NCBI GenBank assembly: GCA_003550275.1
Contig: QXCW01000002.1
Location: forward strand, 248,001-312,000
Length of the DNA: 64,000 nucleotides
Direction: 5' to 3'
Source: Flavobacteriaceae bacterium MAR_2010_72
Lineage (GTDB): Bacteria > Bacteroidota > Bacteroidia > Flavobacteriales > Flavobacteriaceae
Shown: piece after piece, positions 1-64,000 of the stretch
Position numbering within the stretch: the stretch's first letter is position 1
How the letters are laid out: each line of letters begins with the position of its first letter
Made by a program: the position numbers and the translations under genes
Notes under the pieces: generated by a model
The model's input: only the letters and a program-made list of their open reading frames with translations
The model's database searches: none
What the model was told of the DNA's origin: nothing

Positions 1-2631
1 ACGAGTCGGTTTACAGCGCAAGAGGGTAATCAAGGGCCATATAAATTGCGTGGTCCAAATAATGAATTGTTTGTACTTATTGTTTCGGGGAGTGAAACCG
101 TTTATGTTAATGGGCTTCCTGTTGAACGTGGTGAGGATAACGACTACATTATCGATTATAATGCTGGCGAAATTATTTTCAATTCGACCTATCCCATCAC
201 TTCCGAAATGCGAATCACTGTTGATTATCAATATAGCGAGCGTAATTTTTCTAGATTTATAGTTTACGGAGGAAGCACTTACGAAACCGAAAAATTGAAA
301 TTAGGAGTTTCGGTGTATTCTGAAACCGATGCCAAAAATCAACCTTTACAACAAAATTTATCTACCGAACAGACCCAGATTTTGGCAAATGCTGGAGATG
401 ATAAAAGTTTGATGGTCGCGCCTTCAGCGATTGCTGAAAGCTATTCTGAAAATAGAATTCTATATAAAAAAGAGCTAATTGATGGCGCTGAAGCTTTTGT
501 GTTTTCTAATAATCCTGACGATGAATTGTTCAGTGTAAAATTCAGCCTAGTTGGCGATAATCAAGGGGATTATATAATTTCCAATGCTAATGCGGTTACT
601 ACCATTTATGAATATATGTCGCCATTAAATGGAGTTCCGCAAGGTAATTATGCCCCAATTGTGCAACTTATTGCGCCGACACAATTGCAAGTTGCGGTCG
701 TTAATGGTTTGTACAAGCCTACCCAAAAAACGGAAGTGTATTTTGAACTCGCTGGCAGCAAAAATGATCAGAATCTGTTTTCAGGTCTTGATGATTCCAA
801 TAATGATGGATTTGCAGGAAAATTAAAGCTAGACCAGTACATTGTAAAAACCGATAGCCTATGGAATTTAAAAGCTTTTGTTGATGCCGATATGATTCAA
901 GAAAATTTTAGGACCATTCAACGCTTGTATTATGCCGAATTTAGTCGTGACTGGAATCTTGAGACTACCATGGGTAATCAAAGTTTATTGAGTGCAGGAT
1001 TGGAATTGGCACATCCAAAAAACGGATTGGCAGCGTATAAATTTGAACATCTCAACTATTCTGAAAGTTTCAATGGCAATCGACATAATATGCTAGCTAA
1101 TCTTCAATTGGGGAAGTTTCAGGTATTTTCAAATTCAAGTTTACTAACTAGTGAAGGAAATCAAAATACTTCTCGATTTTTCAGAACCTTTAACCGAGCA
1201 ACCTATGGTTTTAATAAGCAATGGATTGGTGCTAAATTAGCCGCAGAAGATAATAAACAGCGAGATGTTATTACTGAAAATTTAAGCGAATTGAGTCAAA
1301 AGTTTACGGCTTACGAGCTGTTTTATGGGGTTGGTGATAGTACTAAAGTATTTGTTGAAGCGGGATATAAGCATCGGGTCAATGATAGTTTACGTGCCAA
1401 TGGTTTAGAACGCGTCAATAGTTCAAACACCTATTATTTAAGGTCTAGACTTATTCAGAATGCCAATACCAATCTAGGTATTTATGTTAATTATCGAAAG
1501 CTTAAACAAGAAGATGCCACTAAAGATGATGAGCGGTCACTCAACTCGCGTGTCAATTTTAACCAAAATTTGTTCAACCAGATTGTGCAGTGGAATACCA
1601 TTTTTGAAACGAATTCTGGGACATTGCCGCAACAAGACTTTACATATGTCAAGGTTGATGCTGGTCAAGGGGCATATACTTGGATTGATTACAATAGCAA
1701 TAACATTCAGGAGTTGAACGAATTTGAAATAGCTCAATTTCAAGATCAAGGTGAATACATCAGGGTGTTATTACCTAATCAGGTGTTTGTGAAAACACAT
1801 CAGAACCGATTCAGTCAAACACTTACCATTAATCCACAGCAGTGGTCCGTTTCTGAACAAAAAGACAAAAAATTCTGGTCGTACTTTTATAACCAAACCT
1901 CTTATTTAATTGACCGCAAGCAGCGAAGGGAAGGAAATACGTTTAACTTAAACCCATTCAATACCGATGAGGACAATCAATTAGCGCTTAACCAAAGCAT
2001 AAGAAATGTCTTGTTTTATAACAGGGGGAAACAGCGGTATACAACCTCTTACACGTTTTTGTCCAACACCAATCGAACTATTTTATCTATAGGATTTCAG
2101 GAGCATAAATTAAAAAGCCATCAAGTGCATTTTAATCACAAATTTGCTGAAAGTTGGCTTGTTAATTTGAAGTCGAGTCTGGAAGTCAATGAAAGCTTGA
2201 GTGAAAATTTTGCGAGTAGAAATTACACCATTGATGAAGTGCGGCTACATCCGAAACTATCGTATTTGTTTAATGAGAATGCCCAGTTTGATGTGTTTTA
2301 TCAATTAACTTCAAAAAACAATACCATTGGCAATATGGAATCCTTAACCCAAAACAATTATGGTGTTTCGTTTACTTATAATAACGTTCAAAAAATAGCT
2401 TTAACTGGAGAATTGAATTTCTTTCAAAATGAGTTTGAAGGGAATCCAAACACACCTGTTTCTTATCAAATGTTAGAAGGCTTACAGCCTGGTAAAAACT
2501 TTACGTGGAGCCTTTTGGCTCAAAAGAAATTGACCAAATTTTTGGATTTGAATTTGAATTATTTTGGACGTAAAACAGAAACGTCAAAGACCATTCATAC
2601 AGGAACGGTGCAGTTGAAGGCTTATTTTTAA
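1..2631 (+). CDS. Large outer-membrane beta-barrel protein (3' part)
   Basis: The reading frame is open from base 1, so the gene starts outside the window; about 876 residues are visible. The first ~80 visible residues contain a compact beta-rich module (VYVNGLPVERGEDNDYIIDY followed by a strand ending DYQYSERNF). I know this pattern from uncharacterised large Bacteroidota surface proteins. The remainder is a long run of alternating polar and aromatic strands and ends in ..LKAYF. A terminal Phe is typical of outer-membrane barrels recognised by the BAM complex. No plug, TonB box or T9SS domain is visible in this part. It probably spans the outer membrane; substrate and role are unknown. Confidence 0.7.
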   Translation, partial: TSRFTAQEGNQGPYKLRGPNNELFVLIVSGSETVYVNGLPVERGEDNDYIIDYNAGEIIFNSTYPITSEMRITVDYQYSERNFSRFIVYGGSTYETEKLKLGVSVYSETDAKNQPLQQNLSTEQTQILANAGDDKSLMVAPSAIAESYSENRILYKKELIDGAEAFVFSNNPDDELFSVKFSLVGDNQGDYIISNANAVTTIYEYMSPLNGVPQGNYAPIVQLIAPTQLQVAVVNGLYKPTQKTEVYFELAGSKNDQNLFSGLDDSNNDGFAGKLKLDQYIVKTDSLWNLKAFVDADMIQENFRTIQRLYYAEFSRDWNLETTMGNQSLLSAGLELAHPKNGLAAYKFEHLNYSESFNGNRHNMLANLQLGKFQVFSNSSLLTSEGNQNTSRFFRTFNRATYGFNKQWIGAKLAAEDNKQRDVITENLSELSQKFTAYELFYGVGDSTKVFVEAGYKHRVNDSLRANGLERVNSSNTYYLRSRLIQNANTNLGIYVNYRKLKQEDATKDDERSLNSRVNFNQNLFNQIVQWNTIFETNSGTLPQQDFTYVKVDAGQGAYTWIDYNSNNIQELNEFEIAQFQDQGEYIRVLLPNQVFVKTHQNRFSQTLTINPQQWSVSEQKDKKFWSYFYNQTSYLIDRKQRREGNTFNLNPFNTDEDNQLALNQSIRNVLFYNRGKQRYTTSYTFLSNTNRTILSIGFQEHKLKSHQVHFNHKFAESWLVNLKSSLEVNESLSENFASRNYTIDEVRLHPKLSYLFNENAQFDVFYQLTSKNNTIGNMESLTQNNYGVSFTYNNVQKIALTGELNFFQNEFEGNPNTPVSYQMLEGLQPGKNFTWSLLAQKKLTKFLDLNLNYFGRKTETSKTIHTGTVQLKAYF

Positions 2632-2723
2632 ATAGATCTATTTTCGACGCAACCTTTTATCTATATTTACATCTTTTGTCAAATTTTTTATTCTAACGCT
2701 TAAGTCGATTTTAAAACTAACTA

Positions 2724-3266
2724 ATGAAACAAATACTAATAGTACTCGCGCTCCTCATTTCTGTAATTACTTTACAAGCACAAAATGACGATTTTCAGAA
2801 TGTAGATAGAAAAAACGAAGTTAAACTCAATGCGCTCTATTTAGTGCTTGGTGCTTTTGAAGGCACCTATGAACATTTATTAAATGAGGAGTCTGGAATT
2901 GGTGTTTCCTTGTTTTTGCCAATTGATGCGGATGTTAATGACGATGTTAATTATTATATTTCTCCTTATTACCGATTTTATTTTGGGAGTAAATTTGCCT
3001 CTGGTTTTTTCTTGGAAGGTTTTGGGATGTTGAATTCAGTAAATGATAGAGCCTATTACTACAACGATGGGCTTGATCCTACAATAGAAGAAAAAAATGT
3101 TACTGATTTTGCTTTAGGAATAGGACTAGGAGGTAAATGGGTAACAAAAAGAGGTCTGATAGGCGAACTTAATTTGGGAATAGGACGCAACCTTTTTAGT
3201 TCAAGTGAATATGACGATAATGAATTTGTGGGCAAATTAGGAATTACTGTCGGGTATCGATTTTAA
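2724..3266 (+). CDS. Small outer-membrane beta-barrel protein, possibly DUF3575-like
   Basis: The 180-residue product starts with a clear signal peptide (hydrophobic residues 4-17, cleavage after LQAQ). The mature part has about eight short amphipathic strands, including YISPYYRFYFGS and an alternating Gly/Phe segment, and it ends in VGYRF with the C-terminal Phe expected of an outer-membrane barrel. The overall look resembles DUF3575 or OmpA-barrel-like small porins. It lies 92 bases after the large barrel gene and shares its strand, and a strong hairpin terminator follows directly. Its function is unknown. Confidence 0.65.
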   Translation: MKQILIVLALLISVITLQAQNDDFQNVDRKNEVKLNALYLVLGAFEGTYEHLLNEESGIGVSLFLPIDADVNDDVNYYISPYYRFYFGSKFASGFFLEGFGMLNSVNDRAYYYNDGLDPTIEEKNVTDFALGIGLGGKWVTKRGLIGELNLGIGRNLFSSSEYDDNEFVGKLGITVGYRF

Positions 3267-3280
3267 CGATAACAAAATAA

Positions 3281-3315
3281 ACAAAAAGCCCAAGCAAACA
3301 GCTTGGGCTTTTTGT
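3281..3315. terminator. Bidirectional intrinsic terminator
   Basis: A perfect 15-bp inverted repeat (3281-3295 with 3301-3315, 5-base loop) has a GC-rich core and A/T flanks on both sides. It sits between the convergent small barrel gene and glyS and can end both transcripts. Confidence 0.9.
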
Positions 3316-3318
3316 TTA

Positions 3319-4860
3319 TTACATCTTCATCAACCAATGCTTAACATCAACCTCTTGCTTTATGAGGTCTCTTAAATCGGAAATGTTTACACGTTGTTGT
3401 TCCATGGTATCTCGATGACGAATCGTAACTGTATTGTCTTCCAAAGTATCGTGGTCAACCGTAATGCAAAAAGGCGTACCGTTAGCATCTTGGCGTCTGT
3501 AACGTCTTCCAACAGCATCTTTTTCGTCATAATCTACATTGAAATCCCATTTAAGGTCATCAACAATTTGCTTGGCTATTTCTGGCAAGCCATCTTTCTT
3601 TACCAAAGGTAAAACAGCAGCTTTAACTGGCGCCAATACCGCAGGTAATTTTAAAACGGTTCTGGTTGTATTATTGTCTAATTCTTCTTCAACTAATGAA
3701 TTTGAGAATATGGCCAAGAACATACGATCTAAACCTATGGAGGTTTCTAACACATAAGGCACGTAACTCTTATTTTCTTCAGGGTCAAAATATTGCAGTT
3801 TCTTTCCAGAAAATTCTTCGTGTTGTTTAAGGTCGAAATCTGTACGTGAGTGAATACCTTCCAATTCTTTAAATCCAAAAGGAAATTTGAATTCGATATC
3901 GGTTGCTGCATCGGCGTAATGTGCTAATTTCTCGTGGTCATGAAAACGGTAGTTGTCAGTGCCCATGCCTAATGACAAATGCCACTTCATTCGGGTATCT
4001 TTCCAATGCTCAAACCATTCGCCTTGCGTACCGGGTTTAATAAAGAACTGCATTTCCATTTGTTCAAATTCACGCATTCTAAATATGAACTGTCTTGCAA
4101 CAATTTCGTTTCTAAAGGCCTTCCCCGTTTGTGCAATACCGAATGGGATTTTCATGCGCCCTGTTTTTTGAACATTCAGAAAATTCACAAATATACCTTG
4201 AGCTGTTTCTGGACGTAGGTACAAATCCAAGGCATTTTCGGCAGAAGCACCTAGTTTTGTCCCGAACATAAGATTAAACTGTTTCACATCGGTCCAGTTG
4301 CGACTTCCAGTTAATGGATCTGCAATTTCCAATTCTTCAATAAGTGCTTTAACATCTGCTAAATCTTCCTTTTCCAAAGATTTAGCCATTCTAGAAAGTG
4401 TAGTGTCAATTTTTTCTTGATATCCTAGAACACGAGCATTGGTTGAAACAAATTCGGTTTTATTAAAAGCATCACCAAAACGCTTGGCAGCTTTATCAAC
4501 TTCCTTGTCTATTTTAGCTTCAAGCTTTGCACAATAGTCTTCTATCAACACATCTGCTCTGTATCGCTTTTTAGAGTCTTTATTATCAATCAAGGGATCG
4601 TTAAAAGCATCGACATGCCCTGAAGCTTTCCAGGTGGTAGGGTGCATAAAAATGGCTGCATCAATACCAACAATGTTATCGTGCATTTGCACCATGGCTT
4701 TCCACCAATAATCTCGAATGTTTTTTTTGAGTTCTACACCATTTTGTGCGTAATCGTATACTGCACTTAATCCGTCGTAAATTTCACTACTCTGGAAAAC
4801 GTAACCATACTCCTTTGCGTGAGAGATTACTTTTTTGAATTGATCGTCTTGGTTTGCCAT
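3319..4860 (-). CDS. glyS: Glycyl-tRNA synthetase, alpha2 (eukaryote/archaea-like) type
   Basis: This 513-residue class II synthetase charges tRNA-Gly in the cytoplasm. It is the single-chain homodimeric form, not the two-subunit bacterial form. Motif 2 is visible around GKAFRNEIVARQ...FEQMEMQFF, and motif 3 around SIGLDRMFLAIF. The C-terminal ~100 residues form the anticodon-binding domain (VLAPVKAAVLPLVKK onward). The length is normal for the Bacteroidota form. A consensus TATTTTTG box ends only 4 bases upstream of the ATG, so the mRNA may be leaderless. The gene stands alone between terminators. Confidence 0.95.
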   Translation of the reverse strand: MANQDDQFKKVISHAKEYGYVFQSSEIYDGLSAVYDYAQNGVELKKNIRDYWWKAMVQMHDNIVGIDAAIFMHPTTWKASGHVDAFNDPLIDNKDSKKRYRADVLIEDYCAKLEAKIDKEVDKAAKRFGDAFNKTEFVSTNARVLGYQEKIDTTLSRMAKSLEKEDLADVKALIEELEIADPLTGSRNWTDVKQFNLMFGTKLGASAENALDLYLRPETAQGIFVNFLNVQKTGRMKIPFGIAQTGKAFRNEIVARQFIFRMREFEQMEMQFFIKPGTQGEWFEHWKDTRMKWHLSLGMGTDNYRFHDHEKLAHYADAATDIEFKFPFGFKELEGIHSRTDFDLKQHEEFSGKKLQYFDPEENKSYVPYVLETSIGLDRMFLAIFSNSLVEEELDNNTTRTVLKLPAVLAPVKAAVLPLVKKDGLPEIAKQIVDDLKWDFNVDYDEKDAVGRRYRRQDANGTPFCITVDHDTLEDNTVTIRHRDTMEQQRVNISDLRDLIKQEVDVKHWLMKM

Positions 4861-4864
4861 GCTG

Positions 4865-4872
4865 CAAAAATA
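4865..4872 (-). promoter_or_regulatory. Bacteroidota -7 promoter box for glyS
   Basis: On the minus strand the sequence reads TATTTTTG, a full match to TAnnTTTG. It ends 4 bases before the glyS ATG, which predicts a transcript with almost no 5' leader. Confidence 0.55.
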
Positions 4873-4903
4873 AAAAACCGCCCCAATTAATGGAACGGTT
4901 TTT
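4873..4903 (-). terminator. Terminator of the coiled-coil protein gene
   Basis: Arms AAAAACCG (4873-4880) and CGGTTTTT (4896-4903) pair perfectly across a 15-base loop. The minus-strand transcript ends in a U-run. The hairpin touches the glyS -7 box, so one gene's terminator and the next gene's promoter are packed together. Confidence 0.7.
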
Positions 4904-4922
4904 AGAAAATAATATAATTGAG

Positions 4923-5807
4923 TTAGTTAAGTTGCAATTGTGTGCTGCCGAGTTTTCGGTCTTTATTGAAAACATTTATAAAATAGGTGCCTTCTATAAG
5001 TGGTTGATCGTCTTCATCAGCATTGATAGTTAAGCAAACATCAATAACTTGATTTTGGTAACTCACCACCTTTTTAAGGCTATAAATTAAGGAAGAATCA
5101 CCAAAATTGATGGCGCCTTTATCAGCAAAAACGTTATTAAGTGGATTCAAAACCTGAATGTAAATATCCTTTTCTCCCCTTGGTGCCAATGAATTTTCTG
5201 CAATGGTAAAGCATACTTCTATGCTTTTGGCTTTGGAGGCTTTATAGGTTTCAATAGCTTTTTCAGAAACCCCGTTATAAGCTTTTGCGCTAAACGCATT
5301 AGCTTTTAAAAGCGAAGCCTCTTCAATAGATTTTAAAAGTGCTTTATGCTTTTCCGCTAGATTTTTATTTTCGAAACGTTCTTTATTAAGTTGATTGTAC
5401 GCTAGAAGCTTTTCTTGTTCGAGTTGTAAAGTAACATCCTTGAGAGAATCTATAGTATGAAATAAGCTATAGTTTTTAGATTGTAAAACAGATACACGTT
5501 GTTTTACTTTAGATATTACGGCTACATCGCTACGTAGCAATCGTAAAGAATCTAGAGCATTTTTAGCATCTAGTTTGGCATTTTTAAGTTGGAAGGCTAT
5601 CAGACTATTTGTTGAGGAAACGTCATCATATCTCTGGATCATTTGAGATAATTCGTTTTCAACAAGTTTTTTTTCTTGCTCTAAAAATTGTTGATGTGCC
5701 TCAATGGATTGTTGATTGGTAAAACTGTAAACAGTTACTGCGGCGATGACAACAATTAAAGAACCTGTAATTAATCTGTAGTTAAATAGTTGAGGGTTAA
5801 CTATCAT
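4923..5807 (-). CDS. Membrane-anchored coiled-coil protein, function unknown
   Basis: The 294-residue protein has one N-terminal membrane segment (about residues 13-30) followed by a long predicted coiled coil (about 35-180) rich in Glu, Lys, Leu and Ala. A beta-rich C-terminal domain (about 190-294) contains IEVCFTIAENSLAPRGEKDI and ends in FNKDRKLGSTQLQL. Relatives in Flavobacteriaceae are, from memory, often labelled as chromosome-partitioning proteins. I see no Walker A motif or other ParA feature here, so I do not use that name. It probably sits in the inner membrane with the coiled coil and C-domain in the periplasm. It has its own terminator and is divergent from comF. Confidence 0.6.
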   Translation of the reverse strand: MIVNPQLFNYRLITGSLIVVIAAVTVYSFTNQQSIEAHQQFLEQEKKLVENELSQMIQRYDDVSSTNSLIAFQLKNAKLDAKNALDSLRLLRSDVAVISKVKQRVSVLQSKNYSLFHTIDSLKDVTLQLEQEKLLAYNQLNKERFENKNLAEKHKALLKSIEEASLLKANAFSAKAYNGVSEKAIETYKASKAKSIEVCFTIAENSLAPRGEKDIYIQVLNPLNNVFADKGAINFGDSSLIYSLKKVVSYQNQVIDVCLTINADEDDQPLIEGTYFINVFNKDRKLGSTQLQLN

Positions 5808-5876
5808 TATTAATTTTCTTAATTCAAGGAACGAATTTAGATATTACCTTTACGTAAACTTATTTTAATCGATGAA

Positions 5877-6557
5877 ATGGTAATAAATTTGTTAAACCTG
5901 TTTTTTCCTAGAGTATGTTTGGGATGTAGCACCCATTTAGGAGATAATGAGACTTACCTCTGTGGGCTGTGTAGACATAATTTGCCAGTCACTAATTTTC
6001 ATTTTGACCAAAATGATACAGTAAAAAATGCACTTTATGGGCGTATAAAGCTTGAACAAGCAACGGCATTATTACACTTTTCTAAAAAGGGTATTGTGCA
6101 ACAACTCATGCATAATTTAAAATATAGAGGTCATGAAGAGGTTGGGGAGTTTTTGGGTAAATGGCTTGGAGAAGAATTAAAATCATTAACTGCTTATAAA
6201 GCCATTGATGTGGTCATTCCGGTGCCCCTGCACAGATCTAAATTGCGACAACGTGGCTATAATCAAGTCACAAAATTTGGTCAGGAAATTGCTAAAGCTT
6301 TAGAAGTAGATTTTAATGATTTGGTATTGCAGAAGACTTTAGCGACAAAAACCCAAGTGTTTAAGGACAGATTATTGAGGACATCTGGAGATGCTGCTAC
6401 GTTTTCAATTTCTGAAAATCAATCACTAAAGGGAAAACATATTTTATTGGTAGATGATATTATTACCACGGGAGCCACCATTGAGTCCTGTGCTAATGCT
6501 TTGTTTCGGATTGAAGGCGTAAAGATTAGTGTGGCTACGATGGCGATCACAGACTAA
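5877..6557 (+). CDS. comF: ComF-family phosphoribosyltransferase-like protein
   Basis: The 226-residue protein has an N-terminal zinc ribbon (CLGC near residue 15 and CGLC near residue 30). A type I phosphoribosyltransferase fold follows, with the PRPP-binding loop HILLVDDIITTGAT at about residues 187-200 and the upstream VIPVPLHRSKLRQRGYNQ signature. ComF proteins are needed for DNA uptake during natural transformation in several bacteria, although the reaction they catalyse is unclear. The gene is divergent from the coiled-coil gene and is not in an evident competence cluster. Confidence 0.9.
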   Translation: MVINLLNLFFPRVCLGCSTHLGDNETYLCGLCRHNLPVTNFHFDQNDTVKNALYGRIKLEQATALLHFSKKGIVQQLMHNLKYRGHEEVGEFLGKWLGEELKSLTAYKAIDVVIPVPLHRSKLRQRGYNQVTKFGQEIAKALEVDFNDLVLQKTLATKTQVFKDRLLRTSGDAATFSISENQSLKGKHILLVDDIITTGATIESCANALFRIEGVKISVATMAITD

Positions 6558-6647
6558 TAGGTTTAAATCTAATTTATTAAATGTTTTGGTTTGAAATTTA
6601 AAGACAATTTTAGTAAGACGTGTTTCGTTTGTATCCGAAATATGTTG

Positions 6648-6655
6648 TTAATTTG
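6648..6655 (+). promoter_or_regulatory. Putative promoter of the Ig-like lipoprotein gene
   Basis: TTAATTTG resembles the TAnnTTTG box, with one mismatch. A TTTG lies 16 bases upstream (6628-6631), matching the -33 element. The box ends 20 bases before the ATG at 6676. Confidence 0.4.
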
Positions 6656-6675
6656 CTTAAAATTTAGGCGATATA

Positions 6676-8283
6676 ATGTTTAAACCTTTTTTTCAGAAGT
6701 TTTTATTGGTGTTTTTGACTTTAGCTCTTATAGCTTGTGCTAATAGAGGTACGCCAACTGGTGGAGAAAAGGATGTTACACCACCAGTGATTGTAAAAAC
6801 CGATCCCGAAAACTTCACAACTAATTTTTCAGGAAAAGAAATTCGAATTTATTTTGATGAATATGTAAAGCTCAAAAATTTACAAAGGCAACTTATTATT
6901 TCTCCTCCCATGGAATACCAACCTGAAATTACGCCATTAGGGTTGGCAAGTAAATACATTAGGATAAAAATAATTGACACTTTACAGCCCAACACAACTT
7001 ACGCATTTAACTTTGGACAAAGCATTGTAGACAACAATGAGGAAAATCCTTATCCCTATTACAGGTATGTGTTTTCTACAGGAAGTTATATTGATTCCTT
7101 ATCGGTGAGCGGAAATGTTCTGGATGCCAAAACAAGAACACCAGATAAGTTTGTGTCGGTTATGTTGTATGAGATGGATTCAACATTTACAGATTCAACC
7201 ATATACAAAAAAAAACCAAAGTATATTACCAACACACTTGATAGTTTAACAACCTTTAAAATTGATAATATTAAGGCTGGGCAATATAAACTGATTGCGT
7301 TGAAGGAAGAGAATAGCAATTTCACCTTTCAGCAAAAAACCGATAAAATTGGGTTTTATGAAGGTGTTGTCAATGTGCCTACAGATTCGTTATTCACTTT
7401 GAAACTGTTTAAGGAGGTTACCGATTTTAAAGCTTTTAGACCAAAACAGGAGGCTGGTCAAAAGATTGCCTTTGGATTTGAAGGTGATTATAAGAGTGCA
7501 AACATTGAAATACAAAAAGAAAGTGCTCCTCCAGAATTCAAGAAACGAATCACAAAGGATACAAAAGCTGATACCTTGTATTATTGGTACAGCCCTAAAT
7601 TAGAAATCGACTCTACCTATTTTGTGGTGACCAATAAAACCTATAGTGATACCTTAAAACATAGATTTAGAGATATGCCAAAAGATTCCTTACTTGTAAA
7701 TTCGCTTCAATCAGGTGTTATTGAGTTTAATCAAGACTTTGAAATTAACGGAACTATTCCTTTTGATGGTATTGACGAAAAGCAAATTAACATTGTAGAT
7801 AAAGATTCTGTTGCGATTCCATTTTCAACAACCTTTAATGAATGGAATAATACTTATGCCTTCAAATTCAATAAAACAGAATCAAACACCTATAAAGTAC
7901 GTGCATTACCCAATGCCTTTAAAGATTTATTTGGCAATACTAACGACACTTTAAATTACAGTTTAAGGACTAAATCGTATTCAGACTATTCCAATATAAG
8001 AGTGACCATAAATAACGCTATTTATCCTTTGATTGTGCAATTAACAAATGATAAAGGTGATGTAAAATACGAGCAATTTGCTAAAGCCCAAGCACCAGTT
8101 GATTTTAGATATATAAATCCTGGAACCTATTATTTAAGGGTGGTTTTTGATACCAATGACAACCAAGTTTGGGATACAGGTAACTACCTCAAAAAATTGC
8201 ATCCAGAGCGTATAAGTTATTTTCCAGAGGCAATTGATGCACGGGCCAATTGGGACCCTGTTATTGAATTTACATTAGAGTAA
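6676..8283 (+). CDS. Ig-like (Big_5-type) domain lipoprotein
   Basis: The 535-residue protein begins with a lipoprotein signal peptide with lipobox LIAC at about residues 18-21. An Ig-like module of the Big_5 type follows (about 38-137), recognisable from DVTPPVIVKTDPEN, then KEIRIYFDEYVKL and the closing YRYVFSTG. A carboxypeptidase-regulatory-like beta sandwich (SVSGNVLDAKTRTPDKFVSV) and further beta domains come next. Such proteins are common Flavobacteriia surface lipoproteins of unknown role. The 3' end overlaps the convergent nitrilase gene by 14 bases. Confidence 0.75.
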   Translation: MFKPFFQKFLLVFLTLALIACANRGTPTGGEKDVTPPVIVKTDPENFTTNFSGKEIRIYFDEYVKLKNLQRQLIISPPMEYQPEITPLGLASKYIRIKIIDTLQPNTTYAFNFGQSIVDNNEENPYPYYRYVFSTGSYIDSLSVSGNVLDAKTRTPDKFVSVMLYEMDSTFTDSTIYKKKPKYITNTLDSLTTFKIDNIKAGQYKLIALKEENSNFTFQQKTDKIGFYEGVVNVPTDSLFTLKLFKEVTDFKAFRPKQEAGQKIAFGFEGDYKSANIEIQKESAPPEFKKRITKDTKADTLYYWYSPKLEIDSTYFVVTNKTYSDTLKHRFRDMPKDSLLVNSLQSGVIEFNQDFEINGTIPFDGIDEKQINIVDKDSVAIPFSTTFNEWNNTYAFKFNKTESNTYKVRALPNAFKDLFGNTNDTLNYSLRTKSYSDYSNIRVTINNAIYPLIVQLTNDKGDVKYEQFAKAQAPVDFRYINPGTYYLRVVFDTNDNQVWDTGNYLKKLHPERISYFPEAIDARANWDPVIEFTLE

Positions 8284-9049
8284 AAGTGTCTCTATCTATT
8301 AAAAATTTTAATTTATTCCTGTAAAAATTAATATGGTTTCGTTCAAGCGTAACCACTTCAATATGCTCTTTGTTAGGTCGTATAGGCGAAATGTTGTTCC
8401 CTAGTACATCATAAATAGTGGTATGGCCACAATATTCGTGATCCATATCATCTTTACCAACACGGTTTACACCAATACAATAACACATATTTTCAATGGC
8501 TCGTGCTTTTAGAAGGGTATCCCAAGCGGTAATACGTGGTTTCGGCCAATTGGCCACGTAAAGTAAAATGTCATAGTCTTCCGTATTTCTAGCCCAAACG
8601 GGGAAGCGTAAATCATAACATACCAAAGGGCAAATTTTCCAACCTTTGTAATCAATAATAATTTTTTCAGAACCAGCTTTGTAGGTTTTGTGCTCACCGG
8701 CAAGAGTGAAGGTGTGACGTTTATCGTAAGTATGAATGGCACCATCAGCTTGTACAAAGCACAATCTATTGTAGTAATTATTATGCTCTTCTATAATTAA
8801 ACTTCCAACAATAGCTGTATTTTTTTCTGAAGCCAGTTCTTGCATCCATGCCACTGTTTTGCCATCCATAGTTTCAGCAAACTCTTGGGCATTCATGGTA
8901 AATCCTGTTGTGAACATCTCTGGAAGCACAATAATATCAACGGGATTTAAAATGCTCTGGATTTTTTCTTTGAAATTTTTCCGATTCTGTTTTGGGTTTT
9001 CCCAAACAAGTTCAGATTGAATAATGGCCACTTTAAGTTGCTCTTGCAT
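8270..9049 (-). CDS. Nitrilase-family omega-amidase (YafV/MtnU-like)
   Basis: This 259-residue carbon-nitrogen hydrolase has the full catalytic triad: Glu44 (LPEMF), Lys110 (YDKRHTF) and Cys144 (LVCYDLRFP). The length and the TFTLAGEH segment fit YafV-type omega-amidases, which hydrolyse alpha-ketoglutaramate or alpha-ketosuccinamate to the keto acid plus ammonia. These enzymes work with glutamine/methionine transaminases of the YbdL type, and such a gene lies 1 kb away at 10106-11248. The gene follows the small coiled-coil gene by 5 bases on the same strand, so the two are probably co-transcribed. Substrate is inferred from family and context. Confidence 0.85.
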   Translation of the reverse strand: MQEQLKVAIIQSELVWENPKQNRKNFKEKIQSILNPVDIIVLPEMFTTGFTMNAQEFAETMDGKTVAWMQELASEKNTAIVGSLIIEEHNNYYNRLCFVQADGAIHTYDKRHTFTLAGEHKTYKAGSEKIIIDYKGWKICPLVCYDLRFPVWARNTEDYDILLYVANWPKPRITAWDTLLKARAIENMCYCIGVNRVGKDDMDHEYCGHTTIYDVLGNNISPIRPNKEHIEVVTLERNHINFYRNKLKFLIDRDTFTLM

Positions 9050-9054
9050 TGTGA

Positions 9055-9531
9055 TTAGTTTCGTTTAAGTTTCTTTTTTGCTTTTTCGGAAGATTGGGAT
9101 AAGTTGTCTAATTTTTCAAGCCATTTGGCTTCACTTTTTGGGCTTAATTTGCCTTTCCGCTTTAATTTTTCGTATTTGTTTTGTGCTTGTTCTAGTTTTT
9201 TTAAGGCCTTATCATAATTGTCTTGGGCTTTTTCTCGTTTGCGTAAAGCCTTTTCGGCCTGTTTTTGCTTTTTTTCGGCTTTTTTTTGTGCTTTTTCGGC
9301 TTTTCGGGCTTCTTTTTCCAGCTTTTCTTTCGCTTTAAGGTCTTCTGAAGCTTTTTCAAATCGCATCAGAATATTATTTTGTTCTTCGACACTTAAGGTG
9401 GAAGTCACGTCGTTACCTTCATGGAAAATTTTACCTTTTTTTACTTCATACCGCTTTCCGTCTTTAATGACTTCTTGAGCATTCAAGCTCAAACTGAAGC
9501 CAACAAGTGCGATAATTATCCAGAGTTTCAT
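9055..9531 (-). CDS. Secreted Lys/Glu/Ala-rich coiled-coil protein
   Basis: The 158-residue product has a signal peptide (residues 1-18, ending LSLNAQ). A short segment GKRYEVKKGKIFHEGNDV follows, then an almost continuous charged helix (about 55-158) rich in Lys, Glu and Ala with repeated EKAQKKAEKK-like units. It is probably a periplasmic or surface-exposed coiled coil. I do not recognise the family. The long opposite-strand ORF over this gene is an artefact of its AAA/GAA-type codons. It precedes the nitrilase gene by 5 bases. Confidence 0.55.
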   Translation of the reverse strand: MKLWIIIALVGFSLSLNAQEVIKDGKRYEVKKGKIFHEGNDVTSTLSVEEQNNILMRFEKASEDLKAKEKLEKEARKAEKAQKKAEKKQKQAEKALRKREKAQDNYDKALKKLEQAQNKYEKLKRKGKLSPKSEAKWLEKLDNLSQSSEKAKKKLKRN

Positions 9532-9601
9532 AATCGTAAGGTGTTTAGTTATTAATGAATTAAATGTAATTAAATTTTAACTATTTTTATCTTTTCAACC
9601 T

Positions 9602-10120
9602 ATGAATTTATCCTACAAAATTTGTTCAATTGAGGATCTCGATGTTTTGGTAAAAATATCCTTAACTACCTTTGTTTCTGCTTTTGAAAAGCTAAATAAC
9701 CCTGATGATTTTAAGTTACATTTAAACAAAGCCTTTAGTATTTCAAAAATTAAAAGCGAGTTATTAAACAAGAATTCATTTTTTTACTTCGTCTTTAGTG
9801 ATAATATGCTTGCAGGGTATTTTAAACTGAATCAAAAGGAAGCACAAACAGAACCGCTTGGAGATAAAGCTTTAGAGCTGGAGCGTATTTATGTAACCGA
9901 TGATTTTCAAAAACAGGGCATAGGTGCAAAAATTCTACAAGAAGTTATTGAAATGGCCAAACAAAAGCATATGGATTATTTGTGGCTAGGTGTTTGGGAG
10001 CACAATACAGCGGCAATGCGGTTTTATGAGCGAAACGGGTTTGAAAAATTCGGCACACATGCCTTCTACATTGGCACAGACAAGCAAATCGAATGGCTTA
10101 TGAAGTTAGATTTGGTTTAA
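9602..10120 (+). CDS. GNAT-family N-acetyltransferase
   Basis: The 172-residue GNAT enzyme transfers an acetyl group from acetyl-CoA to an unidentified amine. Motif A is visible as LERIYVTDDFQKQGIGAKIL, with the Q-x-x-G-x-G CoA-binding loop. Motif B follows as LGVWEHNTAAMRFYERNGFEKFG. The pattern is like PhiH1/YitH-type small-molecule acetyltransferases; the substrate cannot be told. Its last 15 bases overlap the convergent aminotransferase gene. Confidence 0.85.
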   Translation: MNLSYKICSIEDLDVLVKISLTTFVSAFEKLNNPDDFKLHLNKAFSISKIKSELLNKNSFFYFVFSDNMLAGYFKLNQKEAQTEPLGDKALELERIYVTDDFQKQGIGAKILQEVIEMAKQKHMDYLWLGVWEHNTAAMRFYERNGFEKFGTHAFYIGTDKQIEWLMKLDLV

Positions 10121-11248
10121 AATTTCTGCAGCTTTTATTAGCGTTTTATCAGTTTTAGCAAAGCAAAACCGAAGCACATGATGGTCTAAACCATTACTGT
10201 TGAACACAGACATAGGAATTGACGCTAGCCCGTGTTCAATGGTTAATCGTTTAGCCAAATCGACGTCATGCGCGTTGGTAATTTCTGAATAATCCAAAAC
10301 TTGAAAATAGGTGCCTTTTGAAGGTTTAAATTTAAATCGAGAGCCTTTTATAAGGTCTAAAAATGTATCCCGTTTTTCTTGATAAAATTGAGATAGTTCT
10401 AAATAATGATTGGGTTCTTGCAGATAATCGGCCAATGCTTTTTGTACAGGATTGTTAACGCAAAACACATTAAATTGATGTACTTTTTTAAATTCATCCA
10501 TTAAAACCTGCGGCGCACAACAATATCCAATTTTCCATCCCGTGTTGTGGAAGGTTTTACCGAAAGAGGCTACCACAAAACTTCGTGATTTTAAACCCGG
10601 AAACAGACATGCACTTTGATGCGTTTCACCATCAAAGATAATATGCTCATAAACCTCATCGCTTAAAACTATAATATTGGAGTTTTTTGTTAAATCCTGT
10701 AGCTTGAGCATATCAGCTTTTGAAAACACAGTCCCACTTGGGTTTTGGGGGGTATTGATGATTATCATTTTGGTGTTTCCGTTGATTTTATTCGCTACAT
10801 CTTCCCAATTTACTTTATAATTTGGAGCTTCTAATTGAATTGAAATGGGTTTCCCCCCATTTAATTCAATAGCAGGTTCATAGCAATCATAAGCTGGTCT
10901 GAACAACAGTACCTCGTCATTTGGTTTGATAAATGCCGAAATAATACTAAAAATGGCTTGTGTGGCACCAGCAGTAACTGTGATTTCAGTTTCAGGATTA
11001 TAGGAACTGTTGTAAAGAAGCTCCATTTTTTTTGAAATAGCTGCACGCAAATCCAAACGACCGGGCATGGGTGCGTATTGGTTGTGGCCAGAATTCATAG
11101 CGGCTGTTACTAGGTCAGTAAGCCGCTGATCGCTTTTAAAGTCTGGAAAACCTTGCGATAAGTTAATGGCTTTGTGTTTTGTTGCTAAAGTACCCATTAT
11201 GGTGAAAATTGTAGTCCCTACATTAGGGAGTTTGGAAATGTGGTGCAT
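10106..11248 (-). CDS. PLP-dependent aminotransferase, YbdL-type (methionine/glutamine transaminase)
   Basis: This 380-residue fold-type I aminotransferase transfers the amino group of methionine, glutamine or an aromatic amino acid to a keto acid. The PLP lysine is Lys231 in SFGKTFHNTGWK. INLSQGFPDF near the N-terminus, NTPQNPSGTVF and SDEVYEHIIFD are typical of the YbdL/KAT group. I place the start at the ATG at 11248. The frame stays open to a TTG at 11278, but that lies next to the ahcY terminator, and the MHHISKLPNVGTTIF start matches the family. The neighbouring nitrilase and ahcY suggest a role in sulfur-amino-acid salvage. Confidence 0.88.
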   Translation of the reverse strand: MHHISKLPNVGTTIFTIMGTLATKHKAINLSQGFPDFKSDQRLTDLVTAAMNSGHNQYAPMPGRLDLRAAISKKMELLYNSSYNPETEITVTAGATQAIFSIISAFIKPNDEVLLFRPAYDCYEPAIELNGGKPISIQLEAPNYKVNWEDVANKINGNTKMIIINTPQNPSGTVFSKADMLKLQDLTKNSNIIVLSDEVYEHIIFDGETHQSACLFPGLKSRSFVVASFGKTFHNTGWKIGYCCAPQVLMDEFKKVHQFNVFCVNNPVQKALADYLQEPNHYLELSQFYQEKRDTFLDLIKGSRFKFKPSKGTYFQVLDYSEITNAHDVDLAKRLTIEHGLASIPMSVFNSNGLDHHVLRFCFAKTDKTLIKAAEILNQI

Positions 11249-11276
11249 GATCTTTTTGGTTGAAGGATAAAGGAAC

Positions 11277-11308
11277 AAAAAATCCCAAACATTAGCTGCT
11301 TGGGATTT
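11277..11308 (-). terminator. Terminator downstream of ahcY
   Basis: AAATCCCAA (11280-11288) pairs with TTGGGATTT (11300-11308). The minus-strand transcript continues into a short U-run. It separates ahcY from the aminotransferase gene. Confidence 0.75.
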
Positions 11309-11330
11309 GAAAATTTATATAATTAGAGTT

Positions 11331-12647
11331 TTAGTATCTGTAATATTCAGGCTTAAATGGGCCTTCAACTGCAACACCAATATAATCGGCTTGATCTTCA
11401 CGTAATTCGGTCAATTCAACACCTATTTTTTCCAAGTGTAATTTGGCAACTTTTTCATCTAAATGTTTTGGAAGCATATAGACTTTATTTTCGTAAGAAT
11501 CACGATTGGTCCACAATTCAATTTGAGCTAAAGTTTGGTTGGTAAAGGAGTTACTCATCACAAAACTTGGATGCCCAGTAGCGCAGCCTAAATTCACCAA
11601 TCGACCTTCGGCCAATATAATAATGTCCTTACCATTTACGGTATATTTATCGACTTGAGGTTTGATCTCAACTTTAGTATGACCATGGTTCTTTTTTAAC
11701 CAAGACATTTCTATTTCATTGTCAAAGTGTCCAATATTACAAACAATGGTTTTGTCTTTCATGGCTTCAAAATGACGTCCTTGAACTATATCTTTATTAC
11801 CAGTTGTTGTGATAACAATGTCTGCATTGGCAACTACAGTTTCTAATTTTTTAACCTCAAAACCATCCATCGCTGCTTGTAAAGCGCAAATAGGATCAAT
11901 TTCTGTAACGGTTACAATACTTCCAGCGCCTTTAAATGAAGCCGCAGTACCTTTTCCAACATCACCATAGCCACAAACAACAACACGTTTGCCCGCTAAC
12001 ATAATATCTGTAGCACGACGAACTGCATCTACAGCACTTTCACGACAGCCATATTTGTTGTCGAATTTAGATTTGGTTACTGAATCGTTCACGTTGATGG
12101 CAGGCATTGAAAGAGTTCCTTTTTTCATACGCTCGTACAAACGGTGAACTCCAGTTGTAGTTTCTTCAGACAAACCGTTAATTCCGGCCATAAGCTCTGG
12201 GTATTTATCAAAGACCATATTAGTTAAATCACCACCGTCATCTAATATCATGTTCAATGGCTTTCTGTCTTCACCAAAGAATAAGGTTTGCTCAATACAC
12301 CAATCAAATTCTTCGTCAGTCATTCCTTTCCATGCATATACGGGAATTCCAGCATCAGCAATAGCAGCAGCAGCCTGATCTTGGGTCGAGAAAATATTGC
12401 ATGAACTCCAGGTAACTTCAGCCCCAAGTTCAATCAAAGTTTCTATCAACACTGCAGTTTGTATGGTCATATGTAAGCATCCTGCAATTCGTGCGCCTTT
12501 GAGTGGTTGTGAGTTTTTATACTCCTCCCGAAGGCTCATTAAACCTGGCATTTCAGCTTCAGCAAGTTCTATTTCTTTTCGTCCCCAAGCCGCAAGTGAC
12601 ATGTCTTTAACTTTAAATGGTACGTAAGGAATTGTTTTTGTATTCAT
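11331..12647 (-). CDS. ahcY: Adenosylhomocysteinase (SAH hydrolase)
   Basis: The 438-residue enzyme splits S-adenosylhomocysteine into adenosine and homocysteine, clearing the by-product of all SAM-dependent methylations. The NAD-binding motif [13 protein letters not shown] is at about residues 221-233. The family-typical N-terminus ([17 protein letters not shown]) and C-terminal tail FKPEYYRY are present. Length matches the family. A TATCTTTG promoter box lies about 103 bases upstream, leaving a leader of roughly 95 bases in which I recognise no SAH riboswitch. Confidence 0.97.
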
Positions 12648-12749
12648 AGTCTTCTTTTTCTATTATTTTTAAAATGTAACAACTTTGGCAATAGAACTTA
12701 AAATAGTTAAATTCGCTTGGCGAAAATTGTTGGTTCAACTTTAGCTGTG

Positions 12750-12757
12750 CAAAGATA
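12750..12757 (-). promoter_or_regulatory. Promoter box for ahcY
   Basis: The minus strand reads TATCTTTG, an exact TAnnTTTG match. It predicts transcription of ahcY with a ~95-base leader. It lies between the divergent starts of ahcY and the phosphopantetheinyl transferase gene. Confidence 0.5.
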
Positions 12758-12780
12758 ACTATTAACTTTCAGAAAATTAA

Positions 12781-13410
12781 ATGCCTCTTTATAAAACTCT
12801 CAATCCTAATTCCCAAACTTGCGTTAAAATCTGGAAAATTACAGAGGCGTATGAAGATTTATTACAGCCTTTAAAGTTGAAACCTGAAAGTTTAGAGCGA
12901 GTTTCGGGTATGAAAAGTGAACTTCACCGTCGAGGATTTTTAAGTGTCAGACACTTATTAAGAGCTTTTGGCTACACCGATTTGGATTTGTTTTATGATG
13001 AAATGGGGAAGCCACATTTAAAGGATGGAAAGCATATTTCCATTACGCACTCCTTTACATTTGCTGCAGTGGCCATAAGCGATGTTGAGGTGGGAATTGA
13101 TATTGAAAAGCAACGCAATAAAATCGCCATAATTGCCCATAAATTTGTTGATTACGAATTTGATTATTTAAACAAACTAGCTGACGATTACATTAGAAAG
13201 TTGACAGTAATCTGGTGCATTAAAGAGTCACTTTATAAACTGTTCGCGACACCAGGGATGTTGTTTAGAGAGCATTTTTTTATCATTCCATTTAGATTAC
13301 AAGATGGAGAAACAATTTCATGGATTGATTATAATGATAAAAAGTGCCGATTTACTGCGTGCTTTTTAGAGTTCGAAGGATTTACCTGTGCATTTATCTT
13401 GCCAAATTAA
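12781..13410 (+). CDS. 4'-phosphopantetheinyl transferase superfamily protein
   Basis: The 209-residue enzyme transfers 4'-phosphopantetheine from CoA to a conserved serine of carrier proteins. Mg-binding residues are visible in VGIDIEKQ (Asp107, Glu109) and in WCIKESLYKL (Glu149, Lys153). Its length fits the Sfp-like group. It opens a tightly packed seven-gene cluster, with its stop codon directly abutting the next ATG. The target is not evident from context; acyl carrier protein is the default guess. Confidence 0.85.
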   Translation: MPLYKTLNPNSQTCVKIWKITEAYEDLLQPLKLKPESLERVSGMKSELHRRGFLSVRHLLRAFGYTDLDLFYDEMGKPHLKDGKHISITHSFTFAAVAISDVEVGIDIEKQRNKIAIIAHKFVDYEFDYLNKLADDYIRKLTVIWCIKESLYKLFATPGMLFREHFFIIPFRLQDGETISWIDYNDKKCRFTACFLEFEGFTCAFILPN

Positions 13411-14139
13411 ATGAGAGTAATTTACGAGGACATACTACAATTGATTTCTGAAGGCAAAAAATTATTAGCAGTTTTAATCGACCCTGATAAAGTTGTGCCT
13501 GAAAATTTATATGGGTTTATGCAAAAGTTAAATCAATCAATGGCTTCCCATATTTTCGTTGGCGGAAGTACTGTTGATGAAAATATGACCGAAAGATTGG
13601 TTGATATTATTAAAAAACAAACAACACTGCCTATTATCTTGTTTCCCGGAGATGTTACCCAAATTGCTGAAAACGCAGATGCCTTATTATTTTTATCATT
13701 GATTTCGGGTAGAAATCCAGAGTATTTAATTGAAAAACATATTAATGCGGTTTCAAAATTACGGGACATGCAACTTGAAGTCATTCCAACGGGATACGTG
13801 TTGATTGAAAATGGAAAAGAAACTTCGGTGCAACGAGTGACACAAACACTGCCATTGAAACGGGATAACATCCAATACATAGTTGATACGGCTAAAGCTG
13901 GGGAATTATTAGGGATGAAATTGATGTACCTCGAGGCAGGTAGTGGAGCTACACATCCAGTACCATCTGAAATTATAAAGAAGGTAAAACAAGTATCGAC
14001 AATCCCACTTATTGTAGGTGGTGGGATTAGAAATACAGATCAGTTACAACGGGCCTATAATTCAGGTGCGGATATTGTGGTTATTGGAACTGCTTTTGAA
14101 GAAAACGAAGATTTTTTTAACGAATTAAAAAGACTATGA
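13411..14139 (+). CDS. Geranylgeranylglyceryl phosphate synthase (GGGPS/PcrB family)
   Basis: The 242-residue TIM barrel joins sn-glycerol-1-phosphate to an isoprenyl diphosphate through an ether bond, the first committed step of archaeal-type lipids. Family marks are LLAVLIDPDK near the N-terminus, HIFVGGSTV, PTGYVLIENG, YLEAGSGA and the phosphate-binding PLIVGGGIRNTDQ near residues 195-208. Bacteroidota carry group II GGGPS enzymes that, in tested members, make geranylgeranylglyceryl phosphate. What this product does in these bacteria is poorly known. The stop overlaps the next start (ATGA). Confidence 0.92.
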   Translation: MRVIYEDILQLISEGKKLLAVLIDPDKVVPENLYGFMQKLNQSMASHIFVGGSTVDENMTERLVDIIKKQTTLPIILFPGDVTQIAENADALLFLSLISGRNPEYLIEKHINAVSKLRDMQLEVIPTGYVLIENGKETSVQRVTQTLPLKRDNIQYIVDTAKAGELLGMKLMYLEAGSGATHPVPSEIIKKVKQVSTIPLIVGGGIRNTDQLQRAYNSGADIVVIGTAFEENEDFFNELKRL

Positions 14140-14396
14140 ACATATCAGTAGAACTTACCTTAACACCATTGCATGATAATTATGAACCAGCTATTATTCA
14201 CTTCATAAAGAAATTGAGGGCTTCTGGGTTAAAAGTTTTGGAAAACCCGTTGAGCACCCAAATTTATGGCGATTATGATGAGGTTATGCAATTGCTCTTA
14301 ATAGAAGTTAAAGAAGCCTTTAAGTTAATGGAGCATGGATTGTTACACATGAAAATTGTAAAATCTGATAGACACGATTATGAACCACATTTTTGA
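14136..14396 (+). CDS. Thiamine-binding protein, YkoF/MTH1187 family (small form)
   Basis: This 86-residue protein matches the single-domain ferredoxin-like fold of the YkoF/MTH1187 (Thiamine_BP) family: ISVELTLTPLHDNYEPAI, a helix, then the conserved PLSTQIYGDYDEV. Members bind thiamine or its precursor HMP and often sit beside transporters. Here it is translationally coupled to the GGGPS gene before it and overlaps the PnuC-type transporter gene by 17 bases. This supports thiamine rather than nicotinamide riboside as the transported vitamin. Confidence 0.8.
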   Translation: MNISVELTLTPLHDNYEPAIIHFIKKLRASGLKVLENPLSTQIYGDYDEVMQLLLIEVKEAFKLMEHGLLHMKIVKSDRHDYEPHF

Positions 14397-15012
14397 CTTC
14401 TTTCTTGAAGCCTACCGTGGCACGCCAACCTTGCAAATTGTATTAGAAGCTATTGCGTTTGTGTTTGGGATCATGAGCGTTTGGTACGCGAAAAAGGAAA
14501 ACATTTTAGTTTATCCAACAGGAATAATCTGTACGGTAATTACAGTTTATTTGCTTTACATCAACGAATATTTTGGTGATATGATGATGAATTTTTACTA
14601 TTCGGTAATGAGTATTTATGGATGGTGGAATTGGTCACGGAAAAAAGGAGATGACTATTTGGTGCCAATTTCAAGAACAAATACTAAAGAAAAATGGATT
14701 GGGTTTGCCTTGTTTCTATTAACCATGCTTGTTACCTATTTGGTTTATAAAGCGTATAATTATGATTTAGAAGTCGCCAATTATATTGATATTTTTACAT
14801 CTGGCATTTTCTTTACGGCAATGTGGTATATGGCCAATAAGAAATTAGAAAACTGGACCTTATGGATATTTGCAGATTTAATAACTATACCATTATATGC
14901 CTATAGAGGTTTAGGAATGTTATCGTTGCAATATTTAATTTTTACAATTTTAGCAATTCAAGGATATATTGAATGGAAGAAAAGCTTAAACAGCAACCCG
15001 CAAACTGCATAA
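14380..15012 (+). CDS. PnuC-family vitamin transporter, probably thiamine (PnuT)
   Basis: The 210-residue inner-membrane protein has about seven hydrophobic segments and the PnuC substrate-site sequence around MSIYGWWNWSRK (W-x-x-W-x-x-type motif). PnuC proteins pass nicotinamide riboside by facilitated diffusion, trapped by phosphorylation; PnuT relatives carry thiamine. The flanking thiamine-binding gene and the nearby TPP riboswitch favour thiamine. The next gene overlaps it by 40 bases and encodes a kinase that could trap the substrate. PnuC and PnuT cannot be split from sequence alone. Confidence 0.85.
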   Translation: MNHIFDFFLEAYRGTPTLQIVLEAIAFVFGIMSVWYAKKENILVYPTGIICTVITVYLLYINEYFGDMMMNFYYSVMSIYGWWNWSRKKGDDYLVPISRTNTKEKWIGFALFLLTMLVTYLVYKAYNYDLEVANYIDIFTSGIFFTAMWYMANKKLENWTLWIFADLITIPLYAYRGLGMLSLQYLIFTILAIQGYIEWKKSLNSNPQTA

Positions 15013-15536
15013 AAGTAGTTTTATTCGGGCCCGAAAGTACAGGTAAAACGACCTTGTCCAGACAATTGGCAAGACATTACAATTCGGTTTGGGTGCCAGA
15101 ATATGCGCGTGAGTATCTTCAAAATAAATGGAACAACGAACGAAAAACCTGTGAGCCAAAAGATTTAATACCCATCGCTAAAGGTCAAATGGCACTGGAA
15201 AATGAATTGGCCCAAAAAACCGATTCGGTTTTAATTTGTGATACGGATTTACTGGAAACCAAAGTGTATTCTGAAGCTTATTATCTTGGATCTTGTGATC
15301 CTATTCTCGAAAAATATGCCCTACTAAACACCTACGATCTCTATTTTTTGACTTATATTGACACAACTTGGGAACCTGACGATTTGCGAGATAAACCCAA
15401 TGAAAGGGAGCGTATGTTCAAGGCTTTTGAACAAGAACTCATAAAACAAGGGCGACCTTATGTTTTATTGAAGGGAGATAAAAAAGAACGATTAAAAATT
15501 GCAGTAAAACACATAGATAGACTATTAAAAACGTAG
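14973..15536 (+). CDS. NadR-like P-loop kinase
   Basis: The 187-residue ATPase has the P-loop GPESTGKT at residues 19-26. It follows the NadR ribosylnicotinamide-kinase domain along its length (VPEYAREYL, LICDTDLLETKVYSE, DLRDKPNERERMF). The adenylyltransferase and DNA-binding domains of full NadR are absent. In E. coli-type NadR this domain phosphorylates nicotinamide riboside. Beside a thiamine-binding protein it might phosphorylate thiamine instead. It overlaps the transporter gene by 40 bases. Confidence 0.82.
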   Translation: MEEKLKQQPANCIKVVLFGPESTGKTTLSRQLARHYNSVWVPEYAREYLQNKWNNERKTCEPKDLIPIAKGQMALENELAQKTDSVLICDTDLLETKVYSEAYYLGSCDPILEKYALLNTYDLYFLTYIDTTWEPDDLRDKPNERERMFKAFEQELIKQGRPYVLLKGDKKERLKIAVKHIDRLLKT

Positions 15537-15541
15537 TATGC

Positions 15542-17089
15542 ATGTTTTCAGAAAAGGATATTAAACAAATAGAAAAAAAAGGACTTACGGTTGAAAAAGT
15601 TAATAACCAAATTGAGCTTTTTAAATCAGGAGTGCCTTTTGTAAGTCTTAAGGAAGCTGCCACAATTGGTAATGGGATTTTAAATCTCAATGAAACTCAA
15701 AAACAACATTATATAAATGTTTTCGACCAAAAGCGAAATCAAATTTCAATTACAAAATTCGTCCCTGCTTCTGGTGCTGCAACGCGCATGTTTAAATTTT
15801 TGTTTGATTTTTTAGAAAATTATAACCTTACCCAAGAAAGTATTAACGCTTATATCAATAGACACAAAGCAAAAGAATTATCGGTTTTTTTGGTAGGAAT
15901 AGAAAAATTACCATTTTTTGAAGATGTAATTCATAAAACACACAAAATTATACCCAATTTTAATGATCTTAATTACGATGAACAACGATTAGAATTTATA
16001 AGAACCATGCTCGATCACGATAGGCTCAATTATAGTTTTTCGCCAAAGGGATTATTGCCTTTTCACAAGTACAAAAACCATGTTTCAACAGCATTTGAAG
16101 AGCATCTATTTGAAGCCGCGATGTATGCGTCATCAAACAAAAAGGCTAATTTGCACTTCACTATTTCCGAAAAATACAAGCATAAGTTTGATGAGGAATT
16201 CAAATATATTGAAGAGGATGTTGAGCATAAAACAAAAACCTCCTTTAACATTACATTTTCCTATCAAAAGCAAGCTACTGATACCATAGCTGTAACGCCA
16301 GCAAATCTCCCCTTTAGAGAGCGTGGTAAATTGTTGTTCAGGCCATCAGGTCACGGTGCTTTATTAGAAAATTTAAATGCTTTAGATGCGGATGTTATTT
16401 TTATAAAAAACATTGATAACGTCGTTGTTTTTAAATATGAAGAACAAGTAGGGAATTACAAAAAGATGCTTGCAGGTATTTTGTTAGAACTTCAAGAACA
16501 AGTATTTCATTACATGAATCAACTGAAAAATGAAAACTTAAATGAAGAAGAACTTACAGAAATCGCCCTGTTTTTAGCAAATAAATTGAATGTGTCTATT
16601 AGTAATGAATTCGAAAAATATGCATTCCAATATAAAGCTGAATACTTGACTCAAAAGCTAAATCGACCAATTCGGGTATGTGGTATGGTTAAAAATGAAG
16701 GAGAACCTGGTGGTGGCCCGTTTTGGGTTAAAGGCGAGAATGGGGTTGTTTCATTGCAAATTGTAGAATCTGCCCAAATTGATAAAAACAGCAAGCATCA
16801 AAAAGGCATCTTAAAAAGTGCTTCTCATTTTAACCCAGTCGATTTGGTTTGTGGGATTAAGGATTTTGAAGGGAATGTCTATGATCTTTCCAAATTTGTT
16901 GACCATAAAGCAGCATTTATCACCTCAAAATCAAAAGTTGGCAAAGATCTCAAAGCTTTAGAGCTACCTGGGCTTTGGAATGGCAGCATGGCCAACTGGA
17001 ACACCGTTTTTGTTGAGGTTCCATTGATAACTTTTAATCCCGTTAAAACAGTGAACGACCTGTTAAAGGCTGCTCACCAAGTCAAATAG
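15542..17089 (+). CDS. DUF4301 family protein, possible GT-A-type nucleotidyltransferase
   Basis: The 515-residue cytoplasmic protein belongs, as I recognise it, to DUF4301, found widely in Bacteroidota without assigned function. Two segments resemble UDP-sugar pyrophosphorylases: VPASGAATRMF (about residues 74-84), like their AAGxGTRM loop, and LFRPSGHGALLENL followed by IKNIDNVV (about 265-295), like the PxGxGG...VDN region. A Gly-rich RVCGMVKNEGEPGGGPFW lies at about 378-395. It starts 5 bases after the kinase gene and ends 1 base before arfB. The enzymatic role is inference. Confidence 0.7.
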   Translation: MFSEKDIKQIEKKGLTVEKVNNQIELFKSGVPFVSLKEAATIGNGILNLNETQKQHYINVFDQKRNQISITKFVPASGAATRMFKFLFDFLENYNLTQESINAYINRHKAKELSVFLVGIEKLPFFEDVIHKTHKIIPNFNDLNYDEQRLEFIRTMLDHDRLNYSFSPKGLLPFHKYKNHVSTAFEEHLFEAAMYASSNKKANLHFTISEKYKHKFDEEFKYIEEDVEHKTKTSFNITFSYQKQATDTIAVTPANLPFRERGKLLFRPSGHGALLENLNALDADVIFIKNIDNVVVFKYEEQVGNYKKMLAGILLELQEQVFHYMNQLKNENLNEEELTEIALFLANKLNVSISNEFEKYAFQYKAEYLTQKLNRPIRVCGMVKNEGEPGGGPFWVKGENGVVSLQIVESAQIDKNSKHQKGILKSASHFNPVDLVCGIKDFEGNVYDLSKFVDHKAAFITSKSKVGKDLKALELPGLWNGSMANWNTVFVEVPLITFNPVKTVNDLLKAAHQVK

Positions 17090-17090
17090 A

Positions 17091-17498
17091 ATGTTTGATG
17101 AAAAGCATTTAATATCAGAATTGAATTTTAAGGCTGTTCGTAGTTCTGGGGCTGGCGGACAACATGTTAATAAAACGGCCTCTAAGGTTGAATTGACCTT
17201 CGGTTTAATGGAGTCTTCAGCATTGAGTGATGAACAAAAGTCTATGTTGAAGAAGAGTTTAAGTTCCAGATTAACAAACGACAATGGCATTATTCTTTAT
17301 TGCGAAGAAAGTAGAAGTCAACACAAAAATAAAGCTTTAGTAATAGAGCGTTTTTTGGAACTTATAAAACAAGGCTTGGTTGTACCGAAAAAGCGGAAAA
17401 AAACAAAAGTTCCAAAGGCGGTAAAATTAAAACGTTTGAAAAGCAAAAAAGAGACTTCTCAAAAAAAGGAAAATAGAAAGCCGCCAGAAATAAACTAA
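17091..17498 (+). CDS. arfB: Aminoacyl-tRNA hydrolase, ArfB/YaeJ family ribosome rescue factor
   Basis: The 135-residue protein releases peptides from ribosomes stalled without a stop codon. The catalytic GGQ is at residues 22-24 (SSGAGGQHVNKTASKVEL), as in the release-factor catalytic domain. The C-terminal ~35 residues are a Lys/Arg-rich tail, which in ArfB enters the empty mRNA channel. The length is normal. It is the last gene of the tight seven-gene cluster. Confidence 0.92.
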   Translation: MFDEKHLISELNFKAVRSSGAGGQHVNKTASKVELTFGLMESSALSDEQKSMLKKSLSSRLTNDNGIILYCEESRSQHKNKALVIERFLELIKQGLVVPKKRKKTKVPKAVKLKRLKSKKETSQKKENRKPPEIN

Positions 17499-17516
17499 AA
17501 TTTCTTTCATAATGCA

Positions 17517-17546
17517 TTGTTAATTGTGAATTGTTAATTAATTTTG
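17517..17546 (+). promoter_or_regulatory. Promoter of the TPP-riboswitch/TonB receptor transcript
   Basis: TTG (17517-17519) is followed after 19 bases by TAATTTTG (17539-17546), an exact Bacteroidota -33/-7 arrangement. Transcription would start at or just before the outer riboswitch stem at 17547. Confidence 0.6.
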
Positions 17547-17639
17547 CATCGTTCTCAAAAAAGGGGTGCCAATAAGTGGCTGAGATCATACCCAATGAAC
17601 CTAGAACAGGTAATGCTGTTTAGGGATTTTAATACGATG
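17547..17639 (+). ncRNA. TPP (thiamine pyrophosphate) riboswitch
   Basis: The conserved THI-element segments occur in the right order: GGGGTGCC (17563-17570), GGCTGAGA (17578-17585), ATACCC (17588-17593), GAACCT (17597-17602), ACAGG-TAATGCTG (17606-17618) and TAGGGA (17621-17626). CATCGT (17547-17552) can pair with ACGATG (17634-17639) to close P1. It leads directly into the TonB-dependent receptor gene, so the receptor is expected to be repressed when TPP is plentiful. Confidence 0.93.
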
Positions 17640-17668
17640 AAATGTTGAATTATTTTCAAGGTTTCATC
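17636..17668 (+). promoter_or_regulatory. Riboswitch expression-platform hairpin (anti-P1 candidate)
   Basis: GATGAAA (17636-17642) pairs with TTTCATC (17662-17668), with an inner TTGAA/TTCAA stem. It shares 4 bases with the 3' side of P1, so the two cannot form together. GGTTTCAT (17660-17667) can instead pair with ATGAAATC at the receptor start codon (17732-17739). Confidence 0.45.
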
Positions 17669-17731
17669 AAAACAATCAATTATTAACAAAGAATAATTAC
17701 CTCTTTTTATTCGATTATAAACATAATCGTA

Positions 17732-20023
17732 ATGAAATCGACTTTTATTGAACTCAAAATTAAAAGTTACAGTTATTCAAAATCTAGATTCAATTTCGTC
17801 CTTCTAAATAGACTGAACGGGATTAAAAATTTATTCGCGTTTTTAGCACTTTTAGTGTTATCAAACCTGGTTAACGCCCAGGAAAAGCAGCAGGATTCAA
17901 CAAAAATTGAAACGTTGGATGAAGTTCTTGTTAAAGCCGTTCGTGTTGAGGCTACATCACCAATTACACATTCAAATGTTACCAAAGACCAACTTCAAAA
18001 ACGCAATTTAGGTCAGGATATTCCTGTACTTTTAAATTATCTGCCATCGGTTGTTACTACCACCGATGCTGGTGCCGGTGTTGGTTACACAGGAATTCGT
18101 ATTCGTGGAATCAATGCGCAGTCTACTAATATTACAATTAACGGGATACCCTACAACGATGCAGAATCATTAGGGACTTTTTGGGTGAATTTGGGTGATT
18201 TTGCGTCTTCAGTGGAAAGTTTACAGTTACAGCGCGGTGTAGGAACATCAACCAATGGTTCTGGGGCATTTGGAGCAAGTATAAATATATTGACCGAAGC
18301 GGTTTCAAATGAAGCTAATGCCGAAATTTCTAATAGCTTCGGAAGCTATAATACAAGAAAACATACTGTTAAATTCAGTACAGGAAAATTGAATGATCAT
18401 TTTGAGATTGCTGGTCGATTGTCCCAAATCAAGTCTGATGGCTATATTGACAGGGCTACTTCCGATTTGAAATCTTACTTTTTGCAAGCTGCCTATGTTG
18501 ATGGTAACACCTTAATAAAAGCACTTACTTTTGGAGGGAAAGAGATTACCTACCAGTCATGGTACGGACTTGAAGATTTGGATTTGCTTGAAAACAACCG
18601 AACCTTTAACGTTGCCGGAATCTATACGGATGATGAGGGAAATACCCTTTTTTATGACAATGAAGTAGATAATTATAATCAGGATCATTACCAACTACAT
18701 TGGAACCAAAGGATGAATTCAAATTGGTCAGCTAATCTAGGATTGAACTATACTTACGGGCGAGGATATTTTGAGCAGTACAAAGAAGATGAAGACTTTG
18801 CAGATTATAATTTAGAGGAAATTACAATTGGTGGAGAAACCGTTAATACTACAGATTTGATTAGACGACGCTGGTTGGATAACGATTTTTACGTAATCAA
18901 TACGAATGTTAACTACAAAAATGAAAATTTGAATTTAACATTTGGAACTAGTTATAGCTCTTATGATGGCGATCACTTTGGTGAAATTATTTGGGCAAAA
19001 TATGCAAGTGATAGCGAAATTAGAGATCATTATTATGATAGTAATGGTAAGAAGAAAGACTTTAGCTCATTTGTTAAAGCGACCTACAGATTAAATGACA
19101 AATTTAGCTTGTATGGTGATTTACAATTGCGTTTGGTTGATTACAAAACTAACGGACTGACTTCGGACCGAATTCCATTTAATGTTAATGAACATTACAA
19201 TTTTTTCAACCCCAAAGTAGGAATTACTTATCGATTAAATGCTATTAACCATCTGTATTTTTCTTATGCAAGAGCTAATAGAGAACCAAATAGAGATGAT
19301 TTTGAAAACAATGCTACTGTAAAACCAGAACAGCTTAATGATTTTGAGCTAGGCTGGAGGCATGATACTAAAAATTTCAGGATTTACACAAATTTGTACT
19401 ACATGCATTATAATGAACAGTTGGTGCTTACCGGCAATATTGATAATGTTGGAAATCCAATTAGAACCAACAGTGGCGAAAGTTACAGATTTGGCTTAGA
19501 GGTTGAAGCTGAAATAAAGCTTTCGGATAACTTTTCAATACAACCCAATTTTACTATTAGTTCAAATAAAAATAAAGAAACCGTTGCTTCAATCGATGGA
19601 GATTTAGTGAATCTCGGTAAAACCAATATTTCATTTTCACCGCAATTTGTTGGAGCCAATACATTGATATTTCAACCTAATAAGAATTTGCAAGTGTCCT
19701 TTTTAAGTAAGTATGTTGGCGAACAATATATGGGAAATACAAATGCCGAAGCCTCAAAATTGGATAGTTATTTTGTAAACGATTTAAATGTCACGTATCA
19801 ATTGTCCTTCCTAGACAACGAAAAATCTCAACCATTTTTCAAATCAATCGTGTTTTCTGGATTGATAAATAATATGTTCAATGAGAAATATATTTCAAAT
19901 GGTTATTACTATACGTATGATGATACCTGGTCAGATCAAAATCAAGTTACAACTATAGAAGGTGCAGGATATTATCCTCAAGCAACTACAAATTTCTTGA
20001 TTGGAGTGACATTAAAATTTTAA
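17732..20023 (+). CDS. TonB-dependent outer-membrane receptor, probably thiamine uptake
   Basis: The 763-residue receptor is a 22-strand-type barrel that imports a ligand using the TonB-ExbBD system. The signal peptide is preceded by an unusually long polar stretch (hydrophobic core about residues 33-47, cleavage near VNAQ at 47-50). A TonB-box-like ETLDEVLVKAVR is near residue 60, the plug domain runs from about 75 to 190 (IRIRGINAQSTNITING), then the barrel. There is no carboxypeptidase-like N-terminal domain. A TPP riboswitch precedes it, so the ligand is most likely thiamine or a derivative. The gene is monocistronic and overlaps its convergent neighbour by 4 bases. Confidence 0.9.
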   Translation: MKSTFIELKIKSYSYSKSRFNFVLLNRLNGIKNLFAFLALLVLSNLVNAQEKQQDSTKIETLDEVLVKAVRVEATSPITHSNVTKDQLQKRNLGQDIPVLLNYLPSVVTTTDAGAGVGYTGIRIRGINAQSTNITINGIPYNDAESLGTFWVNLGDFASSVESLQLQRGVGTSTNGSGAFGASINILTEAVSNEANAEISNSFGSYNTRKHTVKFSTGKLNDHFEIAGRLSQIKSDGYIDRATSDLKSYFLQAAYVDGNTLIKALTFGGKEITYQSWYGLEDLDLLENNRTFNVAGIYTDDEGNTLFYDNEVDNYNQDHYQLHWNQRMNSNWSANLGLNYTYGRGYFEQYKEDEDFADYNLEEITIGGETVNTTDLIRRRWLDNDFYVINTNVNYKNENLNLTFGTSYSSYDGDHFGEIIWAKYASDSEIRDHYYDSNGKKKDFSSFVKATYRLNDKFSLYGDLQLRLVDYKTNGLTSDRIPFNVNEHYNFFNPKVGITYRLNAINHLYFSYARANREPNRDDFENNATVKPEQLNDFELGWRHDTKNFRIYTNLYYMHYNEQLVLTGNIDNVGNPIRTNSGESYRFGLEVEAEIKLSDNFSIQPNFTISSNKNKETVASIDGDLVNLGKTNISFSPQFVGANTLIFQPNKNLQVSFLSKYVGEQYMGNTNAEASKLDSYFVNDLNVTYQLSFLDNEKSQPFFKSIVFSGLINNMFNEKYISNGYYYTYDDTWSDQNQVTTIEGAGYYPQATTNFLIGVTLKF

Positions 20024-20445
20024 TTAGTAATACTGTATGAGTTATTTCCCAATGGCGTTACTCGGTATTCTTTAAGGGCACAAGGTAATGAGGCGCCAAC
20101 AGAACTGCCAATGAATAGGCTGTATTCGTTTTCATCGGCACAACTACATTTAGCATTTGCTCCAACAATTTGCATAACGGAGCAAGTGCTAGGTGGATGG
20201 TTGGGGTCTGAAGCATCCCAAGCACGAAGACTAGACCCTGCGTTTATTACTATTATACCGCCATTACCCTGATTGGCGATGTAAACCGAACTTCCAGTAA
20301 ATTGCAATTGGCTATACTGCGGAAGATTTAAGTTAACCGTTGCATTTACACCTAAATTGAGCAAATAATTACAGTTATTTATAGTGTCATTATTGCTGCA
20401 AGCAACTAATACTAAAAGAGATAAGAGGGCGAGTACCTGCTTCAT
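20020..20445 (-). CDS. Lipoprotein with a degenerate Rieske-like domain
   Basis: The 141-residue protein starts at the ATG at 20445; the TTG further upstream would put residues before a good signal peptide. The lipobox is LVAC (about residues 13-16). The mature part follows the layout of small flavobacterial Rieske-like proteins: IANQGNGGIIVINAG, DPNHPPSTC, CSCADENEYSLFIG and LKEYRVTPLGNNSYSI. The CxH and CxxH cluster ligands of true Rieske proteins are not intact (DPNH and CSCADENE), so it probably binds no 2Fe-2S cluster. It is likely anchored in an outer or inner membrane. Confidence 0.55.
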   Translation of the reverse strand: MKQVLALLSLLVLVACSNNDTINNCNYLLNLGVNATVNLNLPQYSQLQFTGSSVYIANQGNGGIIVINAGSSLRAWDASDPNHPPSTCSVMQIVGANAKCSCADENEYSLFIGSSVGASLPCALKEYRVTPLGNNSYSITN

Positions 20446-20504
20446 AAAGTTTAAAATATTAAGGGTCAATTTACAACAAATTATAGGTTGAACTAAAATT
20501 TTTG

Positions 20505-20512
20505 TATATTTG
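20505..20512 (+). promoter_or_regulatory. Promoter box upstream of the greA leader
   Basis: TATATTTG is an exact TAnnTTTG match, with a TTG at 20488-20490. Transcription should begin at about 20518, right at the base of the first leader hairpin. Confidence 0.55.
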
Positions 20513-20518
20513 GTTTAT

Positions 20519-20546
20519 AAATCTCGTGTGAGCGGGATTTTTTTTA
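20519..20546 (+). terminator. Terminator-like hairpin in the greA leader
   Basis: AAATCTCGT (20519-20527) pairs fully, counting two G-U pairs, with GCGGGATTT (20532-20540) over a 4-base loop. A run of T follows to 20545. It lies between a promoter and greA, so it should attenuate greA or release a very short RNA. Confidence 0.65.
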
Positions 20547-20589
20547 TGCTGAAAGCTCCTAGCTTAATTTGCAAAGTGAATTTCAGCAT
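20546..20589 (+). ncRNA. Second hairpin of the greA leader
   Basis: ATGCTGAAA (20546-20554) pairs perfectly with TTTCAGCAT (20581-20589), enclosing a smaller GCT/AGC hairpin. It sits between the terminator-like hairpin and the greA start at 20618. Confidence 0.5.
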
Positions 20590-20617
20590 TTCTATTATGA
20601 AGTAAAACGATGAAGTC

Positions 20618-21091
20618 ATGAGTAAAGTATCTTATTACACTGCCGAAGGATTAAAAAAATTAAGAGAAGAATTAAATCATCTAAAAGATGTTGAGCGTCC
20701 AAATGCTTCAAGAGCAATTGCAGAAGCAAGAGATAAAGGTGATTTAAGTGAGAACGCTGAATATGATGCGGCCAAAGAAGCTCAAGGAATGTTAGAAATG
20801 AAAATTGCAAAACTTGAAGAAGCCTTGGCTGGTGCACGATTAATTGATGAATCCCAACTAGATAGTTCTAAAGCATTGGTGCTTTCTAAAGTTAAAATTA
20901 GAAACCAAACCAATGGCATGGAAATGACCTATACTTTGGTTGCAGATGGTGAAGCCGATTTGGCTTCAGGTAAAATCTCCGTAAACTCACCTATTGGTAA
21001 AGGACTTTTGGGTAAGTCTGTTGGAGATGTTGCCGAAGTACAAGTGCCTAATGGAATCATGAAATTTGACGTTTTGGAAATTTCAAGATAA
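20618..21091 (+). CDS. greA: Transcription elongation factor GreA
   Basis: The 157-residue factor stimulates the transcript-cleavage activity of stalled RNA polymerase. It has the N-terminal coiled-coil hairpin (residues ~1-75, with acidic tip residues in RDKGDLSENAEYDAA). The C-terminal FKBP-like domain (about 80-157, IGKGLLGKSVGDVAEVQVP) follows. Length is normal. Its leader contains a promoter, a terminator-like hairpin and a second stem-loop, which suggests regulation at the RNA level. A terminator follows at 21136. Confidence 0.96.
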   Translation: MSKVSYYTAEGLKKLREELNHLKDVERPNASRAIAEARDKGDLSENAEYDAAKEAQGMLEMKIAKLEEALAGARLIDESQLDSSKALVLSKVKIRNQTNGMEMTYTLVADGEADLASGKISVNSPIGKGLLGKSVGDVAEVQVPNGIMKFDVLEISR

Positions 21092-21135
21092 TTCTTTGAG
21101 AAGAGTTTAACTCAATACAGTATTTAACCAATAAG

Positions 21136-21172
21136 ATTCCTGTTCAAATAAAACCGAACAGGAATTTTCTTT
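21136..21172 (+). terminator. Terminator of greA
   Basis: ATTCCTGTTC (21136-21145) pairs perfectly with GAACAGGAAT (21156-21165), followed by a T-rich tract. Confidence 0.85.
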
Positions 21173-21236
21173 TTATATTTAGAGAATGATTCTAACTTAA
21201 AGAATTGAAATAGTTTAACGCACTAAAATTTAAATA

Positions 21237-21629
21237 ATGTCATCTATTTTTACTAAAATCGTAAACGGCGAAATTCCATGTTATAAAATTGCGGAAACCA
21301 AAGATTTTTTGGCGTTTTTAGACGTTAACCCCAATGCAAAAGGTCACACATTATGCATTCCAAAGATTGAAGTTGATAAACTTTTAGATCTAGATGAGGT
21401 GACGTATACTGGGCTTATGGAGTTTTCAAGAAATGTTGCCATTGCCCTTGAAAAAGCAGTGCCATGTAAACGCGTAGGTGTTTCGGTTATTGGTCTAGAA
21501 GTACCTCATGTACATGTGCATTTGATTCCTTTAAATTCTATGGAAGATGCTCGATTTATTTCAAAAGTGAAATTGGATAAAGACGAGTTCGAAGCGATTG
21601 CAGCACGAATTAGCGACTTTATGGAATAA
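21237..21629 (+). CDS. HIT family protein
   Basis: The 130-residue histidine-triad protein hydrolyses nucleoside phosphoramidates or dinucleotides in the cytoplasm. The triad HVHVHLIPL is near residues 92-100 (PHVHVHLIP). The N-terminus SIFTKIVNGEIPCYKIAET is typical of the HINT/Hit branch, and the length is normal. Substrate is not fixed by sequence. It follows greA at 145 bases with a terminator between, so it is probably a separate unit. Confidence 0.93.
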   Translation: MSSIFTKIVNGEIPCYKIAETKDFLAFLDVNPNAKGHTLCIPKIEVDKLLDLDEVTYTGLMEFSRNVAIALEKAVPCKRVGVSVIGLEVPHVHVHLIPLNSMEDARFISKVKLDKDEFEAIAARISDFME

Positions 21630-21671
21630 CGAGTTAGATGATTCCAGTTATAAATAGAATACTTCCAATAC

Positions 21672-21980
21672 CTATAACAACAAAGAGGCAAATAAGAAGC
21701 CAAGCCATTTTTTTAATTTAATGGATTTAGGTTTTGGGCTTCTCGCTCGTATATGATAATCTACAACTTGTTCTATGTCATCGGTCCAACGTACTGGAAA
21801 AATTGAGGTATTGCATTTAGAGCAACTAAGTGAATGTTCAGTATAGGACGTGACGGCTTTATATAGCTTAGCTTCAATAAATTTCTGTTTGAAAGTTAAA
21901 TGTAATCCTTCTCTAGAATAGCATTCAGGGCAGTGATTATTTAAATACACTTCCTTTAATGTGAAAAATTGATCTTCCAT
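21672..21980 (-). CDS. Zinc-ribbon-like membrane protein, possibly frameshifted at its C-terminus
   Basis: The 102-residue product has two CxxC pairs (CPEC at about 17-20, CSKC at about 53-56) that could bind one zinc, and a basic KPKSIKLKK stretch. It ends in the start of a hydrophobic helix (WLGFLFASLLL) cut short by TAG at 21672. One extra base in the short T-run at the TCTTTG would continue the frame with VVIGIGSILFITGII and stop at 21634, giving a complete membrane helix. It follows the histidine kinase gene by 11 bases on the same strand. Function is unknown. Confidence 0.55.
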   Translation of the reverse strand: MEDQFFTLKEVYLNNHCPECYSREGLHLTFKQKFIEAKLYKAVTSYTEHSLSCSKCNTSIFPVRWTDDIEQVVDYHIRARSPKPKSIKLKKWLGFLFASLLL

Positions 21981-21991
21981 AATATAAGGTC

Positions 21992-23143
21992 TTAAATTAA
22001 TTTTAAAGCGACTTGCATTGTGGTGCCTTTTCCAATTTCTGATTGAAGTACTTTTATTTTTCCATTATGGTAATCTTCAATAATACGTTTAGCTAGTGAC
22101 AGGCCTAAACCCCAACCTCTTCTTTTACTGGTATAACCTGGTTCAAAAATTTTTAAGAACAATGGTTTGGCAATTCCTTTTCCTGAATCGGTAATGTTAA
22201 TTTTCACCCATTTGTCATCCTGTTCAATTGCAATTTGTAAGTTTCCTTTACCCTTCATGGCATCAATGCCATTTTTTACCAAGTTCTCTATGGTCCAACT
22301 ATACAACTGTTTATTAAGCATTACATATAGATTTAGGTTAGGAGCATTGATTTCAAAATCAATTAAATTGGAAGAACGATCCTTCAAATAGTTAAACGAT
22401 TCAAAGGTTTCTTCAACAATATCAACTTTTTCTAATTTAGGTACAGAACCAATTTTGCTGAATCGTTCGGTTATGGTTTGAAGTCTCAACACATCTTTTT
22501 CAATTTCACGCAGATATTCTGGATTTATATTTTCTGATCTTAAGATTTCAGTCCAGCCCACTAGCGACGATAATGGTGTGCCAATTTGATGAGCTGTTTC
22601 CTTGGCCATGCCTGTCCAGAGTTTGTTTTGGGTGGCAATTTTTGAGCTTCGATAGAAGAAAAATACAACTGCACCAAATAGAAATATAATGAGCAACAAG
22701 GCTAGTGGATAGTATTTGAGTTTATTTAAAAGTGGGGAATTTCCGTAGTACAAGGTCGAAAAAAGCTTGTCCTGATATTTGATTTCAATAGGTTGATTCT
22801 CATTCCTAAATTTTTCAATTAGCTTATTAATATAAACTGAATCTTTTGCTTTCTCTTCATCAACATTTTTAACATCTATACTGCCGTCTGCATTTACTTT
22901 GATCATTGGGGTAGTGACATTACTTTGAATAATTTCCAGTGGCAGTTCGCCAATATCACCGCTTAAGTTTGAAGTTTTGGTGATTTCCTTTTGTGCAAAG
23001 GACCAATTTTGCATTTTTGTGCGCTCTTCAGCCTTAAAATTTTGAAAGAAAATATAGGTATTCCATAAAATAAGTGAAATAATAATAAACGATGCAATAA
23101 TAATAATCCACCGTATCATATTCCGGTTCATGGCTAATGTCAT
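21992..23143 (-). CDS. Membrane sensor histidine kinase (orphan)
   Basis: The 383-residue kinase has two membrane segments (about 10-30 and 145-163) flanking a ~115-residue periplasmic sensor region. The phospho-acceptor is His185 in KETAHQIGTPLSSL. The ATPase domain has an N box (ENLVKNGIDAM), G1 (DSGKGI) and G2 (GWGLGLSL). No HAMP domain is evident. No response regulator gene is adjacent; the only co-oriented neighbour is the CxxC membrane protein 11 bases downstream. The partner regulator must be elsewhere. Confidence 0.92.
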   Translation of the reverse strand: MTLAMNRNMIRWIIIIASFIIISLILWNTYIFFQNFKAEERTKMQNWSFAQKEITKTSNLSGDIGELPLEIIQSNVTTPMIKVNADGSIDVKNVDEEKAKDSVYINKLIEKFRNENQPIEIKYQDKLFSTLYYGNSPLLNKLKYYPLALLLIIFLFGAVVFFFYRSSKIATQNKLWTGMAKETAHQIGTPLSSLVGWTEILRSENINPEYLREIEKDVLRLQTITERFSKIGSVPKLEKVDIVEETFESFNYLKDRSSNLIDFEINAPNLNLYVMLNKQLYSWTIENLVKNGIDAMKGKGNLQIAIEQDDKWVKINITDSGKGIAKPLFLKIFEPGYTSKRRGWGLGLSLAKRIIEDYHNGKIKVLQSEIGKGTTMQVALKLI

Positions 23144-23237
23144 TGGTTTAATTTTTCAATTTTAAATATAATGTAATTCTGTTAATAATATTGTATGGCA
23201 TTATATCAAATCGTTTTTATAACAAAACGAATATAGT

Positions 23238-23245
23238 TACATTTG
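23238..23245 (+). promoter_or_regulatory. Promoter box of the flavin reductase gene
   Basis: TACATTTG is an exact TAnnTTTG match and lies about 50 bases before the ATG at 23295. Confidence 0.5.
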
Positions 23246-23294
23246 TAGCTTAACACATGACACTTAAGGGTGTTGTGAAAATTGCACATTGAAG

Positions 23295-24164
23295 ATGATT
23301 TCGTTGAATCCAACCGACCTTTCAACTGGGAAATTACATAGCTATTTATTGAGTGCCGTAGCTCCACGACCTATAGCACTGGCTAGTACCATTGACAAGG
23401 ACGGACGCCCGAATTTATCACCCTTCAGCTTTTTTAATGTGTTTAGTGCTAATCCGCCAATATTGATTTTTTCACCTGCCAGACGGGTCAGAAATAATAC
23501 GGTTAAGCACACGCTAATAAATGTGAAGGATGTCAAAGAAGTTGTGATTAATGTAGTAAGTTATGATATGGTACAGCAGGTCTCATTGAGCAGCACAGAA
23601 TATGCTGAAGGTATCAATGAGTTTAATAAATCTGGATTGACCATGTTAAAATCTGAATTGGTTAAACCTTTTAGGGTTGCAGAATCTCCAGTGCAATTTG
23701 AATGTAAAGTGAATGAGGTGATTGTATTGGGAACTGAAGGTGGAGCTGGTAATTTGGTGATTTGCGAAGTCGTTAAGTTACACATTTCTAAAGATGTTCT
23801 GGATGATGAAGACCATATTGTTCAGGAAAAGTTGGATTTAGTAGCGAGGGCAGGAGGTAATTATTACAATAGGGCGAAGAAAGGTTTTTTTGAAGTGCCA
23901 AAACCAAATCAAAAAATTGGTATTGGGGTCGATAAAATGCCACAGGAGGTTAAAAATAGCATGGTGTTGACAGGTAATGATTTAGGGATGCTTGGTAATA
24001 TTGAAGCTCTGCCGTCCAAAGAAGCTATTACCGATTTTATAAATAACGTGAGTGAACGCTATCCAAATATTGCAACTATGTCACCACGTCAAAAACATAA
24101 AATCGCCAGAAATTATTTAAGTTATGGAGATATTGATAATGCCTGGAAATTGTTATTATCATAG
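23295..24164 (+). CDS. Flavin reductase-like domain protein (DIM6/NTAB family)
   Basis: The 289-residue protein has an FMN-binding split-barrel domain (about residues 10-190): YLLSAVAPRPIALASTID and NLSPFSFFNVFSANPPIL are the family's flavin-contact segments. The C-terminal ~90 residues are a helical extension found in Bacteroidota members. The ATG at 23295 is the likely start; a TTG two codons upstream also fits the frame. Such proteins reduce flavin for a partner oxygenase or act as FMN-binding oxidoreductases. No partner is adjacent. Confidence 0.87.
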   Translation: MISLNPTDLSTGKLHSYLLSAVAPRPIALASTIDKDGRPNLSPFSFFNVFSANPPILIFSPARRVRNNTVKHTLINVKDVKEVVINVVSYDMVQQVSLSSTEYAEGINEFNKSGLTMLKSELVKPFRVAESPVQFECKVNEVIVLGTEGGAGNLVICEVVKLHISKDVLDDEDHIVQEKLDLVARAGGNYYNRAKKGFFEVPKPNQKIGIGVDKMPQEVKNSMVLTGNDLGMLGNIEALPSKEAITDFINNVSERYPNIATMSPRQKHKIARNYLSYGDIDNAWKLLLS

Positions 24165-24222
24165 CTAAACATAAACTCGCTAAAGAGTACAATACCAATA
24201 AAGAATAATAAGTAAAGTAAAT

Positions 24223-24597
24223 ATGGAAGTACAAGGAAAAATTAAAATGATTGGAGACACCCAAACCTTTGGGAGTAACGGATTTAGAAAAAGAGAATTA
24301 GTTGTCACAACAGAAGAGCAGTATCCTCAACATATTTTAGTGGAATTTGTTCAAGATAAAACGGATTTGTTAGATTCTTATCAAGTTGGCCAATCCGTAA
24401 AAGTAAGTATTAATTTAAGAGGTAGAGAATGGGTTAACCCACAAGGAGAGACCAAATATTTTAATTCTATACAAGGCTGGAGAATTGAAAATTTACAAGC
24501 GAGCACATCTAGTGATATGCCTCCGATGCCACCGGCAGATGCTTTTGAACCTGCTGGAGATTTAAATGAAGACGATCACGACGATTTACCGTTTTAG
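24223..24597 (+). CDS. DUF3127 protein with an SSB-like acidic tip
   Basis: The 124-residue protein matches DUF3127 (VQGKIKMIGDTQTFG, FRKRELVVTTEEQYPQHILVEF, VKVSINLRGREW), a family I take to have an OB-like fold. After a Pro/Met-rich linker (MPPMPPADAF) it ends in an acidic tail, DHDDLPF. That is the form of the C-terminal tip of single-strand DNA-binding protein (DDDLPF/DDDIPF), which docks SSB partner proteins. It is thus a candidate single-stranded nucleic-acid binder or partner of the SSB interactome. The gene is probably monocistronic and has a hairpin behind it. Confidence 0.8.
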   Translation: MEVQGKIKMIGDTQTFGSNGFRKRELVVTTEEQYPQHILVEFVQDKTDLLDSYQVGQSVKVSINLRGREWVNPQGETKYFNSIQGWRIENLQASTSSDMPPMPPADAFEPAGDLNEDDHDDLPF

Positions 24598-24646
24598 ATT
24601 TTTAGTTTTATAAGAACCACTTAACAGCTAATAACCGAAAAATGAA

Positions 24647-24682
24647 AAAGCTTAATCCCAATACTTTTAGGGATTAAGCTTT
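24647..24682 (+). terminator. Hairpin downstream of the DUF3127 gene
   Basis: AAAGCTTAATCCC (24647-24659) pairs perfectly with GGGATTAAGCTTT (24670-24682). The U-run after it is very short, so it may be a weak terminator or an RNA 3'-end stabiliser. Confidence 0.6.
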
Positions 24683-24837
24683 AAACGGTGTTTTAGGTTT
24701 GGCCTTTTAAACTTATTCAAAAAATTCTTAACAAAACTTAACCTTTTAAAGGCCAGTTCAAAACTGGTTAAAAACCATTGGTTTTCAAAGTTTAAGGATT
24801 TTTTTTGCGTCATTTTAGTACCGAAAACGTTATCGGA

Positions 24838-25464
24838 GTGGTAAAATTACTTAATCATAAGGTTGAATTCCCTTCAGTTTCTCATGCTTCAAGCGATGGT
24901 TTGTTAGCAGTTGGGGGTGATTTATCCACCGAACGATTGTTGTTGGCATATAAAAGTGGAATTTTTCCTTGGTTTTCTGATGATGAGCCCATTTTATGGT
25001 GGTCACCAGATCCTCGATTTGTGCTCTTCCCTGACCAATTAAAGATTTCAAAAAGTATGAAACAAGTTCTTAATAACAAGGACTTTGTGGTTACAGTAAA
25101 TAAAGATTTTGAAACGGTAATTAAAGAATGCTCAATTGCCAAAAGAGAAGGGCAATCAGGAACTTGGATTACCAAAAACATGATAGATGCCTATATACAA
25201 TTACATCATTTAGGTTTTGCAACCTCTGTAGAAATATGGCAGAAAGACGAATTGGTTGGAGGATTTTATGGCGTAGATTTAGGTAACAATGTGTTTTGTG
25301 GAGAAAGTATGTTTACCAATGTTAGTAATGCGAGCAAAGTAGGGCTTATCAGTTTTGTTCAAAACACCAATTACAAGTTAATTGATTGTCAAGTTTATAC
25401 CCATCACCTTCAAAGTTTAGGTGCGGTTGAAATCCCGAGAAAAGAGTTTTTAACTTACCTCTAA
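24838..25464 (+). CDS. aat: Leucyl/phenylalanyl-tRNA-protein transferase
   Basis: The ~208-residue enzyme adds Leu or Phe from charged tRNA to proteins with N-terminal Arg or Lys, marking them for ClpAP degradation. Signatures are [40 protein letters not shown] and [19 protein letters not shown]. There is no ATG ahead of the conserved region. I favour the GTG at 24838, which gives the family's usual ~11 residues before the first Phe-Pro. A TTG at 24805 is also in frame and follows AAGGA. No operon partner is seen. Confidence 0.93.
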
Positions 25465-25473
25465 AACCTAATT

Positions 25474-26040
25474 CTATACTTCATCATACCTAAAACATCC
25501 TACTTCATGATCGTTAACCATACCAGTAGCTTGCAAATGGGCATAAATAACTGTAGAACCTACAAACTTAAATCCTCGCTTTTTAAGATCCTTACTAATT
25601 GTATCACTTAAAGCAGTAGTGGCAGGTGCATCTTTAGAAGATTTAAGCGAATTTTTTATAGGGACACCATTAACAAATCCCCAAATGTATTTTGAAAATG
25701 ACCCAAATTCGTCCTGAATGTGCATAAATGCTTTGGCATTACTTACTGTAGCATTTACTTTAAGTCTATTACGAATAATTCCTGCATCTTGAAGTAAGTT
25801 GTCTATTTTCGCTTGTTTGTAATTGGCTATTTTTTTGTAATCAAAATCATCAAAGGCGGCTCTAAAATTTTCGCGCTTTCTTAAAATGGTAATCCAGCTC
25901 AATCCTGCCTGAAACGTTTCCAGTATTAAAAACTCAAAAAGTGTATCATCATCATAAACAGGAACACCCCATTCTTGGTCATGATAGGCTTCATATAATG
26001 GGTCACCAACACACCAATGGCATCTATGTTTTGTAACCAT
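25474..26040 (-). CDS. tag: DNA-3-methyladenine glycosylase I
   Basis: The 188-residue glycosylase removes 3-methyladenine from alkylated DNA. The zinc-binding residues are visible at both ends: RCHWCVGDP near the N-terminus and HLQATGMVNDHEVGCF near the C-terminus. The helix-hairpin-helix region and ETFQAGLSWITILRKR are typical. Length is normal. It is convergent with aat with a 9-base gap, and divergent from the thioredoxin-like gene. Confidence 0.95.
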   Translation of the reverse strand: MVTKHRCHWCVGDPLYEAYHDQEWGVPVYDDDTLFEFLILETFQAGLSWITILRKRENFRAAFDDFDYKKIANYKQAKIDNLLQDAGIIRNRLKVNATVSNAKAFMHIQDEFGSFSKYIWGFVNGVPIKNSLKSSKDAPATTALSDTISKDLKKRGFKFVGSTVIYAHLQATGMVNDHEVGCFRYDEV

Positions 26041-26116
26041 AATAGTAATGTAAGATTATTATCTAAAGATAGACAGAGATATGATAAAAGTCATCTTTTT
26101 TAACAAAATATGGCCA

Positions 26117-26124
26117 TAATTTTG
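26117..26124 (+). promoter_or_regulatory. Promoter box just ahead of the thioredoxin-like gene
   Basis: TAATTTTG is an exact TAnnTTTG match, ending 3 bases before the ATG at 26128. If used, the mRNA would be leaderless and the ATG at 26110 could not serve as start. Confidence 0.4.
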
Positions 26125-26127
26125 AGC

Positions 26128-26727
26128 ATGATCCAAGATAAAATAATTTTAGAAACAAAAACCGATTTTTCCTATTCGCAATATAGGGAATTGGTTAAAC
26201 AAATGGTTGATAGTAATTCAACTACAGGTAGTGAAAAAACCGAAGCATTGATCAATTTTACGATGCTTAATGATCGACGAATGAATCGTTGGGATAAAAC
26301 CATTAAAATCCCGAAAGATATTTCATCTCGAGTGGCAAGTTTTAAAGGCAACATAACTTGGCTGGTAATTACGGAAAGTTGGTGTGGTGATGCCGCACAT
26401 GTGGTTCCTATTATTAACAGAATAGCTGAATTGAATGAAAATATTGATTTGAAACTCATTTTAAGAGATGAAAACAATGAAATCATGAATCAGTTTTTAA
26501 CTAATGGAGCTAGAGCAATTCCAAAATTAATTATGATTGACAATGACTCTCAAGCGGTTATTAATACTTATGGCCCTAGACCAAGCGTTTTAACACAAAT
26601 GGTGAAAGAATATAAGGACATGTATGGATTGTTAACACCAGAATTTAAAGAGGATTTACAGATATGGTATAATCGAGATAAAGGCCAAACAATAATTAAT
26701 GATTTATTAAGCTTACTCGGAGTTTAA
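26128..26727 (+). CDS. Thioredoxin-family protein
   Basis: The ~199-residue protein has a thioredoxin-like core: ITWLVITESWCGDAAHVVPIINRI (WCGDA in place of the classic WCGPC) followed by LKLILRDENNEIMNQF and the cis-Pro region ARAIPKLIMID. Only one cysteine is at the active-site position, so it is not a normal dithiol oxidoreductase. Such WCGD-A proteins occur widely in Flavobacteriia. An ATG at 26110 is also in frame, but a consensus promoter box lies between the two ATGs. Its 3' end overlaps the convergent TonB-like gene by 4 bases. Confidence 0.82.
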   Translation: MIQDKIILETKTDFSYSQYRELVKQMVDSNSTTGSEKTEALINFTMLNDRRMNRWDKTIKIPKDISSRVASFKGNITWLVITESWCGDAAHVVPIINRIAELNENIDLKLILRDENNEIMNQFLTNGARAIPKLIMIDNDSQAVINTYGPRPSVLTQMVKEYKDMYGLLTPEFKEDLQIWYNRDKGQTIINDLLSLLGV

Positions 26728-27464
26728 TATTTTCCTTTAAAATGAAAAGTAATTGAGCCTAATTGTGATGCTGAAGTGCCGCTGTCGAATTGAACCGATT
26801 TTGCATAATCCAAAGCATGCTCGGTCAAACATTCGTTGTTTGAAGTAGAAGAATTATTTATGTAAGCATTGGTAACATAGCCATCTGCGTTTACGGTAAT
26901 ATTAACCACAATTTTGCCGCTATCTTCACATAAATATCGAGGGGTATCAAAATCAAGAAGTGTACGACCTTTTAAGGAGTAAGTAAGCGTACTCACCGCA
27001 TTTGGTTTTGTGTTTTCTTCACGTTTCTCTGGAGAACGCATAGCCAAAATATCCTTTGCTTTTTTAAACTTATTAAGTTCTTCTTGGTTTACTGAAGAGC
27101 CACTAGAGGTATTATAAGATGATTCTGAAGTTAGGACATCATTTTTTTCTTGGGAGGCATCTTCCTGAAGTTCCTTCGTTGTGTTTTCAAAATCATTAGA
27201 ACTCATCGATTTGAAATTTTTCATCATCTCCTTAAATTCTTCGTCCTCATTCGCCGCTATATTGGTAGTTTTAAGGGCTTTTTCAAGCGCTTCAAGTTCT
27301 TCAAGCTTTTGTAATTCTTCAGGAGTTAGAGGTTCTACTTCGTAATAACTTTCTGCAATAAGCTCATTTTGTTTAGTAATATGAAAACTGAACATACTAA
27401 ACAAGATAATGCCCGTAATGAGGAATGTGATTAATGCGGCCTTATGTCTTTCTATAAAGTCCAA
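26724..27464 (-). CDS. TonB-like energy transducer protein
   Basis: The 246-residue protein has one N-terminal membrane segment (about 10-27). A Glu-rich periplasmic linker (about 40-120) follows, and a C-terminal domain (about 165-246) resembles TonB C-domains: GKIVVNITVNADGYVTNAYI and ALDYAKSVQFD. The usual Pro-rich spacer is replaced by Glu/Lys/Ser-rich sequence. TonB proteins drive import through outer-membrane receptors such as the one at 17.7 kb, but Flavobacteriaceae have many copies. The only in-frame start before the membrane segment is a TTG. Confidence 0.75.
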   Translation of the reverse strand: MDFIERHKAALITFLITGIILFSMFSFHITKQNELIAESYYEVEPLTPEELQKLEELEALEKALKTTNIAANEDEEFKEMMKNFKSMSSNDFENTTKELQEDASQEKNDVLTSESSYNTSSGSSVNQEELNKFKKAKDILAMRSPEKREENTKPNAVSTLTYSLKGRTLLDFDTPRYLCEDSGKIVVNITVNADGYVTNAYINNSSTSNNECLTEHALDYAKSVQFDSGTSASQLGSITFHFKGKY

Positions 27465-27559
27465 AATAGGTTTAATTTAATGTCTAATTTAGGGTTGTAT
27501 GTACTATTATATACGGTAAAGTAAGCAAAAAAGATTAAAAACCACAATAAAGCAGGGTA

Positions 27560-28249
27560 TTACTCACTTAATTGGTCGATAAAAGTGTCCATGGAAATAG
27601 CCTTTGAAACCTCAAATTTTCCAATTTTTGTACGTCTTAAAGCCGATAAATGTGCACCTGAATTCAAAGCTTTCCCAAAATCATGAGCTAACGAACGTAT
27701 ATAGGTGCCTTTACTACAAACCACCCTGAAATCAATACGTTTGCCCTTAAATTTTGTAATCTCAAATTCTGAAATATGAACGGTTCTGGATTTGATCTCA
27801 ACACTTTCACCTGCCCGAGCAAACTCATATAAGCGTTTCCCGTCTTTTTTTATAGCCGAAAATACAGGTGGAAATTGCTCAATAGCTCCTATAAATTGTT
27901 TAACGGTTTCTTGAATAAGTGTATTGGTTATATGTTTGGTTGGAAATGTTGCATCAATTTCGGTTTCTAGATCATAAGAAGGAGTTGTACTGCCAATTAC
28001 AAAAGTACCTGTGTATTCCTTAATCTGACTTTGAAATGTATCGATTTGTTTGGTCATTTTCCCAGTACAAATTATCAAAAGACCTGAAGCTAGCGGATCT
28101 AAAGTGCCAGCATGCCCAACCTTTATTTTCTTTAAGTTGAAAGCACGTTTAATTTCCCAGCGCAATTTATTTACAACTTGAAAAGAAGTCCAATGCAAGG
28201 GCTTATCAATTAATAAAACCTGTCCCGAAATATAATCCTCTGCAGTCAT
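27560..28249 (-). CDS. truB: tRNA pseudouridine-55 synthase
   Basis: The 229-residue enzyme makes pseudouridine at position 55 in the T loop of tRNAs. The catalytic Asp is in KVGHAGTLDPLASGLL (about residues 42-57). LLIDKPLHWTSFQVVNKLR and GTYIRSLAHDFG are typical. The C-terminal PUA-like region is short, as in Bacteroidota forms. It starts 4 bases after the uppP stop and is the last gene of the ftsX operon. Confidence 0.96.
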   Translation of the reverse strand: MTAEDYISGQVLLIDKPLHWTSFQVVNKLRWEIKRAFNLKKIKVGHAGTLDPLASGLLIICTGKMTKQIDTFQSQIKEYTGTFVIGSTTPSYDLETEIDATFPTKHITNTLIQETVKQFIGAIEQFPPVFSAIKKDGKRLYEFARAGESVEIKSRTVHISEFEITKFKGKRIDFRVVCSKGTYIRSLAHDFGKALNSGAHLSALRRTKIGKFEVSKAISMDTFIDQLSE

Positions 28250-28253
28250 GAAA

Positions 28254-29048
28254 TTAATTCAATAATGAAAATATAATGGCAATCAATCCAATAATGGTGC
28301 AGTACACGGCAAAATAGGATAATTTACTTTTTTTAACCAAGGCAATCATCCAAGTGCAGGCAAAAAGCCCAGCAACAAATGCCGCTAAAAACCCAGCGCT
28401 TAACGGAATTATGTTCGCACTGTCATACGTTAATTCACCACTCAAAATATCTTTGGCAACTTTTCCAAATATGAGCGGAACGACCATTAAAAATGAAAAT
28501 CGGGCGGCTTTAGTTTTGTCGTTTCCCAGTAATACGGAAGTTGATATTGTAGCTCCAGATCTTGAAATTCCAGGTAACATAGCTATGGCTTGTGAAATTC
28601 CAATTACAAAAGCATTTTTAAAACTTACCTTTTTTTGAGTGTCTTTAGCTCTATCCGCTAAAAACAAAAGCCCTGCCGTGACAATAAGCATAGAACCAAC
28701 TAATAAGATATTACCTCCAAATAAGTGTTCAAGTTGTTCTTCAAAGAACAAACCCACAATAACCGCGGGAATCATGGATAACACTATTTTAGCTACAAAT
28801 TGAAGGTCTTCATTCCATTCAAACTTTAATAGTCCTTTTATAATCGCGCAAATGTCTTTCCTAAAAACCACCATGGTACTTAATGCCGTAGCAAAATGAA
28901 GTACAACAGTAAATAACAAACTTTCTTTTGGTATAGAATGGTCGCCTAAAATGGCCTTGCCAATTTCTAAATGACCACTGGATGATACTGGTAAAAATTC
29001 GGTTAGACCTTGAATAATACCAAGTATAATAGAATCTGAAACCTCCAT
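28254..29048 (-). CDS. uppP: Undecaprenyl-diphosphatase
   Basis: The 264-residue inner-membrane enzyme (BacA family) dephosphorylates undecaprenyl diphosphate, recycling the lipid carrier for peptidoglycan. Both active-site motifs are visible: GLTEFLPVSSSGHLE near residues 14-28 and PGISRSGATISTSVLLG near 159-175. About eight membrane segments are present. The start overlaps the DUF3098 stop by one base (TAATG), so translation is likely coupled. Confidence 0.96.
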   Translation of the reverse strand: MEVSDSIILGIIQGLTEFLPVSSSGHLEIGKAILGDHSIPKESLLFTVVLHFATALSTMVVFRKDICAIIKGLLKFEWNEDLQFVAKIVLSMIPAVIVGLFFEEQLEHLFGGNILLVGSMLIVTAGLLFLADRAKDTQKKVSFKNAFVIGISQAIAMLPGISRSGATISTSVLLGNDKTKAARFSFLMVVPLIFGKVAKDILSGELTYDSANIIPLSAGFLAAFVAGLFACTWMIALVKKSKLSYFAVYCTIIGLIAIIFSLLN

Positions 29049-29302
29049 TACTTCTTGTCAGGATTCAATAAGATGGCATAAATTTCAATAACAAAACCCG
29101 CTAAAACCAATGTTGGAGCCAACCGGATACGCCTCCAGCTAAATATTTCAGGATTAAATACATTAGGGTCATCACTTCCGCCTCCGGCCATCAAAATAAA
29201 CCCAAGAGCTATACAGCCCAATCCAATAAGCATGAATTTGTAATTTTTTTTGCCAAAAATAAATTCTGGTTTGGCTTGTTCTTTACGTTTTTGTTCACCC
29301 AT
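29048..29302 (-). CDS. DUF3098 small membrane protein
   Basis: The 84-residue protein has two membrane segments (about residues 24-40 and 61-78) separated by a short loop with GGSDDPNVFNPEIFSWRR. A basic N-terminus (EQKRKEQAKPEFIFGKKN) precedes them. It matches DUF3098, found in Bacteroidota between ftsX and uppP. The conserved context points to cell-wall growth or division, but no activity is known. It is coupled to uppP by a one-base overlap. Confidence 0.85.
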   Translation of the reverse strand: MGEQKRKEQAKPEFIFGKKNYKFMLIGLGCIALGFILMAGGGSDDPNVFNPEIFSWRRIRLAPTLVLAGFVIEIYAILLNPDKK

Positions 29303-29304
29303 AA

Positions 29305-29640
29305 TTAATCAAATTCTGTAAAAATAATGTTGCCATCAACCGTTAATTGAGCAATATGCTCTGATGTACCAAATAACAATCTAGGCAAGTGCAAAGTAAC
29401 AGTTTTATTTAAAACTTTTGCGTTAAGGGAATCTAAATTTAACCCTTGCTCTAAACCTCTATTGATGTAAAATCGGTCTCCACCTTCTGCTTTAAACACA
29501 ATATCATAGGTTGAGCCTTCAATGATTTTTACGATTTTCTCAATACGAATATCACAGTCTTCTGGTTTTGGATTAGAGATAATACACGATACTGAAACCA
29601 AAATAAGTATTAAAAGAATTATTTTTAAAGATGTTTTCAA
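29305..29640 (-). CDS. Small lipoprotein between ftsX and DUF3098
   Basis: The 111-residue product starts at a TTG and has a lipoprotein signal with lipobox VSVSC (about residues 15-19). The mature part is a small beta-rich domain: IEKIVKIIEGSTYDIVFKAEGG and TVTLHLPRLLFGTSEHIAQL. I do not recognise the family. It ends 2 bases before the DUF3098 start, so it is part of the envelope operon. The ftsX-DUF3098 neighbours are usually adjacent in relatives, so this looks like an insertion in the operon. Confidence 0.65.
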   Translation of the reverse strand: MKTSLKIILLILILVSVSCIISNPKPEDCDIRIEKIVKIIEGSTYDIVFKAEGGDRFYINRGLEQGLNLDSLNAKVLNKTVTLHLPRLLFGTSEHIAQLTVDGNIIFTEFD

Positions 29641-29705
29641 AACTTTCTGAAAGATGGTTTAAAATAAACGAATATGGAACTGGCTTTGGTATTTTATTGC
29701 AAAAC

Positions 29706-30584
29706 CTAATAATAGAGTTGATCGGTCTTTAAATTCAAGAAACGCTGGGTGGCAATAAAAGTACTTATCCAAGTAATCAAAACGCCCAAGCCAAAAACAC
29801 TTATAAACAATATAGAAATGATAACTGGTTTTTGTAATAACTCCAGCTCTGGGAAGGTACTATTAAGGTAATACAGCACAATCGCCATTCCAATTAAGGC
29901 CACAACTGCACCAATAACTCCGAGCTGAACACTTTTCAAAATAAAAGGACGTCTGATAAATGATTTGGTTGCCCCAACCATTTGCATGGTTTTGATAATA
30001 AAACGTTTGGAATAAACAGCGAGTCGAATCGAACTATTAATTAATAATACGGCAATAAGCGTAAACAAAGCACTTATTACCAATACCCAAAAGGTGATTT
30101 TTTTGACATTATTGTTCATGAGTTCAACAAGATCATTGTCATAACGAACCTCCTGAATAAAATCTTTTTGAGCTAAATCTTCAACAATATCAGCTAAAAT
30201 TTCAGTGGTTACAAAGCTGGCCTTTAAATGAACATCAATTGAGTTTTGCAACGGATTTTGACCAACATTATCCAAAAAGTCTTCACCATATTCGGCCTTC
30301 ATCATTTCGGCGGCTTCTTCTTTGGAAATGTAAATCGATGATTTGGTGTATTCGGCCATCGCCAAACTTTTTTCAAGCTGTTTGACTTCGACTTCTTTGG
30401 CAGAATCATTCAAATAAATAGTGACAACTACTTGTTCTTTAAAATTATCTGAAATCGTTTTGGCATTCAACACCAACAAGCCAAGGCAACCTAGCAAGAA
30501 TAACACTAGGGCAATGCTCACAACAACTGAAAAATAAGAAGAGATTAATTTGCGTTTTTGGTACTGGTCAAACGAGGCACTCAT
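29706..30584 (-). CDS. ftsX: Cell division protein FtsX (ABC transporter permease-like)
   Basis: The 292-residue membrane protein pairs with the ATPase FtsE to control septal peptidoglycan hydrolases. It has an N-terminal membrane segment (about 15-37), a periplasmic domain of ~110 residues, and three C-terminal membrane segments (about 168-188, 220-243, 258-280) in FtsX order. KRFIIKTMQMVGATKSFIRRPF is the typical cytoplasmic loop. No ftsE is in the window. It heads the operon ftsX-lipoprotein-DUF3098-uppP-truB. Confidence 0.93.
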   Translation of the reverse strand: MSASFDQYQKRKLISSYFSVVVSIALVLFLLGCLGLLVLNAKTISDNFKEQVVVTIYLNDSAKEVEVKQLEKSLAMAEYTKSSIYISKEEAAEMMKAEYGEDFLDNVGQNPLQNSIDVHLKASFVTTEILADIVEDLAQKDFIQEVRYDNDLVELMNNNVKKITFWVLVISALFTLIAVLLINSSIRLAVYSKRFIIKTMQMVGATKSFIRRPFILKSVQLGVIGAVVALIGMAIVLYYLNSTFPELELLQKPVIISILFISVFGLGVLITWISTFIATQRFLNLKTDQLYY

Positions 30585-30618
30585 ATAACTAATGGATTAT
30601 GATGTAAAAATAAAAAAG

Positions 30619-30626
30619 TAAATTTG
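30619..30626 (+). promoter_or_regulatory. Promoter box of panE
   Basis: TAAATTTG is an exact TAnnTTTG match, 26 bases before the panE ATG at 30653. Confidence 0.5.
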
Positions 30627-30652
30627 ATTAACATTTATAATAACTAAAACAT

Positions 30653-31579
30653 ATGAACATTGTTGTATTTGGTGCCGGTGGCGTAGGCGGCTATTTTGGC
30701 GGATTACTCGCGAAAGCAGGCTTTGATGTTACGTTTATTGCTCGCGGAAAAACTTTGGAAGCCATTAAAACTAACGGACTTCAAGTGAAAAGTATTAAAG
30801 GCGATTTTGTAGTGCATCCAAAAGTCACCGATGACATTACCAAAATTACCAACCCAGATCTCATCATTTTAGGAGTGAAATCTTGGCAAATTGAAGACGT
30901 GGCTAAACAGATAAAACCTGTTCTTACTGAACATACTTTGGTGTTGCCGTTACAAAATGGCGCTGATAATGCCGATCGCCTTCGAGAGATTTTAAATCCC
31001 GAAAATGTACTGGCAGGTTTGTGTAAAATTGTAAGTAAAATTGAAGCTCCTGGAGTCATCAACCATTTTGCTTTTGAACCTGAAATTGTCTTTGGTGAAT
31101 ATAATAACCAGAAGTCGGATAGGGTTAAAAGTTTAAAAAACGTTTTTGACCAAGCTGGGTTTAAGAACATAATTTCTGATGACATTTATCTAGATATTTG
31201 GAAAAAATTTCTGTTTATTGCTACCATTAGTGGCATGGGAGCACTTACCCGAAGTACGTTTGGAGTAATGCGGACTGATGAGCACATAAGAAGCATGATC
31301 TATCAAACAGCACATGAAATCGTGACTATTGCAAATGCTAAAGGTGTCGGGTTAACCAATGAAGATGTTGATATGGTTTTAGGCGTAGTAGATCAGCTTA
31401 ACCCAGAAACAACAGCTTCTATGCAACGCGACATTATGGAAGGCCGACCAAGTGAACTCGACAATTTTAACGGTTATATTGTTAAAACAGGCAAGCAACT
31501 ACATATTTCAACACCTATAAATAGCTTTACCTATCATTGTTTATTGCCCCAGGAAAAGAAAGCAAGAAAGCTACTCTAA
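30653..31579 (+). CDS. panE: 2-dehydropantoate 2-reductase
   Basis: The 308-residue enzyme reduces ketopantoate to pantoate with NADPH on the coenzyme A pathway. The Rossmann motif GAGGVGGYFGG is at residues 7-17. The catalytic Lys is expected in the DIWKKFLFIATISG segment near 183, and the ApbA C-domain (NAKGVGLTNEDV, MQRDIMEGRPSELDNFNG) is complete. Length fits. Other ApbA-family reductases are possible, but the sequence fits panE well. leuS follows on the same strand with its own promoter. Confidence 0.9.
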   Translation: MNIVVFGAGGVGGYFGGLLAKAGFDVTFIARGKTLEAIKTNGLQVKSIKGDFVVHPKVTDDITKITNPDLIILGVKSWQIEDVAKQIKPVLTEHTLVLPLQNGADNADRLREILNPENVLAGLCKIVSKIEAPGVINHFAFEPEIVFGEYNNQKSDRVKSLKNVFDQAGFKNIISDDIYLDIWKKFLFIATISGMGALTRSTFGVMRTDEHIRSMIYQTAHEIVTIANAKGVGLTNEDVDMVLGVVDQLNPETTASMQRDIMEGRPSELDNFNGYIVKTGKQLHISTPINSFTYHCLLPQEKKARKLL

Positions 31580-31605
31580 AGGTTTTTAATTCATGCAATA
31601 AACCT

Positions 31606-31613
31606 TAAATTTG
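31606..31613 (+). promoter_or_regulatory. Promoter box of leuS
   Basis: TAAATTTG is an exact TAnnTTTG match; it ends 26 bases before the leuS ATG at 31640. Confidence 0.5.
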
Positions 31614-31639
31614 CGCCTTTATAAGCAGGAATTTTTACA

Positions 31640-34558
31640 ATGAAATATCACTTCAACGAGATTGAGAAAAAATGGCAGGACCATTGGGCAAAAAACCAAA
31701 CGTTCAAAGCCGAAAATAATAGCTCGAAGCCAAAGTATTATGTGTTAGACATGTTCCCCTACCCGAGTGGTGCAGGTTTGCATGTTGGACATCCTCTAGG
31801 CTATATTGCCAGTGATATTTATGCGCGATACAAACGCCACAAAGGCTTTAATGTATTGCATCCACAAGGTTATGATAGTTTTGGGTTGCCTGCCGAACAA
31901 TATGCAATTCAAACAGGTCAACATCCTGCAATTACCACAGCCGAAAATATTAAAACCTATCGCCGGCAATTAGACCAAATCGGGTTTTCGTTCGATTGGA
32001 GTAGGGAAGTAAGAACATCAGATCCTAACTACTATAAATGGACGCAATGGGTATTCATCCAGTTATTTGAATCCTGGTATAATAATGAAACCAATAAGGC
32101 AGAAGCCATTTCAGATCTCATAACTATTTTTGAAGCTGAAGGAAATAAAAAGGTTGATGCCATTTGTGATGATGACACTGAAATGTTCTCATCTGAAGAC
32201 TGGAATAGTTATTCTACTGAAAAGCAACAGGAAATTCTTCTTAAGTATAGATTAACCTATCTCGCCGAATCTGAAGTGAATTGGTGTCCAGCTTTAGGTA
32301 CCGTATTGGCTAATGATGAAATTGTGAATGGCGTTTCAGAGCGTGGAGGACATCCCGTTGTTAGAAAAAAAATGACCCAATGGAGTATGCGTATTTCGGC
32401 CTATGCTAAACGTTTGCTTCAAGGATTAAATACTATAGATTGGCCAAAACCTTTAAAGGAAAGTCAGCGCAACTGGATTGGCAAATCGGTTGGAGCACAT
32501 GTTGAATTCAAAATTTTGAATTCAGAATCTAAAATTTCAGTCTTTACTACACGACCAGACACCATTTTTGGAGCTAGCTTTATGACTTTGGCTCCTGAAC
32601 ACGATTTGGTCCAACGTATCACAACGCCAGAGCAAAAAGCACAGGTTGAAGCCTATATTGAAGCCACTGCAAAACGTAGTGAGCGTGACCGAATAGCCGA
32701 TGTAAAAACCATATCTGGAGTTTTTACCGGAGCATATGCCGAACATCCGTTTACCAACGAACCAATTCCAATTTGGATTGGCGATTATGTATTAGCGGGT
32801 TACGGAACGGGCGCAGTCATGTCTGTACCTTGTGGTGACCAACGGGATTACGATTTTGCAAAACATTTCAATATTCCTATTCCTAATATTTTTGAAGGGG
32901 TCGATATTTCAAAAGAACCTTTTGAAGACAAAGCAACAACCATCATCGCCAATAGTGATTTTATAAATGGTTTAAACTATAAGGAAGCCACAAAAAAAGT
33001 CATAGAAGCTTTAGAGAAACTAGGTCAGGGCAAAAGGAAAATCAATTACCGTTTACGTGATGCCGTATTTTCGCGGCAGCGTTATTGGGGCGAGCCGTTT
33101 CCAGTGTATTATGTCAATGGTTTGCCACAAATGATAGATGAAAAGCATTTACCAATTACACTGCCTGAAGTTGAAAAATACCTACCCACCGAAACAGGTG
33201 AGCCGCCTCTGGGCAATGCTACCGTTTGGGCTTGGGACACGAAAAGCCACACTGTAGTTGCCAATGACTTGATTGATAACAAAACCGTATTTCCTTTAGA
33301 ACTGAATACCATGCCAGGTTGGGCAGGAAGTTCGCAGTACTTTAACCGTTATATGGACCCGCATAATGATGAGGAGATCTTTTCACGGGAAGCTATTAAC
33401 TACTGGCAGCAAGTGGACTTATATATTGGCGGCAGCGAGCATGCCACAGGTCATTTACTCTACTCTCGGTTTTGGCAAAAATTTATGTTTGATAAGGGAC
33501 TAGTGCCACATGATGAGTTTGCCAAAAAGCTAATTAACCAAGGAATGATTTTGGGGACGAGTGCGTTCATACATGAGGCAATTCTTGGTGATAAAAGTCT
33601 AAATGTTTTTATTTCTTCAGGATTTTTTATAGGACCAAATTTTCTTACTTCTGAAAATGATAATTGGAAGAAAAAAGAATTGATACTGAAAAAGAAGGGA
33701 ATTTCGTCAGAAGATTTGAATAAAATGACTTATAGGGCAATTCATGCCGATGTGTCCTTTATAAATGCTTCAGATGAGTTAGATATTGAAGCGTTCAAAA
33801 ACTGGCGTGATGAATATAATGATGCTGAATTTATTACAGATGCGGACGGCACGTTTAAAGTATTACGCGAAGTCGAAAAAATGTCCAAATCTAAATTTAA
33901 TGTCGTCAATCCAGACCAGATTTGCGAGGAGTATGGGGCCGATAGTTTGCGTTTGTATGAAATGTTCTTGGGGCCTTTAGAGCAAGCCAAACCTTGGAAT
34001 ACCGCCGGAATTACAGGCGTACATGGCTTCCTTAAAAAGCTATGGAAACTCTACTTTGACGACAATGGATTAAAAGTTTTGGATAACGAGCCAACAAACG
34101 ACAATTTAAAGACACTTCATAAAACCATAAAGAAGGTTGAGGAGGATATTGAGAATTTTTCCTTCAATACTACGGTGTCAACCTTTATGATCGCCGTTAA
34201 TGAGTTGACGGCACAACAATGTACAAGTCGTGCTATATTAGAGCCACTTATTATCCTAGTTTCGCCGTATGCACCACACATCGCTGAAGAATTATGGCAA
34301 CAATTGGGATATAACGAATCCATTGCCAGGGCAACGTTCCCAAAATTTGAAGCGAGTTATTTGGTAGAGCGCAGTAAAAATTACCCTATTTCGTTTAATG
34401 GTAAAATGCGTTTTACTATAGAGTTGCCTATAGATTTATCAAAAGAGGAGATTGAAGCGACTGTGATGGCACATGAAAAGACCAAGGCACAATTGGATGG
34501 CAGAACGCCTAAAAAAGTGATTATTGTCCCAGGTAAAATTGTGAATATCGTTGGGTAG
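31640..34558 (+). CDS. leuS: Leucyl-tRNA synthetase
   Basis: The 972-residue class I synthetase charges tRNA-Leu. The HIGH motif is HVGH in YPSGAGLHVGHPLGY (about 43-57), and the KMSKS motif is intact at EVEKMSKSKFNVVN. The editing (CP1) domain has TTRPDTIFGASF. It is about 110 residues longer than E. coli LeuRS. Extra sequence sits around residues 155-205 (Asp/Glu-rich, ICDDDTEMFSSEDW) and around 640-720 (FISSGFFIGPNFL), the latter just before KMSKS. These insertions are common in Bacteroidota. The SemiSWEET gene overlaps its end by 8 bases. Confidence 0.97.
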   Translation: MKYHFNEIEKKWQDHWAKNQTFKAENNSSKPKYYVLDMFPYPSGAGLHVGHPLGYIASDIYARYKRHKGFNVLHPQGYDSFGLPAEQYAIQTGQHPAITTAENIKTYRRQLDQIGFSFDWSREVRTSDPNYYKWTQWVFIQLFESWYNNETNKAEAISDLITIFEAEGNKKVDAICDDDTEMFSSEDWNSYSTEKQQEILLKYRLTYLAESEVNWCPALGTVLANDEIVNGVSERGGHPVVRKKMTQWSMRISAYAKRLLQGLNTIDWPKPLKESQRNWIGKSVGAHVEFKILNSESKISVFTTRPDTIFGASFMTLAPEHDLVQRITTPEQKAQVEAYIEATAKRSERDRIADVKTISGVFTGAYAEHPFTNEPIPIWIGDYVLAGYGTGAVMSVPCGDQRDYDFAKHFNIPIPNIFEGVDISKEPFEDKATTIIANSDFINGLNYKEATKKVIEALEKLGQGKRKINYRLRDAVFSRQRYWGEPFPVYYVNGLPQMIDEKHLPITLPEVEKYLPTETGEPPLGNATVWAWDTKSHTVVANDLIDNKTVFPLELNTMPGWAGSSQYFNRYMDPHNDEEIFSREAINYWQQVDLYIGGSEHATGHLLYSRFWQKFMFDKGLVPHDEFAKKLINQGMILGTSAFIHEAILGDKSLNVFISSGFFIGPNFLTSENDNWKKKELILKKKGISSEDLNKMTYRAIHADVSFINASDELDIEAFKNWRDEYNDAEFITDADGTFKVLREVEKMSKSKFNVVNPDQICEEYGADSLRLYEMFLGPLEQAKPWNTAGITGVHGFLKKLWKLYFDDNGLKVLDNEPTNDNLKTLHKTIKKVEEDIENFSFNTTVSTFMIAVNELTAQQCTSRAILEPLIILVSPYAPHIAEELWQQLGYNESIARATFPKFEASYLVERSKNYPISFNGKMRFTIELPIDLSKEEIEATVMAHEKTKAQLDGRTPKKVIIVPGKIVNIVG

Positions 34559-34820
34559 TGTATCATCAATAGAGCTTTTGGGTTTCATAGCAGCGTGCTT
34601 AACAACAGCAGCATTTTTACCTCAGGTCTATAAAACTTGGCGAACCAAAGATGTTTCAGGTTTATCTTTACCAATGTTTTTGATGTTTTTTACTGGAATT
34701 GCACTTTGGTTCATTTATGGGTTTTTAATCAATAGCCCATCTTTAATGTTTGCCAATGGCATCACTATGGTGTCTTCATTTATATTACTGTTTTTCATAG
34801 TTAAATACAGAAAGAAATAA
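34551..34820 (+). CDS. SemiSWEET sugar transporter
   Basis: The 89-residue protein is a triple-helix bundle of the MtN3/PQ-loop family; a dimer forms a sugar channel across the inner membrane. The PQ motif is at AAFLPQVYKTWRTKDVSGLSL (about 21-41), and three membrane segments are clear (about 8-26, 43-60, 66-84). The start is a TTG that overlaps the leuS stop, so translation is probably coupled. There is no ATG before the first helix. Substrate is not predictable. Confidence 0.88.
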   Translation: MGSVSSIELLGFIAACLTTAAFLPQVYKTWRTKDVSGLSLPMFLMFFTGIALWFIYGFLINSPSLMFANGITMVSSFILLFFIVKYRKK

Positions 34821-34909
34821 CCAAAAACCTGACAAAATTTCTTAACGAATATTTGGCTTATTTTTTGCTAGATATATCTTAAATTTACATTTACAAAAAC
34901 TTTAAAAAA

Positions 34910-35605
34910 ATGATAGGATATTATATATTAATTGGAGCGATTGCTCTGGTAAGTTGGTTAGTAAGTAATCAATTAAAACAAAAGTTTAAGCACTATTCAA
35001 AAGTGCAATTACGCAATGGCATGAGCGGAAAAGAAATTGCTGAAAAAATGTTGGCTGATAATGGCATCTATGATGTTGAGGTGATTTCGGTAGCTGGCCA
35101 GTTAACCGATCATTACAATCCAAAGAACAAAACTGTGAACTTGAGTGAGTCAGTCTATAATCAGCGTAATGCTGCGGCTGCTGCTGTTGCAGCCCACGAA
35201 TGCGGACATGCAGTTCAACATGCCAAAGCTTACAGTTGGTTAACTATGCGTTCGCAATTAGTACCAGTAGTAAGTGTAACCTCTGGAATGTCGCAATGGT
35301 TGATTATTGGTGGTTTAATTCTTGGAGCTGCAGCTGGTGTTGGTATGGGCTATTGGGTTGCAGTTGCCGGATTGATATTTATGGGCATGGCTACCTTATT
35401 TAGCTTTATTACGCTGCCTGTTGAATATGATGCGAGTAATCGTGCTTTGGCTTGGTTAAAAGCAAAAAACATGGTAACTCCTGAAGAATATAAGGGTTCT
35501 GAAGATGCACTTAAATGGGCTGCAAGAACGTATTTAGTGGCTGCAATTGGTGCCTTGGCTTCTCTGCTGTATTGGGCACTTCAGGTGTTTGGCGGAAGAG
35601 ATTAA
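34910..35605 (+). CDS. Membrane zinc metallopeptidase (Zn_peptidase_2, YugP-like)
   Basis: The 231-residue membrane protein has the zinc-protease motif HECGH in VAAHECGHAVQHAK (about residues 95-108), with hydrophobic segments at about 1-18, 125-145 and 148-170. DHYNPKNKTVNLSE upstream of the motif is conserved in the YugP family. It is probably an inner-membrane protease; substrates are unknown. The gene stands alone, with a terminator directly after it. Confidence 0.9.
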   Translation: MIGYYILIGAIALVSWLVSNQLKQKFKHYSKVQLRNGMSGKEIAEKMLADNGIYDVEVISVAGQLTDHYNPKNKTVNLSESVYNQRNAAAAAVAAHECGHAVQHAKAYSWLTMRSQLVPVVSVTSGMSQWLIIGGLILGAAAGVGMGYWVAVAGLIFMGMATLFSFITLPVEYDASNRALAWLKAKNMVTPEEYKGSEDALKWAARTYLVAAIGALASLLYWALQVFGGRD

Positions 35606-35627
35606 CCTTAAGAGTTTTAAAACTAGT

Positions 35628-35652
35628 AAAGGCTTCATTATGAAGCCTTTTT
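35628..35652. terminator. Terminator between metallopeptidase and Lrp genes
   Basis: AAAGGCTTCA (35628-35637) pairs perfectly with TGAAGCCTTT (35641-35650), flanked by A and T runs. It can act for both convergent genes. Confidence 0.88.
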
Positions 35653-35655
35653 TAT

Positions 35656-36126
35656 TTAGATTTTTATTTGTCTATCGATTTGCTGCTGTAGGGAGACAAA
35701 GGTTTCGGTTCTAGATACGCCAGAAATAGATTGAATTTCTTTATTCAGTAAATGCATTAAATGCTCATTATCCTTACATAATATTTTGATGAAGATGCTC
35801 CAGTTTCCTGTAGTATAATGGCATTCTAGCACTTCAGGAATTTTTTGAAGTTGCTTTACCGCTTCAGGATTGCTCATGGCTTTATCCAAGTAAATACCAA
35901 CAAAAGCCATTGTTGTATAGCCTAAAGCTTTAGGGTTAATGATGAATTTGGAACCCGAAATCAATTCCGTTTTTTCAAGTTTACGAAGACGCTGATGAAT
36001 AGCGGCACCAGAAATTCCAACGTTACGCGCAATTTCCAAGATAGGCGTTCTGGCATCCTCCATTAAGGCGCGAAGAATCTCCTTATCGATACCATCAATT
36101 TGTAAGTTTTGATTTGTAACCTTCAT
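35656..36126 (-). CDS. Lrp/AsnC-family transcriptional regulator
   Basis: The 156-residue regulator has an N-terminal winged helix-turn-helix (about 10-60; ARNVGISGAAIHQRLRKLE is the recognition region). A C-terminal RAM ligand-binding domain (about 70-155) follows, with YTTGNWSIFIKILCKD. The ATG at 36126 is the start. It lies 60 bases from the end of the saccharopine-dehydrogenase-like gene on the same strand. A palindrome 44 bases upstream of its ATG may be its own operator. The likely effector is an amino acid; lysine is suggested by context only. Confidence 0.9.
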   Translation of the reverse strand: MKVTNQNLQIDGIDKEILRALMEDARTPILEIARNVGISGAAIHQRLRKLEKTELISGSKFIINPKALGYTTMAFVGIYLDKAMSNPEAVKQLQKIPEVLECHYTTGNWSIFIKILCKDNEHLMHLLNKEIQSISGVSRTETFVSLQQQIDRQIKI

Positions 36127-36169
36127 CAATTTTAGAGTTTTAAAATAAAAGACTAAAATAATAAAAACA

Positions 36170-36182
36170 TTACAAATTGTAA
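36170..36182. promoter_or_regulatory. Palindrome, candidate Lrp/AsnC operator
   Basis: TTACAAATTGTAA is a perfect 6-bp inverted repeat around one base. It lies between the saccharopine dehydrogenase stop and the regulator ATG, at a distance suited to an autoregulatory site. Confidence 0.4.
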
Positions 36183-36186
36183 GCTT

Positions 36187-37551
36187 CTAAATGTTTAACG
36201 GATTATAGCCTAAATAAGGCACTTCTTTTTCCTTAAACACAATGCCAAAAGATTCAAGCTCTTTCAATGTAGGTTCATAAACCTCTTTTTTAAGTGGAAT
36301 TTGTACACCTGGAGTAGTGATTTCTTCATTTAAAATGGCAAGTGTAACAATAGCAAGAGGTAAGCCAACAGTTTTGGACATGGCCGTATAGGTTTCATCT
36401 TCTCCAATAACCACCATAGTAGAATCAATTTGCTTTTTCTCGCCATTAAGCTCATACCCAAATTTATGATACATCACAATCATGTCTTTGTCATCACTAT
36501 TGAGGGTCCATTTGTCCATCAATATTTTTTGTAATATTTCTGCCGGAGTAGCTTTTTGAAGTCCTACTTTTTTATTAGAATTAAAAATGTCAAGCTCTTC
36601 TAGTTTATCCCAAATAATATCATCTTGGTCAATTTTAAGCGCATGTCTAAACTTTAGTTCAACCGAATCTGTTGGGCTGTAAGGTAAAAAAGCATTAACA
36701 AAATCACGATAGCTCATGTTTTCACTGTCGTCTATAGTGTATTCGTCGTCAGTCATTCCTAATTGCACAAACATATTCCAAGCACGACTGAAACCTACGC
36801 GTCTCATGGTACCGCGGTATAATGTTTTCGCATCATTAAGGCCATAGGCACTTTGATATTTGAGTGAATCTCTATTGGCATATGCTTCAAAACGACCATA
36901 ATCATCAACTTCCAAAAATTCGGTACGTCTAAAAACCCTGTTGTAAGGGATATACTTATAAGTTCCTTCCTGTAAAAATTTAGCAGCACCGCCTTGGCCA
37001 GCTAAAACAATATTTCTTGGATTCCAAGTGAATTTGTAGTTCCATAAATTATTATCACTTTCTAGGGCTATTAATCCGCCAGTAAACGATTCAAACAAAA
37101 GTATTTTACCGCCTTGTTCGCGAATTTTATCAATAACTTTTATAGCGCTCATATGATCTATCCCCGGATCAACACCAATTTCGTTCATAAAAACAAGCCC
37201 TTTTGTGCGAACCGATTTGTCCAGATCTTCCATTTCTTTACTAATGTATGATGCCGTAGTCATATTCTTGTTATAGGTAATACAGTCCTTGGCAATCTCA
37301 ATATGGTATTTTGCAGGAAGCATAGAAACTACGATGTCGGCATTTTTTATGGCTTGGGTACGTGAACTTTTATCAGAGATATCCAACATGATGGCTTGAC
37401 CATTTTCATGATTGCCAACAAGCTTTCGAGCATGACTAATACTTCTGTCACCGACAATAATATGTAGATCTTCTTCTTCAGATTTATCCAACAGATATTT
37501 TATAAGGTAAGAAGTTGATTTTCCAGCGCCAATGATTAAAATCTTTCGCAT
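36187..37551 (-). CDS. Saccharopine dehydrogenase family protein
   Basis: The 454-residue protein matches the LYS9/saccharopine reductase type. It has an N-terminal Rossmann motif (ILIIGAGKSTSYLIKYL), VSMLPAKYHIEIAKDCI, and MNEIGVDPGIDHMSAIK. The family makes or breaks saccharopine, an intermediate between lysine and alpha-aminoadipate semialdehyde. In bacteria without the AAA lysine pathway the likely direction is degradation. I start it at the ATG at 37551, directly before the Rossmann motif. The adjacent Lrp gene and the glutaryl-CoA-type dehydrogenase at 57 kb fit lysine breakdown. Confidence 0.9.
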   Translation of the reverse strand: MRKILIIGAGKSTSYLIKYLLDKSEEEDLHIIVGDRSISHARKLVGNHENGQAIMLDISDKSSRTQAIKNADIVVSMLPAKYHIEIAKDCITYNKNMTTASYISKEMEDLDKSVRTKGLVFMNEIGVDPGIDHMSAIKVIDKIREQGGKILLFESFTGGLIALESDNNLWNYKFTWNPRNIVLAGQGGAAKFLQEGTYKYIPYNRVFRRTEFLEVDDYGRFEAYANRDSLKYQSAYGLNDAKTLYRGTMRRVGFSRAWNMFVQLGMTDDEYTIDDSENMSYRDFVNAFLPYSPTDSVELKFRHALKIDQDDIIWDKLEELDIFNSNKKVGLQKATPAEILQKILMDKWTLNSDDKDMIVMYHKFGYELNGEKKQIDSTMVVIGEDETYTAMSKTVGLPLAIVTLAILNEEITTPGVQIPLKKEVYEPTLKELESFGIVFKEKEVPYLGYNPLNI

Positions 37552-37630
37552 AATGGGATTAGTTGAGTAATTTTGTTGATACGAATTTACTAAATACAAA
37601 GGGTTATAAAAACCCATAATACATTTTTAT

Positions 37631-38023
37631 ATGAACAAATTACTTTTAGTTGCCGCTTCCATTTTAGGAGTGACTGCTGTTATATTGGGAGCCTTTGCAG
37701 CTCACGGATTAAAAGCACTAATCTCTTTAGAGTCACAACAGGTATTTGAAACTGGAGTTAGGCATCAAATGTACCATGCTTTGGTCTTGCTTTTTGTTGG
37801 TTCTACCCCTTTATTTTCAGTCAAAACTAAACGGTATGTTTTGTACTTAATGGTTTTTGGGGTATTATTCTTTTCAGGGTCTATCTATGCTTTGGCAACA
37901 AATGAATTATCAAGTTTTGATTTTAAATCTATTGGATTTATAACACCTATTGGAGGTTTACTATTAATCATGTCGTGGGTTGTGATGTTAGTTAATTTTA
38001 TAAAGTTGAAAAGGGATAATTAG
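37631..38023 (+). CDS. DUF423 membrane protein
   Basis: The 130-residue protein matches DUF423 (YgdD/YwdK-like): AAHGLKALIS near residue 23-32, TGVRHQMYHALVLL, and VLFFSGSIYALA. Four membrane segments are visible. The family is a conserved small inner-membrane protein with no assigned function. It is divergent from the saccharopine dehydrogenase gene and lies upstream of pckA, which has its own promoter. Confidence 0.88.
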   Translation: MNKLLLVAASILGVTAVILGAFAAHGLKALISLESQQVFETGVRHQMYHALVLLFVGSTPLFSVKTKRYVLYLMVFGVLFFSGSIYALATNELSSFDFKSIGFITPIGGLLLIMSWVVMLVNFIKLKRDN

Positions 38024-38054
38024 ACTTTTTAATGGTCACTTAAAAATATTGTTA

Positions 38055-38062
38055 TAATTTTG
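38055..38062 (+). promoter_or_regulatory. Promoter box of pckA
   Basis: TAATTTTG is an exact TAnnTTTG match; it ends 24 bases before the pckA ATG at 38087. Confidence 0.5.
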
Positions 38063-38086
38063 CAGTCTAATTCATAGTATAAAATC

Positions 38087-39703
38087 ATGGTATCAAATAC
38101 CCAAACTACGAAAACGATTTCGTTAGACAATTACGGCATCAAAAATGCTAAAGTTCAATACCAATTATCTCCAGAACAACTTCATGAAATTACAATCGCA
38201 AAAGGGCAAGGCGTTGAGGCCTCTTCAGGTGCATTGGCAATTAATACAGGAGAGTTTACAGGGCGTTCACCTCAAGACCGGTTTATTGTAAAGGATGATA
38301 TTACAAAAGATCGTGTTTGGTGGGGTAATATTAATATTCCTTTTGAATTCGATAAATTTGAGAAGCTTTACCAAAAAGTGACGTCGTATTTATCAGGAAA
38401 GGAAGTGTTTGTGCGCGATTCATATGCTTGTGCAGATGCTAATTACAAGTTAAATATTCGAATAATCAATGAATATCCTTGGAGCAATATGTTCGCATAT
38501 AATATGTTTTTACGTCCATCTGAAGAAGAATTAAAAAGTTTCTCGCCAGAATGGACCGTAGTAAATGCTCCAGGGTTTATGGCCGATCCTGAAGAAGACG
38601 GTACACGGCAACACAATTTTGCCATTTTAGATTTTACCCGAAAGATTGCCTTAATTGGGGGAACAGGATATACAGGTGAAATTAAAAAAGGAATATTTTC
38701 AGCACTGAATTTTATATTGCCCGTTTTTAAAAATACACTTCCAATGCATTGCAGTGCCAATGTTGGTGAAGAAGGTGATACGGCTATATTTTTTGGACTT
38801 TCAGGAACAGGTAAGACCACACTTTCTGCAGATCCAAATAGGCGTTTAATTGGCGATGATGAACATGGTTGGACCAACGAAAATTCTGTATTTAATTTTG
38901 AAGGCGGATGTTACGCTAAAGTAATTAACCTTTCTGAAGAAAATGAACCGGACATCTATCGAGCTATTAAAAAAGGAGCCATTTTGGAGAATGTAGTATT
39001 AGATGCCAATAATAATGTTGACTTTGAAGATGTTTCCATTACCCAAAATACACGCGTTAGCTACCCTATTTATCATATCGATAATATTCAAGAGCCTTCA
39101 ATAGGAAAAAATCCAAAGCATATTTTCTTTTTGACTGCGGATGCCTTTGGAGTATTGCCTCCAATATCAAAACTAACGCCTTCGCAAGCGGCCTATCATT
39201 TTATTTCAGGATATACAGCTAAAGTTGCTGGTACCGAAGCAGGCATTGTTGAACCAACTCCTAATTTTTCAGCATGTTTTGGAGCACCGTTTATGCCATT
39301 GCACCCTACTAAATATGCCGAGATGTTAAGCCGAAAAATGAAAGAGTCGGGAGTTAACGTTTGGCTCGTAAACACAGGTTGGACCGGTGGTCCTTATGGT
39401 GTTGGGACACGTATGAAATTAAAATATACACGAGCAATGATCAATGCTGTTTTAGATGGTAAGTTGGGTCTGTATAATTATGACGATTACCATATCCATT
39501 CTGTATTTGGAGTTGCTCAACCAAGAACTTGCCCTGGGGTTCCTACTGAAGTGTTAAGTCCAAGGGCTACTTGGAATGATGATCAAGCCTATTATGCCAT
39601 GGCATTTAAGTTAACTAATGCATTTAGAGAAAACTTCAAAAAGTTTGAAAGCTTTGCCAGTGAAGAAATAAGACGTGGTGGTCCGCAACGCTACGCCTTT
39701 TAA
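38087..39703 (+). CDS. pckA: Phosphoenolpyruvate carboxykinase (ATP)
   Basis: The 538-residue enzyme converts oxaloacetate and ATP to phosphoenolpyruvate, the entry to gluconeogenesis. The P-loop is FGLSGTGKTTLSAD (about residues 234-247), followed by the metal site RRLIGDDEHGW. NTGEFTGRSPQDRF near 42-55 and GWTGGPYGVGTRMK near the C-terminus are typical. Length is normal for the ATP form. It is monocistronic between its promoter and a strong terminator. Confidence 0.97.
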   Translation: MVSNTQTTKTISLDNYGIKNAKVQYQLSPEQLHEITIAKGQGVEASSGALAINTGEFTGRSPQDRFIVKDDITKDRVWWGNINIPFEFDKFEKLYQKVTSYLSGKEVFVRDSYACADANYKLNIRIINEYPWSNMFAYNMFLRPSEEELKSFSPEWTVVNAPGFMADPEEDGTRQHNFAILDFTRKIALIGGTGYTGEIKKGIFSALNFILPVFKNTLPMHCSANVGEEGDTAIFFGLSGTGKTTLSADPNRRLIGDDEHGWTNENSVFNFEGGCYAKVINLSEENEPDIYRAIKKGAILENVVLDANNNVDFEDVSITQNTRVSYPIYHIDNIQEPSIGKNPKHIFFLTADAFGVLPPISKLTPSQAAYHFISGYTAKVAGTEAGIVEPTPNFSACFGAPFMPLHPTKYAEMLSRKMKESGVNVWLVNTGWTGGPYGVGTRMKLKYTRAMINAVLDGKLGLYNYDDYHIHSVFGVAQPRTCPGVPTEVLSPRATWNDDQAYYAMAFKLTNAFRENFKKFESFASEEIRRGGPQRYAF

Positions 39704-39707
39704 AAAC

Positions 39708-39741
39708 AAAAAAGCGATTGTCATTGACAATCGCTTTTTTT
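39708..39741. terminator. Terminator between pckA and hemD
   Basis: AAAAAAGCGATTGTC pairs with GACAATCGCTTTTTT around a small loop centred at 39724. It serves both convergent transcripts. Confidence 0.92.
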
Positions 39742-39757
39742 ATTTCAACAGCTAATA

Positions 39758-40507
39758 TTATTTAGCCTTATTTACTTTTTCAATATATTTTTCTAAAGCC
39801 ATGGTCATTGAGGGCGTTTCTGGCGTAGGTGCAGCTATATCTACACGCAAACCATGTTCCTCAACAGCTTTAATGGTAGTATTGCCAAAAACGGCAATCC
39901 TAGTGTTATTTTGTTTGAAATCAGGGAAATTATGAAACAAGGATTCTATTCCCGATGGGCTGAAAAACACCAACACATCGTAATAAACATCTGCGAGGTC
40001 AGAGAGATCGCTAATTACAGTTCTGTAAAAAATAGCCTCTTTCCACTTCACATTTAATGCATTTAACGTTGAGGGTACTTCTGGCTTTAATTTATCTGTT
40101 GTTGGTAATAAGAAATTCTCATCTTTGTATTTCTTGATCAAGGGCGATAAGTCTTCGAATGAACGCTTACCTACATAGATTTTACGTTTTCTATAAACCA
40201 CATATTTTTGAAGATAGAATGCCACAGCTTCAGACTGACAAAAATATTTCATAGTGTCTGGCACTTTAAAACGCATTTCGTTAGCCACTCTGAAAAAATG
40301 GTCTACAGAGTTTCTGCTTGTTAATATGATAGCGGAATAGTTGCTTAAATCTACTTTTTGTTGTCTTACATCTTTTGCGGATACGCCTTCAACATGTATA
40401 AAAGGTCGGAAATCTATTTTAACCTTTTGCTTTTCCTGAAGATCAAAGTAAGGCGAATTTTCTATTTTAGGTTCAGGTTGAGACACTAAAATTGTTTTCA
40501 CTTTCAT
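39758..40507 (-). CDS. hemD: Uroporphyrinogen-III synthase (HemD-like)
   Basis: The 249-residue protein closes hydroxymethylbilane to uroporphyrinogen III in haem synthesis. It has the two-domain HemD layout: SAIILTSRNSVDHFFRV in the first half and YYDVLVFFSPSGIESLFHNF then RIAVFGNTTIKAVEEHGLRVDIAAPTPE in the second. HemD sequences are weakly conserved, so the name rests on these segments. It follows the DUF4271 gene by 16 bases and is probably co-transcribed with it. Confidence 0.85.
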   Translation of the reverse strand: MKVKTILVSQPEPKIENSPYFDLQEKQKVKIDFRPFIHVEGVSAKDVRQQKVDLSNYSAIILTSRNSVDHFFRVANEMRFKVPDTMKYFCQSEAVAFYLQKYVVYRKRKIYVGKRSFEDLSPLIKKYKDENFLLPTTDKLKPEVPSTLNALNVKWKEAIFYRTVISDLSDLADVYYDVLVFFSPSGIESLFHNFPDFKQNNTRIAVFGNTTIKAVEEHGLRVDIAAPTPETPSMTMALEKYIEKVNKAK

Positions 40508-40523
40508 AGGCTTGAGTATAGTT

Positions 40524-41177
40524 TTAAGCTTTATAATCCAAAAATAATTTATATAAAATTAGATAAGGTCCAATTTCAAGTGCGCAAAGATACAAAATAA
40601 AATAGAATAAGTTATTTAATAGTGTTTTTTGATGATTCTTGAAAGAGGTTATAAACCCTATTAGATTTATGAGTATAATTAATGCAAAAACTGCAAAAAT
40701 AATGGCTTTTGAAGGCGTTAGGGTGTAGACGAGTAAAATATTTATGGGCAAAAGCACAAAGCCCGTATAATTTTTATAGGTGGTTTTTTGAAAGAGATAC
40801 GAATCGATCAAGGCATCAATTTCAAACAAACTTCCAATTAAACGTTCAAGCAATACTTTAATTAAAACAATGGCTCCTATTCCAAAAAGGAGCTTAAAAA
40901 ATTTCGTGAGGTCAAATTCAGCGGCACGCACAAACTGTGAATAAACAAGAAATGAAAAAATAGATACTGAAATGATAAGATTGAGAAACATGAAAGTGTC
41001 AAAACCATCAATAAATTTTTGATCTCTGGCATATATTTTTAAATACCTAGAATTCCCAACCACAGCTAAAAAATCATCAAAGCGTCTAGCAAACAAAAAT
41101 TTAGACAGTGTAATTAATACTAGTGCTGCTAGTATAAACACGGTAAACCATTCGTTAGATGCAATTTCTCTTAACAT
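40524..41177 (-). CDS. DUF4271 membrane protein
   Basis: The 217-residue protein has six or so membrane segments and matches DUF4271 as I know it from Bacteroidota. The start NEWFTVFILAALVLITLSKFLFARRF is typical. It sits 16 bases upstream of the hemD-like gene, an arrangement repeated in relatives. That may mean a haem-related or purely positional link. No catalytic motif is visible and the function is unknown. Confidence 0.8.
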   Translation of the reverse strand: MLREIASNEWFTVFILAALVLITLSKFLFARRFDDFLAVVGNSRYLKIYARDQKFIDGFDTFMFLNLIISVSIFSFLVYSQFVRAAEFDLTKFFKLLFGIGAIVLIKVLLERLIGSLFEIDALIDSYLFQKTTYKNYTGFVLLPINILLVYTLTPSKAIIFAVFALIILINLIGFITSFKNHQKTLLNNLFYFILYLCALEIGPYLILYKLFLDYKA

Positions 41178-41300
41178 AGTGCTAAATTATAAAGAAATTT
41201 TCATCTGTAGTAGTTTAATGTTTTCCATTTTATTGATAATTACACTGATAAAATTAACACTGTTTAAGACACTTTCTTTAAAATTAATCGTTTAAAAACT

Positions 41301-41308
41301 TACTTTTG
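41301..41308 (+). promoter_or_regulatory. Promoter box of the mannosyltransferase-pyrC operon
   Basis: TACTTTTG is an exact TAnnTTTG match. It overlaps an in-frame TTG and so argues that the true start is the ATG at 41324. Confidence 0.5.
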
Positions 41309-41323
41309 CTAAAATTTAATTCT

Positions 41324-42046
41324 ATGGCAAATACAATTGTCATTATACCAACCTATAATGAAATTGAAAATATAGAAGCGATAATCAAGGCTGTTTTCGC
41401 GCAGCAGGAAGCATTTCATATTTTAGTGGTTGATGATAATTCTCCGGACCTCACAGGATTAAAGGTTAAGGAAATTCAGAAGTATTTTAAAGATCGGCTA
41501 TTTTTATTACAACGTAGTGATAAAACTGGTTTGGGCACTGCCTATATTGAGGGCTTTAAATGGTGTCTCAACAAAGGTTATGACTATATTTTTGAGATGG
41601 ATGCCGATTTTTCGCATAACCCGAACGATTTAGGGAAACTTTACAGAGCATCCCATGTCGATGGGGCTGATTTGGCCATTGGATCTCGTTATATTGATGG
41701 CGTTAATGTGGTTAATTGGCCAATTGGGAGAATCTTATTGTCATACGGAGCTTCAAAATATGTTAGATTTATCACACGTATGAAAATTCATGACACTACA
41801 GCTGGTTTTGTGTGCTATAAGCGACAAGTTCTGGAATCCATTGATTTGGATGCAATTAAATTTGTAGGTTATGCGTTTCAGATTGAAATGAAATTTAAAG
41901 CCTATTTAAAAGGGTTTAAGATTGTTGAAATCCCTGTAATTTTTACAGATAGAACAAAAGGAAAATCAAAAATGAGCGGCAGTATTATTTCTGAAGCTAT
42001 TTTTGGAGTATTGAATATGAAGTTTAAAAGCCTATTTGGGAAATAA
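41324..42046 (+). CDS. Family 2 glycosyltransferase, polyprenyl-phosphate mannose synthase-like
   Basis: The 240-residue GT2 enzyme resembles dolichol/polyprenol-phosphate-mannose synthase: VIIPTYNEIENIEAII, VVDDNSPDLTG, and the DxD region FEMDADFSHNPNDL. It would load mannose or another sugar onto a lipid phosphate at the inner membrane. No C-terminal membrane domain is present. The next ATG (pyrC) is 1 base after its stop, so the genes form one operon with pyrC and the DUF4296 gene. Confidence 0.88.
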   Translation: MANTIVIIPTYNEIENIEAIIKAVFAQQEAFHILVVDDNSPDLTGLKVKEIQKYFKDRLFLLQRSDKTGLGTAYIEGFKWCLNKGYDYIFEMDADFSHNPNDLGKLYRASHVDGADLAIGSRYIDGVNVVNWPIGRILLSYGASKYVRFITRMKIHDTTAGFVCYKRQVLESIDLDAIKFVGYAFQIEMKFKAYLKGFKIVEIPVIFTDRTKGKSKMSGSIISEAIFGVLNMKFKSLFGK

Positions 42047-42047
42047 T

Positions 42048-43394
42048 ATGAATACAAACACGGTACTTATTAAAAATGCCAAAATTGTAAATGAAGGCGA
42101 AATCATTGAAGGTGATATTTTTATTGAAGGTGAATATATAAAGGAAATTTCTAATTCCATTAGTGTAAAATCGGCTGATCAATTTGTAATTGATGCTGAA
42201 GGCAGTTTTGTTCTGCCAGGACTTATAGATGATCAGGTACACTTTAGAGAACCAGGACTAACGCATAAGGCTACCATTGCTTCAGAATCAAGGGCAGCCG
42301 TGGCGGGAGGCATTACCTCATTTATTGAAATGCCTAACACCAATCCGCAAACCACCACAGTAGAAAAATTAGAAGAGAAATTTGAGATAGCATCAAACAC
42401 ATCGTACGCTAACTATTCGTTTATGTTTGGAGGCACCAATGATAATCTTGAAGAAATTTTAAAAGTGGATCCAAAATCTGTTGCAGGATTGAAACTGTTT
42501 TTGGGCTCTTCAACTGGTAATATGCTAGTTGACGATCCTGAAGTTCTTGAAAAGATATTTAGGAGTACCAATATGGTTATTTCGGTACATTGTGAAGATG
42601 AGGCAACTATAAAGGCTAATTTTGAAAAGCATCAGAAGGAGTTTGGGGAAGATATTCCTATAAAGTATCATCCAATAATTAGAAGTGAGGAAGCCTGTTA
42701 TATCTCGTCATCAAAAGCAATTGCATTAGCTAAAAAAACTGGAGCGAGGTTACATGTTTTTCATTTATCTACAGCTAAAGAAACCAAGTTGTTTTCAAAT
42801 AAACTCCCATTAAAGGATAAAAAAATCACCTCTGAAGTTTGCGTTCATCATTTGTTTTTCAGTGACGAAGATTATGAAACAAAAGGAACTCTGATAAAAT
42901 GGAACCCGGCAGTTAAAACAGCTAAAGATAGAGACGGCTTGTGGAAGGCTTTATTGGATGATCGTATTGACGTTATTGCAACAGACCATGCACCGCATAC
43001 CCTCGAGGAGAAAAAAAATGTATATACCAAAGCCCCATCAGGAGGCCCTTTAGTGCAACATGCATTAGTTGCGATGATGGAAGGGTTTCATAAGGACAAA
43101 ATTTCAATGGAAAAGCTTGTTGAAAAAATGTGTCATAATCCAGCTATTTTATTCCAGGTTGAAAAAAGAGGTTTTATTAGAAAGGGTTATTATGCCGATT
43201 TAGTTATAGTTAATCCTTACAATCCTTGGTCAGTAAATAAAGAGAACATTCTATATAAATGTGGTTGGTCGCCATTTGAAGGCACAACATTTAAATCAAG
43301 AATAAGCCATACTTTTGTAAATGGAGCTTTGGTTTACAACAACTTCAAAATTAAGGATGTCAAAGCCGCAAAACGATTAACGTTCACCAGATGA
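42048..43394 (+). CDS. pyrC: Dihydroorotase
   Basis: The 448-residue amidohydrolase closes N-carbamoyl-aspartate to dihydroorotate in pyrimidine synthesis. The metal-binding DDQVHFREPG is near residues 62-71 and the carboxylated Lys is in AGLKLFLGSSTG. IATDHAPHTLEEK carries the last metal ligand. The ATG at 42048 is the start; an upstream TTG lies inside the previous gene. The DUF4296 gene overlaps its stop by 4 bases (ATGA). Confidence 0.93.
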   Translation: MNTNTVLIKNAKIVNEGEIIEGDIFIEGEYIKEISNSISVKSADQFVIDAEGSFVLPGLIDDQVHFREPGLTHKATIASESRAAVAGGITSFIEMPNTNPQTTTVEKLEEKFEIASNTSYANYSFMFGGTNDNLEEILKVDPKSVAGLKLFLGSSTGNMLVDDPEVLEKIFRSTNMVISVHCEDEATIKANFEKHQKEFGEDIPIKYHPIIRSEEACYISSSKAIALAKKTGARLHVFHLSTAKETKLFSNKLPLKDKKITSEVCVHHLFFSDEDYETKGTLIKWNPAVKTAKDRDGLWKALLDDRIDVIATDHAPHTLEEKKNVYTKAPSGGPLVQHALVAMMEGFHKDKISMEKLVEKMCHNPAILFQVEKRGFIRKGYYADLVIVNPYNPWSVNKENILYKCGWSPFEGTTFKSRISHTFVNGALVYNNFKIKDVKAAKRLTFTR

Positions 43395-43846
43395 AATATG
43401 TAATTTGCTTTCTTGTTTGTCTTTTCTTGGCTTGTAAAGGTGTCGATAGACCTAAAAAACCCGACAACTTGATTGCTAAAGAAAAAATGGAGGCTATTTT
43501 ATTTGATGTGTTTATACTCAATTCTGCCAAAGGAATCAATAAAAGAGTGCTTGAAACCAATGGCATATTGCCAGAGAATTTCATATTTGAAAAGTACAAC
43601 ATCGACAGTAGTCAATTTGCTAATAGCAATAATTATTATGCCTACGATGTCAAAACCTACGAGTCGATTATCAATTCTGTTTTAGAGCGGATTGGGCAAG
43701 AAAAAAAGGTTTACGAGGAGCTTGATAAGGAAGAAGCTAAAGAACGACAAAGAAAGGCAGATTCAACCAGGAAAGCCCGTAGAGAAAATGACTCTTTATT
43801 TAAGATTGATAAAAACAGGCGTCCACAGCCTGTTGAAATTGAATAA
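43391..43846 (+). CDS. DUF4296 lipoprotein
   Basis: The 151-residue product has a lipoprotein signal with lipobox FLAC (about residues 12-15). The DUF4296 domain (about 25-110) includes LIAKEKMEAILFDVFILNSAKG and FIFEKYNIDSSQFANSNNYYA. A highly charged Lys/Glu/Arg tail follows. The pattern resembles lipid-anchored helical proteins placed beside pyrC in Flavobacteriia. Function unknown. It overlaps the pyrC stop by 4 bases. Confidence 0.85.
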   Translation: MKYVICFLVCLFLACKGVDRPKKPDNLIAKEKMEAILFDVFILNSAKGINKRVLETNGILPENFIFEKYNIDSSQFANSNNYYAYDVKTYESIINSVLERIGQEKKVYEELDKEEAKERQRKADSTRKARRENDSLFKIDKNRRPQPVEIE

Positions 43847-43847
43847 A

Positions 43848-44864
43848 TTACTCAAGATCTTTTAAAAAGTAGCCCCCAACTTTAGTTATAGATTCATCAA
43901 TTCGAGCAAACTCAAAGCTTAAAGCTGATTTAACTTTTGAATTATCAAAAAACCGTTTTGAGTTGACTGTTTTTGCTAGTTGTTTAGATAATTTTCTGCG
44001 TTTTCCTCGTAATTTATGATTAAGCCAATCGAGTCGCCAACCAATTTCTAAAATTAATTTGGTTGCTTCTTTTTTTGCGGGCGCTACGTTTAGCGCATTA
44101 GCGACTTTAGTTTGGAAATCTCTAAAGGATAAATTTTCGGAGACTAGGATGAACCTTTCGTTTTTAATATCGCTATCCATAAGTTGGGTCATTGCTTGGG
44201 TAACATCCCAAATATCAACATAACCAGCGACTCCTTGGGTATAATAAAGCATTCCTTTATATATCTTTGTAATTAAACTTCCACTGCCACCAGATCGCCA
44301 ATATCCGGGTCCTAAAATGACACCAGGATTTACAATAACAGTATCAACACCCTCTTGTGTGCCCCGCCAAACTTCAATTTCAGCACCATATTTTGTAATA
44401 GCATAAACACTATGGTCTTCTTCTTTGTTCCAAGAAGTTTCTTCTGTTATTAAATCGTCAAGTTGTTGAGTGTGACCAACTGCGGCTACTGAACTTACAT
44501 AACACAATTTTTGAATCTTGTGAGCAATACAGAGATTAACAATATTGGCTGTACCCTCAATGTTAATTTTGCGAAGTTGACGATATTTATCGGGTTCAAA
44601 TGAAACAAACGCTGCGGCATGATAAACGTGGGTGACATTTTCAAAAGCTTTTTCTAATGCAGGAACATCATTTAGATCGCCTTCAACCCATTCAATAGCA
44701 TTAAATAAAGCTTCATGTTCACCACTGTAATACGAAAAAACATGCTTCACCAAATCTATCTTATGCTTTCTTCTGTAAAGGGCGCGTACTTTTTTATTTT
44801 GACTAATCAAATTGTAAAGTAAGTGTGAGCCTACCAATCCTGTACCTCCTGTAACTAATATCAT
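43848..44864 (-). CDS. NAD-dependent epimerase/dehydratase (extended SDR)
   Basis: The 338-residue extended short-chain dehydrogenase has the NAD motif VTGGTGLVGSHLLYNL at residues 4-19. The catalytic YxxxK is AITKYGAEIEVWRG (Y-A-I-T-K in VYAITKYGAE), and VNPGVILGPGYW follows. The substrate could be a nucleotide sugar, a sterol-like ketone or dihydroflavonol-like compound; the sequence does not say. It is convergent with the DUF4296 gene with a 1-base gap and divergent from tyrS. Confidence 0.85.
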   Translation of the reverse strand: MILVTGGTGLVGSHLLYNLISQNKKVRALYRRKHKIDLVKHVFSYYSGEHEALFNAIEWVEGDLNDVPALEKAFENVTHVYHAAAFVSFEPDKYRQLRKINIEGTANIVNLCIAHKIQKLCYVSSVAAVGHTQQLDDLITEETSWNKEEDHSVYAITKYGAEIEVWRGTQEGVDTVIVNPGVILGPGYWRSGGSGSLITKIYKGMLYYTQGVAGYVDIWDVTQAMTQLMDSDIKNERFILVSENLSFRDFQTKVANALNVAPAKKEATKLILEIGWRLDWLNHKLRGKRRKLSKQLAKTVNSKRFFDNSKVKSALSFEFARIDESITKVGGYFLKDLE

Positions 44865-44917
44865 GCAACTAAAGTAAAGAATTATCTATTATACATAAGT
44901 AATTCTACATTGATTTT

Positions 44918-44925
44918 TATCTTTG
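44918..44925 (+). promoter_or_regulatory. Promoter box of tyrS
   Basis: TATCTTTG is an exact TAnnTTTG match; it ends 19 bases before the ATG at 44945. Confidence 0.55.
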
Positions 44926-44944
44926 CCAAAAAATTTAGAACATT

Positions 44945-46252
44945 ATGGCTAATGCTTTTGTTGAAGAACTACGTTGGAGAGGAATGCTCCACGATATCAT
45001 GCCGGGTACCGAAGAGCAATTGAACAAGGAAATGACTACGGCCTATATAGGTTTTGATCCAACTTCTGACTCGCTTCACATAGGAAGTTTAGTGCAAATC
45101 ATTTTATTGGTGCATTTTCAAAATGCAGGGCATAAGCCTATTGCATTAGTTGGAGGCGCTACAGGCATGATTGGTGATCCTTCAGGAAAAAGTGATGAGC
45201 GTAATTTGTTGGATGAAGCTACCTTAAACCATAATGTAAAGGGGATTAAAAGTGTGTTTTCTCGTTTTTTGGATTTCAACTCTAAAGAAGCTAATGCCCC
45301 TGTTTTAGTGAACAATTATGATTGGATGAAGGATTTTACATTCATCGATTTTGCTCGCGATGTTGGCAAGCGAATTACAGTAAACTATATGATGGCCAAA
45401 GATTCAGTTAAAAAACGCTTGTTTGGCGAAGAAGGCAATGTTGGGATGTCGTTTACAGAATTCACCTATCAACTTATTCAGGGTTATGATTTCTATCATT
45501 TGTACAAAACCCATAATTGTATGTTGCAAATGGGCGGAAGTGACCAATGGGGCAATATTACTACAGGAACCGAATTGGTGAGACGCATGAACGTTGGCGA
45601 AGAGGCTAAAGCTTTTGCACTTACTTGCCCATTAATCACAAAGGCTGATGGTTCTAAATTTGGAAAAAGTGAAGGTGGAAATGTTTGGCTCGATGCCGAC
45701 AAAACATCTGTATATAAATTTTATCAATTTTGGCTTAATGCTACTGATGAAGATGCCGAGAAATACATCAAGATTTTTACTTTTTTAGACAAACCAACAG
45801 TTGAAGATTTAATTGAGAATCATAAAGAAGCTCCACATTTGAGGCTTTTACAAAAACGATTGGCAGAAGAAGTGACCACGTTTGTACATTCTAAAGAAGA
45901 GTTTGAAAATGCAGAAAAAGCTTCAAATATTTTGTTTAGCAAATCATTTAAAGCAGATATAAAAACATTAAACGAGAGCACGTTTTTAGATGTTTTTGAA
46001 GGTGTTCCGCAGTCAGAAATTTCAAGAGCCGATTTTAATGAAGGTCTGGATATGATTGCTGCTTTATCAGCAAAAACCAATTTTTTAGCTTCAAATGGAG
46101 AAGCACGCCGGGCTTTGAAGGAGAATTCAGTGTCTGTAAATAAGGAAAAAGTTGATGAAGATTATCAACTTACAACTGAAGACCTCATAAATGATGCCTA
46201 CATTATCATTAATAAAGGGAAAAAGAATACCTATATCATAAAAGTTGTTTAA
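44945..46252 (+). CDS. tyrS: Tyrosyl-tRNA synthetase
   Basis: The 435-residue class I synthetase charges tRNA-Tyr. The HIGH motif is SLHIGSL (about residues 44-50) and the KMSKS counterpart is KFGKS in [36 protein letters not shown] is the family's substrate loop. The C-terminal S4-like domain is present ([17 protein letters not shown]). A terminator follows at once. Confidence 0.97.
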
Positions 46253-46254
46253 AT

Positions 46255-46293
46255 AAAAAACGCCTGATTGAAAGTTCAATTCAGACGTTTTTT
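46255..46293 (+). terminator. Terminator of tyrS
   Basis: AAAAAACG...TTGAA pairs with TTCAA...CGTTTTTT over a short loop, with one mismatch and one bulge; T-run at 46288-46293. Confidence 0.75.
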
Positions 46294-46333
46294 GGTAACC
46301 AACCAACTAAAAACTTTTTCTTTTTCGATTAAA

Positions 46334-46780
46334 CTAATTATACTTTACAGCTTCCCAATATTGGTCGGCTTTATTTTGCAAACCTTTCACATCATTTTTT
46401 AACCAAAGTTTTAAGGTATTTGTTCCCCAAGCATTATAGAATAAATACAGCTTACCGTCTCTTATTTCAAATGTATTAGGATTGATGCCCACTTTTTTTC
46501 CATTGTCGGCCATAGCAAAAGCGCAGAAACCTCCATATTGTGGGATATATTTTTCGGGATTGGAGTTAAAGACGTCCAAATTTTGTTGCGACACAAATTT
46601 GTAGTTCACACCATCATGACTACTTATATAAAGTTTATTTCCTTCAATAGCTTTATTTTCAAAGTAAGCGACAACGTCGTAACCTTCAGCCGCAAAGCCT
46701 TTTTTAGTATTATAGTCTGTAGTTTGGGCAAATCCTAATTGCTGAAAAGTAAGAAATAAAATAACCGCTATCTGTTTCAT
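46334..46780 (-). CDS. Secreted YHS-domain protein
   Basis: The 148-residue protein has a signal peptide (residues 1-18, ending LGFAQ). A YHS-like domain follows: AAEGYDVVAYFENKAIEG, then NLDVFNSNPEKYIPQYGGFCAFAMADNGKKV. YHS domains are small metal-associated modules found near metal transport and metabolism genes. The protein is probably periplasmic. Its neighbours give no clear link to a metal system. Confidence 0.85.
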   Translation of the reverse strand: MKQIAVILFLTFQQLGFAQTTDYNTKKGFAAEGYDVVAYFENKAIEGNKLYISSHDGVNYKFVSQQNLDVFNSNPEKYIPQYGGFCAFAMADNGKKVGINPNTFEIRDGKLYLFYNAWGTNTLKLWLKNDVKGLQNKADQYWEAVKYN

Positions 46781-46810
46781 GAAACCTAGGTCGTAAAAGT
46801 GGATCGCTAA

Positions 46811-47791
46811 TTACAGAACCATAAGGTTACAGCCTCTAACGTCAGAATGGTCGAACCTACCTATAATCTCAAATGTGCCGTCGAGATAAGTTTTTCCTAA
46901 ATCTTGTGTAGCGATAAAGGCGCAGGAATTAATGTTGGCCAAATCAATAATATTTAGGCCTCCTGTGGTATTATGAGATAATAAAGTTAAAGGATCTTCA
47001 GGATCTCGGGTAATAATTCTCATCCAATTTGGGCATTGAAAAATACCATCGCCTTTGGAGTAGGCTTGACTTAACAATTCGGTCATACCATATTCACTAT
47101 GAATGTGTTCTACACCAAAACCCTGTTTCAAAATAGAATGAAGTTCTGAACGAATAAGCTCTTTTCGCCTGCCTTTCATCCCTCCAGTTTCCATGACAAT
47201 AGTATGCTTTAATTTGAATCGGTTTAGTTCAACGAGGTCTAACAAAGCATATGAAACACCTATCAAAAGAGTTGGTTTCCCTTGTAATTCTAATTGTTCA
47301 ATAATCTGGCTTAATTCAGTTAAATTATTTAAATAGAAGCCACTTTCTTTGTGTTTAGATTGTTTAATTAAGCAGTCAACCATGTAAACTAACGAAGAGC
47401 CTTCACGTTCGAGATAGGAAGGCAACAAACCTAAAATGACGTAATCTTCAATAGCACCATAAAACTGCTTAAATCCTTTTTGAAAACTTTCTTCGTAAAC
47501 ATTAATATCTGTAATATGATGTTTACTCGTTATACTTCCGGTAGTTCCAGAACTTGTAAAGGTTTTTTCAATGGGTTTTGAACCCGTTACAACCTTATGC
47601 GTTTTAAAAAATTGAATGGGTAAAAAAGGAATCTCCTTAATGGAGTTGATATCACTAGGGTGCTTATAGAGCAAGTCGCAAAATGATCGATATACCGTGT
47701 TGTGTTCAAACTGATATTCAAAAACCTTTAGAGCAAGGGATTCAAACTCTTTTTCGGAGGAAATTTTAAAGATATCACTTGGGTTGATCAT
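46811..47791 (-). CDS. LuxE-like acyl-protein synthetase/ligase
   Basis: The 326-residue protein matches the LuxE (acyl-protein synthetase) branch of adenylate-forming enzymes. The ATP loop is KTFTSSGTTGSITSKH, and later segments are VMETGGMKGRRKEL and SEYGMTELLSQAYS. LuxE itself activates fatty acids and hands them to the reductase LuxC. No luxC, luciferase or carrier protein is adjacent. The ATG at 47791 is the likely start; a TTG lies further upstream. Substrate unknown. Confidence 0.85.
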   Translation of the reverse strand: MINPSDIFKISSEKEFESLALKVFEYQFEHNTVYRSFCDLLYKHPSDINSIKEIPFLPIQFFKTHKVVTGSKPIEKTFTSSGTTGSITSKHHITDINVYEESFQKGFKQFYGAIEDYVILGLLPSYLEREGSSLVYMVDCLIKQSKHKESGFYLNNLTELSQIIEQLELQGKPTLLIGVSYALLDLVELNRFKLKHTIVMETGGMKGRRKELIRSELHSILKQGFGVEHIHSEYGMTELLSQAYSKGDGIFQCPNWMRIITRDPEDPLTLLSHNTTGGLNIIDLANINSCAFIATQDLGKTYLDGTFEIIGRFDHSDVRGCNLMVL

Positions 47792-47894
47792 GACAACAAA
47801 AGTAGCCAAAATAGTATGATTAGTTTTAACCCAACAGCTTTTATGAAGATTAATTCAATAGGAAACGTAATCACTTAATAAGTTAAAACAGTAA

Positions 47895-48230
47895 TTATCG
47901 TATAATCAATTTTCTGGTAGCTGTAATATTATTTTGAGTAATTTTTATGATATAAACGCCACTAGTAATTTGAGAAATATCAATAGCGTTACCATTCAGT
48001 CTAGTTTCAAATACTTTTTTACCCAACACATCAAATATCTCAATGGTTTTGGTTGTGTTTTTAGGCGTATTTATAAATAATTTACTGTTTGCGTTGACTG
48101 GATTGGGGTATAAGTTTAATCCAGTAATTTCATTTTCTACAGAACTCTTTCTCTCATTTTGAGCAAAGCCAGAATAACCTAGAGCTAATCCAATAAAAAG
48201 AATGATAAATTGTAAGTAATTCTTCATCAT
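47895..48230 (-). CDS. Mini-protein with signal peptide and T9SS type A sorting domain
   Basis: The ~111-residue product is a signal peptide (ending YSGFAQ, about residue 23) and a ~12-residue linker, then a complete T9SS C-terminal sorting domain (about 36-111). The domain shows LNLYPNPVNANSKLFI, IEIFDVLGKKVFETRLNGNAIDISQITSGVYIIKI and ATRKLIIR. In the usual arrangement this domain is the tail of a large secreted protein. Here almost nothing else is present. It may be a remnant of a larger gene or a standalone surface peptide. Confidence 0.8.
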   Translation of the reverse strand: MMKNYLQFIILFIGLALGYSGFAQNERKSSVENEITGLNLYPNPVNANSKLFINTPKNTTKTIEIFDVLGKKVFETRLNGNAIDISQITSGVYIIKITQNNITATRKLIIR

Positions 48231-48411
48231 AACCAAAACTTTTAATAAATTTATTAGGTTATCTCAAAAGGTGTACCAAAAATAATGTTAAACCTTTATA
48301 AATTTAACTATTGGTGAAATTTATGTAAGGACAAGGTTATGTTAATGTTATTAAAACCAGTGTTCCTATAATTTTTTGTTATTAATAGTATCTTTACACT
48401 TGATTTTTTCA

Positions 48412-49104
48412 ATGAAACGTATGAAAAAAAGAGACATTAAAATTCTTTTGGTTGATGATGAACCAGATATTTTAGAAATTGTTGGTTATAATTTATCAGC
48501 CGAAGGCTATCAGGTAACCACTGCAGCCAATGGCCTTGAAGCGGTTAAAAAAGCAAAGAAAGAACGACCACACCTTATCATTTTAGATGTAATGATGCCC
48601 GAAATGGATGGTATTGAAGCCTGTGAGCAGATTAGGAAAAATCCTGATCTTAATGAAACCATCATAACGTTTTTGACAGCAAGAGGCGAGGATTACTCTC
48701 AAGTGGCTGGATTTGATGCAGGAGCCGATGATTATATTACCAAACCTATAAAACCAAAAGTACTGGTAAGTAAAGTCAACGCGCTTTTAAGACGCCTAAA
48801 GGAAGATGCTGATACCGATACTATTCTTAAAATAGGAGGATTGATTATCAATAGGGAAGAATATAAAATTTCACACAAGGGAGAAGAGATCATTTTACCT
48901 AGGAAAGAATTTGAATTACTATCTTTGCTAGCAACAAAGCCAGGAAAGGTATTTAAGCGAGAAGAAATTTTAGACAAAGTTTGGGGGAATGAGGTCGTAG
49001 TTGGAGGTCGTACTATAGATGTTCATATTAGAAAACTTCGAGAGAAAATTGGTGATAAAAGCTTTAAAACTGTAAAAGGTGTTGGGTACAAGTTTGTGGA
49101 CTAA
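48412..49104 (+). CDS. OmpR/PhoB-family response regulator
   Basis: The ~230-residue regulator has a receiver domain (ILLVDDEPDILEI, phospho-Asp in ILDVMMPEMDG, and Lys in YITKPIKP). A C-terminal winged helix follows (RKEFELLSLLATKPGKVFKR, VDVHIRKLREKIGD). The ATG at 48412 is used; there is a second one at 48421. Its stop overlaps the kinase start (TAATG), so the two form a standard two-component pair. The stimulus is unknown, but the type is PhoB-like. Confidence 0.93.
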   Translation: MKRMKKRDIKILLVDDEPDILEIVGYNLSAEGYQVTTAANGLEAVKKAKKERPHLIILDVMMPEMDGIEACEQIRKNPDLNETIITFLTARGEDYSQVAGFDAGADDYITKPIKPKVLVSKVNALLRRLKEDADTDTILKIGGLIINREEYKISHKGEEIILPRKEFELLSLLATKPGKVFKREEILDKVWGNEVVVGGRTIDVHIRKLREKIGDKSFKTVKGVGYKFVD

Positions 49105-50147
49105 TGCAAAGTCAATTAAAGAAATCTTATAAGTTTGCGATTAAAACATCGCTCTATATTACACTTTTTTTAACGCTCTTTACGAGTGTTTTTTTGTTCT
49201 ATTTAAACTGCTTGAGCATACTTACGATTGCATTGTTTGCTTTAGCATGTTATAGCTTTTCCTTTTTTGTCATTCAGTACAGAGTAGAACGATTTATTTA
49301 CAAACGTATAAAAAAAATCTACGACGATCTGACACTTTTAGAATCTACAACCTTGCGTAAACAGCCCATTACTACTGATATGGCTACACTTACGAAGCAA
49401 ATAGATCAGTATGCCAAAGACAAAAAACTAGAGATAGAATCATTGAAAGTAAGGGAAGAATACCGAAAAGAATTTATTGGTAATGTATCCCACGAACTTA
49501 AAACACCATTGTTTACAGTACAAGGTTATATTTCAACACTTATCGATGGTGGGATTAATGATAAAAAGATCAGGGAAAAGTACCTTGAACGAGCGGAAAA
49601 GGGCGTTGAGCGTCTCATTTACATTGTTAAGGATTTAGATATGATTACCAAATTAGAGGTTGGTGATTTAAGTTTAAATGTAGATGTATTTGATATTGTA
49701 AGCTTGATTGAAAGCGTTTTTGACCTTTTAGAAATGAAAGCCGCCAAAAAGAAGATTTCTTTGATATTTGATATAGACTATAAGGATCCAATTTTAGTTT
49801 ATGCCGATCGTGAGCGTATACAGCAGGTGCTTAGCAATTTAATCGTGAACTCCATTAAATATGGTAGAGAAAAGGGCACTACAGAAGTTAGTATCGAAAA
49901 TCTAATAAAAAATAAAGTCATTGTAAGAGTTACTGACAATGGCGAAGGCATTGCCAAGGCAAATATTCCAAGACTTTTTGAAAGGTTTTATAGGGTTGAT
50001 AAAAGTGGCTCTCGAAAAGAAGGTGGCTCTGGGTTGGGGCTTTCTATCGTAAAACACATTATCGAAGCCCATGATGAAAAAATCTATGTTGAAAGTGAGA
50101 TTGGTGTAGGAAGTGAGTTTTCATTCACTTTAGAAAAGGCTAAATAA
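49104..50147 (+). CDS. PhoR-type sensor histidine kinase
   Basis: The 347-residue kinase has two close N-terminal membrane segments (about 14-33 and 38-58) with almost no periplasmic loop. A short linker follows, then the H box with His130 (NVSHELKTPLFTVQGY), the N box (LSNLIVNSIKYG), G1 (DNGEGI), F box (LFERFYRVD) and G2 (GGSGLGLSIVKHI). The lack of an extracellular domain suggests sensing within the membrane or via a partner. It is coupled to the upstream regulator and overlaps the convergent glycosyltransferase gene by 18 bases. Confidence 0.93.
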   Translation: MQSQLKKSYKFAIKTSLYITLFLTLFTSVFLFYLNCLSILTIALFALACYSFSFFVIQYRVERFIYKRIKKIYDDLTLLESTTLRKQPITTDMATLTKQIDQYAKDKKLEIESLKVREEYRKEFIGNVSHELKTPLFTVQGYISTLIDGGINDKKIREKYLERAEKGVERLIYIVKDLDMITKLEVGDLSLNVDVFDIVSLIESVFDLLEMKAAKKKISLIFDIDYKDPILVYADRERIQQVLSNLIVNSIKYGREKGTTEVSIENLIKNKVIVRVTDNGEGIAKANIPRLFERFYRVDKSGSRKEGGSGLGLSIVKHIIEAHDEKIYVESEIGVGSEFSFTLEKAK

Positions 50148-51182
50148 GTCTTTGTAGTTAGCTTCAGCATCAAAATTGGTAAGCCCAGTAAAACTTTCAA
50201 TACCTTTTAATTTTTCAATGCTGAATTCATTTTGTTGGCAACTAGGTACAAGCCTTTGTTCCGTTAAACGCTTTGCAAGATACACTTGCTCAAATTGGCC
50301 TGGTGTTGGAATGAAAAAGGCGTGTTTGTTAAGTTTCGCCAAATCCATAATTGTAGTATATCCAGATCGTGAGACAATAAGTTTACTTTGATTTAATGCC
50401 TTTTCTAATAGCTCGGAAGTCATAAAATTATAAATGGTGATATGACCTTCTTCAACTACTTCCTGTTTGTTTTCAATAAGCCCTTTTACAAAAAGCACCT
50501 TGCCATTATAGTTTTTGAATTCTGCTAACAATTTTGTTTCTAACAAAGAACGTTGTGGCTCTGGGCCAGAGAGCAAAACCATAACGTCATAGACAATGTT
50601 ATGATTAGTTGTGTTGAATCTACTCAAAGGGCCTATATAGGTTGTTGGAATTGCGTAGGTGCTGGGATGACCTAATTTGCCACTCAAGTTATGCACACCC
50701 TGTGCATCAGGTACCCTACACACATCAAAATTTTTTATAGCCTTCTGATGCAATCTAGTGCTTAACCAAGTTGTCGTTCCGCTTAATACTTGTAATTGAT
50801 GTGTAATGTATACTGATGGCACTTGTTTGCTATACACCCCAAGTCTGTTATCTGAAATAATTCCATCTAATTCGTAGGTTTCAACAAGGGTTTGCAAGAT
50901 TCGATTTTCTTCTTTTACAGCGCGACGAATTTTTAAGGCTCCTTTTAAAAGGTTAAATGTAAAAAATTTGCCATTTTTTGGGTAAGTAATATGATACGAA
51001 GGTAATTCGAATGACTTTAAATCTGGAAATTCTTTTTTTAAGAGTGCCAATGCTACACCATCACTAGCGATTATGGGTTCAAATTGCTGGTCAATCAAAG
51101 CTTTGATAATGGGGATGCATCTGGTTGCATGACCCAGACCCCAATTTAACGGTGCAACTAAAATACGCTTCTTCAAAGTCAT
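50130..51182 (-). CDS. Glycosyltransferase (Glyco_trans_1_3/MurG-like fold)
   Basis: The 350-residue GT-B enzyme starts with KRILVAPLNWGLGHATRCIPI, the family's donor-site Gly-rich loop, and has IGPLSRFN, VMVLLSGPEPQRSLLE and KLIVSRSGYTTIMDLAKLNK in the C-terminal half. Relatives are uncharacterised sugar transferases in Bacteroidota. Its product may be a glycolipid or surface polysaccharide, but nothing nearby confirms this. It is divergent from trmB. Confidence 0.8.
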   Translation of the reverse strand: MTLKKRILVAPLNWGLGHATRCIPIIKALIDQQFEPIIASDGVALALLKKEFPDLKSFELPSYHITYPKNGKFFTFNLLKGALKIRRAVKEENRILQTLVETYELDGIISDNRLGVYSKQVPSVYITHQLQVLSGTTTWLSTRLHQKAIKNFDVCRVPDAQGVHNLSGKLGHPSTYAIPTTYIGPLSRFNTTNHNIVYDVMVLLSGPEPQRSLLETKLLAEFKNYNGKVLFVKGLIENKQEVVEEGHITIYNFMTSELLEKALNQSKLIVSRSGYTTIMDLAKLNKHAFFIPTPGQFEQVYLAKRLTEQRLVPSCQQNEFSIEKLKGIESFTGLTNFDAEANYKDLFSLF

Positions 51183-51252
51183 TAAAAATCAAAGATAAGC
51201 ATATAATTACTCTTATATATTTCCTTAATTTTACCAAAATATTAAATGACTT

Positions 51253-51927
51253 GTGGGAAGTAAAAATAAATTAAAGCGATTTAAAGAGAATGAATCTTTT
51301 TCTAATGTGTTTCAACCAACACGAGACAAATTAGTTAAAGAAAATTTTGAATTAAAAGGACAATGGAGGTCTTTGGTTTTTAAGAATGATAATCCGTTAA
51401 TTCTAGAATTGGGCTGCGGAAAAGGAGAATATAGCGTAGGTTTAGCTAAAAAATACCCTAGTAAAAACTTTATTGGAATAGATATTAAAGGCGCCCGGTT
51501 TTGGAGAGGCGCTAAAACTGCAATTGACGAGAGCATCAATAATGTAGCATTTTTACGAACCCAAATTGAACTTATCGAATATGCTTTTGCAAAAAATGAA
51601 GTCGATGAAATTTGGATTACATTTCCCGATCCCCAAATAAAATACAAGAGGACCAAGCACCGTATGACCAATAGTGAGTTTTTAAAACGCTATAAAAACA
51701 TTTTAAAACCAGACGGGATTGTAAACTTAAAAACAGATAGTGAATTTATGCATGGCTACACACTTGGGTTATTGCATGGGGCTGGTCATGAGGTGCTTTA
51801 CGCAAATCATAATGTGTATAAACAGGAAGGAAGTCCAGAAGAAGTGACAGCCATACAAACCTTTTATGAAAGCCAATATCTGGAACAGAACAAACCAATT
51901 ACGTATATTAGATTCAAAATTAAATAA
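51253..51927 (+). CDS. trmB: tRNA (guanine-46-N7)-methyltransferase
   Basis: The 224-residue SAM-dependent enzyme methylates G46 in the variable loop of tRNAs. SAM motif: LILELGCGKGEYSVGLAKKYP; catalytic region: DEIWITFPDPQIKYKRTKHR. It starts at a GTG, which gives the family's usual GSKNKLKRF N-terminus. The LysE gene starts 3 bases after its stop, so the two are probably co-transcribed. Confidence 0.94.
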   Translation: MGSKNKLKRFKENESFSNVFQPTRDKLVKENFELKGQWRSLVFKNDNPLILELGCGKGEYSVGLAKKYPSKNFIGIDIKGARFWRGAKTAIDESINNVAFLRTQIELIEYAFAKNEVDEIWITFPDPQIKYKRTKHRMTNSEFLKRYKNILKPDGIVNLKTDSEFMHGYTLGLLHGAGHEVLYANHNVYKQEGSPEEVTAIQTFYESQYLEQNKPITYIRFKIK

Positions 51928-51930
51928 CTA

Positions 51931-52560
51931 TTGAACATTACTATTGTATTTTTTCTAGGATTAGTAATTGCGCTTGTTGGAGTCATCCCTCCAGGGTTAT
52001 TGAACATGACAGCGGCAAAAATAAGTCTTAAAGAAGGTCATATAAGAGGGGTTATGTTTTCAATTGGCGTTTGTGTCATTGTTATGGTACAAACCTATAT
52101 TGCAGCAATTTTTGCCCGTTATTTAAGTAATCATCCCGACGTGATTGATATTTTGCAACGCGTTGCCTTTGTGATTTTTGTACTTATAACAATCTATTTC
52201 CTAGTAGTAGCTAAAAAGCAACCCAAACTTCAAGTAGATACTGATATTAAAAGTAAGCATAGCCGATTTTTTCAAGGCATGTTGTTGTCAGGAATCAATA
52301 TGTTTCCAATTCCTTATCAAGCCTACATGACTACAACATTGGCAACTATTGGTTGGTTGAGTTTTGATCAAACTATCATTATAAGCTATGTAGCAGGTGC
52401 GGCTATGGGAACCTTTGTCATGTTATATGTGTATATTTTCTTTTTTGACAAAATCAAAGGAAAGCACTTCACTTCTCAAAAAAACATGAACTATATCATT
52501 GGCGGAATTACAGGAATTATTGCTGTAGTCACGTTGATAAATATTATTAAAGAAATATAA
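51931..52560 (+). CDS. LysE-family exporter
   Basis: The 209-residue inner-membrane protein has six hydrophobic segments and the LysE/RhtB-type N-terminus FLGLVIALVGVIPPGLLNMT. The family exports amino acids or related small molecules; the substrate is not predictable. It starts at a TTG. Its stop overlaps the next ATG (TAATG), so it is translationally coupled to the alkyltransferase-like gene. Confidence 0.82.
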   Translation: MNITIVFFLGLVIALVGVIPPGLLNMTAAKISLKEGHIRGVMFSIGVCVIVMVQTYIAAIFARYLSNHPDVIDILQRVAFVIFVLITIYFLVVAKKQPKLQVDTDIKSKHSRFFQGMLLSGINMFPIPYQAYMTTTLATIGWLSFDQTIIISYVAGAAMGTFVMLYVYIFFFDKIKGKHFTSQKNMNYIIGGITGIIAVVTLINIIKEI

Positions 52561-52889
52561 TGAAACCCGAAACATTAAACTTTTTTGATCGAGTTTATGA
52601 GATCGTCAACCAAATTCCTTTCGGGCGAGTGACCAGTTATGGCGCTATTGCTAAATATCTGGGTGCAGCACGTAGTTCTCGCATGGTTGGGTACGCCATG
52701 AATGGTTCTAAAGGCAAAGATGTACCTGCGCATCGGGTTGTAAATCGAAAGGGACTGCTAACAGGAAAACATCATTTTGATGGCACAAATCTTATGCAGC
52801 AATTACTTGAGAGTGAAGGAATAAAAGTTATTGACAACCAAATTCAGGATTTTGAGTCCGTGTTTTGGGATCCTTCAAAAGAGCTTTAG
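52560..52889 (+). CDS. Alkyltransferase-like (ATL) protein of the MGMT family
   Basis: The 109-residue protein has only the DNA-binding domain of O6-alkylguanine-DNA alkyltransferases: PFGRVTSYGAIAKYLGAARSSRMVGYAM. The acceptor motif PCHRV is replaced by PAHRV (residues 56-60), so it cannot take up the alkyl group. Such ATL proteins bind O6-alkylguanine and hand it to nucleotide excision repair. The length fits the ATL group. It is coupled to the LysE gene upstream. Confidence 0.9.
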   Translation: MKPETLNFFDRVYEIVNQIPFGRVTSYGAIAKYLGAARSSRMVGYAMNGSKGKDVPAHRVVNRKGLLTGKHHFDGTNLMQQLLESEGIKVIDNQIQDFESVFWDPSKEL

Positions 52890-52977
52890 AATTGTAAATT
52901 ATTCTGGTTCATAAAAAAATAATATTCAGCTATAAATCCTTTCGATTAAACAACTTTATATTGTAAACAATTCGCTG

Positions 52978-52985
52978 TATATTTG
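52978..52985 (+). promoter_or_regulatory. Promoter box of the Mrp-NifU transcript
   Basis: TATATTTG is an exact TAnnTTTG match and covers the ATG-less start region at 52983. It supports the ATG at 53037 as the true Mrp start. Confidence 0.5.
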
Positions 52986-53036
52986 CACTTTAGAATGATT
53001 CTTAATAAAATAGATTCCATTAGTTTGAATAGCAAT

Positions 53037-54173
53037 ATGAAGTTGAATAAAAAAGATATTTTTAAAGCTCTTGAAACCATTTCTGCTCCAGGTGAAGGAC
53101 AAAATATGGTTGAAAGTGGTGCAGTGACCAATGTCATAACATTTGGTGATGAGGTTATTGTGGATATTACCATTAAAAATCCAAGTTTACAGGCCAAGAA
53201 AAAGACTGAAGTTGAAATATTGAAAACGATTCATGACAAGGTCTATGAAAAAGCTAAAATAACGGTTAATGTAAAAGTTGATGCTCCAGCAAAGCCAGCA
53301 CCTAATGTTATTAAGGGGAAACCAATACCGGGTATTCAAAATATCATTGCGGTGGCTTCTGGAAAGGGAGGTGTTGGCAAGTCTACGGTTACAGCGAATT
53401 TAGCGGTAACTTTAGCGAAAATGGGTTTTAAGGTTGGTGTGCTTGATGCTGATATTTACGGACCGTCCATTCCAATTATGTTTGATGTTGAAAGCGAACG
53501 CCCATTAGCGGTCAATATTGATGGGAAGTCTAAAATGAAGCCTATTGAGAATTATGGTGTAAAGGTTTTGTCTATTGGGTTTTTTACACAACCTAACCAG
53601 GCAGTGGTATGGCGTGGTCCAATGGCTGCCAAGGCTTTAAATCAAATGATTTTTGATGCCCATTGGGGCGAATTGGACTTTATGCTAATTGATCTGCCTC
53701 CTGGAACAGGAGACATCCACTTAAGTATTATGCAATCATTGCCAATCACGGGTGCAGTTGTAGTAAGCACGCCCCAAAATGTGGCTTTGGCTGATGCTAA
53801 AAAAGGAGTAGCTATGTTTCAGCAAGAAAGTATCAATGTGCCAGTTTTGGGAATTATTGAAAATATGGCCTACTTTACACCAGAAGAGTTACCAGAACAT
53901 AAATATTACATCTTTGGAAAAGAAGGCGCTAAACACTTGGCCGATGATTTAAATGTACCGTTTTTGGGTGAAATTCCGTTGGTTCAGAGTATAAGGGAAG
54001 CAGGTGATGTAGGGCGCCCAGCAGCATTGCAAACCGCAACACCTTTAGAACAAGCTTTTGAAGTATTAACTCAAAATGTAGTCCAGGAATTAGTGAAGCG
54101 AAACGACGATTTGCCACCAACAGAGGCAATTAAAATTACAACGATGGCTGGATGTTCAGCAGTTAAAAAGTAA
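53037..54173 (+). CDS. Mrp/NBP35-type P-loop ATPase (Fe-S carrier)
   Basis: The 378-residue protein has an N-terminal DUF59/MIP18-like domain (about 1-90: IFKALETISAPGEGQNMVES) and a ParA-type ATPase domain with the deviant Walker A VASGKGGVGKSTVTANLAV (about 108-126). The C-terminal half has WRGPMAAKALNQM and LIDLPPGTGDIHLS. Mrp proteins move Fe-S clusters to target proteins. The longer open frame back to 52983 overlaps the promoter, so I use the ATG at 53037. NifU follows 3 bases after its stop. Confidence 0.93.
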   Translation: MKLNKKDIFKALETISAPGEGQNMVESGAVTNVITFGDEVIVDITIKNPSLQAKKKTEVEILKTIHDKVYEKAKITVNVKVDAPAKPAPNVIKGKPIPGIQNIIAVASGKGGVGKSTVTANLAVTLAKMGFKVGVLDADIYGPSIPIMFDVESERPLAVNIDGKSKMKPIENYGVKVLSIGFFTQPNQAVVWRGPMAAKALNQMIFDAHWGELDFMLIDLPPGTGDIHLSIMQSLPITGAVVVSTPQNVALADAKKGVAMFQQESINVPVLGIIENMAYFTPEELPEHKYYIFGKEGAKHLADDLNVPFLGEIPLVQSIREAGDVGRPAALQTATPLEQAFEVLTQNVVQELVKRNDDLPPTEAIKITTMAGCSAVKK

Positions 54174-54176
54174 GGT

Positions 54177-54419
54177 ATGACAACAGAAGAACTTAAAATT
54201 AATATTGAAAAGGCACTGGATGAGATTCGCCCGTTTTTGCAAAGCGACGGCGGTAATATTTCATTGTTGTCTATTGAAGATGATAAATTAGTACGTGTAC
54301 AATTAGAAGGTGCTTGTGTAGGGTGTAGTGTTAATCAAATGACCTTGAAATCTGGTGTTGAAATGACCATTAAAAAATACGCACCACAAATAGAACAAGT
54401 GATTAATGTAGAACATTAA
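54177..54419 (+). CDS. NifU C-terminal-domain Fe-S scaffold protein
   Basis: The 80-residue protein is a single NifU C-terminal domain with the cluster-binding CxxC in EGACVGCSVNQMTLKSGVE (Cys at about residues 47 and 50). It acts as a Fe-S scaffold or carrier in the cytoplasm. It is 3 bases from the Mrp stop and 8 bases before the reductase start, so the four redox genes are probably one operon. Confidence 0.92.
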   Translation: MTTEELKINIEKALDEIRPFLQSDGGNISLLSIEDDKLVRVQLEGACVGCSVNQMTLKSGVEMTIKKYAPQIEQVINVEH

Positions 54420-54427
54420 AAGGCTTC

Positions 54428-55495
54428 ATGATTAAAACAGATATACTTATCATTGGCGCAGGGCCAACTGGATTATTTACCGTTTTTGAAGCAGGCTTGT
54501 TAAAATTAAAATGCCATCTCATTGATGCCTTACCACAACCAGGAGGTCAATGTTCCGAAATTTATCCTAAAAAACCCATTTATGATATTCCAGCGTTTCC
54601 AGAAATTTTAGCAGGCGACCTTACTGAACGTCTATTAGAACAATGCAAGCAGTTTAAGCCAGGATTTACATTAGGAGAGCGAGCTGAAACTATAGACAAG
54701 CAGGAGGACGGAAGTTTTATTGTAACAACCAATAAAGGAACAAAACATCACGCCCCAATTGTAGCTATTGCTGGGGGTTTAGGCAGTTTTGAGCCACGAA
54801 AACCCTTGATTCATAATATTCATCTCTTTGAAGATAAAGGTGTTGAATACTTCATTAAAGATCCCGAACTATATCGTAACAAACGTGTGGTTATTTCTGG
54901 CGGAGGCGATTCAGCTTTAGACTGGAGTATTTTTCTTACCGACGTGGCTAGCGAAGTGACCTTAATACACAGGAGAAATGAATTCCGTGGGGCTTTAGAT
55001 TCGGTTGATAAAGTTCAGGAATTAAAAAACAAAGGAAAAATCAACCTGATTACACCTGCAGAAGTGATTGGCATTGTTGGCGACTATGAAGTGAGTGCTG
55101 TTGTGGTTAAACAGTCTGATAATATTCACATTGATAAGGAATTTGAAGTTGAATGTGATCATTTCATTCCTTTGTTCGGTTTGTCACCAAAACTTGGCCC
55201 TATTGCCAATTGGGGTCTTGAAATTGAAAAGAATGCAATTAAAGTTAATAACGCTTTAGATTATCAAACTAACATTCCAGGGATTTTTGCTATTGGTGAT
55301 GTAAACACTTATCCGGGGAAATTAAAACTTATTTTATGTGGCTTTCATGAAGCGACCTTAATGTGCCATGCAGCTTATCAAATTATAAATCCAGGCAAAA
55401 AATATGTGTTGAAATACACTACGGTTAGTGGAATAGATGGCTTTGATGGTACACGAAAGGAAGCCCCTAAAGCCACAGTGAAATCAATTAAATAA
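54428..55495 (+). CDS. Ferredoxin-NADP reductase, thioredoxin-reductase-like (type 2)
   Basis: The 355-residue flavoprotein has an FAD motif (DILIIGAGPTGLFTVFEAG) and an NADP motif (RVVISGGGDSALDWSIFL). There is no CxxC redox pair at the usual thioredoxin-reductase position, and IPGIFAIGDVNTYPGKLKLI closes the FAD site. This is the YumC/type-2 FNR pattern, which moves electrons between NADPH and ferredoxin. The adjacent 2Fe-2S ferredoxin gene (24 bases after) is the natural partner. Confidence 0.88.
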   Translation: MIKTDILIIGAGPTGLFTVFEAGLLKLKCHLIDALPQPGGQCSEIYPKKPIYDIPAFPEILAGDLTERLLEQCKQFKPGFTLGERAETIDKQEDGSFIVTTNKGTKHHAPIVAIAGGLGSFEPRKPLIHNIHLFEDKGVEYFIKDPELYRNKRVVISGGGDSALDWSIFLTDVASEVTLIHRRNEFRGALDSVDKVQELKNKGKINLITPAEVIGIVGDYEVSAVVVKQSDNIHIDKEFEVECDHFIPLFGLSPKLGPIANWGLEIEKNAIKVNNALDYQTNIPGIFAIGDVNTYPGKLKLILCGFHEATLMCHAAYQIINPGKKYVLKYTTVSGIDGFDGTRKEAPKATVKSIK

Positions 55496-55519
55496 TTCCT
55501 AGCTCCTAATTACTTTTTT

Positions 55520-55852
55520 ATGGAACAAGACATTACAATAAAAATCATTGATAGAGATGGTGTGTCACATGAAGTATTGGCACCGACAGACATGGCCATG
55601 AACCTTATGGAAGTTGTACGCAGTTATGAACTCGCTCCAGAAGGTACCATTGGTGTTTGTGGAGGTATGGCTATGTGCGCTTCTTGTCAATGCTATGTAT
55701 TATCTGACCACCAACTTCCTGAAATGCAAGATGACGAAGAGGCCATGTTGAGTGAAGCTTTTTATGTAAAAGATAATAGCAGATTGGGTTGTCAGATTCA
55801 AATGACTCTTGACATGAATGGGTTAGAGGTTGAACTTGCGCCTGAAAATTAG
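55520..55852 (+). CDS. 2Fe-2S ferredoxin (adrenodoxin type)
   Basis: The 110-residue ferredoxin has the cluster cysteines in GVCGGMAMCASCQCYV (C-x5-C-x2-C) and a fourth Cys in SRLGCQIQM near residue 92. The type fits vertebrate-adrenodoxin-like ferredoxins that work with Fe-S assembly or oxygenases. It lies beside the FNR gene and the Fe-S assembly genes Mrp and NifU, which suggests it supplies electrons for that process. Its stop overlaps the convergent phosphoesterase gene by 4 bases. Confidence 0.93.
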   Translation: MEQDITIKIIDRDGVSHEVLAPTDMAMNLMEVVRSYELAPEGTIGVCGGMAMCASCQCYVLSDHQLPEMQDDEEAMLSEAFYVKDNSRLGCQIQMTLDMNGLEVELAPEN

Positions 55853-56763
55853 CCTTCAGTTTTATAATCGATCAATTTTTGCGGACCTTCAAGTAGTATT
55901 CTAACAATTTGAAGCGTTCCGTCTTCTTTAGTGGCTATTAGCCACTTAATGAGAGAAATTTCGCCGTTTTCTATTTCAATTCCAGTAATACTTCTGGGAT
56001 GCACGCAACTTCCATCATTAAAGAAGGCAATATCTCCGGGCTCTGGAAACCTTGGGCGATGGGTATGTCCAACAATTGTGATGAGATTTTGGTTGTCGGC
56101 AATCCATTTTTTGGTGCGTCGTTCTATTCTAATGAGTTCTTTATAATTTTTAGCTGGACTTGTAGGGTCTGCAATACCCATAACGTTTAAAGGCTTCCAA
56201 AGAATCCTTACTAAAAATCGACTACACTTCCAAAAGGTATAGTTCCACCAATCTGCTTGGTGACCGTGGGTAAGAAATAGTTCTTGCTGTGTTTCGGTAT
56301 GCTTGAGAACAATGCCTTCATGATATTGAATGCCACAAAATAAATCGACATCCTCGCCAAGCTTTTGGTCAAAGTAGGTTGAAAGTTGTTTGGTTACAAA
56401 ATCTGGGTTACGATAAACCATGTCATGATTTCCCCAAATAAGATGCAATTTGCTCTGGTCATGGAATAATTTCATGAGCAGATAAACGTTTTTATGTGCT
56501 TCAAAAATGGGTTCGAATGAAAGGTTTTCCCAAAGTTCATCACCGTCACCAAGTTCACAATACTGAAAGCCTTCAGCGTAATAGTGCTTTAAGGCATGAA
56601 AATAAATATTGCGATTGTTGGCAAAATCATCAGCAAAGCTATTGTCGCCTCTATGGCAATCACTGAATATAATGAACTTATCGCTGTTGGAAAACGGGAT
56701 AACCTTTGCTTCTTTATAGGCGCGATTAAATCGGGTTGCAGATGACATGATGTAAATATCCAT
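55849..56763 (-). CDS. Calcineurin-like metallophosphoesterase
   Basis: The 304-residue enzyme has all metal-ligand motifs in order: FSDCHRGDN, GDGDELWE, WGNHDMVY, THGHQAD and VGHTHRPRF. It is in the LpxH-like branch of the superfamily, but LpxH-specific features are not evident. Substrate is unknown; phospholipid or nucleotide phosphoesters are possible. The ATG at 56763 is used; there is another at 56748 in MSSATRF. It is downstream of a terminator, so probably a separate unit from the dehydrogenase. Confidence 0.85.
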   Translation of the reverse strand: MDIYIMSSATRFNRAYKEAKVIPFSNSDKFIIFSDCHRGDNSFADDFANNRNIYFHALKHYYAEGFQYCELGDGDELWENLSFEPIFEAHKNVYLLMKLFHDQSKLHLIWGNHDMVYRNPDFVTKQLSTYFDQKLGEDVDLFCGIQYHEGIVLKHTETQQELFLTHGHQADWWNYTFWKCSRFLVRILWKPLNVMGIADPTSPAKNYKELIRIERRTKKWIADNQNLITIVGHTHRPRFPEPGDIAFFNDGSCVHPRSITGIEIENGEISLIKWLIATKEDGTLQIVRILLEGPQKLIDYKTEG

Positions 56764-56764
56764 A

Positions 56765-56794
56765 AAAAAAGCGAGTTATAACACCCGCTTTTTT
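56765..56794 (-). terminator. Terminator of the acyl-CoA dehydrogenase gene
   Basis: AAAAAAGCG pairs with CGCTTTTTT around an imperfect inner stem. Minus-strand U-run follows. Confidence 0.75.
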
Positions 56795-56819
56795 ATTTAC
56801 ACTATATATCTATTTAAAA

Positions 56820-57998
56820 CTATTTAAAAGCGTTGAGCCCCGTAATATCCAGTCCAGTTATGAGCAAATGAATGTCATGAGTGCCTTCATAAGTGATAAC
56901 ACTTTCTAAATTCATGGAATGTCTCATAATTGAGTATTCTCCAGTAATGCCCATGCCGCCTAGAATTTGGCGTGCTTCTCTTGCAATATTGATGGCCATA
57001 TCCACATTATTGCGTTTTGCCATTGATATTTGTGCGGAAGTTGCCTTATTATCATTTCGTAATACACCGAGTCTCCAAGTCAGCAGTTGCGCTTTGGTGA
57101 TTTCGGTAATCATTTCTGCCAATTTTTTTTGCTGTAATTGAAATTGACCAATGGGTTTGCCAAACTGCATACGCTCTTTGCTGTAACGCAAAGCGGTGTC
57201 GTAACAATCCATTGCGGCTCCAATAGCACCCCAAGCAATACCGTATCGAGCAGAATCCAAACAGCCAAGTGGTGCTCCCAATCCTGATTTATTGGGAAGT
57301 AAATTCTCTTTTGGAATTTTTACGTTATCAAAAATAAGTTCGCCTGTAGCACTTGCACGTAAGGACCATTTATTATGGGTTTCAGGTGTAGAAAATCCTT
57401 TCATCCCGCGTTCAACAATTAACCCATGGACACGTCCAGATTCATCTTTTGCCCAAACAACAGCAACTTGTGCAAACGGTGCATTTGAGATCCACATTTT
57501 GGCCCCATTCAACACATAATGATCTCCCATGTCCTTAAAATTGGTCACCATACCTCCAGGGTTGCTGCCATGGTCTGGTTCAGTCAAACCAAAACATCCC
57601 ATCCATTCTCCGCTAGCCAATTTTGGCAGGTATTTTTTGCGTTGGGCTTCAGTACCATATTTCCAAATTGGGTACATCACTAATGAAGATTGTACCGATG
57701 CTGTACTCCGAACTCCAGAATCGCCGCGCTCAATTTCCTGCATGATCAAACCATAACTAATTTGATCTAATCCTGCACCTCCATATTCCAATGGAATGTA
57801 AGGGCCAAATGCGCCAATTTCGGCTAAACCACTAATAATTTGACTTGGAAATTCGGCTTTCTGAGCATAATCTTCAATAATTGGTGAGACTTCCCGCTTT
57901 ACCCAATCTCGCGCTGCATCGCGCACGAGTTTATGTTCTTCGGTTAAAAGTTCATCAAGATTATAATAATCGGGTGCTTGAAATAGGTCTGGTTTCAT
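56820..57998 (-). CDS. Acyl-CoA dehydrogenase, glutaryl-CoA dehydrogenase type
   Basis: The 392-residue flavoprotein has the acyl-CoA dehydrogenase core: GCFGLTEPDHGSNPGGMVT for FAD and substrate, LRASATGELIFDNVKIP, and the catalytic base Glu371 in TYEGTHDIHLL. YEGTHDIH and the closing ITGLNAF are typical of the glutaryl-CoA dehydrogenase group. GCDH oxidises and decarboxylates glutaryl-CoA to crotonyl-CoA in lysine and tryptophan breakdown. A saccharopine dehydrogenase gene with an Lrp regulator is 20 kb away. Substrate is inferred. Confidence 0.87.
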   Translation of the reverse strand: MKPDLFQAPDYYNLDELLTEEHKLVRDAARDWVKREVSPIIEDYAQKAEFPSQIISGLAEIGAFGPYIPLEYGGAGLDQISYGLIMQEIERGDSGVRSTASVQSSLVMYPIWKYGTEAQRKKYLPKLASGEWMGCFGLTEPDHGSNPGGMVTNFKDMGDHYVLNGAKMWISNAPFAQVAVVWAKDESGRVHGLIVERGMKGFSTPETHNKWSLRASATGELIFDNVKIPKENLLPNKSGLGAPLGCLDSARYGIAWGAIGAAMDCYDTALRYSKERMQFGKPIGQFQLQQKKLAEMITEITKAQLLTWRLGVLRNDNKATSAQISMAKRNNVDMAINIAREARQILGGMGITGEYSIMRHSMNLESVITYEGTHDIHLLITGLDITGLNAFK

Positions 57999-58223
57999 TT
58001 GATTTTTTTAATGTATTTCGGATTAAATAATCCGAAAAATTTAATGCTTCCAAAGTTAGGTATTACTTCTCAAATCGATAAAAAAATATTGATAAATAAT
58101 TAAAAAAGGGTTAAGATTTTTATGAATATGACAAAGTTGTTTTGCTATTTGAGGTTTTATTTAAGTTATTTTCCAAAACTTAAATTATTGTATATTAGAC
58201 ATCAACTTGTTAACCAACCAACC

Positions 58224-59531
58224 ATGAATTCAAAACCACAAAAAATTGGATTGATTACTGCTACCTCATTGGTTGTAGGCAATATGATAGGTGTAGGTAT
58301 TTTTGTGCTTCCTTCGGCCTTGTCAAAATATGGAAGTATTAGTCTTTTGGGATGGGTATTTACCTCAATTGGGGCATTAATTTTAGCTAAAATATTCAGT
58401 AACTTAAGCAAGATAGTGACCAAAAGCGGAGGTCCTTATGCATATCCAAAAGAAGCATTCGGTGATTTTATAGGATTTTTAATGGCTTGGGGCTATTGGG
58501 TTTCTTGCTGGGTTGGTAATGCGGCTCTTGCTATTGGAATTGTAGGTGGTTTGAGTTTCTTTTTTCCAGTTCTTGAGACTAACAATGTATATCTAGTCAT
58601 TATTGCATTAAGTTTGTTATGGCTATTCACTTGGATTAATACTAGAGGAATCAAAGAGTCTGGTAGAGTGCAAGTTGTTACAACAATTTTGAAGCTCTCG
58701 CCTTTAGTGTTTGTAATTATTGTTGGATTATTTTTTTTTAAATTTGAAAACTTCCCTGCTTTTAATCTTACTGCCGAAAGTAATATTGCAACCATACCAG
58801 CGGTAGCAGCACTTACTTTATACGCATTTCTTGGTTTAGAGTGTGCGACCATACCGGCAGGAAACATAAAGAATCCAGAAAAAACCATTCCCAAGGCCAC
58901 TATGATAGGCACATTATTAACCGCTGTAGTCTATATTGCAGGAACGGTGGTGCTTTTTGGAATTTTACCATTAGACAGATTGCAAGTTTCAGGCGCACCA
59001 TTTGCTGAAGCTGCGCGATTGATTGCAGGAGATTTTGGAGGTTATTTTGTAGCTTTTGGAGTCGTAGTTTCAGGAATTGGGGTATTAAATGGGTGGGTAC
59101 TCGTCACTGGGCAAATCCCTATGGCTACGGCTAATGATGGTTTATTTCCAAAATTATTTAAGAAGGAAAACAAAAATGGCGCTCCTGTTTTGGGTTTAAT
59201 TATAGGTAGCTTATTAACTACGGGCGTTATGATGTTAAATTTAAAAGAAGGCCTAGTTGATCAGTTTACATTTATCGTAGATATCGTAGTCTTTGTTGCT
59301 GTGGTCCCTTATATGTTTACGGCTGCTGCATATGTTTTAATTAAAATTGAAAGGAAAACTCATATGAATAGTTGGGTTAAAACCTTTGTTTTAGGTGGTT
59401 TAGGGTTTTTATATGCACTCTGGGCAATTTTTGGCTCTGGACCCGATATTGTTTTTTACGGATTTTTGATGTTAATAGCGGGTATTCCATTTTATGTATT
59501 GATGCGATATAATAAAAAGAGAAAAGAATAA
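58224..59531 (+). CDS. APC-family amino acid permease/antiporter
   Basis: The 435-residue inner-membrane protein has about 12 membrane segments and the APC signature SLVVGNMIGVGIFVLPSAL in the first helix. Its overall pattern is like AdiC-type arginine/agmatine or ornithine antiporters. The ATG at 58224 places the first helix right after a short N-terminus; the longer frame from 58122 adds non-conserved residues. The stop abuts the ATG of an arginine-deiminase-like hydrolase, so the permease probably brings in that enzyme's substrate. Confidence 0.87.
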   Translation: MNSKPQKIGLITATSLVVGNMIGVGIFVLPSALSKYGSISLLGWVFTSIGALILAKIFSNLSKIVTKSGGPYAYPKEAFGDFIGFLMAWGYWVSCWVGNAALAIGIVGGLSFFFPVLETNNVYLVIIALSLLWLFTWINTRGIKESGRVQVVTTILKLSPLVFVIIVGLFFFKFENFPAFNLTAESNIATIPAVAALTLYAFLGLECATIPAGNIKNPEKTIPKATMIGTLLTAVVYIAGTVVLFGILPLDRLQVSGAPFAEAARLIAGDFGGYFVAFGVVVSGIGVLNGWVLVTGQIPMATANDGLFPKLFKKENKNGAPVLGLIIGSLLTTGVMMLNLKEGLVDQFTFIVDIVVFVAVVPYMFTAAAYVLIKIERKTHMNSWVKTFVLGGLGFLYALWAIFGSGPDIVFYGFLMLIAGIPFYVLMRYNKKRKE

Positions 59532-60410
59532 ATGAAATCCACTTACCATTCCGAATATTTGAAATTGCAGTCGGTTTTTATCAATCCGGTTGAAAATGCT
59601 TTTGTTTCTCAAACAAAACTTGATGCAGATTGGAAACGTTTAAATTATTTGGAACAGCCTAATTTCAACAAGGCCATTGAGGAATATGAAGCCTTTGAGG
59701 CCTTATTTTTAAAATCTGAAATTAGAGTACATCATTTCCCATTTCATAATTCTGTTAAAATAGATGCTATATATTGTAGGGATGCATCCATTGCTACAGA
59801 TTTCGGTATGATTCTTTGTAATATGGGTAAAGTTGGCAGGAAAAATGAACCGGCATTGCAGAGGCAGGTTTATACGGATCACCAAATTCCAATACTCGGG
59901 GAAATTAAATCTCCTGGAACTCTTGAAGGTGGTGATGTCGCCTGGTTGGATGAAAAAACGCTGGCTGTAGGTCATACCTATAGAACCAATGAAGAAGGTA
60001 TTCGCCAATTAAAATCGTTACTAGAACCAAAAGGGATTAGCATTCTTGTTGCAGAATTGCCGCATTATAAAGGCAAAGAAGATGTATTTCATTTAATGTC
60101 TATTTTAAGTCCCGTCGACAAAAATCTCGCCGTGGTGTATTCACCACTAATGCCAATAAAATTCAGAAATGAATTGATTCAAAGAAGCTTTCAGTTAATT
60201 GAAGTTCCTGATGATGAATTAGAATCTATGGGTTGTAATGTATTGGCTTTGGCGCCTAGACAATGCGTTATGGTAGATGGAAATAAATTGACCCAAAAAC
60301 GTTTAGAAGCCGCAGGTTGTAGTGTAGCGGTGTTTACCGGTGAAGAAATTAGTATTAAAGGTGGTGGCGGACCTACCTGTTTAACGCGACCAATGTTAAG
60401 GTCCAATTAA
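59532..60410 (+). CDS. Arginine deiminase/DDAH-superfamily amidinohydrolase
   Basis: The 292-residue protein has the guanidine-modifying fold with its catalytic residues: CRDASIATDFG (Asp), LEGGDVAWL (Glu/Asp), a His in DVFHLMSIL, and the nucleophile Cys in GGPTCLTRP near residue 283. The layout is closest to dimethylargininase/arginine-deiminase-like hydrolases that turn arginine or methylarginine into citrulline. The stop-start junction with the APC permease is 0 bases, so they form one transport-and-hydrolysis unit. Confidence 0.87.
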   Translation: MKSTYHSEYLKLQSVFINPVENAFVSQTKLDADWKRLNYLEQPNFNKAIEEYEAFEALFLKSEIRVHHFPFHNSVKIDAIYCRDASIATDFGMILCNMGKVGRKNEPALQRQVYTDHQIPILGEIKSPGTLEGGDVAWLDEKTLAVGHTYRTNEEGIRQLKSLLEPKGISILVAELPHYKGKEDVFHLMSILSPVDKNLAVVYSPLMPIKFRNELIQRSFQLIEVPDDELESMGCNVLALAPRQCVMVDGNKLTQKRLEAAGCSVAVFTGEEISIKGGGGPTCLTRPMLRSN

Positions 60411-60413
60411 CCA

Positions 60414-61127
60414 TTACATTTTTATATAGAAGGCCTTTGTTAAAGCAATATACTCTTCGGTGTATTGGTGCCTTGATGTTTCGATGGTCAATTCGCTTTG
60501 CTCAACACCTGTTTTTGTAAATGAAAAAGAAAGTAAACTTCTTTTAACTTCTGAAGTAGGATTGCCCTTGACCCTCAAAATGGTATTTGGAAATAGATTA
60601 CGCTTTGAAGCTAAATCTATAAATCTACTTTCTTCTTTAAACGGAATGACCACTGAAAAAAGACCATCTCTAGTTAATAATTTTGAAACACTTTCCAACA
60701 CATGCTCAAAAGGCATGGCATCTTGAAACCGTGCAAGGTCTCTCAACGCATGATCAGGTTTGAAGTCTTCAGAATAAAAAGGGGGATTTGAAACAATCAA
60801 ATCATAGGTTTCATCAATTTCTTCGGTGAATTCTTCAAGTGAGGCATGATAACAAAACAGTCGGTCACCCCAAGGCGATTGCTCAAAATTGTCGACGCAT
60901 TGCTCGTAAGCGTCTGCATCAAATTCTATGGCATCAATGAGGTCTGCATTGCTGCGTTGTGCGAGCATTAAGGCAATTATGCCGGTTCCAGAGCCAATAT
61001 CCAAAATAGATTTAGGTTGGCCTTCTAACGGGGTCCAAGCACCGAGTAAAACACCATCCGTGCCAATTTTCATGGCGCACCGGTCTTGATTCACGGTAAA
61101 TTGCTTGAATTTGAACGGCTTGTTCAT
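60414..61127 (-). CDS. tRNA1(Val) (adenine-37-N6)-methyltransferase
   Basis: The 237-residue SAM-dependent methylase matches TrmN6/YfiC. SAM motif: SILDIGSGTGIIALMLAQRS; catalytic NPPF in LIVSNPPFYSEDF; and FTVNQDRCAMKIGTDGVLLGAW at the N-terminus. The family methylates A37 in tRNA-Val1. It is third in a likely operon after rpsP and rimM, with a 35-base gap to rimM. Confidence 0.87.
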   Translation of the reverse strand: MNKPFKFKQFTVNQDRCAMKIGTDGVLLGAWTPLEGQPKSILDIGSGTGIIALMLAQRSNADLIDAIEFDADAYEQCVDNFEQSPWGDRLFCYHASLEEFTEEIDETYDLIVSNPPFYSEDFKPDHALRDLARFQDAMPFEHVLESVSKLLTRDGLFSVVIPFKEESRFIDLASKRNLFPNTILRVKGNPTSEVKRSLLSFSFTKTGVEQSELTIETSRHQYTEEYIALTKAFYIKM

Positions 61128-61162
61128 CGGGATTTGATTCTAGTTTTAGAGCGGTTTAAATG

Positions 61163-61690
61163 TTATTCTACATACAGATCGATCAAACCTTCGGGTGTGT
61201 CAACAACAATGATTTTATTTTTTTTGTCAACTTTTTTAATGAAGGCATCATTCATTGGGATCAAGATTTCAGTCCCATCTCTATCGATCTCAAATAAGGC
61301 TTGTGCGGTTGAATCGTTAATAGCCTTAACAATGCCAACCGTTCCGTAATTGACATCCTCAACTTTAAACCCAATAATTTCATGAAAATAAAATTTATCA
61401 TCTTCAAGTTTAGGTAAGAACTCCAAAGGAAGATACACATCGCATTTAAGTAAGCTATCAGCATCCTGTTCGGTGTCAACATCTTCGAATTTCACCCGTA
61501 ACAATTCCGACTTATGAAATTGAGAAGCTTCAATGATAAAAGGCACCAAATTGTTACGTAAATCAATAAATATCGCATCTAAATCACCATAGAGCTCGGG
61601 TTCATCGGTGTCGAGTTTCAACAATAATTCACCTTTGAAGCTGTATTTTTTTACAATTTTGCCGAGATAAAAGCAGTCGCTCTTTTGCAT
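61163..61690 (-). CDS. rimM: Ribosome maturation factor RimM
   Basis: The 175-residue protein helps 30S maturation around S19 and the 16S head. It has the N-terminal RimM domain (YLGKIVKKYSFKGELLLKLDTDEP) and the C-terminal PRC-barrel (GFKVEDVNYGTVGIVKAI, IDRDGTEILIPMNDAFI). Length is normal. It follows rpsP by 104 bases with a hairpin in between, the conserved rpsP-rimM order. Confidence 0.95.
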   Translation of the reverse strand: MQKSDCFYLGKIVKKYSFKGELLLKLDTDEPELYGDLDAIFIDLRNNLVPFIIEASQFHKSELLRVKFEDVDTEQDADSLLKCDVYLPLEFLPKLEDDKFYFHEIIGFKVEDVNYGTVGIVKAINDSTAQALFEIDRDGTEILIPMNDAFIKKVDKKNKIIVVDTPEGLIDLYVE

Positions 61691-61743
61691 TTCAATTTCA
61701 ATTTTTTAGTCTATTTCTATAGGGGCTTTGGGCCTAAATTAAA

Positions 61744-61771
61744 CAAAAAACCCAGACGGTTAAGGTCTGGG
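61744..61771 (-). terminator. Hairpin between rpsP and rimM
   Basis: CCCAGAC (61751-61757) pairs with GTCTGGG (61765-61771), with an A-run on the left, so the minus-strand RNA has a U-run. It may attenuate rimM relative to rpsP. Confidence 0.7.
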
Positions 61772-61794
61772 CTAAAAGTATAAAAAATTAGTTT

Positions 61795-62382
61795 TTACTC
61801 TTCTTCTTTGGCTGCTTTTGCCTCTTCAGCTTCTGGAGCTGTTTCCTCGGCAACCACTTCTTCAGTAGCTTCTTCGGTTGCAGTTTCTACTTCAGCTGTT
61901 TCTTCAGCTACTGCGTCTTCAGTAGGTTCTTCAACCACTTCTTCAACAGCAATTCTAGCTTCATTTACTGCTTTTTCTGCTTCCAAAGCTTTGGCTTTAG
62001 CTTCAGCTTGAGCTTTGGCTAATCCATCTTTTTTAGCATCTACTTTACCTGCTTTTTCTTCTAACCAAGCATTGAATTTTGCTTCAGCCTGCTCTTCAGT
62101 TAAAGCACCTTTTCTAACACCACCAGCTAAATGGTTTTTCATTAATGCACCCTTGTAAGATAATATGGCTCTAGCCGTATCTGTAGGTTGTGCACCATTT
62201 TGTAACCAAGTTACTGTGCCATCAACATTAAGTTCTATCGTTGCTGGGTTAGTGTTGGGATTGTAAGCTCCTAATTTTTCAAGGTATTTACCGTCTCTTT
62301 TTGATCTTGCATCGGCTGCAACAATCCAGTAGTAAGGTTTCCCTTTTTTACCGTGTCTTTGTAATCTAATTTTTACTGGCAT
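61795..62382 (-). CDS. rpsP: 30S ribosomal protein S16 with long acidic tail
   Basis: The S16 core (residues ~1-80) is complete: MPVKIRLQRHGKKGKPYYW, DGKYLEKLGAYNPNTNP and TDTARAILSYKGA. The gene encodes 195 residues, over twice the ~80 of E. coli S16. The extra C-terminal part begins with an Ala/Lys/Glu-rich helix and ends with a ~55-residue Glu/Ala/Val-rich acidic tail. A TATCTTTG promoter lies at 62429-62436. It leads the rpsP-rimM-trmN6 operon. Confidence 0.95.
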   Translation of the reverse strand: MPVKIRLQRHGKKGKPYYWIVAADARSKRDGKYLEKLGAYNPNTNPATIELNVDGTVTWLQNGAQPTDTARAILSYKGALMKNHLAGGVRKGALTEEQAEAKFNAWLEEKAGKVDAKKDGLAKAQAEAKAKALEAEKAVNEARIAVEEVVEEPTEDAVAEETAEVETATEEATEEVVAEETAPEAEEAKAAKEEE

Positions 62383-62428
62383 ATAAATTAATTTGTGAGG
62401 TTCACGACCCCTGTGATTAATGAGAGCG

Positions 62429-62436
62429 CAAAGATA
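62429..62436 (-). promoter_or_regulatory. Promoter box of the rpsP operon
   Basis: The minus strand reads TATCTTTG, an exact TAnnTTTG match, about 45 bases before the rpsP ATG. Confidence 0.5.
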
Positions 62437-62560
62437 CTACAATTATTTAATTTTAAGTGAAATATTTTTAAATAAGATTAATTTTCAAATTTATTATAAT
62501 TTTAGACTGGTTTTTTAGTTATTTGTATTTAAGATTCACAAAAAGAATTCATATCTGCTT

Positions 62561-63058
62561 ATGAAACATACACTTAAAATATTGTTGTTGTCGTTCTTGA
62601 CGTTTTTCAATTGTTCAGATGATATTCAATTTAACATGCCTGCCATACAAGGTAATAAGGATGGTGAACTTTGGCGAGCGGTATATCAGGCTGCAGATAT
62701 CGATTTTGGAGGATTGGTTATTGAGGGTGGAAATAATATTGAAACCTTGCTGTTTGTAACTGTTAATGACAATAGAGGAACCTATGTATTTGGTCCAGAC
62801 ACGGGAAATGAGGCAAGATTTACAGATGCTAACGGCGTCGTGTATTCAACAAAAAATGAGCCAGACCCTAGTTTTTCGATTTATCCTTCTGATGGGCAAA
62901 TCGTTATTCAAAGTTTTGATAACAATGCTACGCCTAAAACCTTAAACGGAACCTTTTGGTTTAACGCTTATACTGCCGATGGTTTAAAACGTATTAATTT
63001 TAACGAAGGACAACTCTATAAAGTGCCTCTGGTTGGTGGTTTGGATGCCAACAATTAG
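62561..63058 (+). CDS. Secreted lipoprotein, DUF6252-like
   Basis: The 165-residue product has a lipoprotein signal with lipobox FFNC (about residues 15-18) and a beta-rich domain of ~130 residues: GELWRAVYQAAD, IETLLFVTVNDNRGTYVFG and LNGTFWFNAYTADG. The pattern resembles DUF6252-type flavobacterial lipoproteins. Function unknown. A terminator follows. Confidence 0.65.
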   Translation: MKHTLKILLLSFLTFFNCSDDIQFNMPAIQGNKDGELWRAVYQAADIDFGGLVIEGGNNIETLLFVTVNDNRGTYVFGPDTGNEARFTDANGVVYSTKNEPDPSFSIYPSDGQIVIQSFDNNATPKTLNGTFWFNAYTADGLKRINFNEGQLYKVPLVGGLDANN

Positions 63059-63095
63059 ACTAGGAACCTCTCTTTTTAAAGATTTATTTTTGATG

Positions 63096-63120
63096 AAGCA
63101 CCTTAACAGGGTGCTTTTTT
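63096..63120 (+). terminator. Terminator after the lipoprotein gene
   Basis: AAGCACC (63096-63102) pairs with GGTGCTT (63110-63116), followed by a T-run. Confidence 0.82.
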
Positions 63121-63258
63121 GTTAAAATCCATCTTCCAGATGTTAAAGATGTTAAAATGTTTGATTTTTCCTACAAAAAATGGTATGTTAAGTATGCAGA
63201 TGTGAAACAATACACATCTATAAAGAAGGTATTGAAATTTAAAACGATAAGAGATATT

Positions 63259-63708
63259 ATGACATACACTGAAAGAATTTCAAACAAATTAAACGAATTA
63301 TTAATCAAAAACTATGATGCTGAAAAGGGCTATTTAAAAGCTATAAATCAAGTGGACAGCCCGACTTTAAAAATGTTTTTTAAGCGAAGAGCTTCCGAAC
63401 GAAGTGAATTTGCTAAAGAATTGCGTACTGAAATTCTTCGTTATGGAGAAATCCCCGAAGATTCAGGTAGTTTAAAAGGAACTATGCACCGTAATTGGAC
63501 GACTTTAAAAACGCTATTCTCTTCAAACAATGAAGAGGTCATTTTAGAAGAAGCCATTAAAGGTGAAGAGTCAAGTCTCGAAGAGTACAATGAGTTACTT
63601 AAAGAACGAGATTTGCCGCCAACCATAGATTCGTTATTGATGAAACACAAAAGCGCTATACAAGCGGCTATCAATACCGAAAAGGTACATGAAGAGTTAG
63701 TATCATAA
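63259..63708 (+). CDS. DUF2383 four-helix-bundle protein (PA2169 family)
   Basis: The 149-residue protein is a predicted four-helix bundle of the ferritin-like DUF2383/PA2169 type: ERISNKLNELLIKNYDAEKG, then MFFKRRASERSEFAKELR, GTMHRNWTTLKTLF and EEVILEEAIKGEESSLEEYN. The ATG at 63259 starts it at the conserved region; the frame from 63157 adds 34 non-conserved residues. Family members are often induced by stress or iron changes, but the function is not established. Confidence 0.85.
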   Translation: MTYTERISNKLNELLIKNYDAEKGYLKAINQVDSPTLKMFFKRRASERSEFAKELRTEILRYGEIPEDSGSLKGTMHRNWTTLKTLFSSNNEEVILEEAIKGEESSLEEYNELLKERDLPPTIDSLLMKHKSAIQAAINTEKVHEELVS

Positions 63709-63731
63709 TATTACTTATTAAATTAGGTATG

Positions 63732-63758
63732 AACGCGACCATTTTGGTCGCGTTTTTT
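63732..63758 (+). terminator. Terminator of the DUF2383 gene
   Basis: AACGCGACCA (63732-63741) pairs perfectly with TGGTCGCGTT (63745-63754), 3-base loop, followed by a T-run. Confidence 0.9.
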
Positions 63759-63869
63759 TGTTTACAACTGTTTATAACTTTCACTTTTAAAAGTGATATT
63801 ATTATGTAATTTTATAGACTTCGTTAGTGAATTCTAAACGACTAAACACCATACTAATATACTTTCAGG

Positions 63870-64000
63870 ATGTACTTAATTTTTGATACAGAGACCACCG
63901 GTTTGCCAAAACGTTGGGATGCACCAATTACAGATACCGATAACTGGCCCCGATGTGTACAAATTGCTTGGCAGTTGCATGACGAACTTGGGAATTGCAT
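63870..64000 (+). CDS. DNA polymerase III alpha-like protein with N-terminal exonuclease (5' part)
   Basis: Only the first ~43 codons are in the window. They read MYLIFDTETTGLPKRW and then DNWPRCVQIAWQLHDELG, which is a DEDDh 3'-5' exonuclease ExoI motif (DTETTGL). I know this start from flavobacterial DnaE, where the exonuclease is fused to the polymerase. A stand-alone epsilon-type exonuclease is also possible. The gene runs off the end of the window. Confidence 0.65.
   Translation, partial: MYLIFDTETTGLPKRWDAPITDTDNWPRCVQIAWQLHDELGNC

Follow-up and report, generated by a model that had tools for sequence, protein, structure and literature searches.

How a TPP aptamer might act on the start codon of the outer-membrane receptor gene that follows it is the question raised by this locus, which lies in a window of 64,000 nucleotides (the whole stretch of DNA analyzed). 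We consider it fairly probable, from folding models and comparison of loci, that the region works as a translational riboswitch, of the OFF type, through which TPP controls the gene of a TonB-dependent (thiamine) receptor; its platform is conserved in the family. A preliminary description had already proposed a TPP riboswitch, masking of the start codon and control of translation, and these parts of it were kept as the probable reading, whereas the switch that it proposed was not.

The Receptor Gene and the TPP Aptamer

The open reading frame at 17732–20023 (forward strand) was shown to contain Pfam Plug and TonB beta-barrel domains and probably encodes an outer-membrane thiamine receptor (OMthi-like) of the TonB-dependent type. 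Import of thiamine by its product is suggested by the linkage to TPP; a comparison of the receptor with solved structures gave no match at 1e-10. Genes of the Thiamine_BP family, for a PnuC-type transporter and for a NadR-like kinase were found at 14136–15536 in the same window. ThiC and the TMP-synthase/TenI family gave no match in the genome, and the host is, as far as the genes indicate, a probable thiamine auxotroph.

RF00059 matched at 17552–17643 on the forward strand with 51.7 bits (E 2.5e-9). As this score lies below the Rfam gathering score of 54.3 bits, the aptamer was absent from the gathering-level scan of the window. A gathering threshold is a curation limit and not a defining trait, and among 299 family genomes 267 matched RF00059 at E ≤ 0.001 and 87 reached the cut-off, which shows the threshold to be strict for this family. 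The alignment covered the whole model (positions 1–105), the thi-box core CUGAGA, ACCC and GAACCU was present in the aptamer fold, and ten model positions were deleted at the P3a stem, which is optional in TPP aptamers (PMC2258182). Judged by sequence and alignment, 17552–17643 is a real TPP aptamer and more than a chance match. It was the sole TPP aptamer found genome-wide, and no other Rfam family matched in 17401–17900.

Conservation of the Expression Platform

The expression platform, a stretch of 50–60 nt upstream of the ATG, is conserved through most of the sampled Flavobacteriaceae genomes (the family name was taken from the nearest loci). Searches with a model of this stretch, R1, covered one sample of family genomes, one sample at order level and the source genome; 247 of the 299 family genomes were matched, and the source genome once. 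Seven family genomes were listed with two R1 matches each. All 144 R1 matches fetched from the family, which were the better-scoring ones and included the window's own, lay downstream of a TPP core, as against none of the six fetched from outside the family. These six weak matches, from 26 genomes hit, were taken as chance because the fetched stretches contained no TPP pattern. Of 80 named loci, 79 had the TPP core pattern, with up to two substitutions allowed, ahead of the receptor (the contig of L058 begins 30 bases before the match), and a receptor homologue adjoined the R1 match in all 30 places tested.

The comparison comprised 224 loci, same-species repeats included: the window, 79 named loci and the 144 fetched ones. 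Thirty R1 places were given as loci and 113 of the 120 further listed places were fetched (G169, G261, G111, G088, G248, G104, and G263 were left out); weaker matches beyond those listed were left out except for G001. From these, 218 loci were parsed (all except L067, L068, L071, L073, L230, and L249), of which 189 were distinct. Pairs were counted in an anchored layout made in Python and not in the MAFFT alignment A1, because the U-run in A1 is off by one base from genus to genus. A plain shuffle control of this layout is inflated by relatedness, and a test on distinct arms together with a receptor tree (76 of the 80 receptors) is fairer.

Upstream of the aptamer, TAATTTTG at 17539–17546 (forward strand) corresponds to a putative −7 promoter box of the TAnnTTTG consensus, which is located at −12 to −5 in Flavobacterium psychrophilum (PMC9723704), and the spacing of that box would place the transcription start (+1) at 17551 on the forward strand. 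TTTG was found 8–32 nt upstream of GGGG in 186 of 189 loci, and the predicted +1 fell 8–13 nt before GGGG in 185 of these 186. A leader [TC]CTC was present in 188 of 189 loci. The idea that leader UCUC pairs with the thi-box GAGA as a mechanism came from one fold (L089) made with extra upstream bases, and was rejected, since the median probability of this pairing from the predicted start was 0.00.

Predicted Start-Codon Hairpin and Anti-Strand

On the forward strand, UUUUAUUCGAUUAU at 17705–17718 and AUAAUCG(U bulge)AAUGAAA at 17723–17737, which holds the AUG, are the 5′ and 3′ arms of a predicted 14-bp hairpin, the sequestor S, in which U17730 is bulged and all three AUG bases are paired. The 7-bp stem-loop CGATTAT (17712–17718)/ATAATCG (17723–17729), noted only in passing in the preliminary description as lying 2 nt upstream of the ATG, was confirmed and is the core of this conserved masking hairpin. 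In folds made without the aptamer side, the mean unpaired probability of the AUG had a median of 0.004 over 79 rows, with L067 and L068 (0.44 each) and L091 (0.52) as exceptions. Thus the predicted ligand-compatible fold hides the initiation site, and folding of the start codon into the hairpin probably shuts the receptor gene off. Twelve fully paired stems were counted for the S core among 37 distinct arm pairs, compared to a mean of 4.1 and a maximum of 10 in 500 shuffles; these counts cover 182 of 189 rows, with five Lutibacter-type rows, L087 and L091 left out. Mapped on the receptor tree of 76 rows, the A/T switches in the 5′ arm of the hairpin core amounted to two events per pair; covariation is visible, with few independent events behind it. 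The sequestor of Lutibacter-type loci is displaced and has a smaller overlap with helix B.

Helix B is formed by the anti-strand ACCUCUUUUU at 17699–17708, which is complementary over 10 bp (one G-U) to the aptamer 5′ strand AAAAAGGGGU at 17558–17567, the 5′ side of P1/P2 (both on the forward strand). The four platform bases opposite the invariant GGGG were complementary in 189 of 189 rows and varied only between C and U, and the base opposite the next U was A or G in 172 of 189. As the aptamer itself keeps the partner side of B invariant, two-sided covariation is impossible for this helix. The length of the A-run showed a striking association with CCUC/CCCC in raw counts. As a stability compensation this association was rejected on the tree, where it was a clade effect (of five independent pairs, 1.0 went the same way, 0.5 the opposite way and 3.5 showed no difference).

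A second hairpin, H1, would pair GAAUAA at 17691–17696, the proposed anti-sequestor, with UUAUUC at 17707–17712, which is shared with the sequestor (both forward strand). Compensatory changes in H1 were confined to two lineages (GAACAA/UUGUUC in L055 and L059; CGAU/AUCG in five parsed Lutibacter-type rows), and its median probability in pseudoknot-free folds was 0.00. An AU-only hairpin AAUUAUU/AAUAAUU, predicted at 17678–17698 on the forward strand, overlaps the H1 5′ arm.

In the switch that we infer from these elements, three strands would compete. With TPP bound, the aptamer would keep its own 5′ strand AAAAAGGGGU in P1/P2, and the U-rich strand would be free to form the hairpin 17705–17718/17723–17737, which would mask the AUG and block initiation (OFF). 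In the absence of TPP, ACCUCUUUUU would pair with AAAAAGGGGU, dismantling the aptamer and withdrawing the U-run from the masking hairpin; H1 could then take the next bases, leaving the short stem 17712–17729 with the AUG open (ON). H1 and B together would make up a pseudoknot, which is outside the scope of the folding programs used. A more far-reaching version, which is possible rather than probable, is that of a distinct, Shine-Dalgarno-independent TPP architecture of Flavobacteriaceae, in which a pyrimidine strand would alternate between the aptamer 5′ strand and the start codon and a pseudoknot would lock the apo state, in that AAAAGGGG of the unfolded aptamer pairs with the loop of the GAAUAA/UUAUUC hairpin. 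The thiS biosynthesis switches would then run in the same way, with exchanged sequences, and the architecture would be a lineage-wide solution for ribosomes working independently of Shine-Dalgarno sites.

Folding Calculations

Folds were computed for 162 of the 189 loci (the rest were without ACCC, were over 420 nt or gave a constraint error), and forced formation of P2 was used as a proxy for TPP binding. In the ligand-free ensemble helix B had a median probability of 0.72; it exceeded 0.5 in 102 of the 162 loci and did not in 60, being 0.09 in L035, one of the two nearest relatives. With P2 forced, opening the AUG became costlier by over 0.5 kcal/mol in 139 of the 162 loci and cheaper by over 0.5 in one, while in 22 the cost changed by at most 0.5. 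This effect dropped from 45/50 to 4/50 loci when the anti-strand was blocked (first 50 usable loci in random order, length ≤ 330). For the predicted transcript of the window, the minimum-energy and centroid folds both contained B (z −4.6), and the AUG was open in the centroid fold and paired downstream with 17746–17748 in the minimum-energy fold. These computed values support, within the model, the direction of the switch, with TPP corresponding to the masked state.

The shortened masking hairpin and helix B can coexist. As the S core persisted in the ligand-free ensemble (median probability 1.00) and the AUG was mostly paired there (median unpaired 0.03), B alone lowers the opening cost by just about 1–2 kcal/mol. 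In L066, a locus of the Lutibacter type, the opening cost was 6.0 both with and without B, and 4.8 when H1 was added.

Alternative Readings of the Locus

The conserved 50–60 nt might instead be a constitutive start-region element (a structure, or a site for a protein or sRNA), with the complementarity CCYCUUUU/AAAGGGG being incidental. The invariance of the B partner, and hence the lack of two-sided covariation, is compatible with this, and Rfam matches in this part of the window were limited to TPP. We nevertheless hold it to be unlikely, considering that the TPP aptamer accompanied the platform in every fetched family locus and in none outside, that the tolerance of the sites fits pairing (C/U opposite G, A/G opposite U), and that blocking of the anti-strand abolished the predicted P2 effect. 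Also against it, the ThiS TPP switches of the family, whose P1 strand is a different one, tend, by sequence, to have an anti-strand that fits it. In 25 of the 30 top-scoring RF00059 loci (24 located before ThiS genes according to Pfam, and L031 before a methyltransferase-like frame), the anti-strand paired with its own P1 with a mean of −12.5 kcal/mol, compared to −8.3 for shuffled and −9.5 for swapped leaders; the own anti-strand beat the swap by more than 1 kcal/mol in 15 of 25, and the other 10 failed this comparison.

That the riboswitch acts mainly on the transcript, by intrinsic or Rho-dependent termination or by mRNA decay, with the start-codon hairpin being secondary, is distinctly unlikely. 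Some TPP riboswitches do control transcription. In Bacteroides thetaiotaomicron the mRNA level of the biosynthetic TPP operon changes, but thiamine had no significant effect on the OMthi and pnuT transcripts (PMC5613172). The preliminary description overlooked a U5 run at 17704–17708 when it stated that there was no U-run, but a simple scan of 17400–17900 for a G+C-rich hairpin followed by a U-run gave no terminator-like site; Rho is beyond the reach of sequence. Moreover, the U-run is used by two conserved pairings.

The linker switch of the preliminary description, in which GGTTTCAT masks ATGAAATC when an outer P1 forms and a hairpin GATGAAA/TTTCATC forms otherwise, is scarcely credible. Its letters and coordinates were all correct: CATCGT (17547–17552) is complementary to ACGATG (17634–17639), GATGAAA (17636–17642) to TTTCATC (17662–17668), and GGTTTCAT (17660–17667) pairs with ATGAAATC (17732–17739) over 8 bp, one of them G-U. 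Besides, the linker hairpin (17636–17668, forward strand) is stable, was seen in the minimum-energy fold and is a local fold beyond chance (linker −15.2 kcal/mol, z −3.8); linkers were generally structured, with z < −2 in 115 of 184 and z > 2 in none. However, an 8-bp linker/start complement of this type was found in 4 of 188 loci (window included) versus 9.1 expected from shuffled linkers, the hairpin sequence in 1 of 189, and the longest outer P1 duplex was at chance length (mean 4.97 bp versus 4.99 shuffled, n = 186), with four of its six 5′ bases (17547–17550) preceding the predicted transcription start at 17551. With the aptamer side omitted from the fold, the start codon paired with the adjacent conserved arm instead. 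Since neither GGTTTCAT/ATGAAATC nor GATGAAA/TTTCATC is kept across loci, and the preliminary description had itself made the model depend on their conservation, this specific model falls; the hairpin probably is a locus-specific spacer.

A short translated leader or alternative upstream start in the conserved ATNACC... stretch, with no structured RNA, is extremely improbable: several loci (L046, L050, L069, and L072) do have an ATGACC... that is open in the reading frame of the receptor, but the third base was T in 112, G in 73, A in 17 and C in 16 of 218 loci, and the spacing to the ATG differs by numbers not divisible by three, so that the frame is not kept.

Comparison with Known Systems

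The preliminary description regarded the platform at a Bacteroidota outer-membrane receptor as its own inference; TPP riboswitches ahead of outer-membrane thiamine receptors of this phylum were already known (PMC5613172). The aptamer class is thus a known one, and the new part would, on the sequences compared, be the adjoining conserved off-switch. In the open-access literature searched, with subscription papers and preprints lying outside that search, no description of the platform was found. The available text of PMC13273304, which deals with whole-riboswitch TPP covariation models with terminator filtering, contained neither 'bacteroid' nor 'flavobacter', and that of PMC2258182 contained 'bacteroid' once, on SAM switches. 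Compared to RF00059, the locus shows the same core letters and fold, but Rfam aligns a short A/U helix as P1, and the predicted transcript begins just 12 nt before GGGG.

In Bacteroides OMthi (BT2390) a TPP aptamer likewise lies upstream of a TonB-dependent receptor, and the transport transcripts show no significant thiamine response, which is consistent with translational control; the mode of the TPP switch in Bacteroides and the phylum was called uncertain in this 2017 study (PMC5613172). Many of the ThiS-operon TPP riboswitches of the family (L002–L031) are similar to the locus in having, close to the start, an anti-strand that fits the aptamer 5′ strand. Their P1 strand is a different one, however (24 of 26 shown have ..AACUUUAGGGG), as is their platform sequence. 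The conserved platform suggests how a probable thiamine auxotroph could tune the sole TPP-switched gene found in its genome, and a single platform across most sampled family genomes provides the exact bases to mutate.

Bacteroidota mRNAs are without Shine-Dalgarno sequences, and structure in the start region tunes initiation in F. johnsoniae (PMC6847099). Masking of the AUG would suit ribosomes that initiate without Shine-Dalgarno sites; translational riboswitches in such a setting are little described in the literature searched. The TPP riboswitches of E. coli thiM, thiC, and tbpA hide the Shine-Dalgarno site and the start. The predicted switch resembles these enterobacterial translational riboswitches in the ligand-dependent masking of the translation start, but differs from them in that the AUG itself is predicted to lie in the stem.

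Genomic Context of the Aptamer

A TPP aptamer was found at 17552–17643 (51.7 bits, E 2.5e-9, below the cut-off of 54.3), upstream of a TonB-dependent receptor gene with its ATG at 17732, and was the sole match at E ≤ 0.001 in the 3.41-Mb genome. ThiC and the TMP synthase/TenI family gave zero matches in this genome (controls matched 13/14 and 11/14), and the organism is therefore probably a thiamine auxotroph living by uptake. The interval 14136–15536, 2.2–3.6 kb upstream, holds in a row a thiamine-binding-protein family gene, a PnuC-type transporter and a NadR-like kinase; these are probable thiamine uptake/kinase genes, none of which showed its own TPP riboswitch in the genome search. Among named genomes, the closest receptor loci came from Aquaticitalea, Gelidibacter, Psychroserpens and others, all Flavobacteriaceae, and the family is named accordingly here. 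Across the window, a single match exceeded the Rfam gathering score, an S16-Flavobacteria ribosomal protein leader (RF03138) at 62387–62421 on the reverse strand (43.5 bits).

When the spacing of the Flavobacterium psychrophilum −7 box, reported as TAnnTTTG at −12 to −5 (PMC9723704), was applied to TAATTTTG at 17539–17546, transcription was predicted to start at 17551. The same rule placed +1 at 8–13 nt before the GGGG of the aptamer in 185/186 loci with TTTG. UCUC was seen near the predicted RNA 5′ end (17552–17556 in the window), and [TC]CTC in 188/189 receptor loci; UCUC beside an A-tract was not seen in the ThiS-type leaders shown. Pairing of the leader UCUC with the thi-box GAGA is possible but not favored by the folds.

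A Conserved Platform Precedes the Receptor Start Codon

For comparison, receptor loci were collected from named genomes (80) and platform loci from sampled family genomes (144, with that of the window among them); together they gave 189 distinct usable rows. The preliminary description had proposed that a linker strand downstream of the aptamer masks the start codon when an outer P1 (17547–17552/17634–17639) forms in place of a hairpin GATGAAA/TTTCATC. These pairings are all present in the window as written; across loci they were rare or at chance length. A linker stretch complementary over 8 bp to the first eight bases of the coding sequence occurred in 4/188 loci (9.1 expected from shuffled linkers) and the hairpin in 1/189, and the outer P1 was no longer than chance (4.97 bp compared with 4.99 bp in shuffled sequence, n = 186). 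With a start at 17551, four of the six bases of its 5′ strand would also lie outside the RNA. The idea of masking the start codon was right in kind, but the parts assigned to it (linker strand, hairpin and outer P1) were wrong. The window's linker hairpin is stable as a fold (z −3.8) and linkers generally have more structure than shuffled sequence (z < −2 in 115/184); their sequences differ between loci, and the simplest reading of the hairpin is a spacer stem.

Nearly all receptor loci share a platform directly 5′ of the ATG, with the layout GAAUAAU-N-ACC[U/C]C-U4-5-AUUCG, a small stem-loop, usually 0–3 nt and then AUGAAA; its pyrimidine run has variants such as UCCCCC. A sequence-only model of this platform (R1) matched 247/299 sampled family genomes, with one match per matched genome except seven among the matches listed, and one in the own genome. 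In an order-wide sample, 26/148 genomes were matched, 20 of the same family and six weakly in other families. All fetched family matches were downstream of a TPP core (144/144), compared with 0/6 out-of-family matches, and a receptor homologue adjoined the match in 30/30 examined.

The most deviant platforms were those of the distant loci L067 and L068. There the opening codons, AAUAAUAAAAAAGG, show complementarity to the C/U run of the platform and similarity to the aptamer strand AAAAAAGGGG; the aptamer and the coding start may simply exchange strands in these loci. In L040 and L232, GTG replaces the usual ATG, and a U-G pair would keep the masking hairpin. Lutibacter-type loci (L063, L066, L073, and L075) have a shifted masking hairpin, GUUUUAUUU with AAAUGAAAC, that by eye seems to reach into the next codons.

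Predicted Masking Hairpin and Alternative Helices

In the start-codon-masking hairpin S, the 5′ arm UUUUAUUCGAUUAU (17705–17718) pairs with AUAAUCG(U)AAUGAAA (17723–17737). S pairs the entire AUG (−8.9 kcal/mol folded alone), and contains the 7-bp stem-loop noticed in the preliminary description. In folds without the aptamer, the median unpaired probability of the AUG was 0.004 across 79 rows. The S core changes from clade to clade while its pairing is preserved (CGAUU/AAUCG, CGUAA/UUACG, CGAUU/AGUCG, UGUAU/AUACA, in which C-G is replaced by U-A, and others). It was fully paired in 145/182 rows, and 37 distinct arm pairs included 12 fully paired stems (shuffled mean 4.1, maximum 10). On a tree of 76 receptors, A/T switches in the 5′ strand of the core number just two per pair, and most of the large raw covariation is therefore inherited within clades. 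The base facing the U of AUG was A in 187/189 and G in 2/189, and the AUG-facing bases, being nearly invariant, are uninformative by covariation. A link between the length of the A-run and the choice of CCUC or CCCC was lost when counted as independent pairs.

In helix B, the anti-strand ACCUCUUUUU (17699–17708) pairs with the aptamer's own AAAAAGGGGU (17558–17567). The platform bases opposite GGGG were complementary in 189/189 rows, with C/U variation only, and the base opposite the next U was A or G in 172/189; covariation on the aptamer side is not possible. A further hairpin, H1, pairs GAAUAA (17691–17696) with UUAUUC (17707–17712), overlaps S in bases and holds most of the anti-strand within its loop. 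H1 and B together would make a pseudoknot. Compensatory changes in H1 were found in L055/L059 (GAACAA/UUGUUC) and in Lutibacter-type loci (CGAU/AUCG).

Predicted Direction of Control

For 162 loci, the ensemble without ligand was calculated for RNA running from the inferred start through the first 24 nt of the gene. B had a median probability of 0.72 (>0.5 in 102/162), P2 exceeded 0.5 in 0/162, the S core had a median of 1.00 and the AUG a median unpaired probability of 0.03. Forcing P2, a proxy for bound TPP, raised the AUG opening cost by >0.5 kcal/mol in 139/162 loci and lowered it by >0.5 kcal/mol in 1/162 (median 3.3 to 4.6 kcal/mol). With the four anti-strand bases barred from pairing, the effect nearly disappeared (from 45/50 to 4/50). 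In local models, the median cost of opening the AUG fell from 4.9 for an occupied aptamer to 3.0 when B was formed and 1.4 when H1 was added to B (n = 189). These folding energetics favor a model in which TPP binding would leave the AUG masked (OFF), the usual sign for thiamine transport.

The window transcript (17551–17755; z −4.6) folded with B formed; the AUG was unpaired in the centroid and paired with 17746–17748, not with S, in the minimum-energy fold. A slightly longer stretch folded with B and a shortened S. Since these two can coexist, B alone would be a moderate switch, and full opening of the AUG would need H1 besides B. B had a probability of only 0.09 in L035, among the two nearest relatives, and brought no predicted change in AUG cost in the Lutibacter-type L066.

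Comparison with Known Systems

Within the family, the TPP elements with the highest scores precede ThiS genes (24/25 frames by Pfam) and carry a different P1 strand, ..AACUUUAGGGG, in 24/26 shown. Their leaders tend to have a start-proximal strand matching their own P1 (mean −12.5 vs. −8.3 shuffled). Against a receptor-type leader (−9.5), it was better by >1 kcal/mol in 15/25, and 10/25 paralogues failed this swap comparison. In L002–L031, a ThiS-type anti-strand (CCUCUA..GUUUAC and variants) was often seen opposite GUAAACUUUAGGGG.

TPP aptamers before TonB-dependent thiamine receptors are known in Bacteroidota, and transport transcripts of B. thetaiotaomicron are described as showing no significant thiamine response, with the mechanism called uncertain (PMC5613172). 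A 2019 preprint listed in the references of PMC7366714 concerns control of transcription or translation. Because members of the phylum are described as without Shine-Dalgarno sequences, and initiation in F. johnsoniae as tuned by start-region structure (PMC6847099), masking the AUG itself would be a sensible platform. No earlier description of the conserved platform was found in the open-access literature searched. Thus, the riboswitch class is known, and the new part is a conserved variant of a predicted translational platform.
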